DNA of 64,000 bases from Zhongshania sp. R06B22 (lineage in GTDB: Bacteria > Pseudomonadota > Gammaproteobacteria > Pseudomonadales > Spongiibacteraceae). A program made the translations under genes and the position numbers. Positions 1-64,000 of this stretch are shown in pieces. The notes under the pieces are model-generated. The model ran no database searches and was not told the origin of the DNA. It saw only the letters and a list, made by a program, of their open reading frames with translations. Location of the stretch: NCBI RefSeq assembly GCF_040892595.1, contig NZ_JBFRYB010000001.1, positions 1,178,001 to 1,242,000 on the forward strand, given 5' to 3'. The number at the start of each line of letters is the position of its first letter. The stretch's first letter is position 1.

Positions 1-789
1 CAGTTTGCGGATGGCTTCGCGACCCTTGCTGCTGCGATTCCAGAGGAAAATCTCGCAGGTGTGGTGGCGGCGGTTGGTGAGTCTGGTAATGCGCTGTTGG
101 AAGTGGCGGACTCCCTATTAACTGGCCTGCAGGGTGCGGCAACTGAGCAGAACCCAGAATTGGCTCTAGCCGGCGGTGAGCGTGCGGCGCAAGCGCTGTT
201 GTACGCATTGCAAAGTTTGCAGAGCGCAATACCGGCTACTGGTGATGAAGGCCTACCCGCACCGTTTGATCAGCTCAGTGCCGCGCTGGAGCAGTTTAGC
301 GGCGAGGCGGGTAGCGAAGATGATGCGGCGAGCGCCGACTTGCGAGGTCTGACTGACCCATTGAGTAATTTGGCCGCCAACATCCAAGGTATTGTCGACA
401 GTATCGAAGAGGAAGGCGGCAGTGTGCCGGTGGTAGGTGGCGCCTTGAGTTTGCTGTCAGAATTACTGTTTGACGTGACCCGCGTTATCGACGCAGTGGG
501 CAATGTCAGCACTAGTGAAGTCGGTCAAGTGCTGGTGTCTACCACCGACGATTTGCTGGCTAATTTGCTGCTTAAGGTTATTCCAATAGAGCAATTTGCC
601 CCCGCCGAGATTAGCGATGCCATTGGCCTGGGTCCTAAATTTATCAGCACCGGCTTGCTTGTAGTGGTGCGTGAAGTGACTTATGACCTCGATACCCTAG
701 TGCTGCCACCGTTGCTGCAAGGCCTGAGTGTATTGCCCCTGTCTGCTTTAGATAGTTTATTTGAGGGCTTGGCTGGGATTGGTGGTTAA
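1..789 (+). CDS. Unrecognised acidic alanine/leucine-rich protein, 3' part only
   Basis: The reading frame is open from the first base of the window, so the start lies outside; about 262 residues are visible, ending in TAA. The visible part is low in complexity, rich in Ala, Leu, Gly, Asp and Glu, has no cysteine, and reads as a series of amphipathic helical stretches separated by Gly/Pro/Ser turns. A hydrophobic Leu/Val-rich stretch lies near the C-terminus (DTLVLPPLLQGLSVLP). I recognise no domain. The strand is opposite to the following holA-lptE-leuS operon, and no nadD or proA neighbour is seen on this side of holA. A surface or cell-envelope protein is possible but only a guess. Confidence 0.7.
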   Translation, partial: QFADGFATLAAAIPEENLAGVVAAVGESGNALLEVADSLLTGLQGAATEQNPELALAGGERAAQALLYALQSLQSAIPATGDEGLPAPFDQLSAALEQFSGEAGSEDDAASADLRGLTDPLSNLAANIQGIVDSIEEEGGSVPVVGGALSLLSELLFDVTRVIDAVGNVSTSEVGQVLVSTTDDLLANLLLKVIPIEQFAPAEISDAIGLGPKFISTGLLVVVREVTYDLDTLVLPPLLQGLSVLPLSALDSLFEGLAGIGG

Positions 790-903
790 ACTCATATTGT
801 TGACGCCCTTTGCTTTGCTTGCGGGGCGTCGAATTCAAGATTCAGATTCTGAATCCATTCCAGTTTTTTGATGACGGTAAATGCTGACTGAGTTTGCTAA
901 GGA

Positions 904-1925
904 TTAAGCGAGCTCGGAGAGTTGCTGGCCGGCTAAGAGTGCGACCAAATTAGCGAATAGCACACTGCCGTTTTCCTTGCTCTGGCCTTTTTGCGCGGCA
1001 TCTATGCGGGTGGCGAGCTGCAGAAGTTTGCCGAGTTGAACGCTTTTTAAGCGGCGCAGCGCATTTTTGTAGAGTGTTTTGCGTTTGTCCCATACCCGGG
1101 CGCCATCTAAAACTCGGTCTACACCGCCGCCCTGTTCCAATTGCTGCGCGCATTGGTAGAGGGTGCGAATTTCTCGGGTGATGGCACCTAACATGGCGAT
1201 GTCTTCGCCGCCCTCGGCCTGCAGGCTATTTAGCATTTGCAGGGCATTGCCGGCATTGCCTGCCAGTGCGGTATCAATTAGCTTAAATACGTCATAGCGA
1301 GCGCTACTGGCGACGGCATTGGCGACAATGTCGGCGGTGATGGTTTTTTCACCGGCTAAAATTTTGAGTTTAGAAATTTCTTGGTCGGCGGCGAGTAGAT
1401 TACCCTCAACTCGGTCTGCCAAGAGCTGTACTGCGTCGTTATCGGCATTCAGACCAATATTGCGCATGCGCTGCATGATCCAGTTATTCAGATGTTGGCG
1501 ATCAATCGGCCAGACTTGAATAACGGCGCCAGCGCTGTCCAGCGCTTTCACCCACTTGCTGTTCATGCTGCGGCTGTCGAGCTTGCCACAGCTAACTAAT
1601 AAGATGTTGCTGCCGTCGGCGCGCTGCAGATATTCCTGTAGTGCCGCCGACGTTTTTTGATCCATTTTGCTGCCGCCAAGGCGGAGTTCAATAAGCTTGC
1701 GCTCGCCGAATAATGACATCGACTGGCCGGCGTCTAGCAATTGGCCCCAGTCAAAGCTGCGATCAACATTGAGGACTTCGCGCTCGCTAATACCTTCTTT
1801 TCGGCAGTGCTGGCGAATGGTGTCGCAACATTCCTGGGTAATAAGCAGTTCGTCGCCACACACTAAGTAGGCAGTCAGTAACTGCTTGCTGAGTTGTCCG
1901 GCGAGTTGTTCTGACCTTATCCGCA

Positions 1926-1926
<1 letters not shown>
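904..1926 (-). CDS. holA: DNA polymerase III subunit delta
   Basis: This is the delta subunit of the clamp-loader complex, which opens the beta sliding clamp during replication. The 340-residue length matches the family (E. coli 343). The N-terminal AAA-like fold is apparent in segments such as YLVCGDELLITQE near residue 20, and the C-terminal helical collar part includes the RRLKSVQLGKLL segment. The ATG overlaps the lptE stop codon by one base (TAATG), which indicates translational coupling. It is the last gene of the leuS-lptE-holA operon, an order shared with other Gammaproteobacteria. Confidence 0.96.
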
Positions 1927-4950
<3,024 letters not shown>

Positions 4951-5053
4951 GCTAAGAGGTCTATGAATAAGTGTCTATTTTTGCCCTCGCGGCGGGAGCT
5001 GTGGGCGTTTGCTTAAAACTACGCTCCGCAAGGGGCGGTATTCTTTAGTATTT

Positions 5054-5200
5054 CGTCATACTAGGCTGGATCGGGTATCCATGTGAGCGCGGCGAATGTC
5101 TTTGGTTTTAGCGGAGTACGCCGCGGTGACAAGTCTGCGGTCTATGGATCCTCAATCGAGTTGAGGATGACAGAATAAAGTGGATCGCAAGCAAGACCAC
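5054..5200 (+). repeat. Partial repeat head and small palindrome
   Basis: Positions 5054-5098 repeat the head seen at 5201 and 5600 (a GTCATAC start, then GATCGGGTAT, then CATGTGAGCG and GCGAATG). This copy is not followed by the long body of the other two. It is followed instead by a short palindrome, CCTCAATCGAGTTGAGG, around 5149-5165. No gene is supported here. The stretch 4951-5053 shows nothing else I can name. Confidence 0.6.
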
Positions 5201-5560
5201 CGTCATACCCGACCCCGATCGGGTATTCATGTGAGCGAAGCGAATGCCGTTGTTTTGATGCTCGCTAATTGAAATGTTTTGGAGATTTACTGTAAGCCTT
5301 GGTTTCGCCCTCGCTGGGCGACTAACTTTCTTTTTGCTTGGCCCAAAAATAAAGTAAGCAAAGAAAAAGGGCACCCTGCATCACCGTCGATGGCAAAAAA
5401 CGCCATCGATTCCCTCCGCGCTTCGCAAGCAACGGCGCGGGCAGCGTGCCCCGGAAAAAACTCGCCTCCGGCTCAAACAGTTTCCCGCTTAATCCGTTGC
5501 TTGCTGCAGTGCTCAGCGGTGCTGAAGGGACATTGGCGCGGGTTTCTATAGTTTTGGTAA
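5201..5560 (+). repeat. Structured intergenic repeat, direct copy A
   Basis: This is a unit of about 350 bases. The head begins CGTCATACCCGACCCCGATC at 5201. The body contains GGTTTCGCCCTCGCTGGGCG (5298-5317), a near-palindrome CTTTCTTTTT/AAAAATAAAG, the hairpin GATGGC-loop-GCCATC, and the segment CTCGCCTCCGGCTCAAACAG, ending near GGGACATTGGCG. It matches copy B closely over its whole length, with the two heads about 397 bases apart. Translations of it in several frames give open frames, but these are by-products of the repeat and not genes. Confidence 0.85.
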
Positions 5561-5596
5561 TAACTACATTGTTCGTGACGATGAGTATTCTTGGTG

Positions 5597-5945
5597 TCTT
5601 GTCATACCCGACTCCGATCGGGTATCCATGTGAGCGCAGCGAATGCCGTTGTCTCGATATCTGATCATCGGAATGTTTTTTGCGCCGACTGCAAGCCTTG
5701 GTTTCGCCCTCGCTGGGCGACTCACTTTCTTTTTGCTTGCCCAAAAAGAAAGTAAGCAAAGAAAAAAGGCACCCTACATCACCGTCGATGGCAAAAAGCG
5801 CCATCGATTCTGTCCGCGCTTCGCAAGTAACGGCGCGGGCAGCGTGCCCCGGAAAAAACTCGCCTCCGGCTCAAACAGTTTCCCGCTTAACCTGTTACTT
5901 GCTGCAGTGCTCAGCGGCGCTGAAGGGACATTGGCGTAAGCTGCA
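5597..5945 (+). repeat. Structured intergenic repeat, direct copy B
   Basis: This copy repeats A in order and orientation: head at 5600-5650, then GGTTTCGCCCTCGCTGGGCG, then a perfect 10-base stem CTTTCTTTTT/AAAAAGAAAG, then an 8-base stem TCGATGGC/GCCATCGA, then CTCGCCTCCGGCTCAAACAG and GGGACATTGGCG. Where A and B differ, B forms the better stems. I recall very similar sequence scattered through many gammaproteobacterial genomes, where it gives spurious hypothetical proteins; that is memory and not a search result. Confidence 0.85.
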
Positions 5946-6054
5946 AGTTTCTTAGCAAAACTACAAATTTTTCTGATGCCAGAATAAGGCACCGCTCGCA
6001 GTCCCGCTTTTGAACTCACCGAGCATCGCAGAAATTCAATGGGATGTTTTTAGC

Positions 6055-6272
6055 GAGGACTGTCTGAGCCGAAGGCGAGTTCCGCAGCGTTCCCATTGGA
6101 TTTTTGCGAGGAGAGGGTACCCGAAGGGTGAGTGATAGCGGGCGAATTTCTTGCTTACTTCTTTTTTCGTAAAAAGACAATTCGCTTTTTAATTGATCGC
6201 CGCTTTTTGGCGACCCGTAGGGTGAGGCACCTAGTGCCGAATAACTAAGTCGCCCAGGGAGGGCGAAAAAAG
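6055..6272 (-). repeat. Structured intergenic repeat, decayed inverted copy C
   Basis: Read on the minus strand this stretch has the landmarks of copies A and B in the same order: TTCGCCCTCCCTGGGCGAC (near 6250-6268), a T-rich/A-rich stem next to AAGTAAGC, then CTCGCCTTCGGCTCAGACAG (near 6058-6077). Between the landmarks it has diverged strongly. It is therefore an inverted and degenerate relative of A and B. Its outer end abuts the truncated GrpB-like reading frame. Confidence 0.6.
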
Positions 6273-6434
6273 GTCAATTAATATATCAATTACTGGTTTA
6301 GCTGCAAGGCCATATATTGTCTTGCTGCCAATATGGTGAACCCATAAATTCTTTATAGGCAAACTTGAGACTAACAATTGTTTTTCAATCATAAAATAGA
6401 TGGGGCCATTCATTTTCACAGTTAACAACTTCAA
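6231..6434 (-). pseudogene. Truncated GrpB-family (UPF0157) gene fragment
   Basis: A 67-codon frame contains HHIGSKTIYGLAAKPVIDIL, which matches the hallmark of the GrpB family (HIGSTxxxGLxAKPIIDI in typical members). GrpB-like proteins are usually about 170-190 residues and belong to the nucleotidyltransferase-like fold. Here similarity stops right after IDILID, and the last dozen codons are read from inverted repeat copy C (SPSLGD, the same peptide the repeat encodes elsewhere). The frame opens with a TTG with no clear ribosome site, and an N-terminal part also seems to be missing. I read it as a gene remnant cut by, or recombined with, the repeat. Confidence 0.65.
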
Positions 6435-6484
6435 TTCTTCACATTTACTCTGCTCTGCTTCTAGTTAGCAACTGCGCGTACTTG

Positions 6485-7162
6485 TTAACTTTTGTTTTCG
6501 AAATGGTTACTTAGTTCTTCGATTAAGCTGGCACATCCATTGTATTGTTTTTCAAATAGTAGAAGCGCCATAAAAAACGGGACTAGTCCGAATTCTGGCG
6601 GTGGTTGTATTTTCTCGACCCCTAAATCTAACCATATATTAGTTTGATCAACTGTCCCGAAAGAGGCGAGGGTGCCATGGTAATTGGGGTGCGCATACTC
6701 GCAGAGCAATTTATACATTGTGCCAAAATTGGAAAAATCTTTGCTTACATGTTTAATGCAGGTCAGTACATTGATAGCAGGTAATTTCGCACTTTGGTCT
6801 CGTCCACCCGAGACGGCCTTCATTAAAAAATCATCGAGCTGATCAATGTCTTTATTCTCTAGGTATTCCTCCAGCTTTTTTCGAAGCATAAAACATAAAG
6901 CACTTGTTTCTAATGCTGACCTCATCAAAATATATGCTGGCACTCTTCGATTTTGGTCATATAGCTCGATCGCAGATACAGAAATAGATGTAATTCGGTG
7001 GTACAAAAGCTCTTTTAGCGAGAGCGCTTTGAATGGGATTTTTGATTTCAGCGTCAATCCAGCCGGGTCAACACGAGTTGGCAAAGAGCTTTCAAATCGT
7101 CTCAATAACTCTTGTATATCACGTCGTATTGAGTCTTCGTTTATTTCTTTGAGTGATGGCAT
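6485..7162 (-). CDS. Helical accessory protein, DUF5677-like
   Basis: The protein has 225 residues, is probably all-helical, and has no signal peptide. Segments such as YILMRSALETSALCFML (around residues 76-92) and YKLLCEYAHPNYHGTL (around 146-161) resemble DUF5677-type proteins, which have a paired-helix fold somewhat like HEPN domains. No HEPN ribonuclease R-x4-6-H motif is visible, so nuclease activity should not be assumed. The gene is AT-rich compared with its core neighbours. It lies 98 bases downstream of the ParA-type gene on the same strand and has no clear Shine-Dalgarno site. The family call is tentative; the function is unknown. Confidence 0.75.
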   Translation of the reverse strand: MPSLKEINEDSIRRDIQELLRRFESSLPTRVDPAGLTLKSKIPFKALSLKELLYHRITSISVSAIELYDQNRRVPAYILMRSALETSALCFMLRKKLEEYLENKDIDQLDDFLMKAVSGGRDQSAKLPAINVLTCIKHVSKDFSNFGTMYKLLCEYAHPNYHGTLASFGTVDQTNIWLDLGVEKIQPPPEFGLVPFFMALLLFEKQYNGCASLIEELSNHFENKS

Positions 7163-7260
7163 AGTTAATTAAACGCCTTACACTCGGCCAGACGAAGCCG
7201 TAGGTTTTGTTGTCCCAGCCGCAGCGCGGTCGGATTGCCTGGCCTTGTATGTTCCGCTGA
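7163..7260. other. GC-rich inverted-repeat spacer between two accessory genes
   Basis: This spacer is clearly more GC-rich than the genes on either side. It contains imperfect inverted arms, GGCCAG near 7187 and CTGGCC near 7240, extended outward by partial matches (TTACACTC against TTGTATG). In between lies a small CCGCAGCGCGG palindrome. It begins right after the ParA stop codon. Its layout recalls an integron attC site, but the core sites do not match RYYYAAC/GTTRRRY. Confidence 0.4.
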
Positions 7261-8313
7261 TTAAAGTTTTGATACTAAAGACTCAATTGTTTCTTTGCAT
7301 TTATCACGCTGCTCTTTGGCAACCTGTATTTTTTCTCCATACACTTCGTAGGTATGCTGATCCATTTTACTGAGAGGCAAACCTTGGTTTGCGGCTACCA
7401 CGCCAGCGCTATTGAAGTCCCTTAACTCGACGCTATATGCTGCCTCAAAATCACTCACATTGTTAATTTCAACACTTGAAGTTTCAAATTTGTCAGGATT
7501 ATTTTTAAACTCAGTGTACATTTTTTGAATTGCTTCATTTGACAGCGCCTTAAATGCATGTGCGGCTCCCTTTTTTTGCGTGAATCTATTACCGAGCAAA
7601 AATGAAATCTTAGGTAATTCAAGGTTATGACTTTTTGCCTTAGAGGCAAATGTGTACTTACCATATACGGGATGACTTACAGATGTACCCCAAATAAGAT
7701 TGAACAACCCTGTTATTGCAAAAATTGAAGAATCGTCTGCGTTTATGGGGACTAGTAATTTATCACCACCCACTATCGCTAATTGGGTGTAAATTGCAAA
7801 GCTAGGATTTGTATCAATAAAGTAGGTGCAAGGTCTTTCAGTATTAATTCTCTTTTTAGTCAATTCTCGAATTATAGAGTGAATTTTTATCCACGGATTG
7901 TCTGAGGCAGATAATGGGGTGGCCTCCGCCCGCTCAGAAAGTAGTGGTGCGATAAGCTCCAGATTACCATCCCCAGAAATCAGATATAAATTGTCGCTAA
8001 CATTACCGTTTACATCACTCAATTTAGTGATGAATTTATTTACATCCGCATCCCCGTTAAGGGTTGCCTCTGTAATGTAACCAACAATGCTTTGTGGTTC
8101 ATACTTCGATATCAACTCCTGGAGTTTCGCTTCACTAGGTTTGCCCCCTCCCATCAACATTGAAGATGAATTTGCCTGTGGGCACATATCCACAACAATT
8201 ACATCACGATCCAAATTCTTTTCTGCATATACTGATGCCACATGAAAAGTGATAGTACTTTTCCCGACACCTCCTTTATTGTTCCACATTACATAACTTT
8301 TATTCACTTCCAT
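7261..8313 (-). CDS. Orphan ParA-family ATPase
   Basis: This is a P-loop ATPase of the ParA/MinD/Soj type. The deviant Walker A KGGVGKST is at residues 13-20 with the signature lysine Lys13, and Walker A' is VVDMCPQAN around residues 40-48 (Asp42). At 350 residues it is longer than plasmid ParA because of extra segments after residue 60. No ParB, CheW, flagellar or plasmid partition gene is nearby, so a chromosome or plasmid partition role is not supported. A good Shine-Dalgarno site (GAGG, 7 bases before the ATG) is present. The gene is AT-rich and sits with the DUF5677-like gene in the island between leuS and lnt, which suggests horizontal acquisition and a mobile or defence-type accessory function. 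Confidence 0.9.
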   Translation of the reverse strand: MEVNKSYVMWNNKGGVGKSTITFHVASVYAEKNLDRDVIVVDMCPQANSSSMLMGGGKPSEAKLQELISKYEPQSIVGYITEATLNGDADVNKFITKLSDVNGNVSDNLYLISGDGNLELIAPLLSERAEATPLSASDNPWIKIHSIIRELTKKRINTERPCTYFIDTNPSFAIYTQLAIVGGDKLLVPINADDSSIFAITGLFNLIWGTSVSHPVYGKYTFASKAKSHNLELPKISFLLGNRFTQKKGAAHAFKALSNEAIQKMYTEFKNNPDKFETSSVEINNVSDFEAAYSVELRDFNSAGVVAANQGLPLSKMDQHTYEVYGEKIQVAKEQRDKCKETIESLVSKL

Positions 8314-8759
8314 TGCTTATCCTCGCTTTTGTGATAATTGGCTCAATCTAACTTGGTAACATAACAGTATCTATGGACTCGCGCCTTTTATCACTCTGCC
8401 CCCTTATCAAAGCAGAGACTTTAGTGAGCGTTAAAAAAATTAGGGGAATTCAATGAGATGGCTGCATCACTATTAATGAGCACCGGTCAAACGACGACTA
8501 ATTCCCTGTATTTCTACCAGATATTCCCTGCTCCTGATCATAGCGCGATTTCAATGAGTTATGTAAGTCGTCAGGGAGATAGTGGGAATGGCGCTACTGT
8601 TCACCGCGCCGTAAGACACAGAGATAACAAAATATGAGAATGTATAAGCAGTGAATTTCTGGCGAAATTGGCGTGTTGAGACACGTATATAGCCAATTTT
8701 ATTAACTGCTTAAGTTGATGATTCGAAATTCAGCGACTCATTGGCACTATTCGCCTTGA
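8314..8759. other. Gene-free stretch with a nested inverted repeat
   Basis: No reading frame here is convincing. The part near the ParA gene holds its ribosome site. At 8645-8712 there is a nested inverted repeat of 68 bases: outer arms TAAGCAGT/ACTGCTTA, inner arms AAATTGGC/GCCAATTT and a GTGT/ACAC tip. Around 8500-8545 there are two direct ATTCCCTG words (ATTCCCTGTATTTC and ATATTCCCTGCTCC). The stretch marks the boundary of the accessory island on the lnt side. Confidence 0.55.
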
Positions 8760-10247
8760 TCAGGCCGGACTCGACCGGCGTCTAAATCCTGCGCATAGCA
8801 CCAATCCGATACACAGAAGAATTATCGGCGTTGAGCCGTAACGCGTGAACGGTGTGGTGCCGCTGCGGGCGTGTACTAGGCCTTTTAGGTTGGTGGCGGT
8901 GAACGAGGGAATGCGAGTGCGGATATTGCCGCGATGATCGACCAGTGCGGTGATGCCGGTGCTAGTGACACGAATTAGCTCGCGGCCATTTTCCAGCGCG
9001 CGCATTTGCGCCATTTGCATATGCTGGTCCGGGCCGATTGAGTGACCGAACCAGGCGTCGTTACTGATGGTGAATAGCAGATCGGAATCGCGTGCGCTGC
9101 GGGCAACGAGGTCGGGGTAGGCTACTTCGTAGCAAATTGATGGCGCTAGCTGCCAGCCTTTCACTTGCAGGTGCCCCTGATCTGGGCCGCCACGGGAAAA
9201 GCTCGACATTGGCAGGTCAAAGAATTTAATCAGACCACGAATGTAATGGGCCAAGGGCACATACTCGCCAAAAGGAACCAAGCGTTGCTTGTGATATATG
9301 CCTTCGCCGCCGCTGATAACCATTACTGAGTTGTACATGTCGTCGTCAGATTTGGTGGGAACGCCAGTGATAAGGGCGCTGTTGTTGGCCGCTGCGCGTT
9401 CGGCAATATAATCAAAAAAAGATGTGACGTTGTGATAGAGCGCAGGGATGGCGGCTTCTGGCCAGATCACTAGATCGGAGTCTGCCCACAATTGCTCAGA
9501 GGCCAGATCGTAGAGTTCAAGTGTCGCCCAGTACTGTTCGTAGGCCCATTTTCTTTCTTGCGAGATATTGGATTGCACCGCGCCAATACGCAGCGGTGGT
9601 TTGGCGTCGGCTGTGGTCCATTCATGTTGCTGCAGAGAATAGCCCAAGCCAAATAAAGCGATGCAGCCGGCCAGAGTGGCATAGCCTTGACGTTTTATTG
9701 ATGGGCTGGCGGTGATGCAGTGGGCAAGCGCTGCGCCGCTTAATGCCACCCAAAAGCTCAGTCCGTAAACACCGATGATGGGCGACCATCCGGCCATGGC
9801 GGTGTGCAGATGTCCATAACCGAGGTAGAGCCAGGGAAAGCCGGTTAATACCCAACCACGCAGCCATTCTGATAATACCCACATGGCGGCAAAGCCCAGG
9901 GTCTTGCCCGCAATACCATCGCGAATCCAACGACAGTAGCAGTAGCCGAAGAGCGCGGGTACCAAGCCCAGACCGATACAAAATACAGCGGTCATGGGGA
10001 TGGCAAGTACCGCGGGGGTTTCGCCGAAATCGTGCATGGCGACATAAACCCAGGACACGCCGGTGGCAAAGCTGGCGCTGCCAAAACACCAGCTAAGCAT
10101 AAAGCCCTGTTTTGCTGAGGCGGTGTTCATACTGGCGGCGAGGGTGGCCATGGCAATAATGGCTAGCCACCACAAGTCAAAGGGGGCGAGTGAAAGGGTA
10201 AGGCTAGCGCCGGCGACTGCAACAAATAGGTAGGGACTGATTTTCAC
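8760..10247 (-). CDS. lnt: Apolipoprotein N-acyltransferase
   Basis: This inner-membrane enzyme adds the third acyl chain to the N-terminal cysteine of lipoproteins. The N-terminal half (to about residue 200) holds several membrane segments, and the second half is the nitrilase-like domain. The catalytic triad is visible as Glu264 (WPEAAIP), Lys320 (YHKQRLVPFGE) and Cys372 (SICYEVAYP), spaced as in the family. The start is GTG. It normally lies next to corC, but here an FMN-dependent glutamate-synthase-like gene lies between them. Confidence 0.96.
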   Translation of the reverse strand: MKISPYLFVAVAGASLTLSLAPFDLWWLAIIAMATLAASMNTASAKQGFMLSWCFGSASFATGVSWVYVAMHDFGETPAVLAIPMTAVFCIGLGLVPALFGYCYCRWIRDGIAGKTLGFAAMWVLSEWLRGWVLTGFPWLYLGYGHLHTAMAGWSPIIGVYGLSFWVALSGAALAHCITASPSIKRQGYATLAGCIALFGLGYSLQQHEWTTADAKPPLRIGAVQSNISQERKWAYEQYWATLELYDLASEQLWADSDLVIWPEAAIPALYHNVTSFFDYIAERAAANNSALITGVPTKSDDDMYNSVMVISGGEGIYHKQRLVPFGEYVPLAHYIRGLIKFFDLPMSSFSRGGPDQGHLQVKGWQLAPSICYEVAYPDLVARSARDSDLLFTISNDAWFGHSIGPDQHMQMAQMRALENGRELIRVTSTGITALVDHRGNIRTRIPSFTATNLKGLVHARSGTTPFTRYGSTPIILLCIGLVLCAGFRRRSSPA

Positions 10248-10330
10248 AGGGCGTTGATCCGGCCATTCAAGATTTTATGGAGGCCTAGTGTATCGACGCT
10301 CCGGGCTTGGGGCTAGCGCAAAACCATGAA

Positions 10331-11953
10331 TTAGCGCGGCCGTGCATCTTTGCTCGCGGTGATAGGTATTGCCGAATGCGTGTCAGCGCTTTCATTGTTG
10401 TGACTATCGTCAGCGGTGCTGGCAATTAGATACTGCGGTTTGGGGGTCTTTTCAGGGAAGCGATCGGTCAGTGGCTCTGGACTGCCTCTGTTGTCGATAA
10501 GATAAACATGTTCTCGGGTTAAGGCGCGGGCTTCTTTAACGCCGCAGGAGTGGGCAATAACACCGACTTCGTGCATTAAATTTAGCGCGTAGTTCTTAAC
10601 TCTAGTGGCCTTATTCTCTGGTACTAAGCCGCGCTGTAATTCGGGGTCGTGGGTAGTGATGCCGGTGGGGCAGGTGTTTTTATTACATTGCAGGGCTTGG
10701 ATGCAGCCTAGCGCAAACATAAAGCCCCGGGCGCTAACAATAAAATCAGCACCTACGCACAGCGCCCATGCCGCTTCGGCGGGGTTGATCATTTTACCCG
10801 AGGCAATAACTTTAATGCGTTTGCGTAAATTGTATTCGTTGAGTTTGTCTACCACCAAGGGCAGGCTGCGGCGAATAGGCAGGCCAACGTAGTCCATTAA
10901 ACTTTGCGGTGCGGCGCCGGTGCCGCCATCGGCGCTGTCGATGGTGATGAAGTCCGGCGCGTATTTAAGGCCGCGTTTGTGAATGATTTCACCTAGCTCG
11001 TCCAGCCATTCAGAGAAACCGATAACCACCTTGAAGCCCACCGGCTTGCCGGTGATATCGCGAATCCTTACCACCATGTCTAAGAGTTCGTCGATATTGT
11101 GAATGTCGGGATGGCCGTTGGGGCTGATGGAGTCTTTACCGATTTCGATACCGCGAATTTTTGCGACTTCTGCTGTTACTTTACCGCCGGGCAATATCCC
11201 GCCTTTGCCGGGTTTTGCACCTTGGCTGAGTTTGATCTCGATCATTCGCACTTCGGGGTGGGCGCCGATAACTTTTAGTTTCTCGTCGCTGAGATTACCT
11301 TCGGCGTCGCGGACGCCGTATTTTGCCGTGCCGATTTGAAACACGATGTCGCAGCCGGATTCTAGGTGGTAGGGCGAGAGTCCGCCCTCGCCGGTGTTGA
11401 GCCAAATACCCGCTTCTTTTGCGCCGGCGCTCAGAGCGCGGATGGCGGGCTTGGAAATTGCACCAAAGCTCATGCCCGAAATATTAAAGATCGCTGAGCT
11501 AGTATAGGGGTGCTTGGCAAAGCCCTCGCCGATAGTGACGGCATTGGTGGGCGCGGCGTCTTGGCTTAGGGTGGGGAATAAGCAGTTCATGAACAGCACT
11601 TCATTAGCTTGGTTCAGTGACCGCGTGGAGCCAAATGCAATGGTGTTGTCGATATTTTTGGCGGCGCGGTATACCCAAGAACGCTGCGAGCGGTTAAAGG
11701 GCAGCTCTTCGCGATCCATAGCAAAAAAGTATTGGCGGAAAAATTCGCCAAGGTGTTCGAAGATATAGCGAAAGCGGCCGATAATAGGATAGTTACGGCG
11801 TATGGCGTGTTGGGTTTGGGTGATATCACTGATGTAGAGAAAAACTAAGTAGATCGCTCCTAGTCCCAGGACGACTAAAAATAGCAAGGCGCTATATTCT
11901 ATAAAGGTGCTGGCGATGGTCTTGAGGGTGGTTAGGGTTTGGTCGTCGAACAT
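10331..11953 (-). CDS. FMN-binding glutamate synthase family protein
   Basis: The protein is about 540 residues. A membrane-spanning segment near the N-terminus (ALLFLVVLGLGAIYLVFLY) is followed by a glutamate-synthase-like FMN barrel. Visible signatures include MSFGAISKPAIRAL, GEGGLSPYHL, PGKGGILPGGK, DGGTGAAP and the Cys-rich QCNKNTCPTGI. Stand-alone proteins of this family lack the amidotransferase domain of GltB, and their substrates are poorly known. I chose the ATG at 11953 because GAGG lies 7 bases before it; a longer frame begins at 11977 without a ribosome site. It sits between corC and lnt, which are usually adjacent. Confidence 0.9.
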   Translation of the reverse strand: MFDDQTLTTLKTIASTFIEYSALLFLVVLGLGAIYLVFLYISDITQTQHAIRRNYPIIGRFRYIFEHLGEFFRQYFFAMDREELPFNRSQRSWVYRAAKNIDNTIAFGSTRSLNQANEVLFMNCLFPTLSQDAAPTNAVTIGEGFAKHPYTSSAIFNISGMSFGAISKPAIRALSAGAKEAGIWLNTGEGGLSPYHLESGCDIVFQIGTAKYGVRDAEGNLSDEKLKVIGAHPEVRMIEIKLSQGAKPGKGGILPGGKVTAEVAKIRGIEIGKDSISPNGHPDIHNIDELLDMVVRIRDITGKPVGFKVVIGFSEWLDELGEIIHKRGLKYAPDFITIDSADGGTGAAPQSLMDYVGLPIRRSLPLVVDKLNEYNLRKRIKVIASGKMINPAEAAWALCVGADFIVSARGFMFALGCIQALQCNKNTCPTGITTHDPELQRGLVPENKATRVKNYALNLMHEVGVIAHSCGVKEARALTREHVYLIDNRGSPEPLTDRFPEKTPKPQYLIASTADDSHNNESADTHSAIPITASKDARPR

Positions 11954-12077
11954 ACTGGCCTCTACGCGGGTAAACATAAGCGATTGCTAGAGTCATTGTA
12001 GACGCTAATATAGAGGTAAGTGCAAAAGGGGTAGGAAATTTCCGGCCCCTTTTGTATTCGGGATTCGCGACCTAGAA

Positions 12078-12953
12078 CTATTCTTCTTCCTCGAGCTTGC
12101 GCATCCGCAATAGATGAATTTGCCGACTATCGGCGTTCACTACTTTGAATTCGTAATTTTCGAGTCGCGTGACTTCATTGCGGCTGGGAAGATGGCCAAA
12201 GGCCTTCAGCAGCAGGCCGCCGATGGTGTCGAACTCATCGTCACTAAAGCGCGCATTGAAGTGGTCGTTAAAATCATCGATTGGTGTGAGCGCCTGCACT
12301 ACAAAATCGTTTTCAGCAATCTTGCGAATGGGCAGATCGTCGTCTTCGTCGTACTCGTCTTCAATCTCACCGACAATCTGTTCAAGGATGTCTTCAATGG
12401 TAATAAGGCCGGCGGCGCCGCCGTATTCATCAATAACAACCGCCATGTGGTGACGCTTTTCGCGGAAGTCCCGCAGCAGCACATTCAGGCGCTTGCTCTC
12501 TGGCACCAAGGTGGCGGGGCGTAAAATATCGCGGATGTCGATGTCGGCGCTAGTTTCAAATTTCCATAACAGCGGCAGCAAATCTTTGGATAGCAAAATG
12601 CCCAGCACGTTGTCGAGGGTGTCACCGATGACAGGGTAGCGAGAGTGACCGGTGTCGATAATCATAGGGAGGAGTTCGCTGAGCGGCTGGTCAGCTTTCA
12701 ATACCACCATTTGCGGGCGAGGGACCATGATTTCTCTGGCCTGCATATCACTGATATGCATCGCGCCTTCAACAATACTTATGGCGTCGTCATCAATGAC
12801 TTCATTCTGTTTGGCAACAGCAAGCAATTCAAATAGATCTTCCCGTGTTTTGGGTTCAGATGAAAAAGCATAGGCTATTTTCTCGATCCAAGATTTGTCA
12901 CTTGGATCGGTGCTAGATCGATCTTCGCTCATGGTTTTGGGTGCTGTCCTCAC
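12078..12953 (-). CDS. corC: CBS-domain protein CorC/YbeX
   Basis: This is a cytosolic CorC family protein with a CBS pair (about residues 70-190: [40 protein letters not shown]) and a C-terminal CorC_HlyC domain. The family is linked to magnesium/cobalt efflux and, in the ybeZYX cluster, to ribosome and heat-shock functions. The GTG start at 12953 overlaps the ybeY stop by four bases (GTGA), indicating coupling. An internal ATG at 12932 is the alternative start. Confidence 0.94.
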
Positions 12954-13420
12954 AAAATAGGGGTATAGGGGTTGCTGATATTCAGCGTTTTTAGGAGCGC
13001 AATTTCTAGCGCTTCCATATCTTCGGCTTCGTCATCTTCAATATGGTCGTAGCCTAAAAGATGGAGTGTACCGTGAATTACCATATGCGCCCAGTGATCT
13101 AGGCAGGCTTTGTGCTGATCCGCCGCCTCACGCTCTACCACTTGCTTGCAGATGGCGAGATCGCCAAGCAGTGGGAGTTCGAGTTCTGGGGGGAGATCAG
13201 CCGGAAACGATAATACATTGGTTGGGCCGGCTTTTTGCCGATACTGCATATTTAATTCGGCGCTTTCGCTCTCATCGATGAGGCGTATGCTTAGTTCCGC
13301 CTCGTCGCGCAGCCCTTGGAGTGCAGTTGTAGCCCAAAGTCTAAAGTCTTGTTCTGTGGGCAGATTTGTCGCATTACAGGCAATTTGCAAATCCAGCTCT
13401 AGGGCTATGGCAGTATTCAT
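12950..13420 (-). CDS. ybeY: Endoribonuclease YbeY
   Basis: This is a single-domain metal-dependent endoribonuclease involved in 16S rRNA 3' maturation and ribosome quality control. The zinc-binding motif [11 protein letters not shown] (H-x3-H-x5-H) is present near residue 114. The 156-residue length is normal. Its ATG overlaps the phoH stop (ATGA) and its stop overlaps the corC start, so phoH, ybeY and corC form a tightly coupled block. Confidence 0.96.
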
Positions 13421-14403
13421 CGCGGTGCTTCGTTGTCAGCTTCAAAGGCAGCATAGGCTTCAACAATGCGCTGGACTAACGGGTGGCGAACCACATCTTT
13501 GGCTGCAAAATGGGTCATGCTAATGCCGTCAATATCACCAAGTACTTTCATGACGTGAGTGAGTCCAGACGGTGTGCCGCGGGGTAAATCTATCTGGGTG
13601 GCGTCACCAGTGATTACCGCGGTAGAGCCAAAGCCGATGCGGGTTAAGAACATTTTCATTTGTTCGCGGGTGGTGTTCTGCGCTTCATCCAAAATAATAT
13701 AGGAGTCGTTCAGGGTTCTACCGCGCATATAGGCCAGCGGGGCGATTTCAATAATATTGCGTTCAATTAATTTGGTGACGGTTTCTACGCCCACCATTTC
13801 ATAGAGCGCGTCGTAAAGTGGGCGTAGGTAGGGGTCTATTTTCTGCGCCAAGTCACCGGGTAAAAAACCCAGTTTTTCACCCGCTTCCACCGCGGGTCTA
13901 ACGAGCAAAATACGTTGAACTTGATTCGATATTAATGCCTCTACCGCGCAGGCCACCGCGAGATAGGTTTTGCCTGTGCCGGCGGGGCCAATGCCAAAGT
14001 TGATATCACAGCTTTGAATCGCCTTGACGTAGAGCTGCTGATTTTTACCACGGGGTTTGATGCTGGCTTTTTTAGTTTGAATAACCACGGGCACGTCGTC
14101 GATGGTCGTGGGGCTGCTGAGTTGTTCTATGCCTGATTCTTGTAGGTGCAGGTGTACCGTTTCAGTATTGAGGGTGCTGCCGTTTTGGCTTTCGTTATAG
14201 AGGTGTTTAATTAGCTGCACCGCGTCATCAACGGCATTGGTGTTGCCATTGATTTGGAAGGTGTTGGCGCGTGCGGCAATGCGAACGTTTAAGCGTCTCT
14301 CAATCAATTTGAGATTGGTGTCGAGATGGCCACAAAGATCAGCCAGTAGACGGCTATCATTGGGTTCGAGTGTCAGTACGCGTTGTACGTCTTGTGCAGT
14401 CAA
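13417..14403 (-). CDS. ybeZ: PhoH-like ATPase YbeZ
   Basis: This P-loop protein of the PhoH family has Walker A GPAGTGKT and Walker [10 protein letters not shown], and probably acts with YbeY in RNA metabolism. An N-terminal KH-like portion precedes the ATPase core. The only usable start in frame is a TTG at 14403 with GGTGA shortly before it; upstream in-frame codons include no ATG or GTG before a stop codon. At 328 residues it is normal for the family. It lies downstream of miaB and ahead of ybeY. Confidence 0.95.
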
Positions 14404-14471
14404 TGGTTCACCGAATGCCGCAGGCGCGGCGATAAAAGAGATATAAAAAGCATAGGCTTAGTAAGTATCAC

Positions 14472-15869
14472 TTAGTTGCACAGCTCGCCGCGCAGTGAGT
14501 TGGTATAGGCTTCTAATATATTTACATCCACAAATTGGCCGATGACGGCCCTATCTAAGCAGGGGAAGTTCACTACTCTATTGTTTTCGGTGCGGCCCTG
14601 CAATTCACCCGGGTCTTTACGCGATACGCCAGTGACTAAAATCCGCTGCTGGCTGCCGGCCATTTGCCTGCTGATTTGCGCAGCATTTTGCAGGATATGG
14701 TGCTGCAAGGTCGCCAGTCTTTCCTTTTTCACATCTTCTGGCGTCTCATCGGGCAATTGCGCTGCCGGCGTGCCGGGTCGCGCGCTGTAGATAAAGCTAA
14801 ACGAGTGATCGAAACCAATGTCTTTTATAAGCTGCATGGTGGCGTTGAAGTCTTCATCGGTTTCGCCGGGGAAGCCGATGATAAAATCTGATGACAGGCT
14901 AATATTGGGACGAATGGTCTTCAGTTTGGCTATTTTCGCGCGGTATTCATCCGCGGTATGGCCGCGTTTCATGGCTGCTAAAATGCGGTCACTGCCGTGC
15001 TGGACTGGCAGATGAAGATGATTTACTAATTCCGGCACGGTGGCATAGGCCTGAATAAGTGCCTCGCTAAATTCAACCGGGTGTGAGGTGGTGTAGCGAA
15101 TGCGATCAATGCCATCGACCTGGGCAACAAAATGCACCAGTTCTGCGAAGTCGATAATATCTCCCTCGTGGTTTTCGCCCCGATAGGCATTTACATTTTG
15201 GCCTAGTAAATTTACTTCGCGTACACCTTTGGCGGCTAGCTGCGAAACTTCGGTGATAACGTCTTCAAAGGGCCGGCTGACTTCTTCGCCACGGGTATAC
15301 GGCACGACGCAGAAGGTGCAGTATTTGGAGCAGCCTTCCATAATGGAGACGAAAGCACTGGGACCATCCACGCTGGGTTCAGGCAGTGAATCGAATTTCT
15401 CTATTTCTGGGAAGGTGACGTCGACAATAATCGGGCCGTCGAATTTCTTGGCGTCGAGCATATCTGGCACGCGGTGCAGTGTTTGTGGTCCAAAAATAAG
15501 ATCGACATAGGGCGCGCGTTTGCCGATATCGCTACCTTCTTGGCTAGCAACACAGCCACCGACACCTATTTTGAGGTTTGGGTTTTTGTCTTTAAGTTTT
15601 TTCCAGCGGCCAAGTTGATGGAAGACCTTTTCCTGTGCTTTTTCGCGAATTGAGCAGGTGTTGAGCAAAAGCACGTCAGCCTCATTGGGGTCGTCGGTTC
15701 GCTCATAGCCATGGCTAACCCCGAGTAAATCCTGAATGCGGGAAGAATCGTACTCATTCATCTGGCAGCCGTGGGTTTTGATAAACAGCTTTTTAGGCTT
15801 GTCAGCGATGCTTGGGGTCGCCGTCACTGGCGCTTTGCTGGCGTTATTTGACGTGAGTTCTTCTGGCAT
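14472..15869 (-). CDS. miaB: tRNA-2-methylthio-N6-dimethylallyladenosine synthase MiaB
   Basis: This radical-SAM methylthiotransferase modifies A37 of tRNAs that read UNN codons. It has an N-terminal UPF0004 domain with the first cluster cysteines ([28 protein letters not shown]), the radical-SAM motif CSKYCTFC, and a C-terminal TRAM domain ending near GQFVDVNI. I chose the ATG at 15869; a TTG three codons upstream (15878) is possible. It is the first gene of the miaB-ybeZ-ybeY-corC block and is divergent from the DUF1820 gene. Confidence 0.96.
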
Positions 15870-15959
15870 AAGGCGCAAACAGGCTGCTGATAAAATGGGC
15901 AGGTATTATAGCTAAAATATCGTCTAAAACCCAGAAGTGCGGTGGATTTAGCAAATTTA

Positions 15960-15968
15960 TGCTATCAT
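15960..15968 (+). promoter_or_regulatory. Candidate extended -10 promoter for the DUF1820 gene
   Basis: The sequence TGCTATCAT has a TG one base ahead of the -10 hexamer TATCAT. No good -35 box is seen 17 bases upstream. Transcription would start near 15975, leaving a leader of about 70 bases before the ATG at 16044. Confidence 0.35.
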
Positions 15969-16043
15969 CCGCGGCCCGGTTTTCCGGTGTATAACTATCT
16001 ACATTAGTGCCCCAAAGCAGTACCCAGAGACAATGGAAAGACT

Positions 16044-16388
16044 ATGGCCCAACTACCTATTTATAAAGTCATTTTTCACAACAACAGCAAGGTTTATGAG
16101 CTTTACGCGCGCGCAATTTACCAGAGCGACATGTACGGGTTTATAGAAATTGAAGAGTTTGTGTTTGGTGAGCAAAGCCAGATTGTGGTCAATCCAGGTG
16201 AAGAAAAATTGAAAAATGAATTTAGTGGCGTAACGCGTAGCTATATTCCTATGCATTCAATTGTTCGAATTGACGAAGTTGAAAAGGAAGGCACCGGCAA
16301 AATAGTGGATGCCGAGGGTGGTAGCAATGTGCGGCACTTTCCCAGCGTTCCGGGACGGCCGATTACCCGTACTCCCGATAGTGAATAG
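16044..16388 (+). CDS. DUF1820 family protein
   Basis: This small conserved cytosolic protein of 114 residues is found in Pseudomonas and relatives; its function is unknown. The body YKVIFHNNSKVYELYARAIY and the IEIEEFVFG segment match what I know of the family. It stands alone on the plus strand between miaB and the aminotransferase gene. A strong rho-independent terminator follows about 45 bases after its stop. Confidence 0.88.
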   Translation: MAQLPIYKVIFHNNSKVYELYARAIYQSDMYGFIEIEEFVFGEQSQIVVNPGEEKLKNEFSGVTRSYIPMHSIVRIDEVEKEGTGKIVDAEGGSNVRHFPSVPGRPITRTPDSE

Positions 16389-16425
16389 TGCTGATACATC
16401 GCAGTAATGTGATGTTCCGCAGATA

Positions 16426-16457
16426 TAAAAAAGGGCGCCAATTGGCGCCCTTTTTTT
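16426..16457. terminator. Bidirectional rho-independent terminator
   Basis: An 18-base perfect palindrome (GGGCGCC-AATT-GGCGCCC core, 16433-16450) is flanked by an A-run on the left and seven Ts on the right. It lies between the convergent DUF1820 and aminotransferase genes and can end transcription from both. Confidence 0.92.
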
Positions 16458-16515
16458 CGCTCGTATTACGGAGCCTAGTGTAAACGCCCGCTGATAGACT
16501 TAAGAGATAAAGCCA

Positions 16516-17808
16516 TTACGCCGCGCTTTGGAGGCGCTGTTTTACTGAGGCCAGCTTAACGCAGTTCACGAATACTGCCATGGCGCGGTCAATTTCATCT
16601 AGGCTGGGCACGCTGGGAGCAATACGAATATTGCTGTTGGCGGGGTCTTTGCCGTAGGGGAATGTGGCGCCAGCTGGGGTTAGCTTAACGCCGGCCTCGG
16701 CGGCTAATTTCACCACCTCTTTCGCCAGACCGGGCAGGGTGTCGAAGGACACAAAATAGCCGCCCTGGGGTTCGGTCCAGCTAGCCATACCAGACTCGCC
16801 CAAACCTTCGCGCAGATGTTTAAGCACAATATCAAAACGCGGCTTAAGCACGGCGGCGTGTTTGCTCATATGATTTTTTATGCCGTCGGCGTCTTTTAGC
16901 AGTCGAACATGGCGCAATTGGTTGATCTTGTCTGGACCAATTTGTGACATGCCGAGGTGGTGGGTAAATGCCTTTAAATTACCTTTAGACATGCCTGCGA
17001 AGGCGACGCCAGCGCCGGCATAAGTGATTTTTGAGGTAGAGCCAAACAAATATACGCTGTCTTCAGTGCTATATTTGCGGCAGCTGGCCATCAGGTTTGC
17101 TATTTCGGGAGCATCGTCGCTCAACTGATGAACGGCGTAGGCGTTGTCCCAAAAAACTCGGAAGTTGCTGCTGGCAATCTTGCCTAGTTGAGCAATGCGA
17201 TCAACTACGCTATCAGAGTATACGGTGCCGGTGGGATTGCTGAAGCGTGGCACACACCAGATGCCTTTGATGGACGGGTCGTTTTTCAGTAATTCTTCGA
17301 TGGCGTCCATGTCTGGGCCGTCGTCGTTTAAGGCCACGGTAATAAGCTCAATGCCGAGGTGTTCGCAAACACTGAAATGGCGGTCGTAGCCGGGCACCGG
17401 CGCGATGAACTTAGTGTTGCCACCTTCGCTAATCCAGCTGGGTGCCAGTTCGCCAAAACCTTGGTATAGGCCAAATTGTGCGGCCATATACATTAGCGTC
17501 AGGCTGCTATTGCCGCCGATTAGGGTTTCTTCTGGCGTGACGCCAAGTACTTGAGCAAATAAGCGTTTGCACTCTGGTATGCCATCTAAGCCGCCGTAGT
17601 TGCGTAAATCAGTGCCGCTTTCGTTGCTGAGGTCGCTGCCTAGAATTTCGTTGATGCTGTCTGATAGCGAGAGTTGTTCTGCACTGGGCTTGCCGCGAGT
17701 GAGGTCAAGATTCAGACCTGAGGCTTTAAACTGCTGATATTCTTGAGTCAGCGTGGTTTCCCATTCGCGCAGCTGTTCGGTAGTTGCTTGGTCTAGTTGC
17801 AAAGTCAT
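16516..17808 (-). CDS. Class Ic aspartate-type aminotransferase (MocR-like fold I)
   Basis: This PLP-dependent aminotransferase of about 430 residues resembles the aspartate aminotransferase group found in Corynebacterium (Aminotran_MocR type). The PLP lysine is in GSTSKITYAG, and the ring-contacting aspartate is in VFWDNAYAVH. It has no DNA-binding domain. A reading frame extends 26 codons upstream to 17886, but a consensus promoter lies so close to that ATG that it would be leaderless. I therefore chose the ATG at 17808. Confidence 0.9.
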   Translation of the reverse strand: MTLQLDQATTEQLREWETTLTQEYQQFKASGLNLDLTRGKPSAEQLSLSDSINEILGSDLSNESGTDLRNYGGLDGIPECKRLFAQVLGVTPEETLIGGNSSLTLMYMAAQFGLYQGFGELAPSWISEGGNTKFIAPVPGYDRHFSVCEHLGIELITVALNDDGPDMDAIEELLKNDPSIKGIWCVPRFSNPTGTVYSDSVVDRIAQLGKIASSNFRVFWDNAYAVHQLSDDAPEIANLMASCRKYSTEDSVYLFGSTSKITYAGAGVAFAGMSKGNLKAFTHHLGMSQIGPDKINQLRHVRLLKDADGIKNHMSKHAAVLKPRFDIVLKHLREGLGESGMASWTEPQGGYFVSFDTLPGLAKEVVKLAAEAGVKLTPAGATFPYGKDPANSNIRIAPSVPSLDEIDRAMAVFVNCVKLASVKQRLQSAA

Positions 17809-17897
17809 CACCTTAAATGCGTGATCGCTACGATAAGCGATCAAACTGTAGAAATTGGATCGCGTTAGACCGCGATGGTCAAACATGAGGGCCGGAA

Positions 17898-17927
17898 ATT
17901 ATACCTAGTTTTGATTGGTATCAACAA
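17898..17927 (-). promoter_or_regulatory. Sigma-70 promoter for the aminotransferase gene
   Basis: On the minus strand a -35 TTGTTG (17922-17927) and a perfect -10 TATAAT (17898-17903) are separated by 18 bases. Predicted initiation is near 17891, giving a leader of about 80 bases to the ATG at 17808. Confidence 0.65.
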
Positions 17928-17966
17928 CAGTCAGCGTCGATTGACACAGGCTATTGCTCAGTGGGA

Positions 17967-19451
17967 CTAGTGATTGACGTCGGGTTTGCTAACCTTAACG
18001 CTGCGACCAGATGCGATTAAGCGGAGTTGATGAAGGTCTTCAATTAATGCTTGGGTGGCATGGTAGCCGTAATTGATGCGCTGCAAACCGTCACTTAGTT
18101 CAGTTTCTATATCTTTGCTCATTGCTTTCGCGCGGCGAAGCTCTGACCAGTCCGAGTGCGGTTGAATATACCAGAGTATGTCATCGATAAGTTGCAGGCT
18201 GCGGCGTAGCGGAGCGCCGTTACTGCCGTGGCGCAGCCAGTGATACAGAATGACCGTTGTCATAGGACCGTAGAGCATATTGTCGATGCTCAGGGGGAGA
18301 TCAATATGCTGGGTTTTCTCGTCTAGCATGTCGTGCACTTTCCTGCGTAAACGAGTAAGTCGCTTCTGACCAACTTCGGCATTCAAGTTGCGTCTGTCAT
18401 TGAGTTTGATGCTTTGCAGTAAGTGTTGGCAGCAGGCATCAATTTGCGTGCGAATACTATTGAACTGATTCGCTTCGATATTGTGGTCGTTAAATTTTCT
18501 GCTGATCGTTTTTAGTTCGGCTTCAAACTGCTGGCGCTGAATGGGCTGCGCGTCGTCCCACTGGTCGAGAGTGTTGATTATCTGACAACAGACCTGTCTG
18601 GCGGGGTGTAGGGGATGCATAAATTCACTGCGATCCCGCAGCGCCAGCGCGCTAATACAAGTTTGCATGGTGTTGAGCGAGGCGAGCACTCCAGAAGATA
18701 GCCTGCGCTTAGCAGGTAATTGCTGAAATATATTTGCCACCGCGTCGAGTAGCTCGCTGTCACTGGGTTCTATTGTCGCAGCATTGCTAGTGACACTGCG
18801 GCGATGGGAGTGCATTTTGAGTAAACGTTGGAGTCGCGTTTCTGTCAGCGCGCGCTCCTGGGTAGACAGGTTCTTTTCTTTTAGCTGTTGTTTTATATGG
18901 CTGATCCACGCTTCCACGTTTTCGGTTTGGGTTTCCACCGGCAGAGATTCGAGTAGCTCGTCATAGAGTTTGCTGAGTTCCTGAATTAACAAGCCCTGGA
19001 ACATCGTCAGCGCGTGATGGCGATGCGCCGCCTCTAGTTTTAGGGGCGCCAAAATTTGCTGAAACCCCGCCAGTATCGTGATGGGCGCTATTGCGCGGCA
19101 AAAATTTCGGAGTTGTGGCTTTTCACTTTCAAAATACGCGTCGGGTAATTTTTCAAGGCGCTGCGCCAATCGATCTAGGGTCGGGTAGCTGCCGGTGTCA
19201 TAGGCGCGTTTGCTATCAAAGCTACTATTGATGTGCTCGGCAAAAAGCCGAAAGCCTTCGTCTTGACCAAGTTTGACGGCGTGCTGCTGGCTGAGGAGTT
19301 CGGATTTTTCGGCCGGGTCTGTTGCCGTTAGAGAACGACGATGGAAGTTGTCTTGGAGGCGGTCAAAGTAGCGGTACAGGTGCTCGCCGAACCACAGTCG
19401 AGACTGAGATTTTAAGCGGTCAGCTAGAAGTCCTGTTCCAGTTTGCTGCAT
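17967..19451 (-). CDS. DUF1631-like protein
   Basis: A 494-residue, largely helical cytosolic protein. The segment MHPLHPARQVCCQIINTL around residue 280 resembles the HPARRLLN signature of DUF1631 proteins, which in Pseudomonas are usually longer (over 700 residues). The C-terminal part ends in a short polar tail. The function is unknown. It stands alone, with 150 bases separating it from cmoB upstream. If the family call is right, this is a short member lacking the usual C-terminal region. Confidence 0.7.
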   Translation of the reverse strand: MQQTGTGLLADRLKSQSRLWFGEHLYRYFDRLQDNFHRRSLTATDPAEKSELLSQQHAVKLGQDEGFRLFAEHINSSFDSKRAYDTGSYPTLDRLAQRLEKLPDAYFESEKPQLRNFCRAIAPITILAGFQQILAPLKLEAAHRHHALTMFQGLLIQELSKLYDELLESLPVETQTENVEAWISHIKQQLKEKNLSTQERALTETRLQRLLKMHSHRRSVTSNAATIEPSDSELLDAVANIFQQLPAKRRLSSGVLASLNTMQTCISALALRDRSEFMHPLHPARQVCCQIINTLDQWDDAQPIQRQQFEAELKTISRKFNDHNIEANQFNSIRTQIDACCQHLLQSIKLNDRRNLNAEVGQKRLTRLRRKVHDMLDEKTQHIDLPLSIDNMLYGPMTTVILYHWLRHGSNGAPLRRSLQLIDDILWYIQPHSDWSELRRAKAMSKDIETELSDGLQRINYGYHATQALIEDLHQLRLIASGRSVKVSKPDVNH

Positions 19452-19601
19452 GATTCGACCTGTTGTGCCTATTCTTGAAAGTTTTGGCGCGTGCGCACAC
19501 TTTAAAGTTTCTCAAACATAGCACAAAAGTGTCTTTTTGTGACGTTGATCCGCGGCTAAGCGAGGTCATTAGGGTTATATTTTATCGATTTTGTGAGCTT
19601 G

Positions 19602-20573
19602 TTAGGGTTTTTCTGCAATAAAAGTGGCTCGTCGCGGCGCGGGGTAGCCTTCAATCGTTTGGTTTGGGTCGTCAGGATTGAGAAAATCGGCCAGCGAATG
19701 AAATTTCATCCAGTCAGTACTGCGTTGTTCATTCCTTGAGGTTTGGCTAACGTCGATGAGCTTTGGGGATTTAAAACCGGCTTTTTTCAGCCAGGCCTCA
19801 AGGGTGGCAGTGCTTGGAATAAACCACACGTTGCCCATTTTACTGTAGCGTCCTTCAGGGACTAACACTTCACCCGCCCGGCCTTCAATGACTAAGGTTT
19901 CTAGCACCAGTTGTCCGCCAGGGCGGAGGCTGTCCCGCAGTGCTATTAGGTGATCAAAAGGAGAGCGGCGATGGTAAAGAATGCCCATTGAAAACGTGGT
20001 ATCGAAGGCCTGTAACTTTTCTGGAAGGTGCTCAATACCCATTGGCAAAACAGCGACGCGCTGGTCTTGAAGGTATTTTTGCAAGGCGAAATACTGCATA
20101 ACAAATAGTGGTGTCGGGTCTATGCCGACAACTAAGTTTGCACCGGCGCCACGCATACGCCAACAGTGGTAGCCGCTGCCACAGCCAACATCTAAGACTG
20201 TGCGTCCCTCAAGTGGAGCTATCGCATCTTTGAGTCGATCCCATTTCCAGTCTGAGCGCCATTCGGTATCTATGTGCACACCAAAGAGTTCGTACGGACC
20301 TTTGCGCCATGGGTGTAAACCTTTTAGCGCCTCGTGCAGTTGCTCGCGCTGACTATCACTGACGCTGCCATCAGCGCCCACCCGCGAGGTATTCAGCGCG
20401 ATGGTATCAGGGCGGAGATCCGGTAACGCCGCAAGCGCCTCTTTCCAGCGGGGTAGATCGCCAAAACGAGATTCGTTGAGGCCGGCGGCTATTTGCTGGG
20501 GTAACTCTTTTGACCAATTTGCGAGTTGAGGGTACTCGCTAAGATGGTTTAAAAATACTTGATAGTTGATCAT
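19602..20573 (-). CDS. cmoB: tRNA U34 carboxymethyltransferase
   Basis: CmoB transfers the carboxymethyl group of carboxy-S-adenosylmethionine to 5-hydroxyuridine at wobble position 34, the last main step toward cmo5U. The SAM-type site is [15 protein letters not shown] near residue 124. At 323 residues the length equals that of the E. coli enzyme. Its ATG overlaps the cmoA stop by four bases, so the two steps are coupled. Confidence 0.97.
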
Positions 20574-21292
20574 TTGATAGCCACGAGAGAGGCGAAATTA
20601 AAACACTGAAACCACACATCAATACTGCTGAATCCTGCTTCGCGCAGTCGTTGTTGGTGTTGCTGCAAAGACTCGGGGACTAACACATCTTCAAGTGCGC
20701 TTCGCTTTTGCGCGACCTCTAGCTCGCTATAGCCATTGGCGCGTTTAAATGCGTGGTGAAGCTCGGTGTTGAGTTCCTGTAGGCGCGGATCTAAAAACAC
20801 AATTTTTTCCGACAGAATTAAAATGCCGCCGGGGCGCATGGCGTCGCTGATTTTTTGAATCAGTGCGGCGCGCTCACTGGCGGGCACAAACTGTAGGGTG
20901 AAGTTAAGAACGACTACCGATGCGTTTTCGATTGCTGTGTCTTGAATGTTTTCGCAGCGAAGCGCAATAGATTGCGGTATGTCAGCAATATAGTGTTGGC
21001 AGCGCTCGATCATGGCGGACGAGTTATCGACTCCGATAATTTGGCAATCGCGCTCGCCAATTTCCCGCGCCATTGCCAAGGTGCTGGCGCCCAGTGAGCT
21101 GCCAAGGTCATAGCAATTACTGCCGCTCTGCGCATATCGACCTGCCATGACTCCGGTCATTGCAATGATGGTTGCATAGCCGGGCACCGACCGCTGAATC
21201 ATGTCGGGAAATACTTCAACAACGTGTTCGTCAAAGGCGAAGCGCGTGAGGCTAGCTTGGGGTTGGGCGTAGATGGTGTCGTGTTTGGTCAT
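20570..21292 (-). CDS. cmoA: Carboxy-S-adenosyl-L-methionine synthase
   Basis: CmoA makes carboxy-SAM from SAM and prephenate for CmoB. The class I methyltransferase fold is recognisable from [11 protein letters not shown] near residue 62 and [10 protein letters not shown] near 129. The 240-residue length is normal (E. coli 247). It is the first gene of the cmoA-cmoB pair. Confidence 0.97.
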
Positions 21293-21400
21293 AGGGTTCT
21301 AGTGAGCATGTGTATTTGGGGATTTTAGCACATTAGGATCATGGGGAAGTGCCGCCGTAAATAAGGAATTCGTGGCGTTGAAATTGATTGATTTGGGTTG

Positions 21401-21428
21401 TGTGGCCTAGAAGAGTTCCTAGGCCACA
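21401..21428. terminator. Strong hairpin after the Ig-like lipoprotein gene
   Basis: A perfect 10-base stem, TGTGGCCTAG/CTAGGCCACA, encloses an 8-base loop about 20 bases past the stop codon at 21446. No run of Ts follows on either strand, so it is a terminator candidate or an mRNA 3' stabiliser rather than a textbook terminator. Confidence 0.55.
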
Positions 21429-21445
21429 ATTTGTGAAATAGAATT

Positions 21446-23176
21446 TTAGTTCTGTATGATTGCTACGTCGCTTCTCGAAATTATGCCACTTGGAGTGGTG
21501 GCGGTAATTCTGAAGACGCCAGTTCCTGCGGCGTTGCTAGGAGAGATGCTGAATTCTACTCTTTGCGGGCCTTGCGCTGAACTTGCTAGAACCGTAAAAC
21601 TGCTTGGACCATCAATTGTTCCCTGGCTAGTTGAAGCTGAAATCACCGTTCCTGCCGGCGGTATTTGTTTTGGATTACTTGGCGCAGTGGCGGCATTAAA
21701 TAATGAGTAGACGTCTACTGTTACCTTCGTTAAGCCGCCAGTAATGTTTAGTGGCGGGGTGATAGCTGCTCCTGTGGAATCTAATATATCTATCGAAAGA
21801 GTTGACTGAGATAAGACTATGACCACTTGGCTCGATATGATTAAAGTGGACGAGCCGCAATTGTCATTGCATAGCAGACCGTCAAAATCTCCGTTGGCAG
21901 TAGATCTTGAGCCGTTTTTGTCAGTGTCGATAAAGGGCTCAATTGCGTTATCGTGTATTCCATTTTCGTTGTCATCTCTGAATGGCTCCGCTAGGTCGAT
22001 CTGAATCTCGTTCGGAGTTAATAAACTGCCATCGAATTGACCGTTTCCATTTAAATCAATGAAATTTTCTTCCCCGAGTATAGTCGCCAATATTGTAACT
22101 CGACCGTCTTGAGGCCGAGGATTTTGGGATGTAAAAGTAACAGAGCAGACTCCATTAGTTGTTTCACAACTGGGATTAATAACGCCTCCCTCTGCTTGAA
22201 ATGCAATAGACGTTTTATCTGGAACGGGAGTGTTGTAGCGATCGGCTGCTCTTGCGACAATCTGTGTACTAATGCCGTCTCGTTCCCAGCCTTCAATGTT
22301 TGGAGTTACTGCTCCTACTGAAAAGCTGTCGGCATCCGCGATTCCAGTCGTAATTACTAAAGAGCTTGAAACTGCCTTACTAATCGTGCCGTTTTGGTTT
22401 GCCGTGGCAGTTATGCGAACGGGAACTGGAATGCTACCTGCATTGATCGTCGTGGTTACTATGCCGCTTTCATTTGTAATGCCTTGTGCATTACTTAAAA
22501 ATATTCCTCCGACGCTTGAGTCTAGCTCAAATGTTACGTCCTGATTGGGAACTGGTCCGCCGGATGTGTTCGTAACTTTGAAGCTAACTACTGACTGTTC
22601 GGGAATTGCGCCAGAACTTTTTATACCTATAATATTAGGCTCGGCACTTGTGAAGGTAATTGATCCTAGGGGTGCCGGAGTCGTGTTTATCGTTACTTCC
22701 GCGCTAAAGCTAGTGCCGTTCAATGTTGTCTGTGCGGTTACTTCGTCATTGCCAGAACACCCTCTTGCTGTATAAGTCGCGTTTATTGTTCCATTGGTAT
22801 TTTGTGTCACAACAGGGTTTATTTCAGAAAGCCCTACATCTATGCAGGTTGAGGAAAAGAAGATGTCAGCAGCGTCCGTTACGGGATTATTGTTGTTGTC
22901 TCTTATTGCAACAGTGAGCGCCGCGCTTTCACTCGCGTTTAGATCAATTGCGTTCGTCGCAATTGTTCCCGCTGTAAAGGTACCGCCACCATCAAATGAT
23001 CCGAAACGAATAACTGTTGTATCAACACTTCCGGTATCCGGATTTGTAGTGCCATCATTTGAGGAAGGAGTCTCAGAAGGTGTTAACGATGGTTCGCCGT
23101 TGCTACTTCCACCGCCGCAGCCAGCAAATAAAAATACTGTGAACATTAATAGGCAGGTACGAAACAAGACCTTCAT
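21446..23176 (-). CDS. Ig-like repeat lipoprotein
   Basis: A 576-residue exported lipoprotein with lipobox FAGC, acceptor Cys20, followed by GGGSS. The rest is a chain of beta-sandwich (Big/Ig-like) repeats; segments such as VSFKVTNTSGGPVPNQDVTFEL and NESGIVTTTINAG show the usual 'promise then use' pattern of bacterial Ig-like domains. Around residues 370-440 is an Asp/Asn/Gly-rich insert (DLNGNGQFDG, DDNENGIHD, DTDKNGSRS) that resembles calcium-binding loops. It is likely a surface-exposed outer-membrane protein with an adhesive or structural role; the exact function is unknown. It is a single-gene unit. Confidence 0.82.
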   Translation of the reverse strand: MKVLFRTCLLMFTVFLFAGCGGGSSNGEPSLTPSETPSSNDGTTNPDTGSVDTTVIRFGSFDGGGTFTAGTIATNAIDLNASESAALTVAIRDNNNNPVTDAADIFFSSTCIDVGLSEINPVVTQNTNGTINATYTARGCSGNDEVTAQTTLNGTSFSAEVTINTTPAPLGSITFTSAEPNIIGIKSSGAIPEQSVVSFKVTNTSGGPVPNQDVTFELDSSVGGIFLSNAQGITNESGIVTTTINAGSIPVPVRITATANQNGTISKAVSSSLVITTGIADADSFSVGAVTPNIEGWERDGISTQIVARAADRYNTPVPDKTSIAFQAEGGVINPSCETTNGVCSVTFTSQNPRPQDGRVTILATILGEENFIDLNGNGQFDGSLLTPNEIQIDLAEPFRDDNENGIHDNAIEPFIDTDKNGSRSTANGDFDGLLCNDNCGSSTLIISSQVVIVLSQSTLSIDILDSTGAAITPPLNITGGLTKVTVDVYSLFNAATAPSNPKQIPPAGTVISASTSQGTIDGPSSFTVLASSAQGPQRVEFSISPSNAAGTGVFRITATTPSGIISRSDVAIIQN

Positions 23177-23438
23177 AAGTGACTTCCTCTATCTCTTCGG
23201 CGGTTCTGGCGGACCGTGGTGGTCGACAGATGTTATATTTTCTCGGCTTAGCAAGTTACTAACTATGAAAGCATATTAGCGTAGTTTGCTGATTTGTGCG
23301 GGAAACTTGCAAGGGGGAGGTCAAAAATAGTGTTCGTGGCTCATCTTATGTGCAGTTGTGCGGGCGAACACCTCTATCGATGGCCTACCGGGCCTCTTAT
23401 CGGCCCTTGCGACGGTTACCTGACGCCCAAAATACGCG

Positions 23439-24680
23439 TTACTTATGGATGCTTTCTATACCGCTATTACTTTCTAACGCTATCTGACGATAGCGGCAAT
23501 GGCCTTCACCGCGCTGGAAAGCAGAATTGGCAATTAGCCATACGCCAACGACCTTTTCCGGCAGCGGCCCGCCGATAGCCCTAAGATAGTCAGCCTGAAT
23601 ATTGCGTGATTCACTCAGCCAGTGTCCTAGATCTGCCGAGTCATTGCGCAGTACCCAATGGGTTTCGCGCTTATCCCACCACGGTAAGGGACATTGAAAA
23701 ATCGTGTCGACATCCAGGGTGCTGCTCCACATATAGGTAAGATCGAGGCCGTTGTCGAATTCTATCGCGATAGACAGATAGTCGTGTGTTGGTTGGATAT
23801 GCTCGGCCAATTTAGAAGGCAGGGCGTCAACACACCATTGCCAGTTGAAGACCAAATCACTGCTTAGCCGCATATCAAGTGGATATTGCAAGATTCCGCC
23901 GTCAGCATGGGTGGTACAACACAAGCCATTGTCATCAGCGTGGTAGATTTCGCTGGCGCCCAGGCGCCAAAGATAGTGCCAGCCCTTCGGCGGCCGAACA
24001 GGATTTTTAAAGCGCGCCAGTATTGGGCCGAACAAATCTACGTCCGCCGCAGCCGCGGCAGTCAATGCGTTCTCAATATCGGTATGCCATCGTAAAACCG
24101 CAACGCTAAACTGCCCACTAGTAGGTAGTTTAGCGATACTCGCATCAAAGCCGCCCTGCGGATCGCCAAATTCGCCGGGCACGGCGGTAATTAGCTGTAA
24201 TCTTCCGCCCTGTTCTGCGCTTATCGCAGCGCCGTCCGTTGGCACTTTATTAATGAGTCCTGCGCCACCCCGGTCGACGATTCGATACCACAAGCCAAAA
24301 CTCGGCCCGATGGCCACATCCAGCGGACGTGAAAGATATAAGCGGCCATCTCCCATTACGGTTACCGACTCGCCTGCTGCCATATCAATGCCGGTATCCA
24401 GCCATTCCTGTCTACCGGCGACCAAGGTAAACCAGGTGCAACTACTCAGCTGGCTATCAAGGCGTTCAAGGCTTAGCTCTAAACGCTGGACAAAGGCGGC
24501 GGCGATATCATCGGCCTTTGGCGGCTGATTTAGCAGGCTGAGGCGAGAGCGAATAAACTGAATAAAAGTCGGAAGCGGTGATGGTGGGTTTCTCTGCGGC
24601 GGCATAGCCAGATCGCGCGGCGTCTGATCGCCAATCAGACCAAGAGATTGATATACGCGCTGCAAGATATTAGCTGGCAT
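23439..24680 (-). CDS. DUF3047-like protein with a lectin-like N-terminal part
   Basis: The 413-residue protein has no signal peptide. The C-terminal half fits DUF3047: WQWCVDALPS, then SIAIEFDNGLDLTYMWSS, then LGHWLSESRNIQADYLRAIG and a final VVGVWLIAN. The middle portion (about residues 104-185: WLDTGIDMAAGESVTVMGDG, GLWYRI) resembles the calcium-dependent galactose-binding fold of LecA-type lectins. The combination may mean a carbohydrate-related role, but this is inference. The gene is alone, between the lipoprotein gene and the tRNA-Met repeat array. Confidence 0.75.
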   Translation of the reverse strand: MPANILQRVYQSLGLIGDQTPRDLAMPPQRNPPSPLPTFIQFIRSRLSLLNQPPKADDIAAAFVQRLELSLERLDSQLSSCTWFTLVAGRQEWLDTGIDMAAGESVTVMGDGRLYLSRPLDVAIGPSFGLWYRIVDRGGAGLINKVPTDGAAISAEQGGRLQLITAVPGEFGDPQGGFDASIAKLPTSGQFSVAVLRWHTDIENALTAAAAADVDLFGPILARFKNPVRPPKGWHYLWRLGASEIYHADDNGLCCTTHADGGILQYPLDMRLSSDLVFNWQWCVDALPSKLAEHIQPTHDYLSIAIEFDNGLDLTYMWSSTLDVDTIFQCPLPWWDKRETHWVLRNDSADLGHWLSESRNIQADYLRAIGGPLPEKVVGVWLIANSAFQRGEGHCRYRQIALESNSGIESIHK

Positions 24681-24773
24681 TTATTACCCCGATAGAATTT
24701 TTAGTTCCAGCATAATTGCTAGTCAGTTTCCCTCAGTCTACAAGTAACTGCTCAGAAGGCGAGGATATTCTGG

Positions 24774-24851
24774 GATTGATCACTAACAGGCTAGGGCCTG
24801 TTAGTGCCCCTTTGGGCGGCTGTCGCCGTCTAAAATGCTGAGCGCATTTTA
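24774..24851. repeat. Hairpin repeat unit 1 (short form)
   Basis: First of three copies. It contains an 11-base stem CACTAACAGGC-TAGG-GCCTGTTAGTG (24781-24806), then a small GCCC/GGGC hairpin, then AAAATGC/GCATTTT. It stops there and lacks the second half (GC-rich hairpin, terminator and tRNA end) found in the other two copies. Confidence 0.85.
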
Positions 24852-25032
24852 TGATCAATACAGGCTAGGGCCTGTTATTGCCCCTTCGGGCGGCTGTCGC
24901 CGTCTAAAATGCTGAGCGCATTTTATCGAACCGCGCGGCGGTTCTCATCCACCCGTCAGGTGCAGATTACTTATCTGGGGGCATAAAAAAACCACCGTTA
25001 GGTGGTTTCTTTGAATAATGGTAGCAAGGGGC
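24852..25032. repeat. Hairpin repeat unit 2 (long form with tRNA 3' end)
   Basis: Nearly identical to unit 3 at an offset of 193 bases. It runs through the same hairpins, adds GAACCGC/GCGGTTC and the terminator stem, and ends with 14 bases (25019-25032) equal to the 3' acceptor end and CCA of the tRNA-Met gene. The first stem has lost one base compared with units 1 and 3. Confidence 0.9.
24985..25008 (-). terminator. Rho-independent terminator, duplicated copy
   Basis: Minus-strand stem AAACCACC-TAAC-GGTGGTTT followed by a T-run. This is the copy carried by repeat unit 2 and is separated from the intact tRNA gene by one repeat length. A TTTCTTT run on the other side may let it work in both directions. 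Confidence 0.8.
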
Positions 25033-25040
25033 TGAGTAAG

Positions 25041-25225
25041 GATTGATCAATAACAGGCTAGGGCCTGTTATTGCCCCTTCGGGCGGCTATCGCCGTCTAA
25101 AATGCTGAGCGCATTTTATCGAACCGCGCGGCGGTTCTCATCCACCCGTCAGGCGCTGATTACTTATCTGGATGCATAAAAAAACCACCGTTAGGTGGTT
25201 TCTTTGAATAATGGTAGCAAGGGGC
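25041..25225. repeat. Hairpin repeat unit 3 (long form, joined to intact tRNA-Met)
   Basis: The first stem is 11 bases, CAATAACAGGC-TAGG-GCCTGTTATTG (25048-25073). The same four further hairpins as in unit 2 follow. The unit ends inside the intact tRNA-Met gene, whose 3' end (25212-25225) is the duplicated 14-base segment. Confidence 0.9.
25178..25201 (-). terminator. Rho-independent terminator of tRNA-Met
   Basis: Stem AAACCACC-TAAC-GGTGGTTT with loop TAAC on the minus strand, followed by seven Ts, lies 10 bases past the CCA end of the tRNA-Met gene. It is identical to the copy 193 bases away. Confidence 0.9.
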
Positions 25226-25288
25226 GGATTCGAACCGCCGACCCCAACATTATGAGTGTTGTGCTCTAACCAACTGAGCTACCTTGCC
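25212..25288 (-). tRNA. tRNA-Met (CAT), elongator type
   Basis: 77 bases including an encoded CCA. The acceptor stem is GGCAAGG/CCTTGCT, the D-loop contains AGCTCAGTTGGTTAGAGC, the anticodon loop is CTCATAA with anticodon CAT (25252-25254 on the plus strand), and the T arm contains GGTTCGAATCC. It resembles the E. coli elongator tRNA-Met (metT). A lysidine-modified Ile2 tRNA also has a CAT anticodon, but the body fits Met better. Confidence 0.93.
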
Positions 25289-25316
25289 ACAGTCTCTCTG
25301 AGGAGAGAAGGCGCGC

Positions 25317-25345
25317 ATTTTCCAAGGATCGGCGCACCTTGTCAA
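25317..25345 (-). promoter_or_regulatory. Sigma-70 promoter of tRNA-Met
   Basis: On the minus strand a perfect -35 TTGACA (25340-25345), a 17-base spacer and a -10 GAAAAT (25317-25322) are followed by the GC-rich discriminator GCGCGCC, typical of stringently controlled stable-RNA promoters. The -35 lies in the loop of an inverted repeat, GATCGGCGC/GCGCCGATC (25327-25335 and 25346-25354). Confidence 0.75.
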
Positions 25346-25362
25346 GCGCCGATCAGTTTGTG

Positions 25363-26454
<1,092 letters not shown>

Positions 26455-26460
26455 GTGATA

Positions 26461-27048
26461 TTACCCTTGTTTGTAGCTATGCAGTTGATTCATGGCTTTG
26501 GCCCAGTCGCCGCGCACCGCGTCTTCTAAAGTGCGCAGTGCTTCGTCTATGCAGCGATCTATGCTGATTCGCTCATCTGCGGGTGGTTTGCCAAGCACAT
26601 AATTGGTGACTTGAGAGGCGTGGCCGGGGTGGCCGATACCGACTCTTAGTCTATGAAATTTACTATTGTTACCCAGTTGAGCAACGGTGTCGCGCAGGCC
26701 ATTGTGGCCACCGTGACCGCCGCCATTTTTATAGCGCGCGGTGCCGGGCGGAATATCCAGTTCGTCGTGGGCGACGAGTATGGCTTCCGGAGTGATTTTG
26801 TAGAAATTAGCGAGTGCGGCGATAGCTTGTCCGCTGCGATTCATAAAGGTGCTTGGAATAAGCAGACGCAGGTCGTGACCGTGGTAATGAATTCTGGCGG
26901 TGTCGCCAAAGAAGCGAGCTTCGCTATTCAGCGTGCAGCCTTGTTGCCGGGCCAGCTCTGAAACAAACCAGGCGCCCGCATTGTGACGTGTATCTTGATA
27001 TTGCGGGCCGGGATTCGCCAGCCCTACTATCAGTTTTATCGTTTCCAA
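26461..27048 (-). CDS. pth: Peptidyl-tRNA hydrolase
   Basis: Pth releases peptides from prematurely dropped peptidyl-tRNA. Catalytic residues are visible as Asn12 and His22 ([17 protein letters not shown]) and the Asp in [11 protein letters not shown]; the [12 protein letters not shown] motif is present. At 195 residues it is of normal length. The start is a TTG whose product aligns with the E. coli N-terminus ([12 protein letters not shown]). A tetraloop hairpin lies between it and rplY upstream. Confidence 0.96.
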
Positions 27049-27062
27049 TGGTGCGCCTGTGA

Positions 27063-27086
27063 CTGTTAGCCCCGAGGGGCTAGCAG
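27063..27086. other. Intercistronic hairpin rplY-pth
   Basis: An 11-base stem (CTGTTAGCCCC against GGGGCTAGCAG, with one G-T pair) has a small CGAG loop. It sits between the rplY stop and the pth start. No T-run follows, so it may set relative mRNA levels rather than terminate. Confidence 0.5.
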
Positions 27087-27087
27087 T

Positions 27088-27729
27088 TTACTCTTCGACA
27101 GCTGCTGCTGGAGCCGCGTCGTCATCTTCGTCTTCGTCACTGCCGCCACGTGGCGCATGTACAGCGGCGACCGCTTGGTCGTGATCTTCACCTAGTGCCA
27201 GTGCGGTGCTTTCTACACCTTCTGGGAGCTTCAGGTCAGAAATGTGCAGGGTGGTGCCGACTTCAACCAGCGCCATGTCCACTTCGATGAACTCAGGTAG
27301 ATCTTTCGGCAAGCAATGCACTTCTAAGTCAGTTGCGGCGTGAGTGATGTTGCCGCCCTGATTTTTCACGCCAACGCAGCTTTCTTCGTTCAAGAAGTGC
27401 AGTGGTACGTGCAGAGTAAGCATGGTGTTGGCGTCAACGCGTAAAAAGTCAGCATGAAGCAGTTTTAGCTTAGCTGGGTGGCGTTGCAAATCTTTCAGTA
27501 CAACAGATTCTTGCTTGCCATCGATATCCAGAGTGACAACAGAGGTGAAGAAGGCTTCATCTTCCAAGAACCACAAGAAATCTTTGTGCAGAATACTGAT
27601 CATTTGTGGGGCTTTGTCGCCACCATAAACAATCGCGGGTACTTCACTTTCCAGACGACGTAGGCGGCGGCTCGCACCTTTCCCTACATCTGCGCGTGCT
27701 TTGGCGCTGACTGTGTAATCGTTAGACAT
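27088..27729 (-). CDS. rplY: 50S ribosomal protein L25, CTC/general stress form
   Basis: This is the long L25 type: an N-terminal 5S rRNA-binding domain (about residues 1-95, with SAKARADVGKGASRRLRR) plus a C-terminal TL5/CTC domain, 213 residues in all, ending in an acidic tail (EDEDDD then an Ala run). Short E. coli L25 has only the first domain. AAGGAAA lies about 6 bases before the ATG. Between prs and pth, as in Pseudomonas. Confidence 0.96.
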   Translation of the reverse strand: MSNDYTVSAKARADVGKGASRRLRRLESEVPAIVYGGDKAPQMISILHKDFLWFLEDEAFFTSVVTLDIDGKQESVVLKDLQRHPAKLKLLHADFLRVDANTMLTLHVPLHFLNEESCVGVKNQGGNITHAATDLEVHCLPKDLPEFIEVDMALVEVGTTLHISDLKLPEGVESTALALGEDHDQAVAAVHAPRGGSDEDEDDDAAPAAAVEE

Positions 27730-27816
27730 AATAGTTTCCTTAATAACGCGAAAACCGCCGACTTGCGACCAGTGCGGCGGTAAATGTCGATGGCCTTGCC
27801 ATTAAACCGCAGTGGT

Positions 27817-28761
27817 TTAACGAAACAGGGCGCTTATCGACTCTTCATTACTGACCCGTCGAATTGACTCGGCCAATAGATTTGCCAGGGTTAGCTGGCG
27901 AATTTTTTTGCAATTGCGTGCATCTTCTGACAAGGGAATAGTGTCGGTGACAACGAGTTCGTCAAGTTCAGAACCATTGATGTTCGCAATGGCGGCGCCA
28001 GATAATACAGGATGTGTACAGTAAGCGACAACTTTTGCTGCGCCGTGCTCTTTTAATGCCTCGGCTGCTTTACATAATGTGCCTGCGGTATCGACCATAT
28101 CGTCAACCAGTAAGCAGGTTTTTCCCCGTACTTCACCGATAATATGCATGACCTGAGCAACACCGGCCTGTGGCCGACGCTTATCAATAATAGCGAGGTC
28201 GGCATCATCTAACTGCTTAGCTACAGCGCGGGCTCGAACCACACCGCCAATGTCAGGAGATACCACCATTTGATTGGTGTACTGCTGACGGCTAATGTCA
28301 TCGAGGAGAACCGGTGAGCCGTAAACGTTATCTACCGGGACGTCGAAAAAGCCCTGAATCTGTTCTGCGTGTAGATCAACGGTCAGTACGCGGTTGATGC
28401 CCACGCCGCTCATCATATCGGCAACCACTTTGGCCGAAATAGGTACTCGCTGGGAGCGAACCCTACGGTCTTGACGAGCATAGCCAAAATAGGGAACAAC
28501 GGCGGTAATACGGCCGGCTGAGGCTCTGCGCATGGCGTCTGCCATGACAATTAGTTCCATCAAGTTGTCATTGGTTGGCGCACAGGTTGGCTGTAAAAGG
28601 AAGACGTCAGCGCCGCGAACGTTTTCATTTACTTCTACGTAAATTTCGCCATCGCTGAATTTGCCAACGGTGGCGTCGCCGAGCGGTAGGTGCAAGTGCT
28701 CAACAACTTTACGTGCAAGTTCGGGATTGGCATTGCCGGTGAAGACCATCATCTTGGGCAC
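27817..28761 (-). CDS. prs: Ribose-phosphate pyrophosphokinase
   Basis: Prs makes PRPP from ribose-5-phosphate and ATP for nucleotides, His and Trp. Visible motifs are [20 protein letters not shown], the KRR of the flexible loop (IIDKRRP) and the PRPP site [11 protein letters not shown]. The gene starts with GTG at 28761: AGGA (plus-strand 28770-28773) lies 8 bases before it and the resulting N-terminus ([12 protein letters not shown]) aligns with Pseudomonas Prs. A longer frame from an ATG at 28782 should not be used. It follows tRNA-Gln, and both probably share the lolB-ispE transcript. Confidence 0.97.
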
Positions 28762-28900
28762 GGTCAGAGTCCTGTTGGGCATGTGTTTTGAAAAGTTAGG
28801 TGCTTACTGGCGGCGTTATTAAAAACCGAACAGTCTTCGGATCGTTATTTGCGCGACTGATGTCGAACACCATGCTGTATTTGGCAGCATGGTTTGAAAT

Positions 28901-28975
28901 TGGCTGGGGTGGTAGGACTCGAACCTACGGATGCTGAGATCAAAACCCAGTGCCTTACCACTTGGCGACACCCCA
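28901..28975 (-). tRNA. tRNA-Gln (TTG)
   Basis: 75 bases with an encoded CCA. The acceptor stem is TGGGGTG pairing with CACCCCA, the anticodon is TTG in the loop TTTTGAT, and the T arm contains GGTTCGAGTCC. It lies between ispE and prs on the same strand, the same place as in Pseudomonas. No separate promoter is obvious in the 22 bases behind ispE, so it is probably processed from a longer transcript. Confidence 0.95.
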
Positions 28976-28997
28976 ATAAACTTTTTAAGATAACTTT

Positions 28998-29843
28998 TTA
29001 CAGTAAGCCCAGTGCGTTATGCAGTGGCGAGGTATTTATGCCTCGGGCAACAAAACCAAAAAGTTCATTTGGACGTTGTGCGCAAACTGCCTGTGCAGTC
29101 ATCTGATCTTTGAAGCTGGCAAACACGCAAGCGCCTGTTCCGGTCAGCTTCGCGGGAGAGAATTGTTCCAGCCAAATCAAGGCCTTATCAATGTCCGGAT
29201 AAAGTTTTCGAACCAATGGTTCGCAACTATTTCCGGTACCCCCCTCAAGAAAGGTCGCTATTTTGATCGGTGAGTCATGGCGTGTCAATTGTTCATGAGA
29301 AAAAACTTCAACTGTGGCGACATGGCAGTCGGGCTTTAGCACCACATACCATAAGTTTGGAGTTTCTATTGGCGTTAATTTTTCGCCTATTCCCTCCGCC
29401 CATGCGGTTCGGCCGCGCACAAATACCGGTACATCGGCGCCCAGTTCAAGGCCGATCTCCGCTAAGGTATTAATGCTGAGACCAAGCTGCCATAGCTGAT
29501 TCAGGCCTATTAGGGTGCTAGCGGCATCTGAGCTGCCGCCGCCGATGCCGCCGCCCATGGGCAGCCGTTTTTCTAAGGTGATGTCTGCACCGGCGGGAAT
29601 GTCGACGGCCAAGCACTGAAGTTTTCTGGCGGCGCGCATCACTAAATTATCTTCGCTGTTGACGCCATTAATATCGCTAATGAGGTTAAGTTCGCCATCG
29701 GTGCGGTGTTTTAGTGTCAGTGTGTCGCCATAATCGAGGAGTTGAAAGAGTGTTTGCAGTTCATGGTAGCCGTCTTCGCGACGGCCGGTGATATTAAGAA
29801 ATAGGTTTATTTTAGCCGGGCAGGGCAGAATAAGTGTTTGCAT
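28998..29843 (-). CDS. ispE: 4-diphosphocytidyl-2-C-methyl-D-erythritol kinase
   Basis: IspE is the GHMP kinase that phosphorylates CDP-ME in the non-mevalonate isoprenoid pathway. The substrate site begins [16 protein letters not shown], and the glycine-rich ATP motif is [14 protein letters not shown] chose the ATG at 29843: it overlaps the lolB stop (TAATG) and gives about 281 residues, as in E. coli (283); a longer frame from 29876 adds 11 non-conserved residues. Confidence 0.96.
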
Positions 29844-30433
29844 TATGGGGTGCAGAGCTTGGGCTGGTCTTGCCATTCGCTGATGATTAGGGTCAGGCGG
29901 GTATTGGCTGATTCGGCTGAAATTCTATTGGGTAGCTGGTGAAACGGCGTTTTGTAGCGATAGCTAATCTGCCAGCCCATTTGCGCCAATTGCTCTATCT
30001 GACCATTGGTATTCACCCGACCGTCTAATTTTTCGCTGGGTATGGGGCGGCCTCTTACCCAGAAGCGAAGCGCTTCGACGGGTATCGGCCACTCTGCACG
30101 GCTGGCGAGCTCATCAATACTGTCGGCTCTGCTAGTGTCGCCGCCTTGTATAAGGCGGGCTCCAGATTGATCGGCGGATAATTCTATGCCGCCGGCGCCA
30201 AGCGGCCCGCTAAGGCGAATACGGACTTGTTCAGTGCTGCACTGCGACCAGTCAATAGTAGCGCTCTCTTGCGTGTCCTTATACCAAAGCCCTATTTTCC
30301 CCTGCAATTGCCATGTTTCAGATTCGCTATCCACAGGCGGTTTTGGGGGGGTGGCGCAGGCACTAATAAGCAGCACTAAGAAAATTGCGAGGCCTCGCAC
30401 TGTAAGCGGTGTTGACATAATTGGTTTACTCAT
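29843..30433 (-). CDS. lolB: Outer-membrane lipoprotein receptor LolB
   Basis: LolB takes lipoproteins from periplasmic LolA and inserts them in the outer membrane. It has a lipoprotein signal with lipobox ISAC (Cys26 from the first Met, Cys21 from the second) and the family segments [11 protein letters not shown] and RFWVRGRP. At 196 residues it is normal. The start overlaps the stop region of the TPR gene by 8 bases and its stop overlaps the ispE ATG. ATG at 30418 is an alternative start. Confidence 0.93.
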
Positions 30434-32150
30434 TAAAAAGGCCGAGTCTGCGAAGTGTTTCCATAATGATCGGGCTGTTTGGCGTATCTTTTAGGCCGGC
30501 TTCCCACACGACTTTCGCGCGGTCTTTATCGCCACTTAGCCACAGTGCCTCGCCGAGGTGGGCTGCAATCTCATGATCTTGGGTATATTTAAATGCCCGC
30601 TCTAATAGCGTTACGGCTTCCTTGATATTACCCTTTAGCAGCATTATCCAGCCGTAGCTGTCAATAATAGCCGGGTCATTAGGTTCTAGTTCCAGTGCGC
30701 GCTTCACTAATGCTTCGGCCTCGTCTAGGCGAGTGCTGAGATTGGCGAGGCTATACCCCAGTGCATTCAGCGCGGTGGCATTTTCTGGGTCGCGATCAAT
30801 AATATACTGTAAATCACTCTCTACGGCGTCGATATTACCTAGTCGCTCGCTGAATAGTGATCGTGCGTAGCGAAGCTCTTCGTCGTTAGTATCGGTTTTT
30901 AAGGCGGCAGTGAGTAAGTCATAACCTTGTTGGTAGCGCATTTCTTTGCGTAATATTTCTGCTTCTAATAAATAGACGAAGACGGTCTGTTCAGGGTGGT
31001 TAAGTCGCAGTGCGCGTAGGCGTGCTAGGGTCTTGTCGACGTCTTCTATAGCCAGGCTGATGCTCGCAATACGCTGGCTAGACTGGTGAAATTCATCGCT
31101 ACCGGTAGCCTGTAAATAATGGTCAATTGCGTTTTGCCAGTTTCGGTCCTCCTCATCTAGGCGGCCGAGAATATAGTTGGCGCGGCTGCGAAGTTCAGGG
31201 GTGTCGTTAAGGGACTGCAGTTGTGCGGCAACTTCATCAGTATTGCTGAGTTCGCGATTGATCAGCATGAGCTCAAGTAGTAAATCCCGCTCGGAGGGGT
31301 TTTGCCTGACTAGCTCTTCGTACTGGGCTTTGGCTTGGAATAGATCGATTTTTACCAAGTGTCTAGCGAGATCGTGTCGCAGACGTTTATGGCGGGGATT
31401 TTGATCTACGGCGTAGCGCAGACGGGTAAGTGCTTCGTCGTTGCGGCCCAGTTGGCTTAGGGTGCGGGTTTCAATTAATAGTGCGTGGGGGTTGTCGGGC
31501 TCCTCATTCAGCACTTCGCGAATAAGTTTCAGCGCGGCGGCTTCCTGTTTTTGGTATTGCAGGATTAAGGCCTTGGCAATTTTTAGGGTGTTGTCGCCAG
31601 GGTGAAGTTTTAGCTGGGTATTTAGTTCTTGGAGAAACTCCAATTGCTCGGTTTCTGGACGCGCAAGCACGGTTGCGGCCAAGGCGGCAAAATTACTGTC
31701 GCCACCGAGATCCAGTACTTTCACCATATAAGGCAGTGCGGTAAGCGGGTCTTGGGTTTTAGCTAGCGCTGAGGACAGAATGAAGTAGCCCTCTGCGGCA
31801 TCAGGCTCCGCGCTCACCCAGCGCTGGGCATAAATGATGGCGATATCGCTGCGGTCAAGGTATTGGGCCAGTTTGGCAGTGGTGATAATGACGCCGAGAT
31901 CACCGGTTTTTTCTGCTTGGTAGGTGTAATTGTCCAGCGCGGTTTCAAGGTCTTGATTGCGAAGCGCGATTTCGGCAACCAGTAAATCGAAAAAAGCATC
32001 TTCAGGAAACGGGCGTGCGATCGCCTCCGAGCTTAGCTTGGAGGCGTTTTCATTGGCTTGCTTCGGTTCTGACTCAGGCATTAGCGCGGCGCAGCCACCC
32101 AGGGTAAAGATAGCGAAGCTGAGGAAGAGACTAGTGAAGATCTGGGGCAT
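30426..32150 (-). CDS. TPR repeat lipoprotein (PA4667-like)
   Basis: A lipoprotein of about 574 residues with signal peptide ending LGGC (Cys20 counted from the Met at 32150), then tetratricopeptide repeats through most of the length (for example ALNALGYSLAN and PAIIDSYGWIMLLKGN near the end). An equivalent TPR gene sits between hemA and lolB in Pseudomonas. The role is probably protein-protein contact in the envelope; the precise function is unknown. A frame starting at 32192 adds 14 residues ahead of the signal peptide and is less likely. Divergent from hemA. Confidence 0.87.
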   Translation of the reverse strand: MPQIFTSLFLSFAIFTLGGCAALMPESEPKQANENASKLSSEAIARPFPEDAFFDLLVAEIALRNQDLETALDNYTYQAEKTGDLGVIITTAKLAQYLDRSDIAIIYAQRWVSAEPDAAEGYFILSSALAKTQDPLTALPYMVKVLDLGGDSNFAALAATVLARPETEQLEFLQELNTQLKLHPGDNTLKIAKALILQYQKQEAAALKLIREVLNEEPDNPHALLIETRTLSQLGRNDEALTRLRYAVDQNPRHKRLRHDLARHLVKIDLFQAKAQYEELVRQNPSERDLLLELMLINRELSNTDEVAAQLQSLNDTPELRSRANYILGRLDEEDRNWQNAIDHYLQATGSDEFHQSSQRIASISLAIEDVDKTLARLRALRLNHPEQTVFVYLLEAEILRKEMRYQQGYDLLTAALKTDTNDEELRYARSLFSERLGNIDAVESDLQYIIDRDPENATALNALGYSLANLSTRLDEAEALVKRALELEPNDPAIIDSYGWIMLLKGNIKEAVTLLERAFKYTQDHEIAAHLGEALWLSGDKDRAKVVWEAGLKDTPNSPIIMETLRRLGLFNE

Positions 32151-32375
32151 AGCGAAAATGTCGGTACCGTAATTAAAAGCCAATATTAGCATGGCTCTTT
32201 GCTGGTGGTTAGGGTTGCATCATAGGACATTCATCACAGAATTTAATTCGTTGATTGTGCCCTTGGCGCAGATTGTTTAGTGAAAGCTGGTAATAAAATC
32301 CACATTTGGCCCCTGTCTTGCTAAAATTCCCTGCTATCTTAGCTTCGCTCCGGAAATGCAGGCACTCGGTATCTA

Positions 32376-33647
32376 ATGAATTTGCTCGTAATTGGCATTA
32401 ATCACAATTCAGCACCCATCTCGGTTCGCGAGCGGGTGGCATTTGTGCCTGAGCAAATGGAACAAGCCTTGAAAGACGCCTTGGATTGCACCGGGGTGTC
32501 GGAGCTGGCTATTCTGTCCACCTGCAACCGTACCGAACTGTACGGGATTGCTGAAGATGATAGTGATGCCGCGGCCACGAGTATGCTGGATTGGCTGTCG
32601 GCGTATCACCATATTGATCGTGCTGAACTGAACGCATGTATTTATGATCATCGACGCGACGGCGCTTTGCGGCACATGATGGAAGTCGCTGCGGGTCTGG
32701 ATTCAATGGTCTTGGGTGAACCGCAGATTTTTGGGCAAATGAAATCTGCCTACGCGCTTGCTGTTGATGCGGGTACCGCAAACGGTATTCTGCACCGCAT
32801 CTTTGCTCATGTTTTCTCGGTTGCTAAGCGTGTCCGTACCGACACCGGTGTGGGAGAGAACCCAGTGTCAGTGGCATACGCGGCGGTTAATTTAACGCAA
32901 CATGTGTTTTCGTCACTGAGCAGTTGTACCGCGCTACTAATAGGTGCGGGCGAAACTATTGAGCTAGTGGCGCGTCATCTTCATGACAAAGGGATAAAAC
33001 GCATTATTATTGCCAACCGCACCCTTGAGCGCGCCCGGGAAGTGGCCCAAAAATTTGGGGCAGAGGCGGTGATGCTGTCTGATATCCCGCAGAGCCTTGT
33101 TGGCGCAGATATTGTGGTGGCCTCTACCGCAAGCCAGCTCCCTATTTTGGGCAAGGGCGCTGTAGAGGGCGCACTGAAAAAGCGCAAACATCGGCCAATG
33201 GTGATGATTGATATTGCGGTGCCGCGTGATATTGAGCCCCAGGTTGCCGAGTTAGCGGATGTCTATCTTTATACCGTTGATGACTTGCGCGAGATTGTTG
33301 AAGAAAACAAACGTGCCAGACAGGGTGAGGCTCGCAAAGCCGGCGATATTATTACCCTCGCCCTCGCCGAGTGGGAGTCACAGTTGCGGGCCTTAGACGC
33401 AGTGGGTACGGTGAGAGATTTCCGAGCAAAGGCAGAGCAATTACGCGACACTGAACTTGATCGCGCGCTGCGAAATTTGGCGCGGGGAGACGATGCCGAG
33501 CAAGTGCTGGAACAGCTGGCACGTGGCTTAACCAATAAATTGATACATAGCCCGACGACACAAATAAAAGAGGCGGGTGCGAAAGGGCGGACCGATCTTA
33601 TTCACTGGGCGCGGGAATTATTCCAGCTTAAAGACAGCGATTCCTGA
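32376..33647 (+). CDS. hemA: Glutamyl-tRNA reductase
   Basis: HemA reduces glutamyl-tRNA to glutamate-1-semialdehyde, the first committed step of C5 tetrapyrrole synthesis. The catalytic Cys50 lies in ILSTCNRTELYG, the NADPH-binding region is ALLIGAGETIELVARHL, and the C-terminal dimerisation helices follow. At 423 residues it is normal. It is the first gene of hemA-prfA-prmC-moeB, an order shared widely in Gammaproteobacteria. Confidence 0.98.
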   Translation: MNLLVIGINHNSAPISVRERVAFVPEQMEQALKDALDCTGVSELAILSTCNRTELYGIAEDDSDAAATSMLDWLSAYHHIDRAELNACIYDHRRDGALRHMMEVAAGLDSMVLGEPQIFGQMKSAYALAVDAGTANGILHRIFAHVFSVAKRVRTDTGVGENPVSVAYAAVNLTQHVFSSLSSCTALLIGAGETIELVARHLHDKGIKRIIIANRTLERAREVAQKFGAEAVMLSDIPQSLVGADIVVASTASQLPILGKGAVEGALKKRKHRPMVMIDIAVPRDIEPQVAELADVYLYTVDDLREIVEENKRARQGEARKAGDIITLALAEWESQLRALDAVGTVRDFRAKAEQLRDTELDRALRNLARGDDAEQVLEQLARGLTNKLIHSPTTQIKEAGAKGRTDLIHWARELFQLKDSDS

Positions 33648-33677
33648 GCACAGCCACCACACCTTAAGTGAGAAACT

Positions 33678-34760
33678 ATGAAGTCCTCTATTGTCATTAA
33701 GCTCGACAATTTACTTGATCGTTATGAAGAAATCGGCGCGCTGTTGAGCGATGGTGAAATTATTGCCAATCAAGATCGCTTTCGCGGCCTGTCGCGAGAG
33801 TACGCCGAAATTGAACCAGTGGTTGAAGCCTATGGTCGATTTCGTCAGGTTGCTGAAGATCTGGCCGAGGCGACGGCGATGTTGACGGAAGATGACGCTG
33901 ATATGCGTGAGATGGCTGAAGACGAAGTGGCATCCGCCAAAGCTAAAATGGCAGCGTTAGAAATTGAGTTGGAAACCCTGCTGCTACCCCGTGACCCCAA
34001 CGATTCCCACAATGTATTTTTAGAAATACGCGCCGGTACCGGCGGTGATGAGGCGGCTATTTTTGCCGGTGATTTGTTTCGCATGTATTCCCGTTATGCG
34101 GAGCGCAAGGGCTGGCGAGTAGAGGTATTGAGTGAGCGCCAGGGCGAGCATGGCGGGTTTAAAGAAATTATCAGTCGCGTTGAGGGCAAGGAGGTATACG
34201 GTCACCTCAAGTTTGAATCCGGAGCACATCGCGTGCAGCGTGTGCCAGAAACGGAATCACAGGGTCGTATCCACACGTCTGCCTGTACGGTGGCGATCAT
34301 GGCTGAGCCGGAAGAGGCTGATGAGATAGAAATTAATAAGGGTGATTTGCGCATCGACACCTTTAGGTCTAGTGGCGCGGGTGGTCAACATGTAAACACC
34401 ACCGATTCGGCCGTCCGTATTGTTCACATTCCCACCGGTATTGTCGTGGAGTGTCAGGACGAGCGCTCCCAGCACAAGAACAAGGCGCGGGCGATGTCCT
34501 TGTTAACAGCGAAAGTGAACGATGCGGCCAGTAGTAAATTGCAGCAAGATCAGGCAACAGAGCGCCGTAATCTTGTCGGCAGCGGCGATCGCTCAGAGCG
34601 TATTCGCACCTATAATTTCCCCCAGGGGCGAGTGACGGATCATCGAATCAATTTAACCTTGTACAAGCTAGATGAATTTGTGCAGGGCGATGTGGATTGT
34701 GTTGTGTCGCCGCTGCGGCAGGAATACCAAGCCGATCTCTTGGCCGCGCTGGCGGAATAA
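33678..34760 (+). CDS. prfA: Peptide chain release factor 1
   Basis: RF1 terminates translation at UAA and UAG. The GGQ motif that acts in the peptidyl-transferase centre is at residues 235-237 ([14 protein letters not shown]). The stop-codon reading motif of RF1 type is expected in domain 2 (the [15 protein letters not shown] segment lies next to it). 360 residues as in E. coli. Its stop codon overlaps the prmC start (TAATG). Confidence 0.98.
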
Positions 34761-35620
34761 TGACGGATCAGTGCGATACGACCGCATTGACGATCGCTGC
34801 GGCGATGGCGATGCGACAGCGTTTACTTGGGGCAAGCGATTCGCCTGATTTAGATGTCGCCCTGCTGCTGTGTCATTGTCTTGGAAAACCGCGCAGCTAC
34901 CTATACACCTGGCCTGAGCGTGAAGTTGAGACGGCTCAGGCTCAGCAATTTCTGAGCTTGTTAGATCGCCGTGTGGCCGGTGAGCCGATAGCGCATATTT
35001 TGGGCGAGCGCGATTTTTGGTCGCTGCCCTTAGCTGTGTCGCCGCTTACACTTATTCCTCGCCCAGATACTGAATGCTTAGTAGAGCGGGCGCTGGCCAT
35101 GCTGACCTCAAGGGCTAAGCCGCAGATATTAGATCTTGGCACGGGAACTGGCGCCATTGCGCTAGCCTTGGCATCGGAGCGGGCAGATGCATTGGTGCTG
35201 GCTTCAGACTTTTCTGCCGAGGTGGTTTCTTTGGCAGAGCAAAATCGCATGGCGCTGGGTCTGACAAATGTGCGGCTAGTTTGTTCAAACTGGTTTGCGG
35301 CTATTCCCGCCCAGGGCTTTAGTCTCATTGTGAGTAACCCACCTTATATAGATGCTCAAGACCCGCATTTAAGTGAAGGCGATGTTCGCTTTGAACCCGC
35401 GTCTGCACTGGTGGCGGCCAATGACGGCATGGCAGATTTGCTCAGTATTATTCGCGAGGCACCGGCGTATTTACTCAGTGGCGGCGAGTTATTGCTGGAG
35501 CATGGCTATCAGCAGGGCGAGTTGGTGCGGCAGGCCTTAATTGAACGCGGTTTTGTTGATGTGGCCTCACAGGCCGACTACGGTGGCAATGAGCGAATTA
35601 GCTGGGGGACATGGTTGTGA
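34760..35620 (+). CDS. prmC: Release factor glutamine methyltransferase
   Basis: PrmC methylates the Gln of the GGQ motif of RF1 and RF2. The SAM motif is ILDLGTGTGAIALALA, and the amide-binding motif is SNPPYID. The chosen ATG at 34760 overlaps the prfA stop and gives 286 residues; a longer frame from 34697 lies inside prfA. The enzyme is encoded directly behind one of its substrates. Confidence 0.97.
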   Translation: MTDQCDTTALTIAAAMAMRQRLLGASDSPDLDVALLLCHCLGKPRSYLYTWPEREVETAQAQQFLSLLDRRVAGEPIAHILGERDFWSLPLAVSPLTLIPRPDTECLVERALAMLTSRAKPQILDLGTGTGAIALALASERADALVLASDFSAEVVSLAEQNRMALGLTNVRLVCSNWFAAIPAQGFSLIVSNPPYIDAQDPHLSEGDVRFEPASALVAANDGMADLLSIIREAPAYLLSGGELLLEHGYQQGELVRQALIERGFVDVASQADYGGNERISWGTWL

Positions 35621-36369
35621 TGACTGATGAGCAGTTGCTGCGTTACAGCCGCCATATTTTGCTGTCGGGTTTAGGTATTGACGGCCAGCAAGCTCTATTA
35701 AACAGTAAAGTATTGATTGTAGGTATGGGGGGGCTAGGTTGCCCTGCGGCCCTGTATCTTGCGGCTTCGGGGGTGGGCGAATTACATTTGGCCGACGACG
35801 ACACGGTTGAATTGAGTAATTTGCAGCGCCAAATTGCTCACGCTCAGGCCGATATTGGCCGCTTAAAAGCGGAGTCGGTCGCTGACAGTATTAAAGCCAT
35901 TAATCCAGAAACTAAGCTCGTGATGCTGGATATGCGTTTATGTGGTGAGGCGCTGACAGAAGCGGTACAGCAGGTCGATGTGGTGGTCGACGCCAGTGAT
36001 AATTTCACTACGCGTTTCGCTTTAAATGAAGCCTGCGCCCTAGCGCGCCGGCCACTCATTTCTGGAGCGGCGATTCGTGGTGAGGCGCAGTTAAGTGTCT
36101 TTGATTTTAGGCGAGATGATTCGCCTTGTTACCGCTGCCTTTATCACGAGGTGGATGACGCCGCATTGAACTGTGCGGAGAGCGGAGTACTTGCTCCCGT
36201 CGTCGGCATGATGGGCAGTATGCAGGCGCTGGAAACCCTAAAATGTATCACTGGGCTTGGCGAAACACTGGTTGGCCGGCTGCTGTTGATTGATGGTATG
36301 AGTATGGAAGTGCGGCAGCTAAATTTACGCCGTGACCCAGAGTGTCCGGTTTGCCGCCTGCGCGGCTGA
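35620..36369 (+). CDS. moeB: Adenylyltransferase MoeB/HesA/ThiF family
   Basis: An E1-like enzyme that adenylates a ubiquitin-like sulfur carrier (MoaD for molybdopterin, or ThiS). The nucleotide site is GMGGLGCPAALYLA, the arginine-containing SNLQRQIAH follows, and zinc is held by CYRCL and CPVCRL. The ATG at 35620 overlaps the prmC stop (TGATG) and yields 249 residues, the size of E. coli MoeB. A start nine bases earlier is possible. The exact carrier partner cannot be read from this locus. Confidence 0.9.
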   Translation: MTDEQLLRYSRHILLSGLGIDGQQALLNSKVLIVGMGGLGCPAALYLAASGVGELHLADDDTVELSNLQRQIAHAQADIGRLKAESVADSIKAINPETKLVMLDMRLCGEALTEAVQQVDVVVDASDNFTTRFALNEACALARRPLISGAAIRGEAQLSVFDFRRDDSPCYRCLYHEVDDAALNCAESGVLAPVVGMMGSMQALETLKCITGLGETLVGRLLLIDGMSMEVRQLNLRRDPECPVCRLRG

Positions 36370-36479
36370 AGTTACTGGGGCTGGTGCTGTAAGATGTTTT
36401 ACTGGGTACTTATCCTGGCGTTATTAAAATAAAATCGCGACATGCAGTAGCACGACAATAACAATAATGAGGCATTCTT

Positions 36480-37262
36480 ATGAGAGCGATTCTCGGGGCA
36501 TATTATTTTCTACACAACGGTTTTTTTACGCTGCTTGGCAAGCTTGATGGGGTCGCCCCATTTTTAATTCGTCTTTATTTAGCCCCAATCATGCTCGCTG
36601 CTGGGCTTTATAAGTTGCAACACTTTGATGCGACGGCGATGTGGTTGGCGCAAGGTTTGAATCTACCCTACCCAGAATTGATGGCATATTTGGTCACGTA
36701 TACCGAATTGATTGGTGGTTTTTTATTATTGTTTGGCTTAGCGGTGCGCTGGGTAAGTATTCCACTGATGGTGGTTATGGTAGTGGCGGCGACGACGGTG
36801 CACTGGGACAATGGCTGGTTTGCCATAGCGCCTAGTAATCCAATTACCAGCACAGCTAAGCCGCTCGCTGATATCGGCGTGCCAATGGCAAGGGCAAGTA
36901 TAGAAAATAGTATCGGCATTGGTGAGCGTTTGGCGCGGGCCGATGGTCTACTTAATGACTACGGCCACTATGGCTGGTTGACCGAAAAGGGCAATTTTGC
37001 CGTGCTGAACAACGGTATTGAGTTTGCCGCAACGTATTTTATAATGCTGTTGAGCCTGTTGTTTAGTGGCGCAGGCCGCTATTTGAGTCTGGATTATTTT
37101 ATCGATCGAAGTGCGCGGCAGTATCTCAAACCAAAGACGGTGGCGTCCAAGGTGGAGCCAGATATCGAGACTAAAGGGGAGCCGGAGGTGACGCCTGAAC
37201 CTGAATTAGAAGCACCGGTGAAGCCCTCAGAAAAGCAGGTTGTCACGGTAGCTAATGAATGA
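36480..37262 (+). CDS. DoxX family membrane protein
   Basis: A 260-residue protein with about four membrane segments, including FLIRLYLAPIMLAAGLYKL near residue 28, a second around ELIGGFLLLFGLAV, and another near YFIMLLSLLFSGAGR. The DoxX core is typical, while the C-terminal 45 residues are a Glu/Pro/Lys-rich soluble tail. A clear GAGG ribosome site lies 7 bases before the ATG. Family functions vary (quinone-linked or redox roles); none can be assigned here. Confidence 0.85.
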   Translation: MRAILGAYYFLHNGFFTLLGKLDGVAPFLIRLYLAPIMLAAGLYKLQHFDATAMWLAQGLNLPYPELMAYLVTYTELIGGFLLLFGLAVRWVSIPLMVVMVVAATTVHWDNGWFAIAPSNPITSTAKPLADIGVPMARASIENSIGIGERLARADGLLNDYGHYGWLTEKGNFAVLNNGIEFAATYFIMLLSLLFSGAGRYLSLDYFIDRSARQYLKPKTVASKVEPDIETKGEPEVTPEPELEAPVKPSEKQVVTVANE

Positions 37263-37305
37263 TGCTAGAATGGCTGATTATTGAGCAATGTAAGAAGACT
37301 GTATT

Positions 37306-38691
37306 TTGTTAAAAAAGTTATTTGGATCAAATAAACCCTCACCGTCGGCGCCCGTTACTGCTAGCGCCACCGATAATTCGCGAGTGGCGGTTAAGTCATC
37401 AGCTAAGCCGGATGTTAAAGCCAAGCACGGCGACGGGCATAAGCGTGGAGGACGAGGTCAAAATAACGTCTCGGTAGTAGAAAAAGAAAAGTGGTCATTA
37501 AAGCAGTTTGAGGTGGCGCCTGAAGAAGGTAAAACTCGGTTTCACGACCTTGGTCTGGACCTTAGCCTAATGCGCGGTATTGCCGATAGCGGCTTCAAAT
37601 ATTGTTCCCCCATCCAAGCTGAATCGCTACCCCACACCTTGCGCGGCAATGATGTGATCGGTAAGGCGCAAACGGGAACGGGCAAAACCGCAGCATTTCT
37701 AATCACCATATTTAATGATCTACTGAGCAATCCGATTACTGAAGAGCGTTTTGCGGGCGAACCACGGGCTTTAATTATTGCCCCTACTCGCGAATTGGTG
37801 GTGCAGATTGGTGAAGATGCCCGCGAAATCGGTAAGCACTGCGGCTTAAATGTAGTCACCTTAATAGGTGGTATGGATTACCAAAAGCAGCAAGATAAAC
37901 TGGCTGGTATGGTTGATATCGTGGTGGCAACACCGGGTCGGCTGCTAGATTTTGAAGGTCGCAAAGACCTGTATTTAGATCAAATCGAAATTCTTGTTAT
38001 CGACGAAGCTGACCGCATGTTGGACATGGGATTTATTCCGCAGGTCAAACGTATTGTGCGCTCCTGTCCGCAAAAAAGTCATCGCCAAACTCTGCTGTTC
38101 AGTGCCACCTTTACCGACGACATCATTCGGCTTACCGAACAGTGGACCGAAGAACCGGTGAATATTGAAATTGAGCCAGAAAGTGTGGCGACGGATACCG
38201 TTGATCAAAAAGTGTATTTAGTTGAGTCTCAGGACAAATTCAAACTGCTGCTTAATATTGTTCGTCAAGACAGCGCTAAGAGCGTCATTATCTTTGCGAA
38301 TCGCCGTGATGAAACTCGGCGACTGTTCGAGAAAATGCAGAAGGCGGGTATTCGCTGCGGTATGTTGTCTGGCGAAATTCCGCAGAATAAGCGCTCGCGT
38401 ACCCTGCAGCAATTTAAAGACGGTGATATTGAGTGTTTAGTGGCCACCGACGTGGCTGGCCGCGGTATTCATGTTAAGGGTGTCAGTCACGTTATTAATT
38501 ACGTATTGCCCGAAGATGCTGATGACTACGTGCATCGCATCGGTCGTACCGGGCGAGCTGGCGCGACGGGTACGTCGATTAGTTTTGCCTGTGAAGATGA
38601 TGCATTTTTGTTGCCGGGTATTGAGGCTGAGCTGGGTATGAAACTACCTTGTGAGCGTCCCCCAGAGCATTTGCTTACCGGCGGGCGCTAG
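37306..38691 (+). CDS. rhlB: DEAD-box RNA helicase, RhlB-like
   Basis: An ATP-dependent RNA helicase; RhlB-type enzymes work with the RNA degradosome. Motifs in order are a Q-motif region ([10 protein letters not shown]), [16 protein letters not shown], the DEAD box [18 protein letters not shown] and HRIGRTGR. A basic, Gly/Lys-rich N-terminal tail (first 60 residues) precedes the core. The start must be TTG (or a rarer codon): an in-frame stop lies five codons upstream and no ATG or GTG occurs before the conserved region. The assignment to RhlB rather than another DEAD-box paralogue is likely, not proven. Confidence 0.9.
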
Positions 38692-38709
38692 GCCTCGCCA
38701 ACTCCCTGT

Positions 38710-39441
38710 CTAGCCTTTATCTTTAAGGCGTTCAACCCACATCAAGGTCCCGCCGCAGACTGCGGCGGGCATAATAAATAGATTCAGTATTGGCACCATG
38801 GTGCCGAGCATGACAAGCGCGCCAAAACTTGCGCTTGTGCCACGCTGGCTCGCAATGCGTTTGCGCGCGTCTTTAAAGCTGAGTTTGTGATTGTCCATGG
38901 GATAATCGCAGTATTCTATTGCCATCATCCACGCATTTAGTGCAAACCAAAGTACTGGCGCGAGCGGCGAAATCACAAAGCTGGCGATTAGTGTAAGAAT
39001 CGCAAAACCCAGGTAATAGAGTAGCTTTTGAGCTTCGCGGCCAATACTTTTGGGAAAGCTAGCGATTGCCATGCCAATGGTTTCGCGGCCAGAAACCTCT
39101 TCCCCAGTTAGCATTTCCTCGACTTTTTCAGCCAGTAGACCATTGAAAGGGGCGGCGATGATATTGGCCACGGTGCTAAATATATACATTACTATTGCCA
39201 GCACCAGAATGACCGCCAGCGGCCACAGAATCCAGCGTAAAAAGTCTAGCCAGCCGGGCAGCCATTCGACCACCTGGTTTATCCAGCCAGACATGGCCTC
39301 CAGTGTCAGGGTGGTGAAGGTGCCAAAAATTATAAAATTGATGAGTAATGGAATGGCGACGAATAGGCGTATGCCCGGTTGGCGCATTATTTTAAATCCG
39401 CGGAATAAATAGTCTGGACCGCTGAGTGGACGTGCCGTCAT
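38710..39441 (-). CDS. cysZ: Sulfate transporter CysZ
   Basis: A 243-residue inner-membrane protein with hydrophobic segments near residues 25-50, 67-95, 140-165 and 205-235, matching CysZ (EI24 superfamily), which supports sulfate uptake for cysteine synthesis. Convergent with rhlB, with only 18 bases between them. No cys genes are adjacent. Confidence 0.93.
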   Translation of the reverse strand: MTARPLSGPDYLFRGFKIMRQPGIRLFVAIPLLINFIIFGTFTTLTLEAMSGWINQVVEWLPGWLDFLRWILWPLAVILVLAIVMYIFSTVANIIAAPFNGLLAEKVEEMLTGEEVSGRETIGMAIASFPKSIGREAQKLLYYLGFAILTLIASFVISPLAPVLWFALNAWMMAIEYCDYPMDNHKLSFKDARKRIASQRGTSASFGALVMLGTMVPILNLFIMPAAVCGGTLMWVERLKDKG

Positions 39442-39664
39442 GTGTCGTTTACCTGCAAATTGGAATTTTCGTTGAGTTCGCTTTCCCGGTGATATAAAAA
39501 TCGCTATGCTTTTTACTGGCCGGAGTGCTCAATTACTCGCCGCTCATGATAACGAGCTAAGGCCTTATATTGCTAACGGTATCGTGTTCGCTAGCTTGGT
39601 AAAACCCCCGGCGTCTCAAGAATTGATTTGTCGGGTGAGAAAATCTGACAGAGGGGTAAGTACA

Positions 39665-40030
39665 GTGAGAGCGTTATATGCTGCAGGGCTTGGAATCTTG
39701 CTTGGGGTGTCCCTTCAGTTGCAGGCTGACGATATGGCGGACTCCTACAATAAGATGTGCGAGAAAATTAAGTCTTGCGCAATGAAAAATATGGGCCAAG
39801 TGGACTTATCTCCGGATATGCGGGCGATGGTCACAGCGAGTCTTGATGGTATGTGCGTATCGCTCCAGCAGCAATTTGATGGCGTGGTATCTAAGCATCC
39901 TTTATACAGTTCCGCTGCGGCGTGCTTAAAATCCATGACTGGGCTCAGTTGTGACGAGATTGAGAATATGGAAGACAGCGCTACGCCCGAGTGTGCCCGC
40001 TATGAAAAAATGGCAGAGAACTATGAATAG
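39665..40030 (+). CDS. Small secreted protein with six cysteines
   Basis: I chose the GTG at 39665 because GAGGGG lies 8 bases before it and a clean signal peptide follows (ALYAAGLGILLGVSLQLQA, cleavage before DD). The mature part is about 100 residues with six cysteines, suggesting up to three disulfides in the periplasm, and it is acidic with many Met. A frame opening at 39506 would place this signal sequence inside the protein and is unlikely. I recognise no family. Confidence 0.75.
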   Translation: MRALYAAGLGILLGVSLQLQADDMADSYNKMCEKIKSCAMKNMGQVDLSPDMRAMVTASLDGMCVSLQQQFDGVVSKHPLYSSAAACLKSMTGLSCDEIENMEDSATPECARYEKMAENYE

Positions 40031-40042
40031 CTTAGCGCATTA

Positions 40043-40249
40043 TTAAAAAGAGCTACCACATTGTTGGCAGAGACAGCGTTTTTCGCAGTCGCCAGTATTG
40101 GCCCGATTTTTGGCTTGTTGGTCAATTTTGACAGCCATACACCAGCAGTTTGATGACTCATTGCCGGCAGCAACGGCGCATTGATTGTCTTGTTCGCAAA
40201 GCGGGCAGCGCTTGGGGTCGAAATGGGATGCGGGGCTGGTGATAGACAT
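40043..40249 (-). CDS. Cysteine-rich CWC family protein
   Basis: A 68-residue protein with nine cysteines arranged as CPLCEQDNQC, NCWC and CEKRCLCQQC, which fits the short Cysteine-rich CWC family, probably a metal-binding knuckle. The function is not known. It lies in the gap between the six-Cys secreted protein gene and smrA, on the opposite strand. Confidence 0.9.
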   Translation of the reverse strand: MSITSPASHFDPKRCPLCEQDNQCAVAAGNESSNCWCMAVKIDQQAKNRANTGDCEKRCLCQQCGSSF

Positions 40250-40281
40250 TTTTCATTCCTTTTGCGCTGATGGAGGTGAGT

Positions 40282-40860
40282 ATGAGCGACGATGAATTGT
40301 TCGCTGAAGAGATGGCTGGTGTCAAACCGCTTGTCGTCGAGCAGCGGGTCGCCATTAGAAAGGATAGTAGCAGCGAAGTAAATATTGCGGCTCGGCGCGC
40401 TGCAGCGACCGCGGCAAGTGAGGCCCGCAATTTTTTATCAAGCTCGGATATTGAGTTATTAGATCCCTACTACGTGTTGGAATTTCGCCGGGAAGGGGTC
40501 CAACACGGTGTGTTTCGCCGCTTAAAGCAGGGTAAGTATGCGATTGAGGCGCGTCTGGATTTACATAAGATGACTATTGAGCAAGCGCGCTTGCAGGTGT
40601 TTGAGTTTATTCGTGAGGCGATGAAAGCCGACTTACGCACTGTGATGATTGTGCACGGCCGTGGTCATCACAACGGGTCTAAAGGGGCGGTACTCAAATC
40701 TTATGTAAACCGTTGGCTGCCGGAAATGGACGAGGTGCAGGGATTTTGCATTGCGCAAATACAGCATGGCGGTGCAGGTGCGGTTTATATAATGTTGCGC
40801 AAGAGTGAAAATAAGAAGCAAGAAAACCGCGACCGCTTAGCCCGCGGTCGCAGTTTATAG
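40282..40860 (+). CDS. smrA: Smr-domain protein SmrA
   Basis: A 192-residue protein with a C-terminal Smr domain: LDLHKMTIEQARLQVFEFI, VMIVHGRGHHNGSKGAVLKSYV, then HGGAGAVYIML. Smr domains cut or bind branched DNA or RNA. GGAGG lies 5 bases before the ATG at 40282, so the frame opening at 40270 should be trimmed. Between the CWC gene and a convergent PA4642-like gene. Confidence 0.93.
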   Translation: MSDDELFAEEMAGVKPLVVEQRVAIRKDSSSEVNIAARRAAATAASEARNFLSSSDIELLDPYYVLEFRREGVQHGVFRRLKQGKYAIEARLDLHKMTIEQARLQVFEFIREAMKADLRTVMIVHGRGHHNGSKGAVLKSYVNRWLPEMDEVQGFCIAQIQHGGAGAVYIMLRKSENKKQENRDRLARGRSL

Positions 40861-40878
40861 ACTAACTAGAGCTGGAGT

Positions 40879-41169
40879 TTAAATTGCTCCTTTAGCTTCA
40901 AGCGCGGCAACGTGCTCGCCAGAATTACGGTGCTCTTTAGCGTAACTGAGTGCGGTGCGGCCGTTTTTGTCAGTGGCGTTGAGATCGCGGCCGGTTTCCA
41001 GGAACATGCCAATAAACAATTCAAAATCTTCGGCGCGCATACTTTGATAGGCCTTTAGTAGTGCGTGGAAGTCGCGGTTGGTGCCGGATTTGGGCTCGGA
41101 ATCTAGAAACTCACGCACGCGTGATTCAGTCCAAACTTCATCGAGTACCTTTTCTTTGTCTTTCTTCAT
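40879..41169 (-). CDS. PA4642 family protein
   Basis: A 96-residue cytosolic protein. The first half (VREFLDSEP, LLKAYQSMRAEDFELFI) and the second half with an ankyrin-like stretch (GRDLNATDKNGRTALSYAKEH) match my recollection of Pseudomonas PA4642. The function is unknown. Convergent with smrA and upstream of the gatB end on the same strand. Confidence 0.8.
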   Translation of the reverse strand: MKKDKEKVLDEVWTESRVREFLDSEPKSGTNRDFHALLKAYQSMRAEDFELFIGMFLETGRDLNATDKNGRTALSYAKEHRNSGEHVAALEAKGAI

Positions 41170-41202
41170 AACGTCGTGTCTACCCTGTTAGTGTTGGCCT
41201 GC

Positions 41203-42651
41203 TTAGTTGCCAAGTTTTTCGTTCAAAAGTGAATTGATGACACCGGGGTTGGCTTGGCCCTTAGAAGCTTTCATGATTTGACCAACAAAAAAGCCAAGCA
41301 TTTTTTTGCGTTTGCCCTCATCGGCAGCGCGGAACTGCTCAACTTGGTCGGGGTTGGCGGCAAGTACTTCGTCTACCATGGCGCCTAATGCGCCGCTATC
41401 AGAGACTTGCTTCAAGCCTTTGCTGTCAATAATCGCGTCGGCACTATCGCCCTCTTTATTCCACAGTGCGTCAAAGACTTGCTTGGCGATTTTGCCGGAA
41501 ATGCTATTGTCGCGAATACGTTGAATTAAACCGCCAAGTTGCTCTGCGCTGACGGGACTAGCTTGAATGCTTAGATTGTCGCGATTTAGCGCAGCTGACA
41601 ATTCACCGTTTACCCAGTTAGCAGCGAGTTTGGCGTCGCCGGCCTTATCGGCAACGGTTTCAAAATAGTCGGCAACCGGGCGCTCTCCGGTTAGTAACGC
41701 CGCGTCGTAGGCTGACAGGCCGAACTCACTTTCAAAGCGGTCGCGCTTGGCATCAGGTAGTTCCGGCATAGACGCCTGTAGCTCGTCGATTAAAGACTGT
41801 TCAACATGTACCGGCAGTAAGTCAGGGCAGGGGAAGTAGCGGTAGTCGTTGGCTTCTTCTTTGCTCCGCATCGGGCGGGTTTCATTTTTATCGCTGTCGT
41901 AGAGGCGGGTTTCTTGCCGGACTTTACCGCCGTCTTCGATAAGTTCAATTTGGCGCAAGACTTCAACTTTGATTGCCCGTTCGACAAAGCGGAAAGAGTT
42001 GATATTCTTCAATTCGGCGCGGGTGCCGTACTCGGCTTGGCCCTTGGGGCGAATTGAGACATTGGCGTCACAGCGCATGGAGCCCTGGGACATATCGCCG
42101 TCAGAGATGCCGATGTAAGTGACAATAGAATGAATTTTCCGCAGATACGCCACTGCTTCTTCGGCACTGCGCATATCAGGCTCAGAGACAATTTCAATCA
42201 ACGGAGTGCCGGCGCGGTTAAGATCGATACCCGACATACCGTGATAGTCTTCGTGCAGTGATTTACCAGCATCTTCCTCAAGGTGGGCGTGGTGCACGCG
42301 AATATTGCGGGTACTGCCGTCGCTCAAGGTGATTTCTACAACGCCGGCACCGACGATAGGAAAGTCCATCTGGGTGGTTTGATAGCCCTTGGGCGAATCT
42401 GGGTAGAAATAGTTTTTGCGGTCAAAAACCGAATCGCGGCAAATATCTGCATTAATAGCTAGACCGAATAGGATGGCCTTGTTTACGGCTTGCTCATTTA
42501 GTACCGGCAATGTGCCGGGCATCGCCAGATCAACAGCGTTAGCTTGGGTGTTGGCATCGGCACCGAAAGCGGTGCTTGAGCCAGAGAAAATTTTAGATTT
42601 TGTGGTGAGCTGGACGTGAATTTCCAGACCAATTACAACTTCCCATTCCAT
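41203..42651 (-). CDS. gatB: Asp/Glu-tRNA amidotransferase subunit B
   Basis: GatB is the kinase/amidotransferase subunit that activates Glu (or Asp) on misacylated tRNA-Gln (or tRNA-Asn). The N-terminus [12 protein letters not shown] and MDFPIVG, the Zn-site region and the C-terminal YqeY tail ([19 protein letters not shown]) are present. 482 residues. Last gene of gatC-gatA-gatB. Confidence 0.98.
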
Positions 42652-42662
42652 AGTCGCTTTCC

Positions 42663-44117
42663 TTATACGCTGCCGGGAGCGGCTTGTTGGTGCCAGTCGC
42701 TGCGCTGTTGGTATTGATGCGCAGCGGCGAGCAGGGTGGTTTCGTCAAAGTCGCGACCAATTAGTTGTAGGCCGATGGGTTTGCCTTGGGTAAAACCAAC
42801 GGGCAGCGATATTGCCGGAAGCCCCGCCAAGTTGACGGCGATAGTGTAGATGTCCTCTAGGTACATAGTGACCGGGTCGCTGACTTTCTCACCGAGGGCA
42901 AAGGCTGGGTTCGGAGTGGTGGGGCCGGCAATAATATCGACAGACTTAAAGGCTTCATCAAAGTCTTGTTTGATAAGGCGACGAATTTGTTGCGCTTTGC
43001 GGTAGTAGGCATCATAAAAACCTGAGGATAATGCATAGGTGCCAATCAGAATTCGGCGCTTCACTTCTTCCCCAAAACCTTCGGCGCGGGTACGTGTATA
43101 AAGGTCGTCCAAGTCTTTTGGGTTCTCGCAGCGATATCCATATCGGACGCCATCAAAACGGGATAGATTAGTCGATGCTTCAGCGGGCGCAATAATATAG
43201 TAACAAGGCACCGCTAAGTGGGTATGGGGCAGGCTAATCGATTTTATTTCTGCGCCCATCTTCCGGTATTCATCGAGTGAGGCTTCCACAGCTAATGCTA
43301 TCTCTGGATCCAGTCCGTCACTGAAATATTCTTTTGGTACGCCGATCTTTAGTCCGCGCAGGTCTTTGCTGAGTCCAGCGCTGTAATCCGGCACGGCTAA
43401 ATTCATGCTGGTGCTGTCACGGTGATCAAATCCCGCCATCGATTGCAGCAGCAAAGCATTGTCTTCGGCGGTTTTAGCCATTGGCCCACCTTGGTCAAGG
43501 CTGGACGCGAACGCGATCATACCGTAGCGAGACACACGGCCGTAGGTGGGTTTTAAGCCTGTGAGGCCGCACAGCGCTGCCGGTTGGCGAATAGAACCGC
43601 CGGTGTCGGTGCCAGTGGCCGCGGGGGCAAGTCCTGCGGCAATGGCGGCTGCTGATCCGCCGGACGAGCCGCCGGGTACGCAGTCGGTATTCCAGGGGTT
43701 GCGTACCGCACCATAAAAACTGGTTTCATTCGACGAGCCCATGGCGAATTCGTCGAGATTAGTTTTACCCAGCGTTACCACCCCGGCGTGGGCGAGCCGC
43801 TCAACAACGGTAGCGTTGTAGGGCGCAATGAAATTATCCAGCATTTTTGAGGCGCAGCTAGTGCGTACGCCCTCAGTACAAAAAATATCTTTATGTGCAA
43901 TGGGCACGCCACAGAGGGGGCCAGCGTTACCGTTTTGTCTTGCTGCATCAGCTGCGCGAGCCTGCGCAAGGGCTTGCTCGGCGGTCACGGTGATAAAACT
44001 GTTGTACTTGCTGTCGTGTTTGGCAATGGTGTCGAGATATTGCTGGGTAATTTCTTCGCTGGAAAATGTTTTTGCTTCCAGTCCGCGAAGAATATCGGCA
44101 ATCGTATGGTTGGGCAT
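42663..44117 (-). CDS. gatA: Asp/Glu-tRNA amidotransferase subunit A
   Basis: GatA is the amidase that supplies ammonia from glutamine. The Ser-cisSer-Lys catalytic region is visible: Lys in [10 protein letters not shown], and [14 protein letters not shown] followed by [13 protein letters not shown]. 484 residues, and 11 bases before gatB. Since leuS-type synthetases alone do not settle the tRNA substrate, whether Gln, Asn or both are formed this way is not shown here. Confidence 0.98.
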
Positions 44118-44196
44118 AGTTGGGATTACTCGTTATGTCTGTCGAATTAGGGTGCGGCGGTAAATATGGTGTGTTGTTGTAATAAACAGCAGCGCT

Positions 44197-44484
44197 CTAT
44201 TCAATGACTTGAGGTACTAAATACAAACCGTCGGCGGTTTGCGGTGCGATCTTTTGAAAACGCTCGCGCTGATCGGTTTCGCTGACCTCGTCGGCACGCA
44301 GACGTTGAACGGCATCATGCGGATTTGCCATTGGAACTACGTGGCTAGTGTCTACGGCTTGCATCGCGTCGACCATATTAAGAATATCGCCAATGCGTTG
44401 GCTGAGTTCGGCAGTTTCTGTTTCGGCGATATTGATTCTCGCCAGTCGTGCTAACTTTGTAATGTCGTTCTGGTCTAAGCTCAT
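44197..44484 (-). CDS. gatC: Asp/Glu-tRNA amidotransferase subunit C
   Basis: GatC is the 95-residue linker that stabilises GatA and GatB. Typical helix-rich start (ITKLARLARINIAE) and the VDTSHVVPMANP segment near residue 45. First gene of the gatCAB operon, with a 79-base gap to gatA. Divergent from mreB as in Pseudomonas. Confidence 0.96.
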   Translation of the reverse strand: MSLDQNDITKLARLARINIAETETAELSQRIGDILNMVDAMQAVDTSHVVPMANPHDAVQRLRADEVSETDQRERFQKIAPQTADGLYLVPQVIE

Positions 44485-44745
44485 GCTCTACCTTTTTTGA
44501 AGCTAATTTTGTGATAACACCGGCAGATTTCCGCTAGGCAAAAATGACGTCTGCGCTGGAATTGCTATAAGGTTGCCAGTAAACCGTTAAAGTTATCATA
44601 TTTGCGCCTTGCCCTAAATCCCTGCCGTTGATAGAGTGGCAAAGTTTTTAAATTAGCGCCTCGTGATGTTACTGGGTGGCAATCGCTCCCGGTCCGATTA
44701 GCCTGGCCGCCGCCCAAAAAACGGGGCTGTATAAGGTGACAATGA

Positions 44746-45786
<1,041 letters not shown>

Positions 45787-45805
45787 TAGTGATTCGCCCT
45801 ATAGA

Positions 45806-45822
45806 GGGAGGAAGCAGCAATT
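45806..45822 (+). promoter_or_regulatory. Ribosome site pointing to an ATT start for mreC
   Basis: A strong Shine-Dalgarno sequence GGGAGG (45806-45811) is followed by 8 bases and ATT at 45820. No ATG or GTG follows at normal spacing in the mreC frame. An in-frame TAG lies at 45802, so the frame cannot extend further upstream. Confidence 0.65.
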
Positions 45823-46653
45823 AAACCGGTATTTTCCAATGAGTCGTCTGTAGGCGGCCGATTGCTGATTTTCGGTGGTGTTGCCCTGGTGTTGATTTTG
45901 ATTGGGCAGCGCCTCGATTTTATGGCGCCCTTGCGAACTCAGCTGTCACTTGTTGCGGCCCCTTTTTACTGGGTGGTGGATATTCCGACTCGCATGGTGA
46001 ACCAATTTAGTGATTCCTGGAGTAGCCGCAGCGAATTAGTGGCAGATAACGAACGCCTGCAATCTGAATCTCTTATTCTCAACGCCAAACTTCAAAAATA
46101 CATCGAATTGCGCGCTGAGAATGTCCGTCTTCGTGAATTGATGAATTCTGCTGAACTAGTCAATGACACGGTGGTTGTGGCTGAGGTTGTCGCCGTGGCG
46201 TCGGATCCCAATCGCCATCAACTCTTGGTCGATAAGGGCAGTCGTGACGGGGCTTTTGTCGGGCAGCCGGTAATTGATTCTAATGGACTACTAGGGCAAA
46301 TTACCGAGGTGGGCTTATTGCAGAGTCGGGTATTACTCATTACCGATAGTGCTCATGCTCTGCCGGTCCGGGTAAGTCGCAATGGCTTGCGGGCGATTGC
46401 TGAAGGCACCGGGCTTATTGATGAGTTGGCATTGACCCACGTGGCCGCCACCACAGATATTCAAGTTGGCGACCTGTTGGTAAGTTCTGGCTTAGGTGGC
46501 AGATTCCCCAGCGGTTATCCAGTTGGCGAAGTGATTGAAGTGTCGATTGATCCCGGCAAACCCTTTGCTGAAGTGCGTGCCCGTCCCATGGCTAAGCTAG
46601 ATCGCAGTCGCAACGTCTTACTGGTTTTCAGTGAGCAGAAGATAGAGGAGTAG
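45820..46653 (+). CDS. mreC: Rod shape-determining protein MreC
   Basis: MreC is a bitopic inner-membrane protein that links MreB to the periplasmic wall-synthesis machinery. It has a membrane segment (LIFGGVALVLILIGQRL), a coiled coil (LVADNERLQSESLILNAKLQKY) and beta domains. The first residues KPVFSNESSVGGRLL align with Pseudomonas MreC (IKPLF...). The only start that keeps them is the ATT at 45820. A TTG at 45862 would drop 14 conserved residues up to the membrane segment. Confidence 0.93.
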   Translation: MKPVFSNESSVGGRLLIFGGVALVLILIGQRLDFMAPLRTQLSLVAAPFYWVVDIPTRMVNQFSDSWSSRSELVADNERLQSESLILNAKLQKYIELRAENVRLRELMNSAELVNDTVVVAEVVAVASDPNRHQLLVDKGSRDGAFVGQPVIDSNGLLGQITEVGLLQSRVLLITDSAHALPVRVSRNGLRAIAEGTGLIDELALTHVAATTDIQVGDLLVSSGLGGRFPSGYPVGEVIEVSIDPGKPFAEVRARPMAKLDRSRNVLLVFSEQKIEE

Positions 46654-46656
46654 CGC

Positions 46657-47142
46657 ATGGACTCGCATGCGCATGGCCTGTGGTTTGTTGTTGTCACCAT
46701 ATTTATTGCATTATTGCTCAGTATTTTCCCCCTTGGTCCAAGTCTCGCGTGGGCTAGGCCGGATTGGCTACTACTTATATTAGTTTACTGGCTGCTGGCG
46801 CTGCCGGAGCGGGTTGGTGTGATAGTGTGCTGGCTGTGCGGTATTTTGCTGGATATTTTACAGGGAGCGGTGCTGGGCCAAAATGCCTTTGCCTTCGCGG
46901 TTATCGCCTACATTATTCAAGTGTCTTATCAACGTTTACGGATGTTTAGTCTACGTAAGCAGGCCGCCTTTGTGTTGTTACTCGAACTTTTCCATATTTT
47001 AGTTAATCAGTGGGCCGAGAATATCAACGGTGTCGCGCACACCCATTGGCTGATATTTCTACCTGCTTTAACTACCGGGCTATTGTGGATGCTTGTGCGA
47101 CCGCTAGTAGCGTGGTTTCAGCGCGCTTTCACGGTCTTTTAG
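46657..47142 (+). CDS. mreD: Rod shape-determining protein MreD
   Basis: A 161-residue inner-membrane protein with about five membrane segments, the third partner of MreB and MreC. The segment SWARPDWLLLILVYWLLALP near the N-terminus is typical. GAGGAG lies before the ATG, and the gap to mreC is three bases. Confidence 0.96.
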   Translation: MDSHAHGLWFVVVTIFIALLLSIFPLGPSLAWARPDWLLLILVYWLLALPERVGVIVCWLCGILLDILQGAVLGQNAFAFAVIAYIIQVSYQRLRMFSLRKQAAFVLLLELFHILVNQWAENINGVAHTHWLIFLPALTTGLLWMLVRPLVAWFQRAFTVF

Positions 47143-47144
47143 CG

Positions 47145-47735
47145 ATGGACTCTAGTCCTCCAATTATTCTTGCTTCGGCCTCGCCGCGGCGTGCTGAATT
47201 ACTTGCTCAAATTGGTGTCCCTTTTCAGGTAGTAGCGGCTGATATTGATGAGACTCCGCGAGAGGGCGAAGCCGCCATTGATTACGTTCAGCGCATGGCT
47301 AAAGAAAAAGTGGCGGCGGTAGCCGCGCTATTTTCCGATCGCATTGTGCTGGCTGCAGACACCTCGGTTATTGTTGACGGCGAAATTTGGGGAAAGCCCT
47401 TAAGTCGTCAACATGCTAAGGTGATGCTAGCGGGGCTTAGTGACCGCAACCATCAAGTTATGACCGCAGTTGCTGTGCATCATCGCGACCGCCTAGAATT
47501 CCAATTGAGTGTCACTGATGTGGCGTTTGCGGCGTTGACAACCGCCGAGATAGGCACTTACGTTGACAGCGGTGATGCTGACGACAAGGCCGGCGCGTAT
47601 GGTATCCAAGGTGCGGCGGGGTGCTTTGTGAAGCACTTGAGTGGTAGCTATTCTGGTGTGATGGGTTTGCCTTTATATGAAACCGCGGTTTTGCTGAGAA
47701 AAACCGGAATGACTTTAGAGCCAGGGAATGAGTGA
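47145..47735 (+). CDS. maf: Nucleoside triphosphate pyrophosphatase Maf (YhdE type)
   Basis: Maf proteins hydrolyse dTTP/UTP or modified nucleotides; the YhdE branch usually neighbours mreD and rng. The signature LASASPRRAELLAQIG starts the protein, and the DTSVIVDGEIWGKP and KAGAYGIQGAAG motifs are present. The ATG at 47145 directly behind mreD gives 196 residues; a frame beginning at 47010 lies within mreD. Confidence 0.95.
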   Translation: MDSSPPIILASASPRRAELLAQIGVPFQVVAADIDETPREGEAAIDYVQRMAKEKVAAVAALFSDRIVLAADTSVIVDGEIWGKPLSRQHAKVMLAGLSDRNHQVMTAVAVHHRDRLEFQLSVTDVAFAALTTAEIGTYVDSGDADDKAGAYGIQGAAGCFVKHLSGSYSGVMGLPLYETAVLLRKTGMTLEPGNE

Positions 47736-49191
47736 AGAGATACTAATCAATGTTACACCGGTAGAAACCCGTGTCGCGGTGGTCGAGAACGGCGTGCTCC
47801 AAGAAGTGTATATTGAGCGCAGTCGTTCACGTGGCATTGTGGGAAATATCTATCAGGGTAAGGTCGTGCGGGTTTTGCCCGGTATGCAGGCCGCTTTTGT
47901 TGATATTGGCTTAGAGCGCACCAGTTTTATTCACGCTTCAGATATTGCCTGTTTAGATACCGATACTGGCGAGCATGCGGATATACGCACTAAAATTCGC
48001 GAGGGGCAGCTGCTCACTGTTCAAGCGAGCAAAGACCCTATGGGTACCAAAGGCGCGCGCTTAACGACTCGCTTGTCGGTGTCGTCACGGTATTTGGTCT
48101 ATATGCCTGGAGCGGCGCATATTGGTGTTTCTCATCGGATTGATGATGAAGAGGAACGGCAGCGCTTGCGTGAGGTGCTGGAAGCGGCGGCGCGTGTCGA
48201 CGACGAAGATTTACGCGACGGTTATATTTTGCGCACAGCGGCCGAGGGCGCTGGCGAGGATGAGTTGTGCGCCGATGTTCAGTTTTTAAAGCGGCTGTGG
48301 GCGGCGGTGGAGCGCCGCATGAAGCGCGACGTAGCACCCAGTGTAATATACGAAGATTTACCGCTGTTTATGCGCACAATGCGCGACCTGGTGCGGCCGG
48401 GTCTAGAGAAAATCCGTATCGACTCTCGCGAAAGTTTTCAGCGCGTGGCCCAGTTCGCTGAGGACTATTTACCTGAGATAAGCTCGCAACTTGAATACTA
48501 TCCTGGTGAGCGGCCGATATTTGATCTCTATGGTGTGGAAGATGAAATTCAGAAAGCGTTGGGACGAAAGGTAGAGCTTAAGTCTGGCGGCTATCTTATC
48601 GTTGATCAAACCGAGGCAATGAGTACCATCGATATTAATACTGGTGCTTTTGTTGGTCATCGCAACTTAGAAGAAACTATATTTAAAACCAATCTTGAGG
48701 CTACCGCTGCGCTGGCCCGTCAGCTGCGGCTGCGAAATCTTGGCGGTATTATTATTATCGATTTCATTGATATGAAAGATCCAGAGCATCGTCGCCAAGT
48801 GCTGCGTGCACTGGAGCGAGCAATGGAAAAAGATTACGCAAAGACCTCGATTACAGGTGTGTCTGAGCTGGGCCTGGTCGAAATGACACGCAAACGTACC
48901 CGCGAAAGCCTAGAGCATATCCTCTGTGAAACCTGCCACTACTGTCACGGTAGGGGCTCCTTAAAGTCCCCTGAAACGGTCTGTTATGAGGTGTTCCGGG
49001 AGATTTTGCGTGAATCCCGAGCCTACGAAAGTAAGCGTTTGCTGGTACTCGCATCGCAGGAGGTTGTAGACCGCCTGATTGACGAGGAGTCGGCTAACGT
49101 GGCAGATTTAGAAGAGTTTATTGGCGCGAGTATTCGTTTTCAGGTGGAGGCCGTTTACACACAGGAGCAATATGATGTCGTGTTGCTCTAA
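47728..49191 (+). CDS. rng: Ribonuclease G
   Basis: RNase G is an endoribonuclease of the RNase E/G family that trims the 16S rRNA 5' end. An N-terminal S1 domain (about residues 35-130), the RNase H-like and 5'-sensor parts, the catalytic region DQTEAMSTIDINTG and the zinc-link CETCHYCHG are all present. 487 residues. It overlaps maf by 8 bases. Confidence 0.97.
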   Translation: MSEEILINVTPVETRVAVVENGVLQEVYIERSRSRGIVGNIYQGKVVRVLPGMQAAFVDIGLERTSFIHASDIACLDTDTGEHADIRTKIREGQLLTVQASKDPMGTKGARLTTRLSVSSRYLVYMPGAAHIGVSHRIDDEEERQRLREVLEAAARVDDEDLRDGYILRTAAEGAGEDELCADVQFLKRLWAAVERRMKRDVAPSVIYEDLPLFMRTMRDLVRPGLEKIRIDSRESFQRVAQFAEDYLPEISSQLEYYPGERPIFDLYGVEDEIQKALGRKVELKSGGYLIVDQTEAMSTIDINTGAFVGHRNLEETIFKTNLEATAALARQLRLRNLGGIIIIDFIDMKDPEHRRQVLRALERAMEKDYAKTSITGVSELGLVEMTRKRTRESLEHILCETCHYCHGRGSLKSPETVCYEVFREILRESRAYESKRLLVLASQEVVDRLIDEESANVADLEEFIGASIRFQVEAVYTQEQYDVVLL

Positions 49192-49223
49192 TCTCGGTAG
49201 CTGGTAATCGTGGGTGGTGACTG

Positions 49224-52200
49224 ATGCTCATGCGAGCAATCCGCCAGCTCTACGCATTCACCTGGGGCGCCGCCTTGGTGCTACTCGTCGTCTTGGCCTT
49301 GTATGCAAGTCTCGGCCGCCAATATATTGGCTTGGTCGACCGCTATCAGGAAGATATTTTTCAACGTATTGAAGTCTTCACTGGTATCAGTATGCAGGCG
49401 GCCCGTATGCAGGGCAGCTGGGCGGGACTGTCTCCGATTATTGATATCAGTGATTTTAGCCTTGGCCGTGATAGCGCGGTTCACCTTGATCATGCCCGTA
49501 TAGAAATAGATGTACTGTCTTCACTGCTGACCGGCACACCCAAGATCCGTCAAATTCAGGCCGGCACGCTTAGCGTGGAGCTTGAGGAAAACAGCGAGGG
49601 CCGCTGGCATATTCCAGGCTTGGTGAGCGACGAGGGTGCCAGTGGCAATCCCGAGATGCTGATTGATTCTGTCTTGGGTGTTCGAAGTGCGGGTCTGGGT
49701 TTGTTCGCGGTGAAGCTGCGCTACCAAAATGGCGAAGTGACACACGTCAGTAGCCGCGATTTTTCACTGCGTAGCGACGATAAATTTCGACGTGTCTACG
49801 CACAGCTCAACACTGACAGCGACGGCGATATTCAGTTGTTGCTGGAAGCCTATGGCGATCCGCGCAATATTCAGAAGTTTAGTGCCAGCGCCTATATGGT
49901 CATTGATGGCAGTCGCTTGTCGGCAATAGCACCCCTCTTCCAACAGAACGCCCCCTTGTTTGATAGCGAGGTGAGTGGCGAGCTATGGATGAGCTGGCGA
50001 CGTGGGCAGCGCATTAGTGTAAGTGGTGTGCTCAACGCGCCCGAGCTGGCAGTTGGCGTATTGTGGGGTGTCGACGACGCCTTGCTTGAAGACGTTAATA
50101 TGCGTTTTGCTGGCAGCCATCGCGATGGCTTCTGGCGCATCAGTTTTAGCGAGTTCGGCGCCCGGTGGCGAGATCATTACCTAAATTTGGCCGGCATATC
50201 CGTGCGCCATCCAGAGAATACACTGTGGCGTTTTACGCTGCCACAGCTTGAGATTGGAGCCACCAAAGCACTGCTTACACAGAGCGATATATTGCCCGAG
50301 TACTTACAAAACGTGCTGTTGGATTTGGCGCCGGAGGGGCATCTAAATCATATTCAGTTTGATCTCTATACTGCGGACTCGGGTATTGATAGTTTTGTGC
50401 TTAGGGCTGAGGCCTCTGAGTTAAGTGTGGCGCCTTGGCAGGGGGCGCCGGGCGCAGACGGCTTGAGCGGATATCTTGAGGTCAGGCCCGGACAAGGTTT
50501 ATTGATGGTCGATGCTGAAGCGCTGTCCTTGGCCTTTCCCAATTTGTATGATGACGCCTTTCAGTTGAACGATGTTAAGGCCGAGTTGCGATGGAATTAT
50601 GACGATCAGCGCTTAGGTCTGCACAGTGGTTTAATCAGCGCCGAAACTAACGGCAAGCCGATGTCGGCAATGCTGCGTTTGGATTTGCCCTTGCAGAAGG
50701 ATGCTAAGCAAGATCCGATGATGACCTTAATGATTGGCGCGCGGGATGTCGACGCCACTCGGCACGGGGTTTATACGCCTAATGTATTTAGCGATGGCCT
50801 TCATGCCTGGTTGGCAGACAGTATTCGTGGGGGCTACATTAATAGCGCAGGGTTTATCTATCATGGTTCGCTGCTGGCAGGTGCGGAGCAGGGTCCTTCG
50901 GTCCAGTTAGATCTTGATCTTGCTGACATTGAACTTCGGTTTCAAAATGATTGGCCCTCGGTCGAAGCACTGCAAGCATCGGTGCTTATTGACAATGGGG
51001 ATGTCATCGCCATATCGGATTCAGCAATGATAGATGGGCTGTCGCTGGGCCCCTTGGATGTTGGCATTCAGCCGTCGCCCAGTGGCTATGCGGCGCTAGA
51101 TGTTGCGACTTCTGCGAATCCCAATTTCACGCAAATAAAGCGTTTATTGATTGATACGCCCTTACATTCTTATATTGGAAACATCTTTGACTCATGGACG
51201 GGAGAGGGCGATGCGCGGGTCGATTTTGGACTGCATTTGCCCCTTGTTGATGAGCTTATTCCCAAGATTCGTGTCGAGACCGATATTGATTTTAGTATGC
51301 TGGGTTTGCCAGATTATCGCTTGAGCTTGAGTGACGCTAAGGGGCATTTGAGCTATGAGTCTGACAGTGGCTTAAGCAGTGATAATTTGCGGGCGATGGC
51401 TTTTTATCGGCCTTTGACGGCATCTATTAGTCAGAGTGGTGGCCGAGTCGACGTTGATATCGCCACTAGCATAGCGACAAGAAATATTGAGCACTGGTTG
51501 GGCGTGCCAGCGTTGCAGTTTTTTAGGGGTAGTAGTGATATCGGCATACACATTCAAGCGGGGGGAGAAACGCCGGGCCTGACGGTGACCTCTGATCTGC
51601 AAGGGGTAGAGATATCCCTGCCGCAACCTTTTTATAAGCCCGCAGAGTCAAAGCAACAATTGCATATTTCACTGCCCCTCAATGATGACAGTATCATGAG
51701 CTTGGCACTGCAAGATCAATTTAATATGGACTTGGGCTTGAATGCGGGCACTGTATTCGGTGTTAATTTGACATTGGGCAGTGGTGATGTCGATGCGCCG
51801 GTGTCGCGTCCGTCACTGGGACAATTTAATGTTAGCGGTCGTGTGGATTTTGCCACCTTCGGGCAGTGGCAGCGGATTGCCAATCAATATATGGCGACCG
51901 TGCCGGTTAGCGACAGCGCCGGAATGGTCTTGGCAGTTAACGACCTCCATATTGATGATGTCGATATTTTTGATCATCTTTTAAAAAATGTTCGGCTGAC
52001 ACTCACCGAAAATGTTGAACGTTGGCAGTTGCGGGTAGACAGTCAGGAGCTTGTGGGTGAATTTATTTTTCCGCAAAATAATTCATCAATCCTTGCGTCA
52101 GTGGTCCTAGATAAATTGGCGCTGCCAGCCTTTGACGACAGCCCAGCAGCGGCGGTGACGGATTTGAATCCCCGGAGTTTAATGAATGTCGACGTTGATA

Positions 52201-53069
52201 TTGCCAATCTTTCGGTCGGCGGTGAGGCGTGGGGCAGTGTTGGCTTTGATTTGCGCACCGATGAATACGGTGCGCATTTTATTGATCTGCGCGGGCAGCT
52301 TCGCGGCATTTCACTGGCGCGGGAGGCCGATACTAGTAGTTTGCACTGGTTGCAAGATGCTGCGGGCACTCAGTCATCGCAGCTGCGTGGTAAGTTTGGC
52401 GTGCAAGACCTAGGGGCGGTTTTGACGGAGTTCGGCTACTCTAAGGTGATGGAAACAAAGCGCGGTGATTTCGATGTGGATATGCTTTGGCCGGGTTCTC
52501 CGGCGCAGTGGGATATTCTGCGTAGCGATGGCAGTTTTAGTTTTAGCTTTGAAGACGGCCGTTTTTTAAAGACCTCTGATGCTGCCAGTGGCGCATTGCG
52601 GTTGTTCAGTATCTTTAATATGGCTAACGTCGTGCGGCGGCTGAAGTTTGATTTTCGCGATGTATTTCGCAAGGGTATTTACTTTGATTCGATGCGTGGC
52701 GATTTAAATCTTTACGATGGTATTGTGCGTCTGCAGCAGCCCTTAGATATAAAAGGACCGTCTAGCCGGTTTCAGATGACGGGTATTATTGATTTGAATA
52801 CCGATGTGCCCGCACTTCGCTTGGTGGCAACACTGCCTGTAGGAAGTAATCTACCGTGGGTCGTTGCACTGGTGGGTGGCTTGCCCGCAGCGGCGGGCGC
52901 CTATGTGGTAACCAAGGTTTTTGAGGAGCAGGTCGATAGCTTTTCAAGTGCAGTTTATGATATTTCGGGGACTATTCAGCAGCCTGAATTAACGTTTAGA
53001 AATATCTTTGATGTCGACAATGGCGGTGTTCAGCAGGCCGAAGACCTTATCAGTGAGTCGCTTGAGTGA
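49224..53069 (+). CDS. yhdP: AsmA-like phospholipid transport protein YhdP
   Basis: A very large (1281 residues) inner-membrane-anchored protein that forms a hydrophobic groove across the periplasm for lipid transport to the outer membrane (shared role with TamB and YdbH). The N-terminal membrane segment is WGAALVLLVVLALYASLG, followed by long repetitive beta-sheet sequence and a conserved C-terminal DUF3971/AsmA-2 part (PSSRFQMTGIIDLNTDVPAL). The usual position behind rng is kept. A second ATG lies two codons later. Confidence 0.95.
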   Translation: MLMRAIRQLYAFTWGAALVLLVVLALYASLGRQYIGLVDRYQEDIFQRIEVFTGISMQAARMQGSWAGLSPIIDISDFSLGRDSAVHLDHARIEIDVLSSLLTGTPKIRQIQAGTLSVELEENSEGRWHIPGLVSDEGASGNPEMLIDSVLGVRSAGLGLFAVKLRYQNGEVTHVSSRDFSLRSDDKFRRVYAQLNTDSDGDIQLLLEAYGDPRNIQKFSASAYMVIDGSRLSAIAPLFQQNAPLFDSEVSGELWMSWRRGQRISVSGVLNAPELAVGVLWGVDDALLEDVNMRFAGSHRDGFWRISFSEFGARWRDHYLNLAGISVRHPENTLWRFTLPQLEIGATKALLTQSDILPEYLQNVLLDLAPEGHLNHIQFDLYTADSGIDSFVLRAEASELSVAPWQGAPGADGLSGYLEVRPGQGLLMVDAEALSLAFPNLYDDAFQLNDVKAELRWNYDDQRLGLHSGLISAETNGKPMSAMLRLDLPLQKDAKQDPMMTLMIGARDVDATRHGVYTPNVFSDGLHAWLADSIRGGYINSAGFIYHGSLLAGAEQGPSVQLDLDLADIELRFQNDWPSVEALQASVLIDNGDVIAISDSAMIDGLSLGPLDVGIQPSPSGYAALDVATSANPNFTQIKRLLIDTPLHSYIGNIFDSWTGEGDARVDFGLHLPLVDELIPKIRVETDIDFSMLGLPDYRLSLSDAKGHLSYESDSGLSSDNLRAMAFYRPLTASISQSGGRVDVDIATSIATRNIEHWLGVPALQFFRGSSDIGIHIQAGGETPGLTVTSDLQGVEISLPQPFYKPAESKQQLHISLPLNDDSIMSLALQDQFNMDLGLNAGTVFGVNLTLGSGDVDAPVSRPSLGQFNVSGRVDFATFGQWQRIANQYMATVPVSDSAGMVLAVNDLHIDDVDIFDHLLKNVRLTLTENVERWQLRVDSQELVGEFIFPQNNSSILASVVLDKLALPAFDDSPAAAVTDLNPRSLMNVDVDIANLSVGGEAWGSVGFDLRTDEYGAHFIDLRGQLRGISLAREADTSSLHWLQDAAGTQSSQLRGKFGVQDLGAVLTEFGYSKVMETKRGDFDVDMLWPGSPAQWDILRSDGSFSFSFEDGRFLKTSDAASGALRLFSIFNMANVVRRLKFDFRDVFRKGIYFDSMRGDLNLYDGIVRLQQPLDIKGPSSRFQMTGIIDLNTDVPALRLVATLPVGSNLPWVVALVGGLPAAAGAYVVTKVFEEQVDSFSSAVYDISGTIQQPELTFRNIFDVDNGGVQQAEDLISESLE

Positions 53070-53073
53070 AGGT

Positions 53074-53103
53074 GTGCTCACTGCCGATTACCGCTGTGAG
53101 CAC
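53074..53103. other. Hairpin between yhdP and the nitrilase gene
   Basis: An 8-base perfect stem, GTGCTCAC/GTGAGCAC, with a 14-base loop fills most of the 45-base gap. No T-run follows. It may dampen read-through or stabilise the yhdP message. Confidence 0.45.
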
Positions 53104-53114
53104 TGGAGAAGGCT

Positions 53115-53936
53115 ATGTCTGATTCGCGTTCCACAAGCAAAGTTGCGGCTCTGCAAATGGTGTCAACAATCCACTTGAGTGAGAATTTGCTGCGAGCTGA
53201 ATCGCTCGTTGCAGAGTCCGCTGCCAGCGGGGCAACATTAGCGGTACTGCCAGAAAATTTTGCTCTATTTGGAAGTAAGAAGATTTTTGAACTGGCGGCT
53301 GAGGAAGCGAAAACTGGCGCTTTACAAAGCTTTCTTGCTGGCTTGTCGGTGAAATATGGCATTACCCTGGTGGGAGGCACTATTCCGCTTCCCGCGGAAG
53401 ATGGTCGGGTGTATGCAACGTCATTTGTCTACGGTGCAGATGGCGCATGCCTTGGGCGCTACCGAAAAATTCATTTATTTGATGCCGATGTAGGCGACGC
53501 TCAGGGTAGTTATCGGGAATCCGATAGCTATGCGCCTGGCGATCAGCTGGTGGTCGTGGAGTCTGCGCTGGGACGTATTGGCCTCGCCGTTTGTTATGAT
53601 TTGCGCTTCCCTGAAATGTTTCGCGGTATGCTCGACTTGAGCATGGATATTATTGTTTTACCCTCTGCATTTACACGCAATACCGGCTGGGCCCATTGGC
53701 TACCGTTGTTGCGCGCGCGGGCGATAGAAAATCAATGTCTGGTGGTGGCGGCAAACCAAGGGGGAATCCATGATAGCAAGCGCCAAACATCGGGCGGCTC
53801 AGTTATTGTCGACAGCTGGGGTCGAGTATTAGCAGAAGCTGGGCTGGGTGAGGCTTGTGTTATTGCAAGCTACGATCAGACAGAGCAGACGGCGCTGAGG
53901 CGACGGATGCCCGTTGCTCAGCACCGCCGCGTATAG
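53115..53936 (+). CDS. Carbon-nitrogen hydrolase (Nit1-like)
   Basis: A 273-residue nitrilase-superfamily amidase. The catalytic triad is Glu47 (LPENFALFG), Lys118 (YRKIHLFD) and Cys160 (VCYDLRFPEMF). This branch includes Nit1/YbeM-type enzymes that repair deaminated glutathione; that substrate is inferred from the family. GGAGAAGG precedes the ATG. Usually followed by tldD in related genomes; here it is followed by darP in the opposite direction. Confidence 0.93.
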   Translation: MSDSRSTSKVAALQMVSTIHLSENLLRAESLVAESAASGATLAVLPENFALFGSKKIFELAAEEAKTGALQSFLAGLSVKYGITLVGGTIPLPAEDGRVYATSFVYGADGACLGRYRKIHLFDADVGDAQGSYRESDSYAPGDQLVVVESALGRIGLAVCYDLRFPEMFRGMLDLSMDIIVLPSAFTRNTGWAHWLPLLRARAIENQCLVVAANQGGIHDSKRQTSGGSVIVDSWGRVLAEAGLGEACVIASYDQTEQTALRRRMPVAQHRRV

Positions 53937-53945
53937 ATAGCAGTG

Positions 53946-54455
53946 TCAATCTTTGGCTTGGTGTTCCTGTAGTTCTTTTAAATACTGAAATAGTTTGCGT
54001 TTAGCGGCGGGGGGCTTGTTCGCTTTCGCGTCTTTGGCGATTTGTAAGACCAGCGTTCTCAGGCGTTGACGATCGGCGTCGGGAAATTGTTCAACTACTC
54101 CATCAATTGCCGGCAAGCCGCCGTCTGCAATCTCATCCCGTAAGGCCTCAAGATTGTGAAACGCTCTGGCGAGTTCGCGCTGACCTTCGTCGCGCCTAGC
54201 TAAACCAGCCTCAATCTCTGACAGATCAATGCCGCGCATTAGCTTGCCAATGTATTGTAACTGGCGGCGCAGCCCTTCACGACTGGTTAGGCGTCTCGCG
54301 GTGGCGATCGCCTCTGAGAGATGCTCGTCGTGAACTGGAATTTTTGCCAGCTCATTGTTACTAAGTTTTACCAGTTGCTCGCCTAGGTTTTGCAGTGCCT
54401 GCATTTCCTTTTTAACGGCGGTTTTACTTGGGCGTTCTAATTCTGATTCGGTCAC
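53946..54455 (-). CDS. darP: Ribosome-associated protein DarP (YjgA)
   Basis: DarP binds late 50S precursors and supports their assembly. 169 residues with the family segments PSKTAVKKEMQALQNLGEQL and RQLQYIGKLMR. The start is GTG. Convergent with the nitrilase gene (9-base gap). Confidence 0.95.
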   Translation of the reverse strand: MTESELERPSKTAVKKEMQALQNLGEQLVKLSNNELAKIPVHDEHLSEAIATARRLTSREGLRRQLQYIGKLMRGIDLSEIEAGLARRDEGQRELARAFHNLEALRDEIADGGLPAIDGVVEQFPDADRQRLRTLVLQIAKDAKANKPPAAKRKLFQYLKELQEHQAKD

Positions 54456-54493
54456 AGTGCGATCCGTTTAGTTATCTAATAGTGTTTTTTGGT

Positions 54494-55852
54494 TTAACCA
54501 TAAAAATAACTGGCAAGACCGAGAAATGATAAAAACCCAATCACGTCAGTGACGGTGGTCAGTACCACGCCGCCCGCCAAGGCGGGATCAATATTCAGTG
54601 ATTTCATGGCCAGTGGTAATACCGCGCCAGCTAGTGCGGCGGTAATTAAATTGATAATGATTGCTGCACCGATAATGCCGCCCATCAAGGGGTCGTCGAA
54701 CCACAGGGTAGTGGCCGCAGCCACAACAATAGCCCAAACCACGCCGTTAATAGCGCCGACCGCCATCTCTCGATTTATTAACCAGCGGCGGTTATCTGGG
54801 CTAATGTGACCCAGGGCCATACCGCGAATAACTACCGTTAGGGTCTGGGTGCCGGCGACACCACCCATACTAGCCACTATCGGCATCAAAACCGCCAGGG
54901 CAACGACTTTTTCGATGGTGCCTTCAAATAAATTAATCACCGCCGAGGCGATAAATGCGGTCAGTAAATTAATACCAAGCCATACAGCGCGTCGCGGTGC
55001 AGTGGTTAGAACAGCGGCGAAAGTGTCTTCGTCTTCGTCCAAACCGGCCATGCTCATTAATGAGTGATCAGACTCTTCTCGGATAACATCGACCACGTCA
55101 TCGATGGTGATACGGCCAAGTAATAAGCTATTTTCATCGACGACGGGTGCGGATACCCAGTCGTGTCGTGCGAAGAGTGTGGCAACTTCGCGCGATGACA
55201 TCCTTGCTGGAATGGGTTCCACCTCGGTATCCATGATCTCGCGAACCGTGACACTGGGGTCAGATACCAAAAGCTTACGCAGCGACAATACCCCGATGTA
55301 CTGATCGTTGCGGTTAACGACAAGCAGACTGTCGGTCATTTCTGGCAGCTGTTCGTGGCGGCGCAGATAGCGGAGCGCAACATCAAGAGTGATATTTGGC
55401 CGGACGGTGATAGTGTCGGTGTTCATCAAACCACCGGCAGTGTCCTCGTCGTAGGACATCACATGCTCGACTCGAATCCGATCTTGGTGATCCATGGAGT
55501 CGAGGACTTCGCGAATTACTCGGTCGGGTAATTGCTGGAGGATATCAGCGATATCATCCGCTTCGAGCCCTTCGGTAATAGTCGCGACTTCTTCCGCGTC
55601 CATTTGGCGCAGGAACTGGCTCTGAACTTCATCGTTAAGATGCTGGAGAATGTCGCCTTCATTCTCAATATCGATGAGCTGCCACAACACACTACGAATT
55701 TTGTGCGGCGTTGATTCTATTAAATGGGCTGCATCGGCGGAGGGCAAACCGTTTAACATGCGGCGAATTTGCAGGAAGCCGCCAGACCCCAAGGCGTCGT
55801 TCAGGGTTTTTAGCTGGCTCTCGGTTTGAAGCTTGTCAGCAGTCTGGGCCAT
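54494..55852 (-). CDS. mgtE: Magnesium transporter MgtE
   Basis: A 452-residue magnesium channel. An N-terminal helical domain (about 1-130), a CBS pair (about 135-255: VNRNDQYIGVLSLRKLL, LLGRITIDDVVDVI) and five membrane segments from about residue 285 are present. The pore region GGVAGTQTLTVVIRGMALG fits the family. The CBS domains are Mg-sensing gates in studied homologues. The 119-base gap upstream separates it from ptsO and shows no magnesium riboswitch that I can recognise. Confidence 0.96.
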   Translation of the reverse strand: MAQTADKLQTESQLKTLNDALGSGGFLQIRRMLNGLPSADAAHLIESTPHKIRSVLWQLIDIENEGDILQHLNDEVQSQFLRQMDAEEVATITEGLEADDIADILQQLPDRVIREVLDSMDHQDRIRVEHVMSYDEDTAGGLMNTDTITVRPNITLDVALRYLRRHEQLPEMTDSLLVVNRNDQYIGVLSLRKLLVSDPSVTVREIMDTEVEPIPARMSSREVATLFARHDWVSAPVVDENSLLLGRITIDDVVDVIREESDHSLMSMAGLDEDEDTFAAVLTTAPRRAVWLGINLLTAFIASAVINLFEGTIEKVVALAVLMPIVASMGGVAGTQTLTVVIRGMALGHISPDNRRWLINREMAVGAINGVVWAIVVAAATTLWFDDPLMGGIIGAAIIINLITAALAGAVLPLAMKSLNIDPALAGGVVLTTVTDVIGFLSFLGLASYFYG

Positions 55853-55971
55853 ACCTATCCCTAGCCTGAGCCGTTAAGTGGAAGAAAGTCTGAAGCGATT
55901 ATCCTTTAAAGTGATGCCTGCAACAATCGGCAGCACCGAGCTAGCAGCACAAATAAGTCATATAAGACGTA

Positions 55972-56241
55972 TTATTCTGCCTCGCCGAAACGTTGAGAAA
56001 TAATATCGAGTACCGCAGATAGGGCTGCCTGTTCATCTTCGCCATCACATCGCACGGTAATCTCGGTACCCTTGTTTGCGGCCAACATCATGACGGCCAT
56101 AATGCTCTTGCCGTCGACAGACTTGTCTCTGACACCGATTTGAATACTGGAGCCAAAAGCGCCAGCTGTGGCTACTAATTTTGCAGCTGCACGGGCGTGC
56201 AGGCCGAGTTTATTGATGATTATTATATTAGATTCGACCAT
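55972..56241 (-). CDS. ptsO: Phosphocarrier NPr (HPr family)
   Basis: NPr carries phosphate from PtsP to PtsN in the nitrogen PTS. The active His15 (GLHARAA) and the regulatory-type Ser46 (GKSIMAVMML) are both visible. 89 residues. It follows rapZ at a 14-base distance in the ptsN-rapZ-ptsO arrangement. Confidence 0.96.
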   Translation of the reverse strand: MVESNIIIINKLGLHARAAAKLVATAGAFGSSIQIGVRDKSVDGKSIMAVMMLAANKGTEITVRCDGEDEQAALSAVLDIISQRFGEAE

Positions 56242-56255
56242 CGTGGTTACTCTGA

Positions 56256-57110
56256 TTACTGGAGTTCGCGATGGCGAACTTGCAGGTCTGGATAGGCAGT
56301 GCGTAGAGCCTTGGCAAGGGTTTCAACCATATATACTGAGCGGTGTTGACCGCCGGTACAGCCAATGGCAACAGTGAAGTAGCTACGGTTACTGGCCTCA
56401 ATCTTCGGCAGCCAGTGTTGTAAATATTGGAGGATGTGGTCGTGCATCAGACGGACATCTTCTTGACTGCTGAGATAATTTTGGACTTCGGCATCTTGCC
56501 CAGTGAAGGCGCGCAACTCTTCTCGCCAGTGGGGGTTGGGGAGCATGCGGAGGTCATAAACAAGGTCGGCATCAATCGGTAGGCCGCGTTTAAACCCGAA
56601 GGACTTCAGCTGTATCGCCAGTTTGCTTGCATCTACGCCCAAGATGCGATCACGGATAGCTGCCCGCAGCTCATGGACGGTCATGTCGCTGCTGTCGATA
56701 GCCAGTGATGCTTCGACTACGATGGGTTCAAGCAGCGCGGTTTCGAGCTTGATCGCGTCCGCCAGCGGTAAGGAGTCTGTGGTTAGTGGGTGCCGCCGCC
56801 GTGTTTCACTGAAACGCTTAATCAGCTTGTCGTCGCCAGCGTCTAAAAATACGATACGCAGGCGGGCATGTTTTTTAACCTCGTCGCAGAGTGATTTAAA
56901 GCGTGCGAGTTCACCCGGGGAGTTGCGGGCGTCAATACAAACCGCAACCTGCTGATGAACTTTTAGAGGGCTTTGCGACAGCTCTCTAACCAGCTCCGGT
57001 AATAGTGATACCGGCAAGTTGTCGATGGCGTAGAAGCCCTCATCCTCTAGTTGGTGAAGGGCCGTACTTTTTCCCGATCCCGAGCGTCCACTAAGAATGA
57101 TGAGTTCCAT
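56256..57110 (-). CDS. rapZ: RNase adapter protein RapZ
   Basis: A P-loop protein which in E. coli binds the small RNA GlmZ and hands it to RNase E, tuning GlmS synthesis. Walker A GRSGSGKST at residues 8-16; the C-terminal domain contains AIGCTGGQHRSVYMVE. 284 residues. One base after the ptsN stop, on the same strand. Confidence 0.97.
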   Translation of the reverse strand: MELIILSGRSGSGKSTALHQLEDEGFYAIDNLPVSLLPELVRELSQSPLKVHQQVAVCIDARNSPGELARFKSLCDEVKKHARLRIVFLDAGDDKLIKRFSETRRRHPLTTDSLPLADAIKLETALLEPIVVEASLAIDSSDMTVHELRAAIRDRILGVDASKLAIQLKSFGFKRGLPIDADLVYDLRMLPNPHWREELRAFTGQDAEVQNYLSSQEDVRLMHDHILQYLQHWLPKIEASNRSYFTVAIGCTGGQHRSVYMVETLAKALRTAYPDLQVRHRELQ

Positions 57111-57111
57111 A

Positions 57112-57561
57112 TCAGCTTGCTATCGCGCGTTTGAAAAGGGTGTCGCTGTCTTCCGCGCTGCGTAAGCTATTGCGGAAATCGGGATCATTAAATGCTGTGG
57201 CTAGTGCGCCAAGAACCTTTAAGTGCTCGTCGTGGGCTTCCGCAGGGACGATAAGCGCAAATATAAGATCAACGGGCGCGTCGTCCACGGCTTCAAAATC
57301 AATAGGCTGTTCTAGCTTGAGCAGCATACCTGTGATGCTGGTACAGCGACTGCTGCGGCAGTGCGGAATGGCCACGCCATGGCCAATTCCAGTGCTGCCT
57401 AAACGTTCGCGGGCGAGCAATTCATTGAATAACTCGTCAGCGTTAAATTCGGGATTGTCGGCGGTAATACCGGCGGCAATATATTCTAGTAAGCGTTTCT
57501 TACTGGTGACGGACGCACTGTATTCAGTGCGTCCGGTAGTGAGTATTGATTCAAGTGTCAT
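57112..57561 (-). CDS. ptsN: Nitrogen PTS EIIA protein
   Basis: The phosphate-accepting output protein of the nitrogen PTS; it regulates potassium uptake and other targets in studied species. The active His67 is in GVAIPHCR. 149 residues, usual length. Between hpf and rapZ. Confidence 0.96.
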   Translation of the reverse strand: MTLESILTTGRTEYSASVTSKKRLLEYIAAGITADNPEFNADELFNELLARERLGSTGIGHGVAIPHCRSSRCTSITGMLLKLEQPIDFEAVDDAPVDLIFALIVPAEAHDEHLKVLGALATAFNDPDFRNSLRSAEDSDTLFKRAIAS

Positions 57562-57599
57562 GATAGTTACTTGTTTAACTGCGTTTGGAACCGAAGGCC

Positions 57600-57887
57600 T
57601 TAGCGGCCCAGCGATTTCTCTTTGTGTTTAATTAATTGACGATCAAGCTTGTCGGTTAGACTGTCAATTGCCGCGTACATGTCTTCTGATTCACAGGTTG
57701 CAAATAAATCTGCGCCGGCAACATGCACCGTCGCCTCGGCCTTTTGAACGAGTTTTTCTACCGTCAGAGTGACGTCAGTATTGGTGATATTGTCAAAGTG
57801 TCGCTGCAGTTTTGTCAGCTTATTGTTTACATAATCGCGGAGGGCGGGGGTAACGTCTACGTGATGACCACTTACAGTAATCTGCAT
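57600..57887 (-). CDS. hpf: Ribosome hibernation promoting factor (short form)
   Basis: HPF binds the 30S decoding region and promotes 100S dimers in stationary phase. The body QITVSGHHVDVTPALRDYV is family-typical. The ATG at 57887 has AAGGAG in front of it; a frame opening at 57902 lies upstream of that site, so I trimmed it. About 95 residues, short type without the dimerisation tail. Confidence 0.95.
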   Translation of the reverse strand: MQITVSGHHVDVTPALRDYVNNKLTKLQRHFDNITNTDVTLTVEKLVQKAEATVHVAGADLFATCESEDMYAAIDSLTDKLDRQLIKHKEKSLGR

Positions 57888-57964
57888 AATTTGCTCCTTC
57901 ATCGCTTAAAAATGCTGGCGCCTCGCGGCGAGTCGCTGCTAGCAGTGATCCTTAGATCACTACA

Positions 57965-59461
57965 TTATACTAGTCGCTTCCGCTCATTTGAGGGCGGAAT
58001 AACCAGTGATTCTCTGTATTTTGCAATGGTACGCCGCGCAACTTGAATACCCTGTTCGCCAAGCAAGTCTGTTATTTTACTGTCGCTTAAGGGTTTGCGA
58101 GGGTTTTCTGCGGCCACCAATTTTTTAATTAAGGCGCGTATCGCCGTGCTTGAGCACTCGCCGCCAGTATCTGTAGATACATGGCTTGAGAAAAAGAATT
58201 TTAGTTCAAAAATACCGCGTGGCGTGTGCATGTATTTTTGCGTGGTGACCCGCGAGATGGTGGATTCATGCATACCGACGGCTTCGGCAATGTCGTGCAA
58301 TACGAGTGGCTTCATTGCCTCTTCGCCATATTCAAGAAAGCCGCGTTGGTATTCGACTATCTTGGTCGCTACTTTCATTAGGGTTTCATTGCGACTAATA
58401 AGACTTTTAATGAACCAGCGTGCCTCTTGGAGATTGTCGCGAATATAGTCATTATCACTGCTATTACTGCTTTGGCGAGCCAGTGACGCATATTGGGCAT
58501 TTATTTGAATTTTGGGCGCAATGTCTGGATTTAGTTCTACTAACCAGCGACCTTCTTTTTTGCTAACAAAAACATCGGGAATAACGTATTCAGTGTCGTC
58601 GCTGCCAATCGCGTTACCAGGAGTGGGGTCTAGTGATTGGATAAGTTTTAAAATATCGCGCAACTGCTCTTCTTTGAGACGACAGCGGCGCATAATTTGG
58701 TTGTAATCGCGGTTGCCCAGTTGTGCCATATACTGGCTAACTACTAGGCAGGCTTCTTCAGCGTAAGGCGTATTCTGGGGCAGCTGTTTGAGCTGGATTA
58801 AAAGGCATTCCTGCAGGTCTCTGCCGCCAACGCCAGGCGGATCAAATTGTTGGATGAGGTGTAAAACAGCGTTCACCTCTTCAATTTCTATCGCATCGCT
58901 ATTAAAACCTTCTACCAGTTCCTCTGGGCTTACCGTCAGCCGGCCTTTTTCATCGATGGCATCGATAATCGCGGCGGCGATCATTTGGTCAATATCAGAT
59001 AAGCGGCTCAGATTGAGCTGCCAGCGCAGGTGGTCTTGAAGTGAATCTGAGCTGGAATTTCGATAATCGTTGTTGTAGTCATTGTCTTCGCCCGAGGCGC
59101 CGCTGCCCGAGCTACTGCCACTGCCGCTGGTTTGGAATACGTCATCCCATTGGCTGTCGACCGGCAGGTCTTCGGGAATGTCGCTGCGCTCTGCCCATTC
59201 AGTATCTGCTTCAGGCAGAGGCGCTTCTATCTCGTTGTCACTGGCTTTTTCAGGTTTTTTGGGTTCGGCGGAAGTCGGTTCGATATTGACTTCTATGTCG
59301 CCGTCGTCATCACTGATTTCCAGTAGTGGGTTAGAATCTAGCGCTGATTGAATTTCTTGCTGAAGGTCTAAAGTGGACAGTTGTAATAGACGAATTGCCT
59401 GCTGCAGCTGGGGTGTCATTGTCAGGCTTTGGCCGACTTTTAGCTGTAGCGATTGTTTCAT
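57965..59461 (-). CDS. rpoN: RNA polymerase sigma-54 factor
   Basis: The alternative sigma factor for -24/-12 promoters. Region I ([18 protein letters not shown]) is at the N-terminus, an acidic low-complexity region II follows (about 50-135), and the core-binding part and the RpoN box [10 protein letters not shown] are at the C-terminus. 498 residues. In the usual lptB-rpoN-hpf-ptsN-rapZ-ptsO series. Confidence 0.98.
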
Positions 59462-59604
59462 AGGCGGTGACTTCTACAACGTGAATTAAGTGGTAATGCG
59501 AACGAAATTTCGTTCTACCGGCACGTGATATGCCTCTATGTCAGTGTAGTCGCGACACGGTTTCCCTGCAATACCTGTGCCGATTCATTTATACAGAACA
59601 GTAC

Positions 59605-60330
59605 TTACAGCGTAAATTTGTCGCCGAGGTAAATATCACGAACGATCTGGCTATTGAGCACCGCTTCGGCGTTGCCTTCGGCCACAATGCGCCCCTCGCC
59701 GACAATATACGCCTTGTCACAAATATCCAGTGTTTCGCGGACATTGTGGTCGGTGATCAATACCCCAATACCCCGAGCTTGCAGGTGCCGAATGATATTT
59801 TGAATGTCGTTTACCGAAATAGGGTCTACCCCTGCAAAGGGTTCGTCGAGCAGTATAAAGCTAGGCTCGGTCGCCAGTGCGCGGGCAATCTCCACCCGTC
59901 TGCGCTCGCCGCCAGACAGCGCCATTCCTTGAGACTTACGAATGTGGGTGATGTGGAATTCTTGTAGTAGCGCTTCAAGCTTGTCTTTGCGCTGGCTGCG
60001 ATTGAGATCTCGGCGGGTTTCAAGAATGGCCATAATGTTGTCAGCAACGCTGAGTTTGCGAAAGATCGAGGCTTCCTGGGGTAAATACCCCACCCCGTGT
60101 TTGGCGCGCCCCTGAATAGAGAGTTTGGTGAGGTCGCTATCATCGAGTTGAATCGTGCCGCGGTCGGCGTTCACAATGCCAACGATCATGTAGAAACAGG
60201 TGGTTTTACCCGCCCCATTTGGTCCCAGTAAGCCGACAATTTCACCGCTGCGAATAGTGAGGGATACGTCTTTTATGATTTCGCGGCCTTTATAGGCCTT
60301 GGCGAGATTCTTAGCTTGTAGAACAGGCAT
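59605..60330 (-). CDS. lptB: LPS export ABC transporter ATPase
   Basis: LptB drives extraction of LPS from the inner membrane with LptFG. Walker [10 protein letters not shown], signature [15 protein letters not shown], Walker [13 protein letters not shown] and the H-loop TDHNVRE are visible. 241 residues. Between lptA and rpoN; a 143-base gap precedes rpoN. Confidence 0.98.
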
Positions 60331-60332
60331 GG

Positions 60333-60926
60333 CTAGTTAGCGTCCTTTGGGGCAGCGGTTGCATTGGCATCTTCTGGCGCTTGCACAATGGCCGCAGGGC
60401 TGATGTCTTTTTGTGCGGCTTGGGCGTCGTCAGGCACCGCCTGAGGTTGCAATGTCATTTTGACTCGATTTTCTTTGTCATTGCTGCCGCCATCGGCGAT
60501 AACCATTTGTTTGCGGCCGCTATACACCACTCTATCCCCCGAGATTTTCGAACCCTGATGGGTGATAGAAGCATTTCTTTGAAGCAATATTTCCTCTTCT
60601 TGCAGGCTATATTCGATGCGCTGGGCGGTGGCAATAACGACACCTTCGTCAGCTCGGGGTTGCTGTTCAAAGTAGGCGGGTGTGCCCTCGGCGATGACTT
60701 TTTCGACCTTGCGGTCGGATTCAACGATGGTGAGTTTATCGGCGCGAATTTTTAATGAGCCTTGGCTCATATTGACGTTGCCGATGTAAATGCCCTGATT
60801 TTTCTCGTATACCGCGCGATCTGAGCTTAGGTTGATCGCCTGTTTACGGTCATCGGGAAGGCTGAGTGAATATTGACTTACACTGAGCAAAAGCGCGGCA
60901 CCGAGTGCGGCTTTAGTAGGGTTCAT
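60333..60926 (-). CDS. lptA: LPS transport periplasmic protein LptA
   Basis: LptA forms the periplasmic bridge for LPS. A signal peptide (about 22 residues, [15 protein letters not shown]) precedes the OstA-like beta-jellyroll ([20 protein letters not shown]). 197 residues with an Ala/Pro/Asp-rich C-terminal tail. Overlaps the end of lptC by 14 bases. Confidence 0.96.
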
Positions 60927-61482
60927 AGCGACCTTTTACCTGATTTAGCAGTTCAACGCGCTCATCCTTCAGGCTTGCTTGCATGCCAATTGAGTGTGTT
61001 TTGCCATTACGTAATTTGAGAGTAAGTGCCAGCGGCGTACTTACCTCACTGTTTTCGAGATTTATATTCAGTGCTTCGGTGCTTATTTCTGCTTGGCGTA
61101 TGAGGTCTTTCACCACCACGGTATCGGTGAGGATGAGTTTGTCGCCATCTTGCGAAAGCTGCCCGGATAGCGCGCTCGCAGTCCATGGCCGCTGTTCGGC
61201 GATGTTACCGATGTAGAAGGGTTCTTTTAGGCTAACCGAACCATCGGAAATTAAACGCTCTGCACTGCTGGCGCGCCATTGGTAGGCAATGTCGCCATTG
61301 GCGCTGTATTTTATTCCGTTTACGTTGCTGAGGTGCGAGTCGGCATCGGCGACGGCTTTAAATTCACCGCTAATACTCAACTTGCCGCTTTCGCTATATT
61401 GGGTCAGATAGATCACTGTCCCGGCGAACGCGGTAAAAGCGGAGAGCAGCGAAAGTAGCGTGAAGACGTTAAAGCTTTTCAT
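60913..61482 (-). CDS. lptC: LPS export protein LptC
   Basis: LptC is the inner-membrane-anchored docking site between LptBFG and LptA. The membrane segment is FTLLSLLSAFTAFAGTVIYL, followed by a periplasmic beta-jellyroll. I chose the ATG at 61482, two bases past the kdsC stop, giving 189 residues (E. coli 191). A frame beginning at 61545 lies inside kdsC and adds a basic stretch. Confidence 0.93.
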   Translation of the reverse strand: MKSFNVFTLLSLLSAFTAFAGTVIYLTQYSESGKLSISGEFKAVADADSHLSNVNGIKYSANGDIAYQWRASSAERLISDGSVSLKEPFYIGNIAEQRPWTASALSGQLSQDGDKLILTDTVVVKDLIRQAEISTEALNINLENSEVSTPLALTLKLRNGKTHSIGMQASLKDERVELLNQVKGRYEPY

Positions 61483-61484
61483 AT

Positions 61485-62006
61485 TCAAAGATATTGCTCT
61501 AAGGCGTCGTTTAGTTTGCCTTGCGCTTTTAAGATCAGTTCGCATATTTCTCTGACTGCGCCGCTGCCACCTGCCGCTTTAGTTTGCCAGTCGGCATGCC
61601 GTGCGACGTAGTAGTGACCATTGGCTACGGTGATGCCCAAGCCCGCCTGGCGGATGGCTGATAAATCTGGGAGATCGTCGCCAACATAGGCTATTTCTTC
61701 AAAACTGAGTCCGAGATCATTGCGCAGCTCTTCAAGAGCGACAAGTTTGTCTTCGCGGCCCTGATAGATCAAATCAATTTTTAGCTCAGCTGCGCGTCGT
61801 TTAAGCAGCTCGGAACTGCGGCCGGTAATAATGGCGGGTTTGATGCCGGCGTCGCGCAGTAGCTTTATGCCCAAACCGTCAAGAATACTAAAGCCTTTGA
61901 TTTCTTCGCCGCTATTTCCAAAATAAAGACTGCCATCAGTGAGTACGCCGTCGACGTCCATAACCAATAGTTTGATGGATTTTGCTTTCTCGATAACACT
62001 TTGCAT
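61485..62006 (-). CDS. kdsC: 3-deoxy-D-manno-octulosonate 8-phosphate phosphatase
   Basis: A HAD-family phosphatase that releases Kdo from Kdo-8-P. The nucleophile motif is MDVDGVLTDG (Asp17, Asp19), and later motifs IITGRSS and YVGDDLPD are clear. 173 residues, cap-less C0 type. Downstream of kdsD with a 14-base gap. Confidence 0.97.
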   Translation of the reverse strand: MQSVIEKAKSIKLLVMDVDGVLTDGSLYFGNSGEEIKGFSILDGLGIKLLRDAGIKPAIITGRSSELLKRRAAELKIDLIYQGREDKLVALEELRNDLGLSFEEIAYVGDDLPDLSAIRQAGLGITVANGHYYVARHADWQTKAAGGSGAVREICELILKAQGKLNDALEQYL

Positions 62007-62020
62007 CAGTTCTGTATTCT

Positions 62021-62995
62021 CTAAGCAACGCCTGCCTTGAGCAGGTCGTGAGTATGGATGACGCCAACGGGTTTGTGGTCAGCGTCGACTGCTACCAAAA
62101 CAGTAATTTTATTATCTTCCATGATACGCAGCGCTTCTGCTGCCATGGTTCCCGGGCGAATAGTGCGGCAGTTGCGAGTCATAATGTCATCAATTGGACT
62201 GCTATGTATATCTATGCCGCGATCAATGGCGCGGCGCAAGTCGCCATCAGTGAAAATGCCAATGAGTGCTCCCTTAGCATCTACCACCGCCGTCATACCC
62301 AGGCCTTTGCTGCTCATTTCTAGCAGTGCTCTGCTTAAGGCGCAGCCTAATTGAACCGAGGGTATCGACTCGCCGGTATGCATAATGGTATCTATTTTTA
62401 GCAGTAGGCGCCGGCCCAGCGCGCCGCCAGGGTGAGACATTGCGAAGTCGTTGGCAGTAAACCCGCGGGCTTCTAGTAGAGCGATAGCCAGTGCATCACC
62501 CATCACCAAAGTGACGGTGGTGCTTGACGTAGGAGCGAGATTTAGCGGGCAGGCTTCTTCTTTAACGCCCACGTTTAAATGCACGTCGGCAGTGATCGCA
62601 AGCTCTGAAGCCGGGTTACCCGTTAGGGCGATAACGGGTACGGCGAGAAGTTTCAGCAAGGGCAGAATAGTAATGAGTTCAGCGGTAGTGCCTGAATTAG
62701 ATAGGGCGATGACAACGTCGCCTGCGGTGATCATGCCCAAGTCACCGTGGCTGGCTTCGCCGGGGTGAACAAAAAATGCTGGGGTGCCAGTGCTCGCGAG
62801 GGTGGCCGCAATTTTATTGCCGATGTGGCCGGACTTGCCCATGCCAGTCACCACCACGCGCCCCTTGCATGACAATAAAATATTGCAGGCGCGCTCAAAG
62901 CTTTCGTCTATGCGATCAGCTAAGACACTTACCGCGTCGCGCTCCATGTTGATAACACGTCGCGCGGAACTGATAAAATTTGGATTGTTGGTCAC
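62021..62995 (-). CDS. kdsD: D-arabinose 5-phosphate isomerase
   Basis: KdsD makes arabinose-5-phosphate, the entry to Kdo. An SIS domain (about residues 35-180: VVTGMGKSGHIGNKIAATL, ALSNSGTTAELI) precedes a CBS pair (about 205-324). 324 residues. The start is GTG. First gene of the long kdsD-kdsC-lptC-lptA-lptB-rpoN cluster; divergent from mlaC. Confidence 0.97.
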   Translation of the reverse strand: MTNNPNFISSARRVINMERDAVSVLADRIDESFERACNILLSCKGRVVVTGMGKSGHIGNKIAATLASTGTPAFFVHPGEASHGDLGMITAGDVVIALSNSGTTAELITILPLLKLLAVPVIALTGNPASELAITADVHLNVGVKEEACPLNLAPTSSTTVTLVMGDALAIALLEARGFTANDFAMSHPGGALGRRLLLKIDTIMHTGESIPSVQLGCALSRALLEMSSKGLGMTAVVDAKGALIGIFTDGDLRRAIDRGIDIHSSPIDDIMTRNCRTIRPGTMAAEALRIMEDNKITVLVAVDADHKPVGVIHTHDLLKAGVA

Positions 62996-63186
62996 TCAGA
63001 GTACCCTGATTATTTGTGCCGGCCGTTAAGCTGGGGCTAAGGTTGTGTATGATAATTTCCAATGTGACAAATTAACAGGTTTAGCTTACGTCCGAATTGG
63101 GATTCATTAGCGTAAAATGTAGTCGAAGTTCGCAGTGGCCGTTGTTTTATCGGTAATGATGGACAGATAAAAATTAAGGGGATGGT

Positions 63187-63858
63187 ATGTTCAAAAAAAT
63201 AGCAATCGCAGTATTCATGGTATTTGGCCTGCTTTCGCAGAGTTTTGCCGCTGACAAGGGTCCCCATGAAGTGGTGGCCAACACCACTAAAGAATTGGTG
63301 AAAGTGATTGAGGATGCGCGTAGCTATATCGACAAAGATCCGCAGCGTTTTAATGACGAAGTTCGCCGTATTATGGACGACGTGGTCGATTTTCAGAGTT
63401 TTGCCCGCGGCATTATGGGTAAATATGGTAGTCGTGGGTACTATGAAAGCCTAAAAACAGAAGCGGAGCGTGCTCAATTTCGCGAGCGTGTTATTCGCTT
63501 TACCAGTAGCTTCAAAGATGGGTTGATTAACACCTACTCAAAAGGCTTGCTGGGCTTTAACGGCAATCGGATTGAAGTGCTGCCGCTGGCAAGCGATGTT
63601 GATTTGTCCGGTAGCGTCGGTGTGCGTCAAGACATATATGGTGACCGCGCTAAGCCTTACCAAGTTGTCTATACTTTGCGTCAGGGGTCTGATGGCGACT
63701 GGAAATTGCGTAATGTGATTATTGAAGGCTTAAATTTGGGTCGTATATATCAAAATCAATTTAATGCTGCGGTGCAGCAGTATAACGGTGATATCGATCA
63801 AGTGATTAATAACTGGACGGTCGCCCCCCAAGAAGTAATGGAAAAGGCCGCTGAGTAA
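63187..63858 (+). CDS. mlaC: Phospholipid-binding protein MlaC
   Basis: MlaC is the periplasmic phospholipid shuttle between MlaA and the MlaFEDB transporter. A cleavable signal peptide ends SFA-AD at residue 21-22, and the body has the family segments RRIMDDVVDFQSFARGIMG and SFKDGLINTYSKGLL. 223 residues. AAGGGG lies shortly before the ATG. In related genomes mlaF, mlaE and mlaD separate kdsD and mlaC; here they are absent and mlaC directly follows the divergent region. Confidence 0.94.
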   Translation: MFKKIAIAVFMVFGLLSQSFAADKGPHEVVANTTKELVKVIEDARSYIDKDPQRFNDEVRRIMDDVVDFQSFARGIMGKYGSRGYYESLKTEAERAQFRERVIRFTSSFKDGLINTYSKGLLGFNGNRIEVLPLASDVDLSGSVGVRQDIYGDRAKPYQVVYTLRQGSDGDWKLRNVIIEGLNLGRIYQNQFNAAVQQYNGDIDQVINNWTVAPQEVMEKAAE

Positions 63859-63967
63859 TGGTTTGGCGGTTTGCGAGGTTGGGGCCTGCTAGGGTTTCGC
63901 CTCGCCATAGTGTCCGCAATTGCGTACAATTCTGCGCTTGAGTAATGCGGTAGCAGGTAACAGCGGG

Positions 63968-64000
63968 ATGGGCATGCAAGTAGAACATATCGAACAGCGT
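63968..64000 (+). CDS. Start of a gene running off the window, possibly ibaG (BolA family)
   Basis: Eleven codons are visible from the ATG at 63968 (a second ATG is at 63974), read MGMQVEHIEQR, and the frame is open at the right edge. A GCGGG sequence lies just before. In related genomes mlaC is followed by mlaB and then ibaG. The N-terminus suits a short BolA-type protein more than MlaB, but eleven residues are too few to decide. Confidence 0.4.
   Translation, partial: MGMQVEHIEQR

Follow-up and report, generated by a model that had tools for sequence, protein, structure and literature searches.

The locus between lnt (8760–10247) and leuS (2434–4893) in Zhongshania sp. R06B22 raises the question of what two neighboring genes in an AT-rich island do, and whether they do it together. 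We analyzed a 64,000-nucleotide stretch of this genome (3.86 Mb, seven contigs), referred to here as the window. The initial annotation had described two AT-rich genes on the same strand in an island, and had read them as a candidate defense or mobile-element system composed of an orphan ParA-type ATPase and a DUF5677-like helical protein. The description itself was accurate: the ORFs lie exactly where they had been placed, both on the minus strand, at 7261–8313 (the ATPase, 350 aa) and 6485–7162 (the DUF5677-like protein, 225 aa), with a spacing of 98 bp. The GC content is 38–43% across 6001–8750, compared with approximately 51% outside. Both genes are at approximately 39% GC against 51% for the window; for the ATPase gene, the values are 38.9% overall and 34.6% at third positions (window, 50.6%).

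The island was missing in congeners, with both genes absent from the lnt–leuS site in all 12 congeneric genomes fetched, and in 10 of these the spacing between lnt and leuS, taken from alignment ends, was approximately 70–210 bp. In the two nearest congeners (L040 and L041), a repeat block corresponding to 5000–6290 of the window was present at the same locus, and a different ORF of 171–182 aa without a Pfam match stood in place of both window genes (L040, 442–957; L041, 400–948), indicating that the lnt–leuS interval is a small spot with variable content. These observations support horizontal acquisition of the ATPase gene, which is plausibly an accessory or mobile-element gene. The repeat block at 5000–6290 is intergenic, lies on the leuS side at the island border, and recurs across the genome as dozens of partial matches (the whole query matched 85 other sites), which cluster near 159, 542, 591–637, and 823–833 kb of contig 1. 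Just upstream of the ATPase gene is a dispersed intergenic repeat of approximately 250 bp (8359–8604), with seven other genome copies at 68–76% identity and no Rfam match. The 98-bp spacer between the two genes (7163–7260, minus strand) has no other copy in the genome and folded no better than shuffled sequences, and no known RNA families were found in 4800–9000.

A scan of 84,980 species, each represented by a single genome, revealed 17 genomes carrying an ATPase 63–91% identical to that of the window, a lower bound because the scan detects close relatives only; these belong to Pseudomonadota, Bacteroidota, and Cyanobacteriota. None of the 17 encoded a homologue of the DUF5677-like protein. 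Its assignment is itself weak (E = 8.4e−6, 26.4 bits against the Pfam cut-off of 27.1), its single-sequence structure model was unusable (pLDDT 37), and nothing useful on DUF5677 function was found in the literature. Among 398 sampled Pseudomonadota, one distant homologue was detected (31% identity, L057), and none of the ORFs in its 2.9-kb stretch encodes a ParA. Homologues were found neither in phages nor in a further set of relatives searched; an empty search alone is weak evidence, but the query recovered the window genome's own copy in two of the searches. Comparison of the relatives' flanks, the neighborhood check that the initial annotation had called for, showed homologues of the two proteins never adjacent to one another, and no DUF5677-like gene adjoined any ATPase relative. 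The proposed ParA–DUF5677 system, for which the common strand, the short spacing, and the shared AT-richness had spoken, is rejected on this missing co-occurrence, the very outcome that the initial annotation had set against it, and we regard it as scarcely credible. The DUF5677-like gene is an independent neighbor at the same insertion spot, unrelated to the ATPase. Thus, what survives of the earlier idea of a defense or mobile-element system is a lone, acquired ParA that is plausibly accessory, without the DUF5677 partner.

The ATPase matched Pfam AAA_31 (2.7e−14) and carries the motifs that define the ParA/MinD superfamily, namely KGGxxK[S/T] with the signature and catalytic lysines, the A' aspartate, and Walker B. 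The deviant Walker A motif, NNKGGVGKS (residues 11–19, lysines K13 and K18; 8257–8283, minus strand), which contains KGGVGKS, was invariant in 17 of 17 aligned sequences; the A' motif is DMCPQAN and the Walker B motif FIDTNPS, and K13, K18, D42, and D167 were invariant in the same alignment. The C-terminal half also contains long invariant blocks, such as DFNSAGVVAAN, and LLGNRFTQ occurred in nearly all of the 17 sequences. The phrog_164 profile, annotated as “ParA-like partition protein,” matched nearly the whole protein (1e−31 over residues 3–334). An AlphaFold model (pLDDT 71.6, pTM 0.80) has the ParA fold, with ParA/Soj proteins as the best Foldseek matches (E down to 5e−9). The Soj/ParA proteins of ParABS systems (PDB 8ray, 8jmj, and 6iub) share this fold with the window ATPase, but the identity is 14–17%, and the window protein is approximately 90 residues longer and has no ParB. 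The best sequence match among solved structures was DIP2308 of Corynebacterium diphtheriae (PDB 3pg5, uncharacterized; comparable in length at 361 aa, E = 4.6e−7), although this match covers only residues 9–203. The PADLOC defense models matched weakly and solely at the P-loop (lowest E = 0.0033).

Close relatives of the ATPase are rare. None was present in the 397 other sampled Pseudomonadota genomes, nine of which have a relative at 33–38% identity; 395 sampled Bacteroidota genomes yielded no relative except one already known, and a scan of viral contigs yielded one close relative. The nearest relative, from Chitinimonas, is 91% identical at the protein level and 82% at the DNA level (dN 0.054, dS 1.49), and against all other relatives dS was saturated at dN values of 0.11–0.31. 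In the phylogenetic tree, the window ATPase joined Chitinimonas and then Vibrionaceae, within a well-supported set that also holds seven Bacteroidota sequences; other Pseudomonadota ATPases fell outside this set, and at least two changes are forced for Pseudomonadota. Within the window ATPase clade, which occurs mainly on the chromosomes of three phyla, identities ranged from 61 to 94%. The distribution, the dN and dS values, and the mixing of phyla in the tree together indicate a gene that is rare and patchy, has moved between phyla, and is under strong purifying selection, with the catalytic motifs retained. In Cyanobacteria, two copies (L017, 3600–4648; L018, 5995–7147) are each split into two frames, which may reflect decay or sequencing error.

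The ATPase gene travels by itself. The 2-kb flanks of the chromosomal loci had no DNA in common except between two sister Chryseobacterium genomes and in short repeats. Within 1.2 kb of 33 ATPase relatives, no ORF of at least 30 aa recurred other than prophage repressors and a few isolated pairs, and no small conserved partner was found. Apart from the Chryseobacterium sisters, the relatives have no neighbors in common, so it is the ATPase gene by itself that is mobile. As for a ParABS arrangement, no recurrent ORF that could encode a ParB or other centromere-binding protein was found in these 33 neighborhoods, and there was no flanking DNA common to the relatives that could represent a parS centromere, a comparison that reveals conserved sites only. 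The initial annotation of an orphan ParA-type ATPase with intact Walker A and A' motifs therefore stands, with the catalytic residues invariant and no ParB near the window copy. In Vibrio anguillarum (L003), the ATPase gene lies within an array of eight attC-like repeats spaced approximately 600–1200 bp apart, so that the unit there is an integron gene cassette; the attC pattern search at the window copy and the other loci missed this array, which served as the positive control, and so carries no weight. Short palindromic REP-like repeats, such as GCACGGATTATAAATCCGTGC, flank Bacteroidota copies (L006, L009, and L010); they may be there by chance or mark an insertion route. Some chromosomal neighborhoods of the ATPase matched defense and toxin–antitoxin models, among them those of Lamassu, restriction-modification, HipA, BrnT, and SieB.

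More distant relatives have a different setting. The initial annotation had noted that no phage or plasmid genes lie nearby, and this holds for the window copy but not for relatives at 31–37% identity, whose carriers include plasmids, an ICE, and prophages. Matches were found in 198 plasmid records, 153 of them covering at least 80% of the query, and many of these plasmids are 3–8 kb in size and non-mobilizable. In the 11 records examined, a further ParA was encoded by all six plasmids larger than 10 kb and by none of the five smaller than 10 kb, two of which carry the same protein; in one case, a ParA–ParG pair lies directly beside the solitary ATPase gene. The solitary protein is thus not the only partition ATPase of the six larger plasmids, and on such plasmids it is probably not the partition ATPase. 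In an ICE of E. coli LF82, a relative is located among the conjugation genes on the opposite strand. In Pseudomonas phage phi297, Klebsiella phage ST11-VIM1phi8.2, and a Salmonella element, a relative follows directly downstream of the repressor on the same strand. The same order was found in an E. coli prophage element (L078–L080, about 1560–3586), in all three chromosomal copies examined; of 5426 complete E. coli genomes, 71 carry this ParA family gene. The place directly behind a prophage repressor is that of conversion genes of the lambda rex type. Because all of these relatives are only 31–37% identical to the window ATPase, their contexts may not transfer to it.

A precedent for an orphan ParA with a function of its own is ParI, encoded on a genomic island of Pseudomonas putida KT2440, which destabilizes IncP-7 plasmids in a manner that requires its Walker A motif (PMC9178275, PMC8544851); in the literature searched, ParI was the only solitary ParA found as an interference factor. 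Like ParI, the window ATPase is an orphan ParA with the KGGVGKS motif in an acquired chromosomal island (PMC9178275), absent from the 12 congeners and without ParB. The likeness drawn here is one of anatomy, and the IncP-7 plasmids are targets of ParI. By this analogy, we tentatively favor, at somewhat less than even confidence, the reading that the window ATPase is an orphan ParA without ParB or a conserved centromere site, mobile as a single gene, that may interfere with the partition of competing replicons. An intact ATPase, the missing partner, the cargo position, and a separate partition ATPase alongside all fit ParI-like action. In such a mechanism, the ATP-bound dimer would bind nucleoid DNA, as other ParAs do, and would compete or co-assemble with the ParA of another replicon; competing plasmids or phage-plasmids would then be mis-partitioned and lost, as with ParI. 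No dedicated partner would be needed, because the target would be the competitor's own partition apparatus or DNA. With a little more reserve still, we suggest that an autonomous, partnerless ParA could serve as a one-gene factor of immunity or inter-element competition, passed between phyla as a single gene (in Vibrio as an integron cassette), that would eliminate or exclude competing replicons by poisoning their partition.

The ATPase could instead be an anti-phage or superinfection-exclusion factor, expressed from a lysogen or an island and acting on replication or DNA positioning and not on plasmid partition. The Rex-like position of relatives in several prophages, immediately after the repressor, would suit such a factor, as would the chromosomal neighborhoods that match Lamassu and the other models; however, PADLOC models match the ATPase no further than the P-loop, and we are not aware of any ParA that acts directly on phages, so that we consider this role a live but rather unlikely alternative. 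Strong purifying selection on a gene that brings no partner along would also be expected of a host-positioning or regulatory ParA, such as PpfA, McdA, or BcsQ, whose partner is a host protein of wide conservation, and orphan ParAs with such functions are known (PMC9178275). PpfA, McdA, and BcsQ, however, sit in defined host pathways, whereas the window ATPase has no constant neighbor, and its rare and patchy occurrence and its crossing of phyla likewise speak against a host role, which we judge to be an equally live but improbable alternative.

The gene could, alternatively, be a relic or spare partition gene, either left behind by integrated plasmids or serving the ParB-free upkeep of small plasmids, with no interference involved. 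The many small plasmids that carry relatives and the PHROGs annotation as a ParA-like partition protein point in this direction. Nevertheless, no consistent replication or par genes were found beside the chromosomal copies read, a separate ParA is present on every one of the six larger plasmids, and the low dN/dS argues against a relic; this explanation seems to us distinctly improbable.

Both orphan ParA proteins and phrog_164 are already known kinds, and the window ATPase is a further member, although no published study of its clade was found in the literature searched. The phrog_164 proteins (“ParA family protein” at NCBI, approximately 350 aa, on plasmids and in temperate phages) have the same length as the window ATPase and likewise no adjacent ParB, and the motifs WNNKGGVGK, CPQAN, and D-NPSF are conserved along the whole protein at 31–37% identity. 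The window clade differs from them as a separate, tight, and mainly chromosomal branch. Orphan ParA genes are common and are mostly annotated as partition proteins. If the window ATPase does exclude competing replicons, many of the “ParA family proteins” encoded on small plasmids or behind prophage repressors would be competition genes and not partition genes. A partnerless clade at 63–91% identity under constant selection, extending from Gammaproteobacteria to Bacteroidota and Cyanobacteria, indicates that the function of a lone ParA is selectable by itself.
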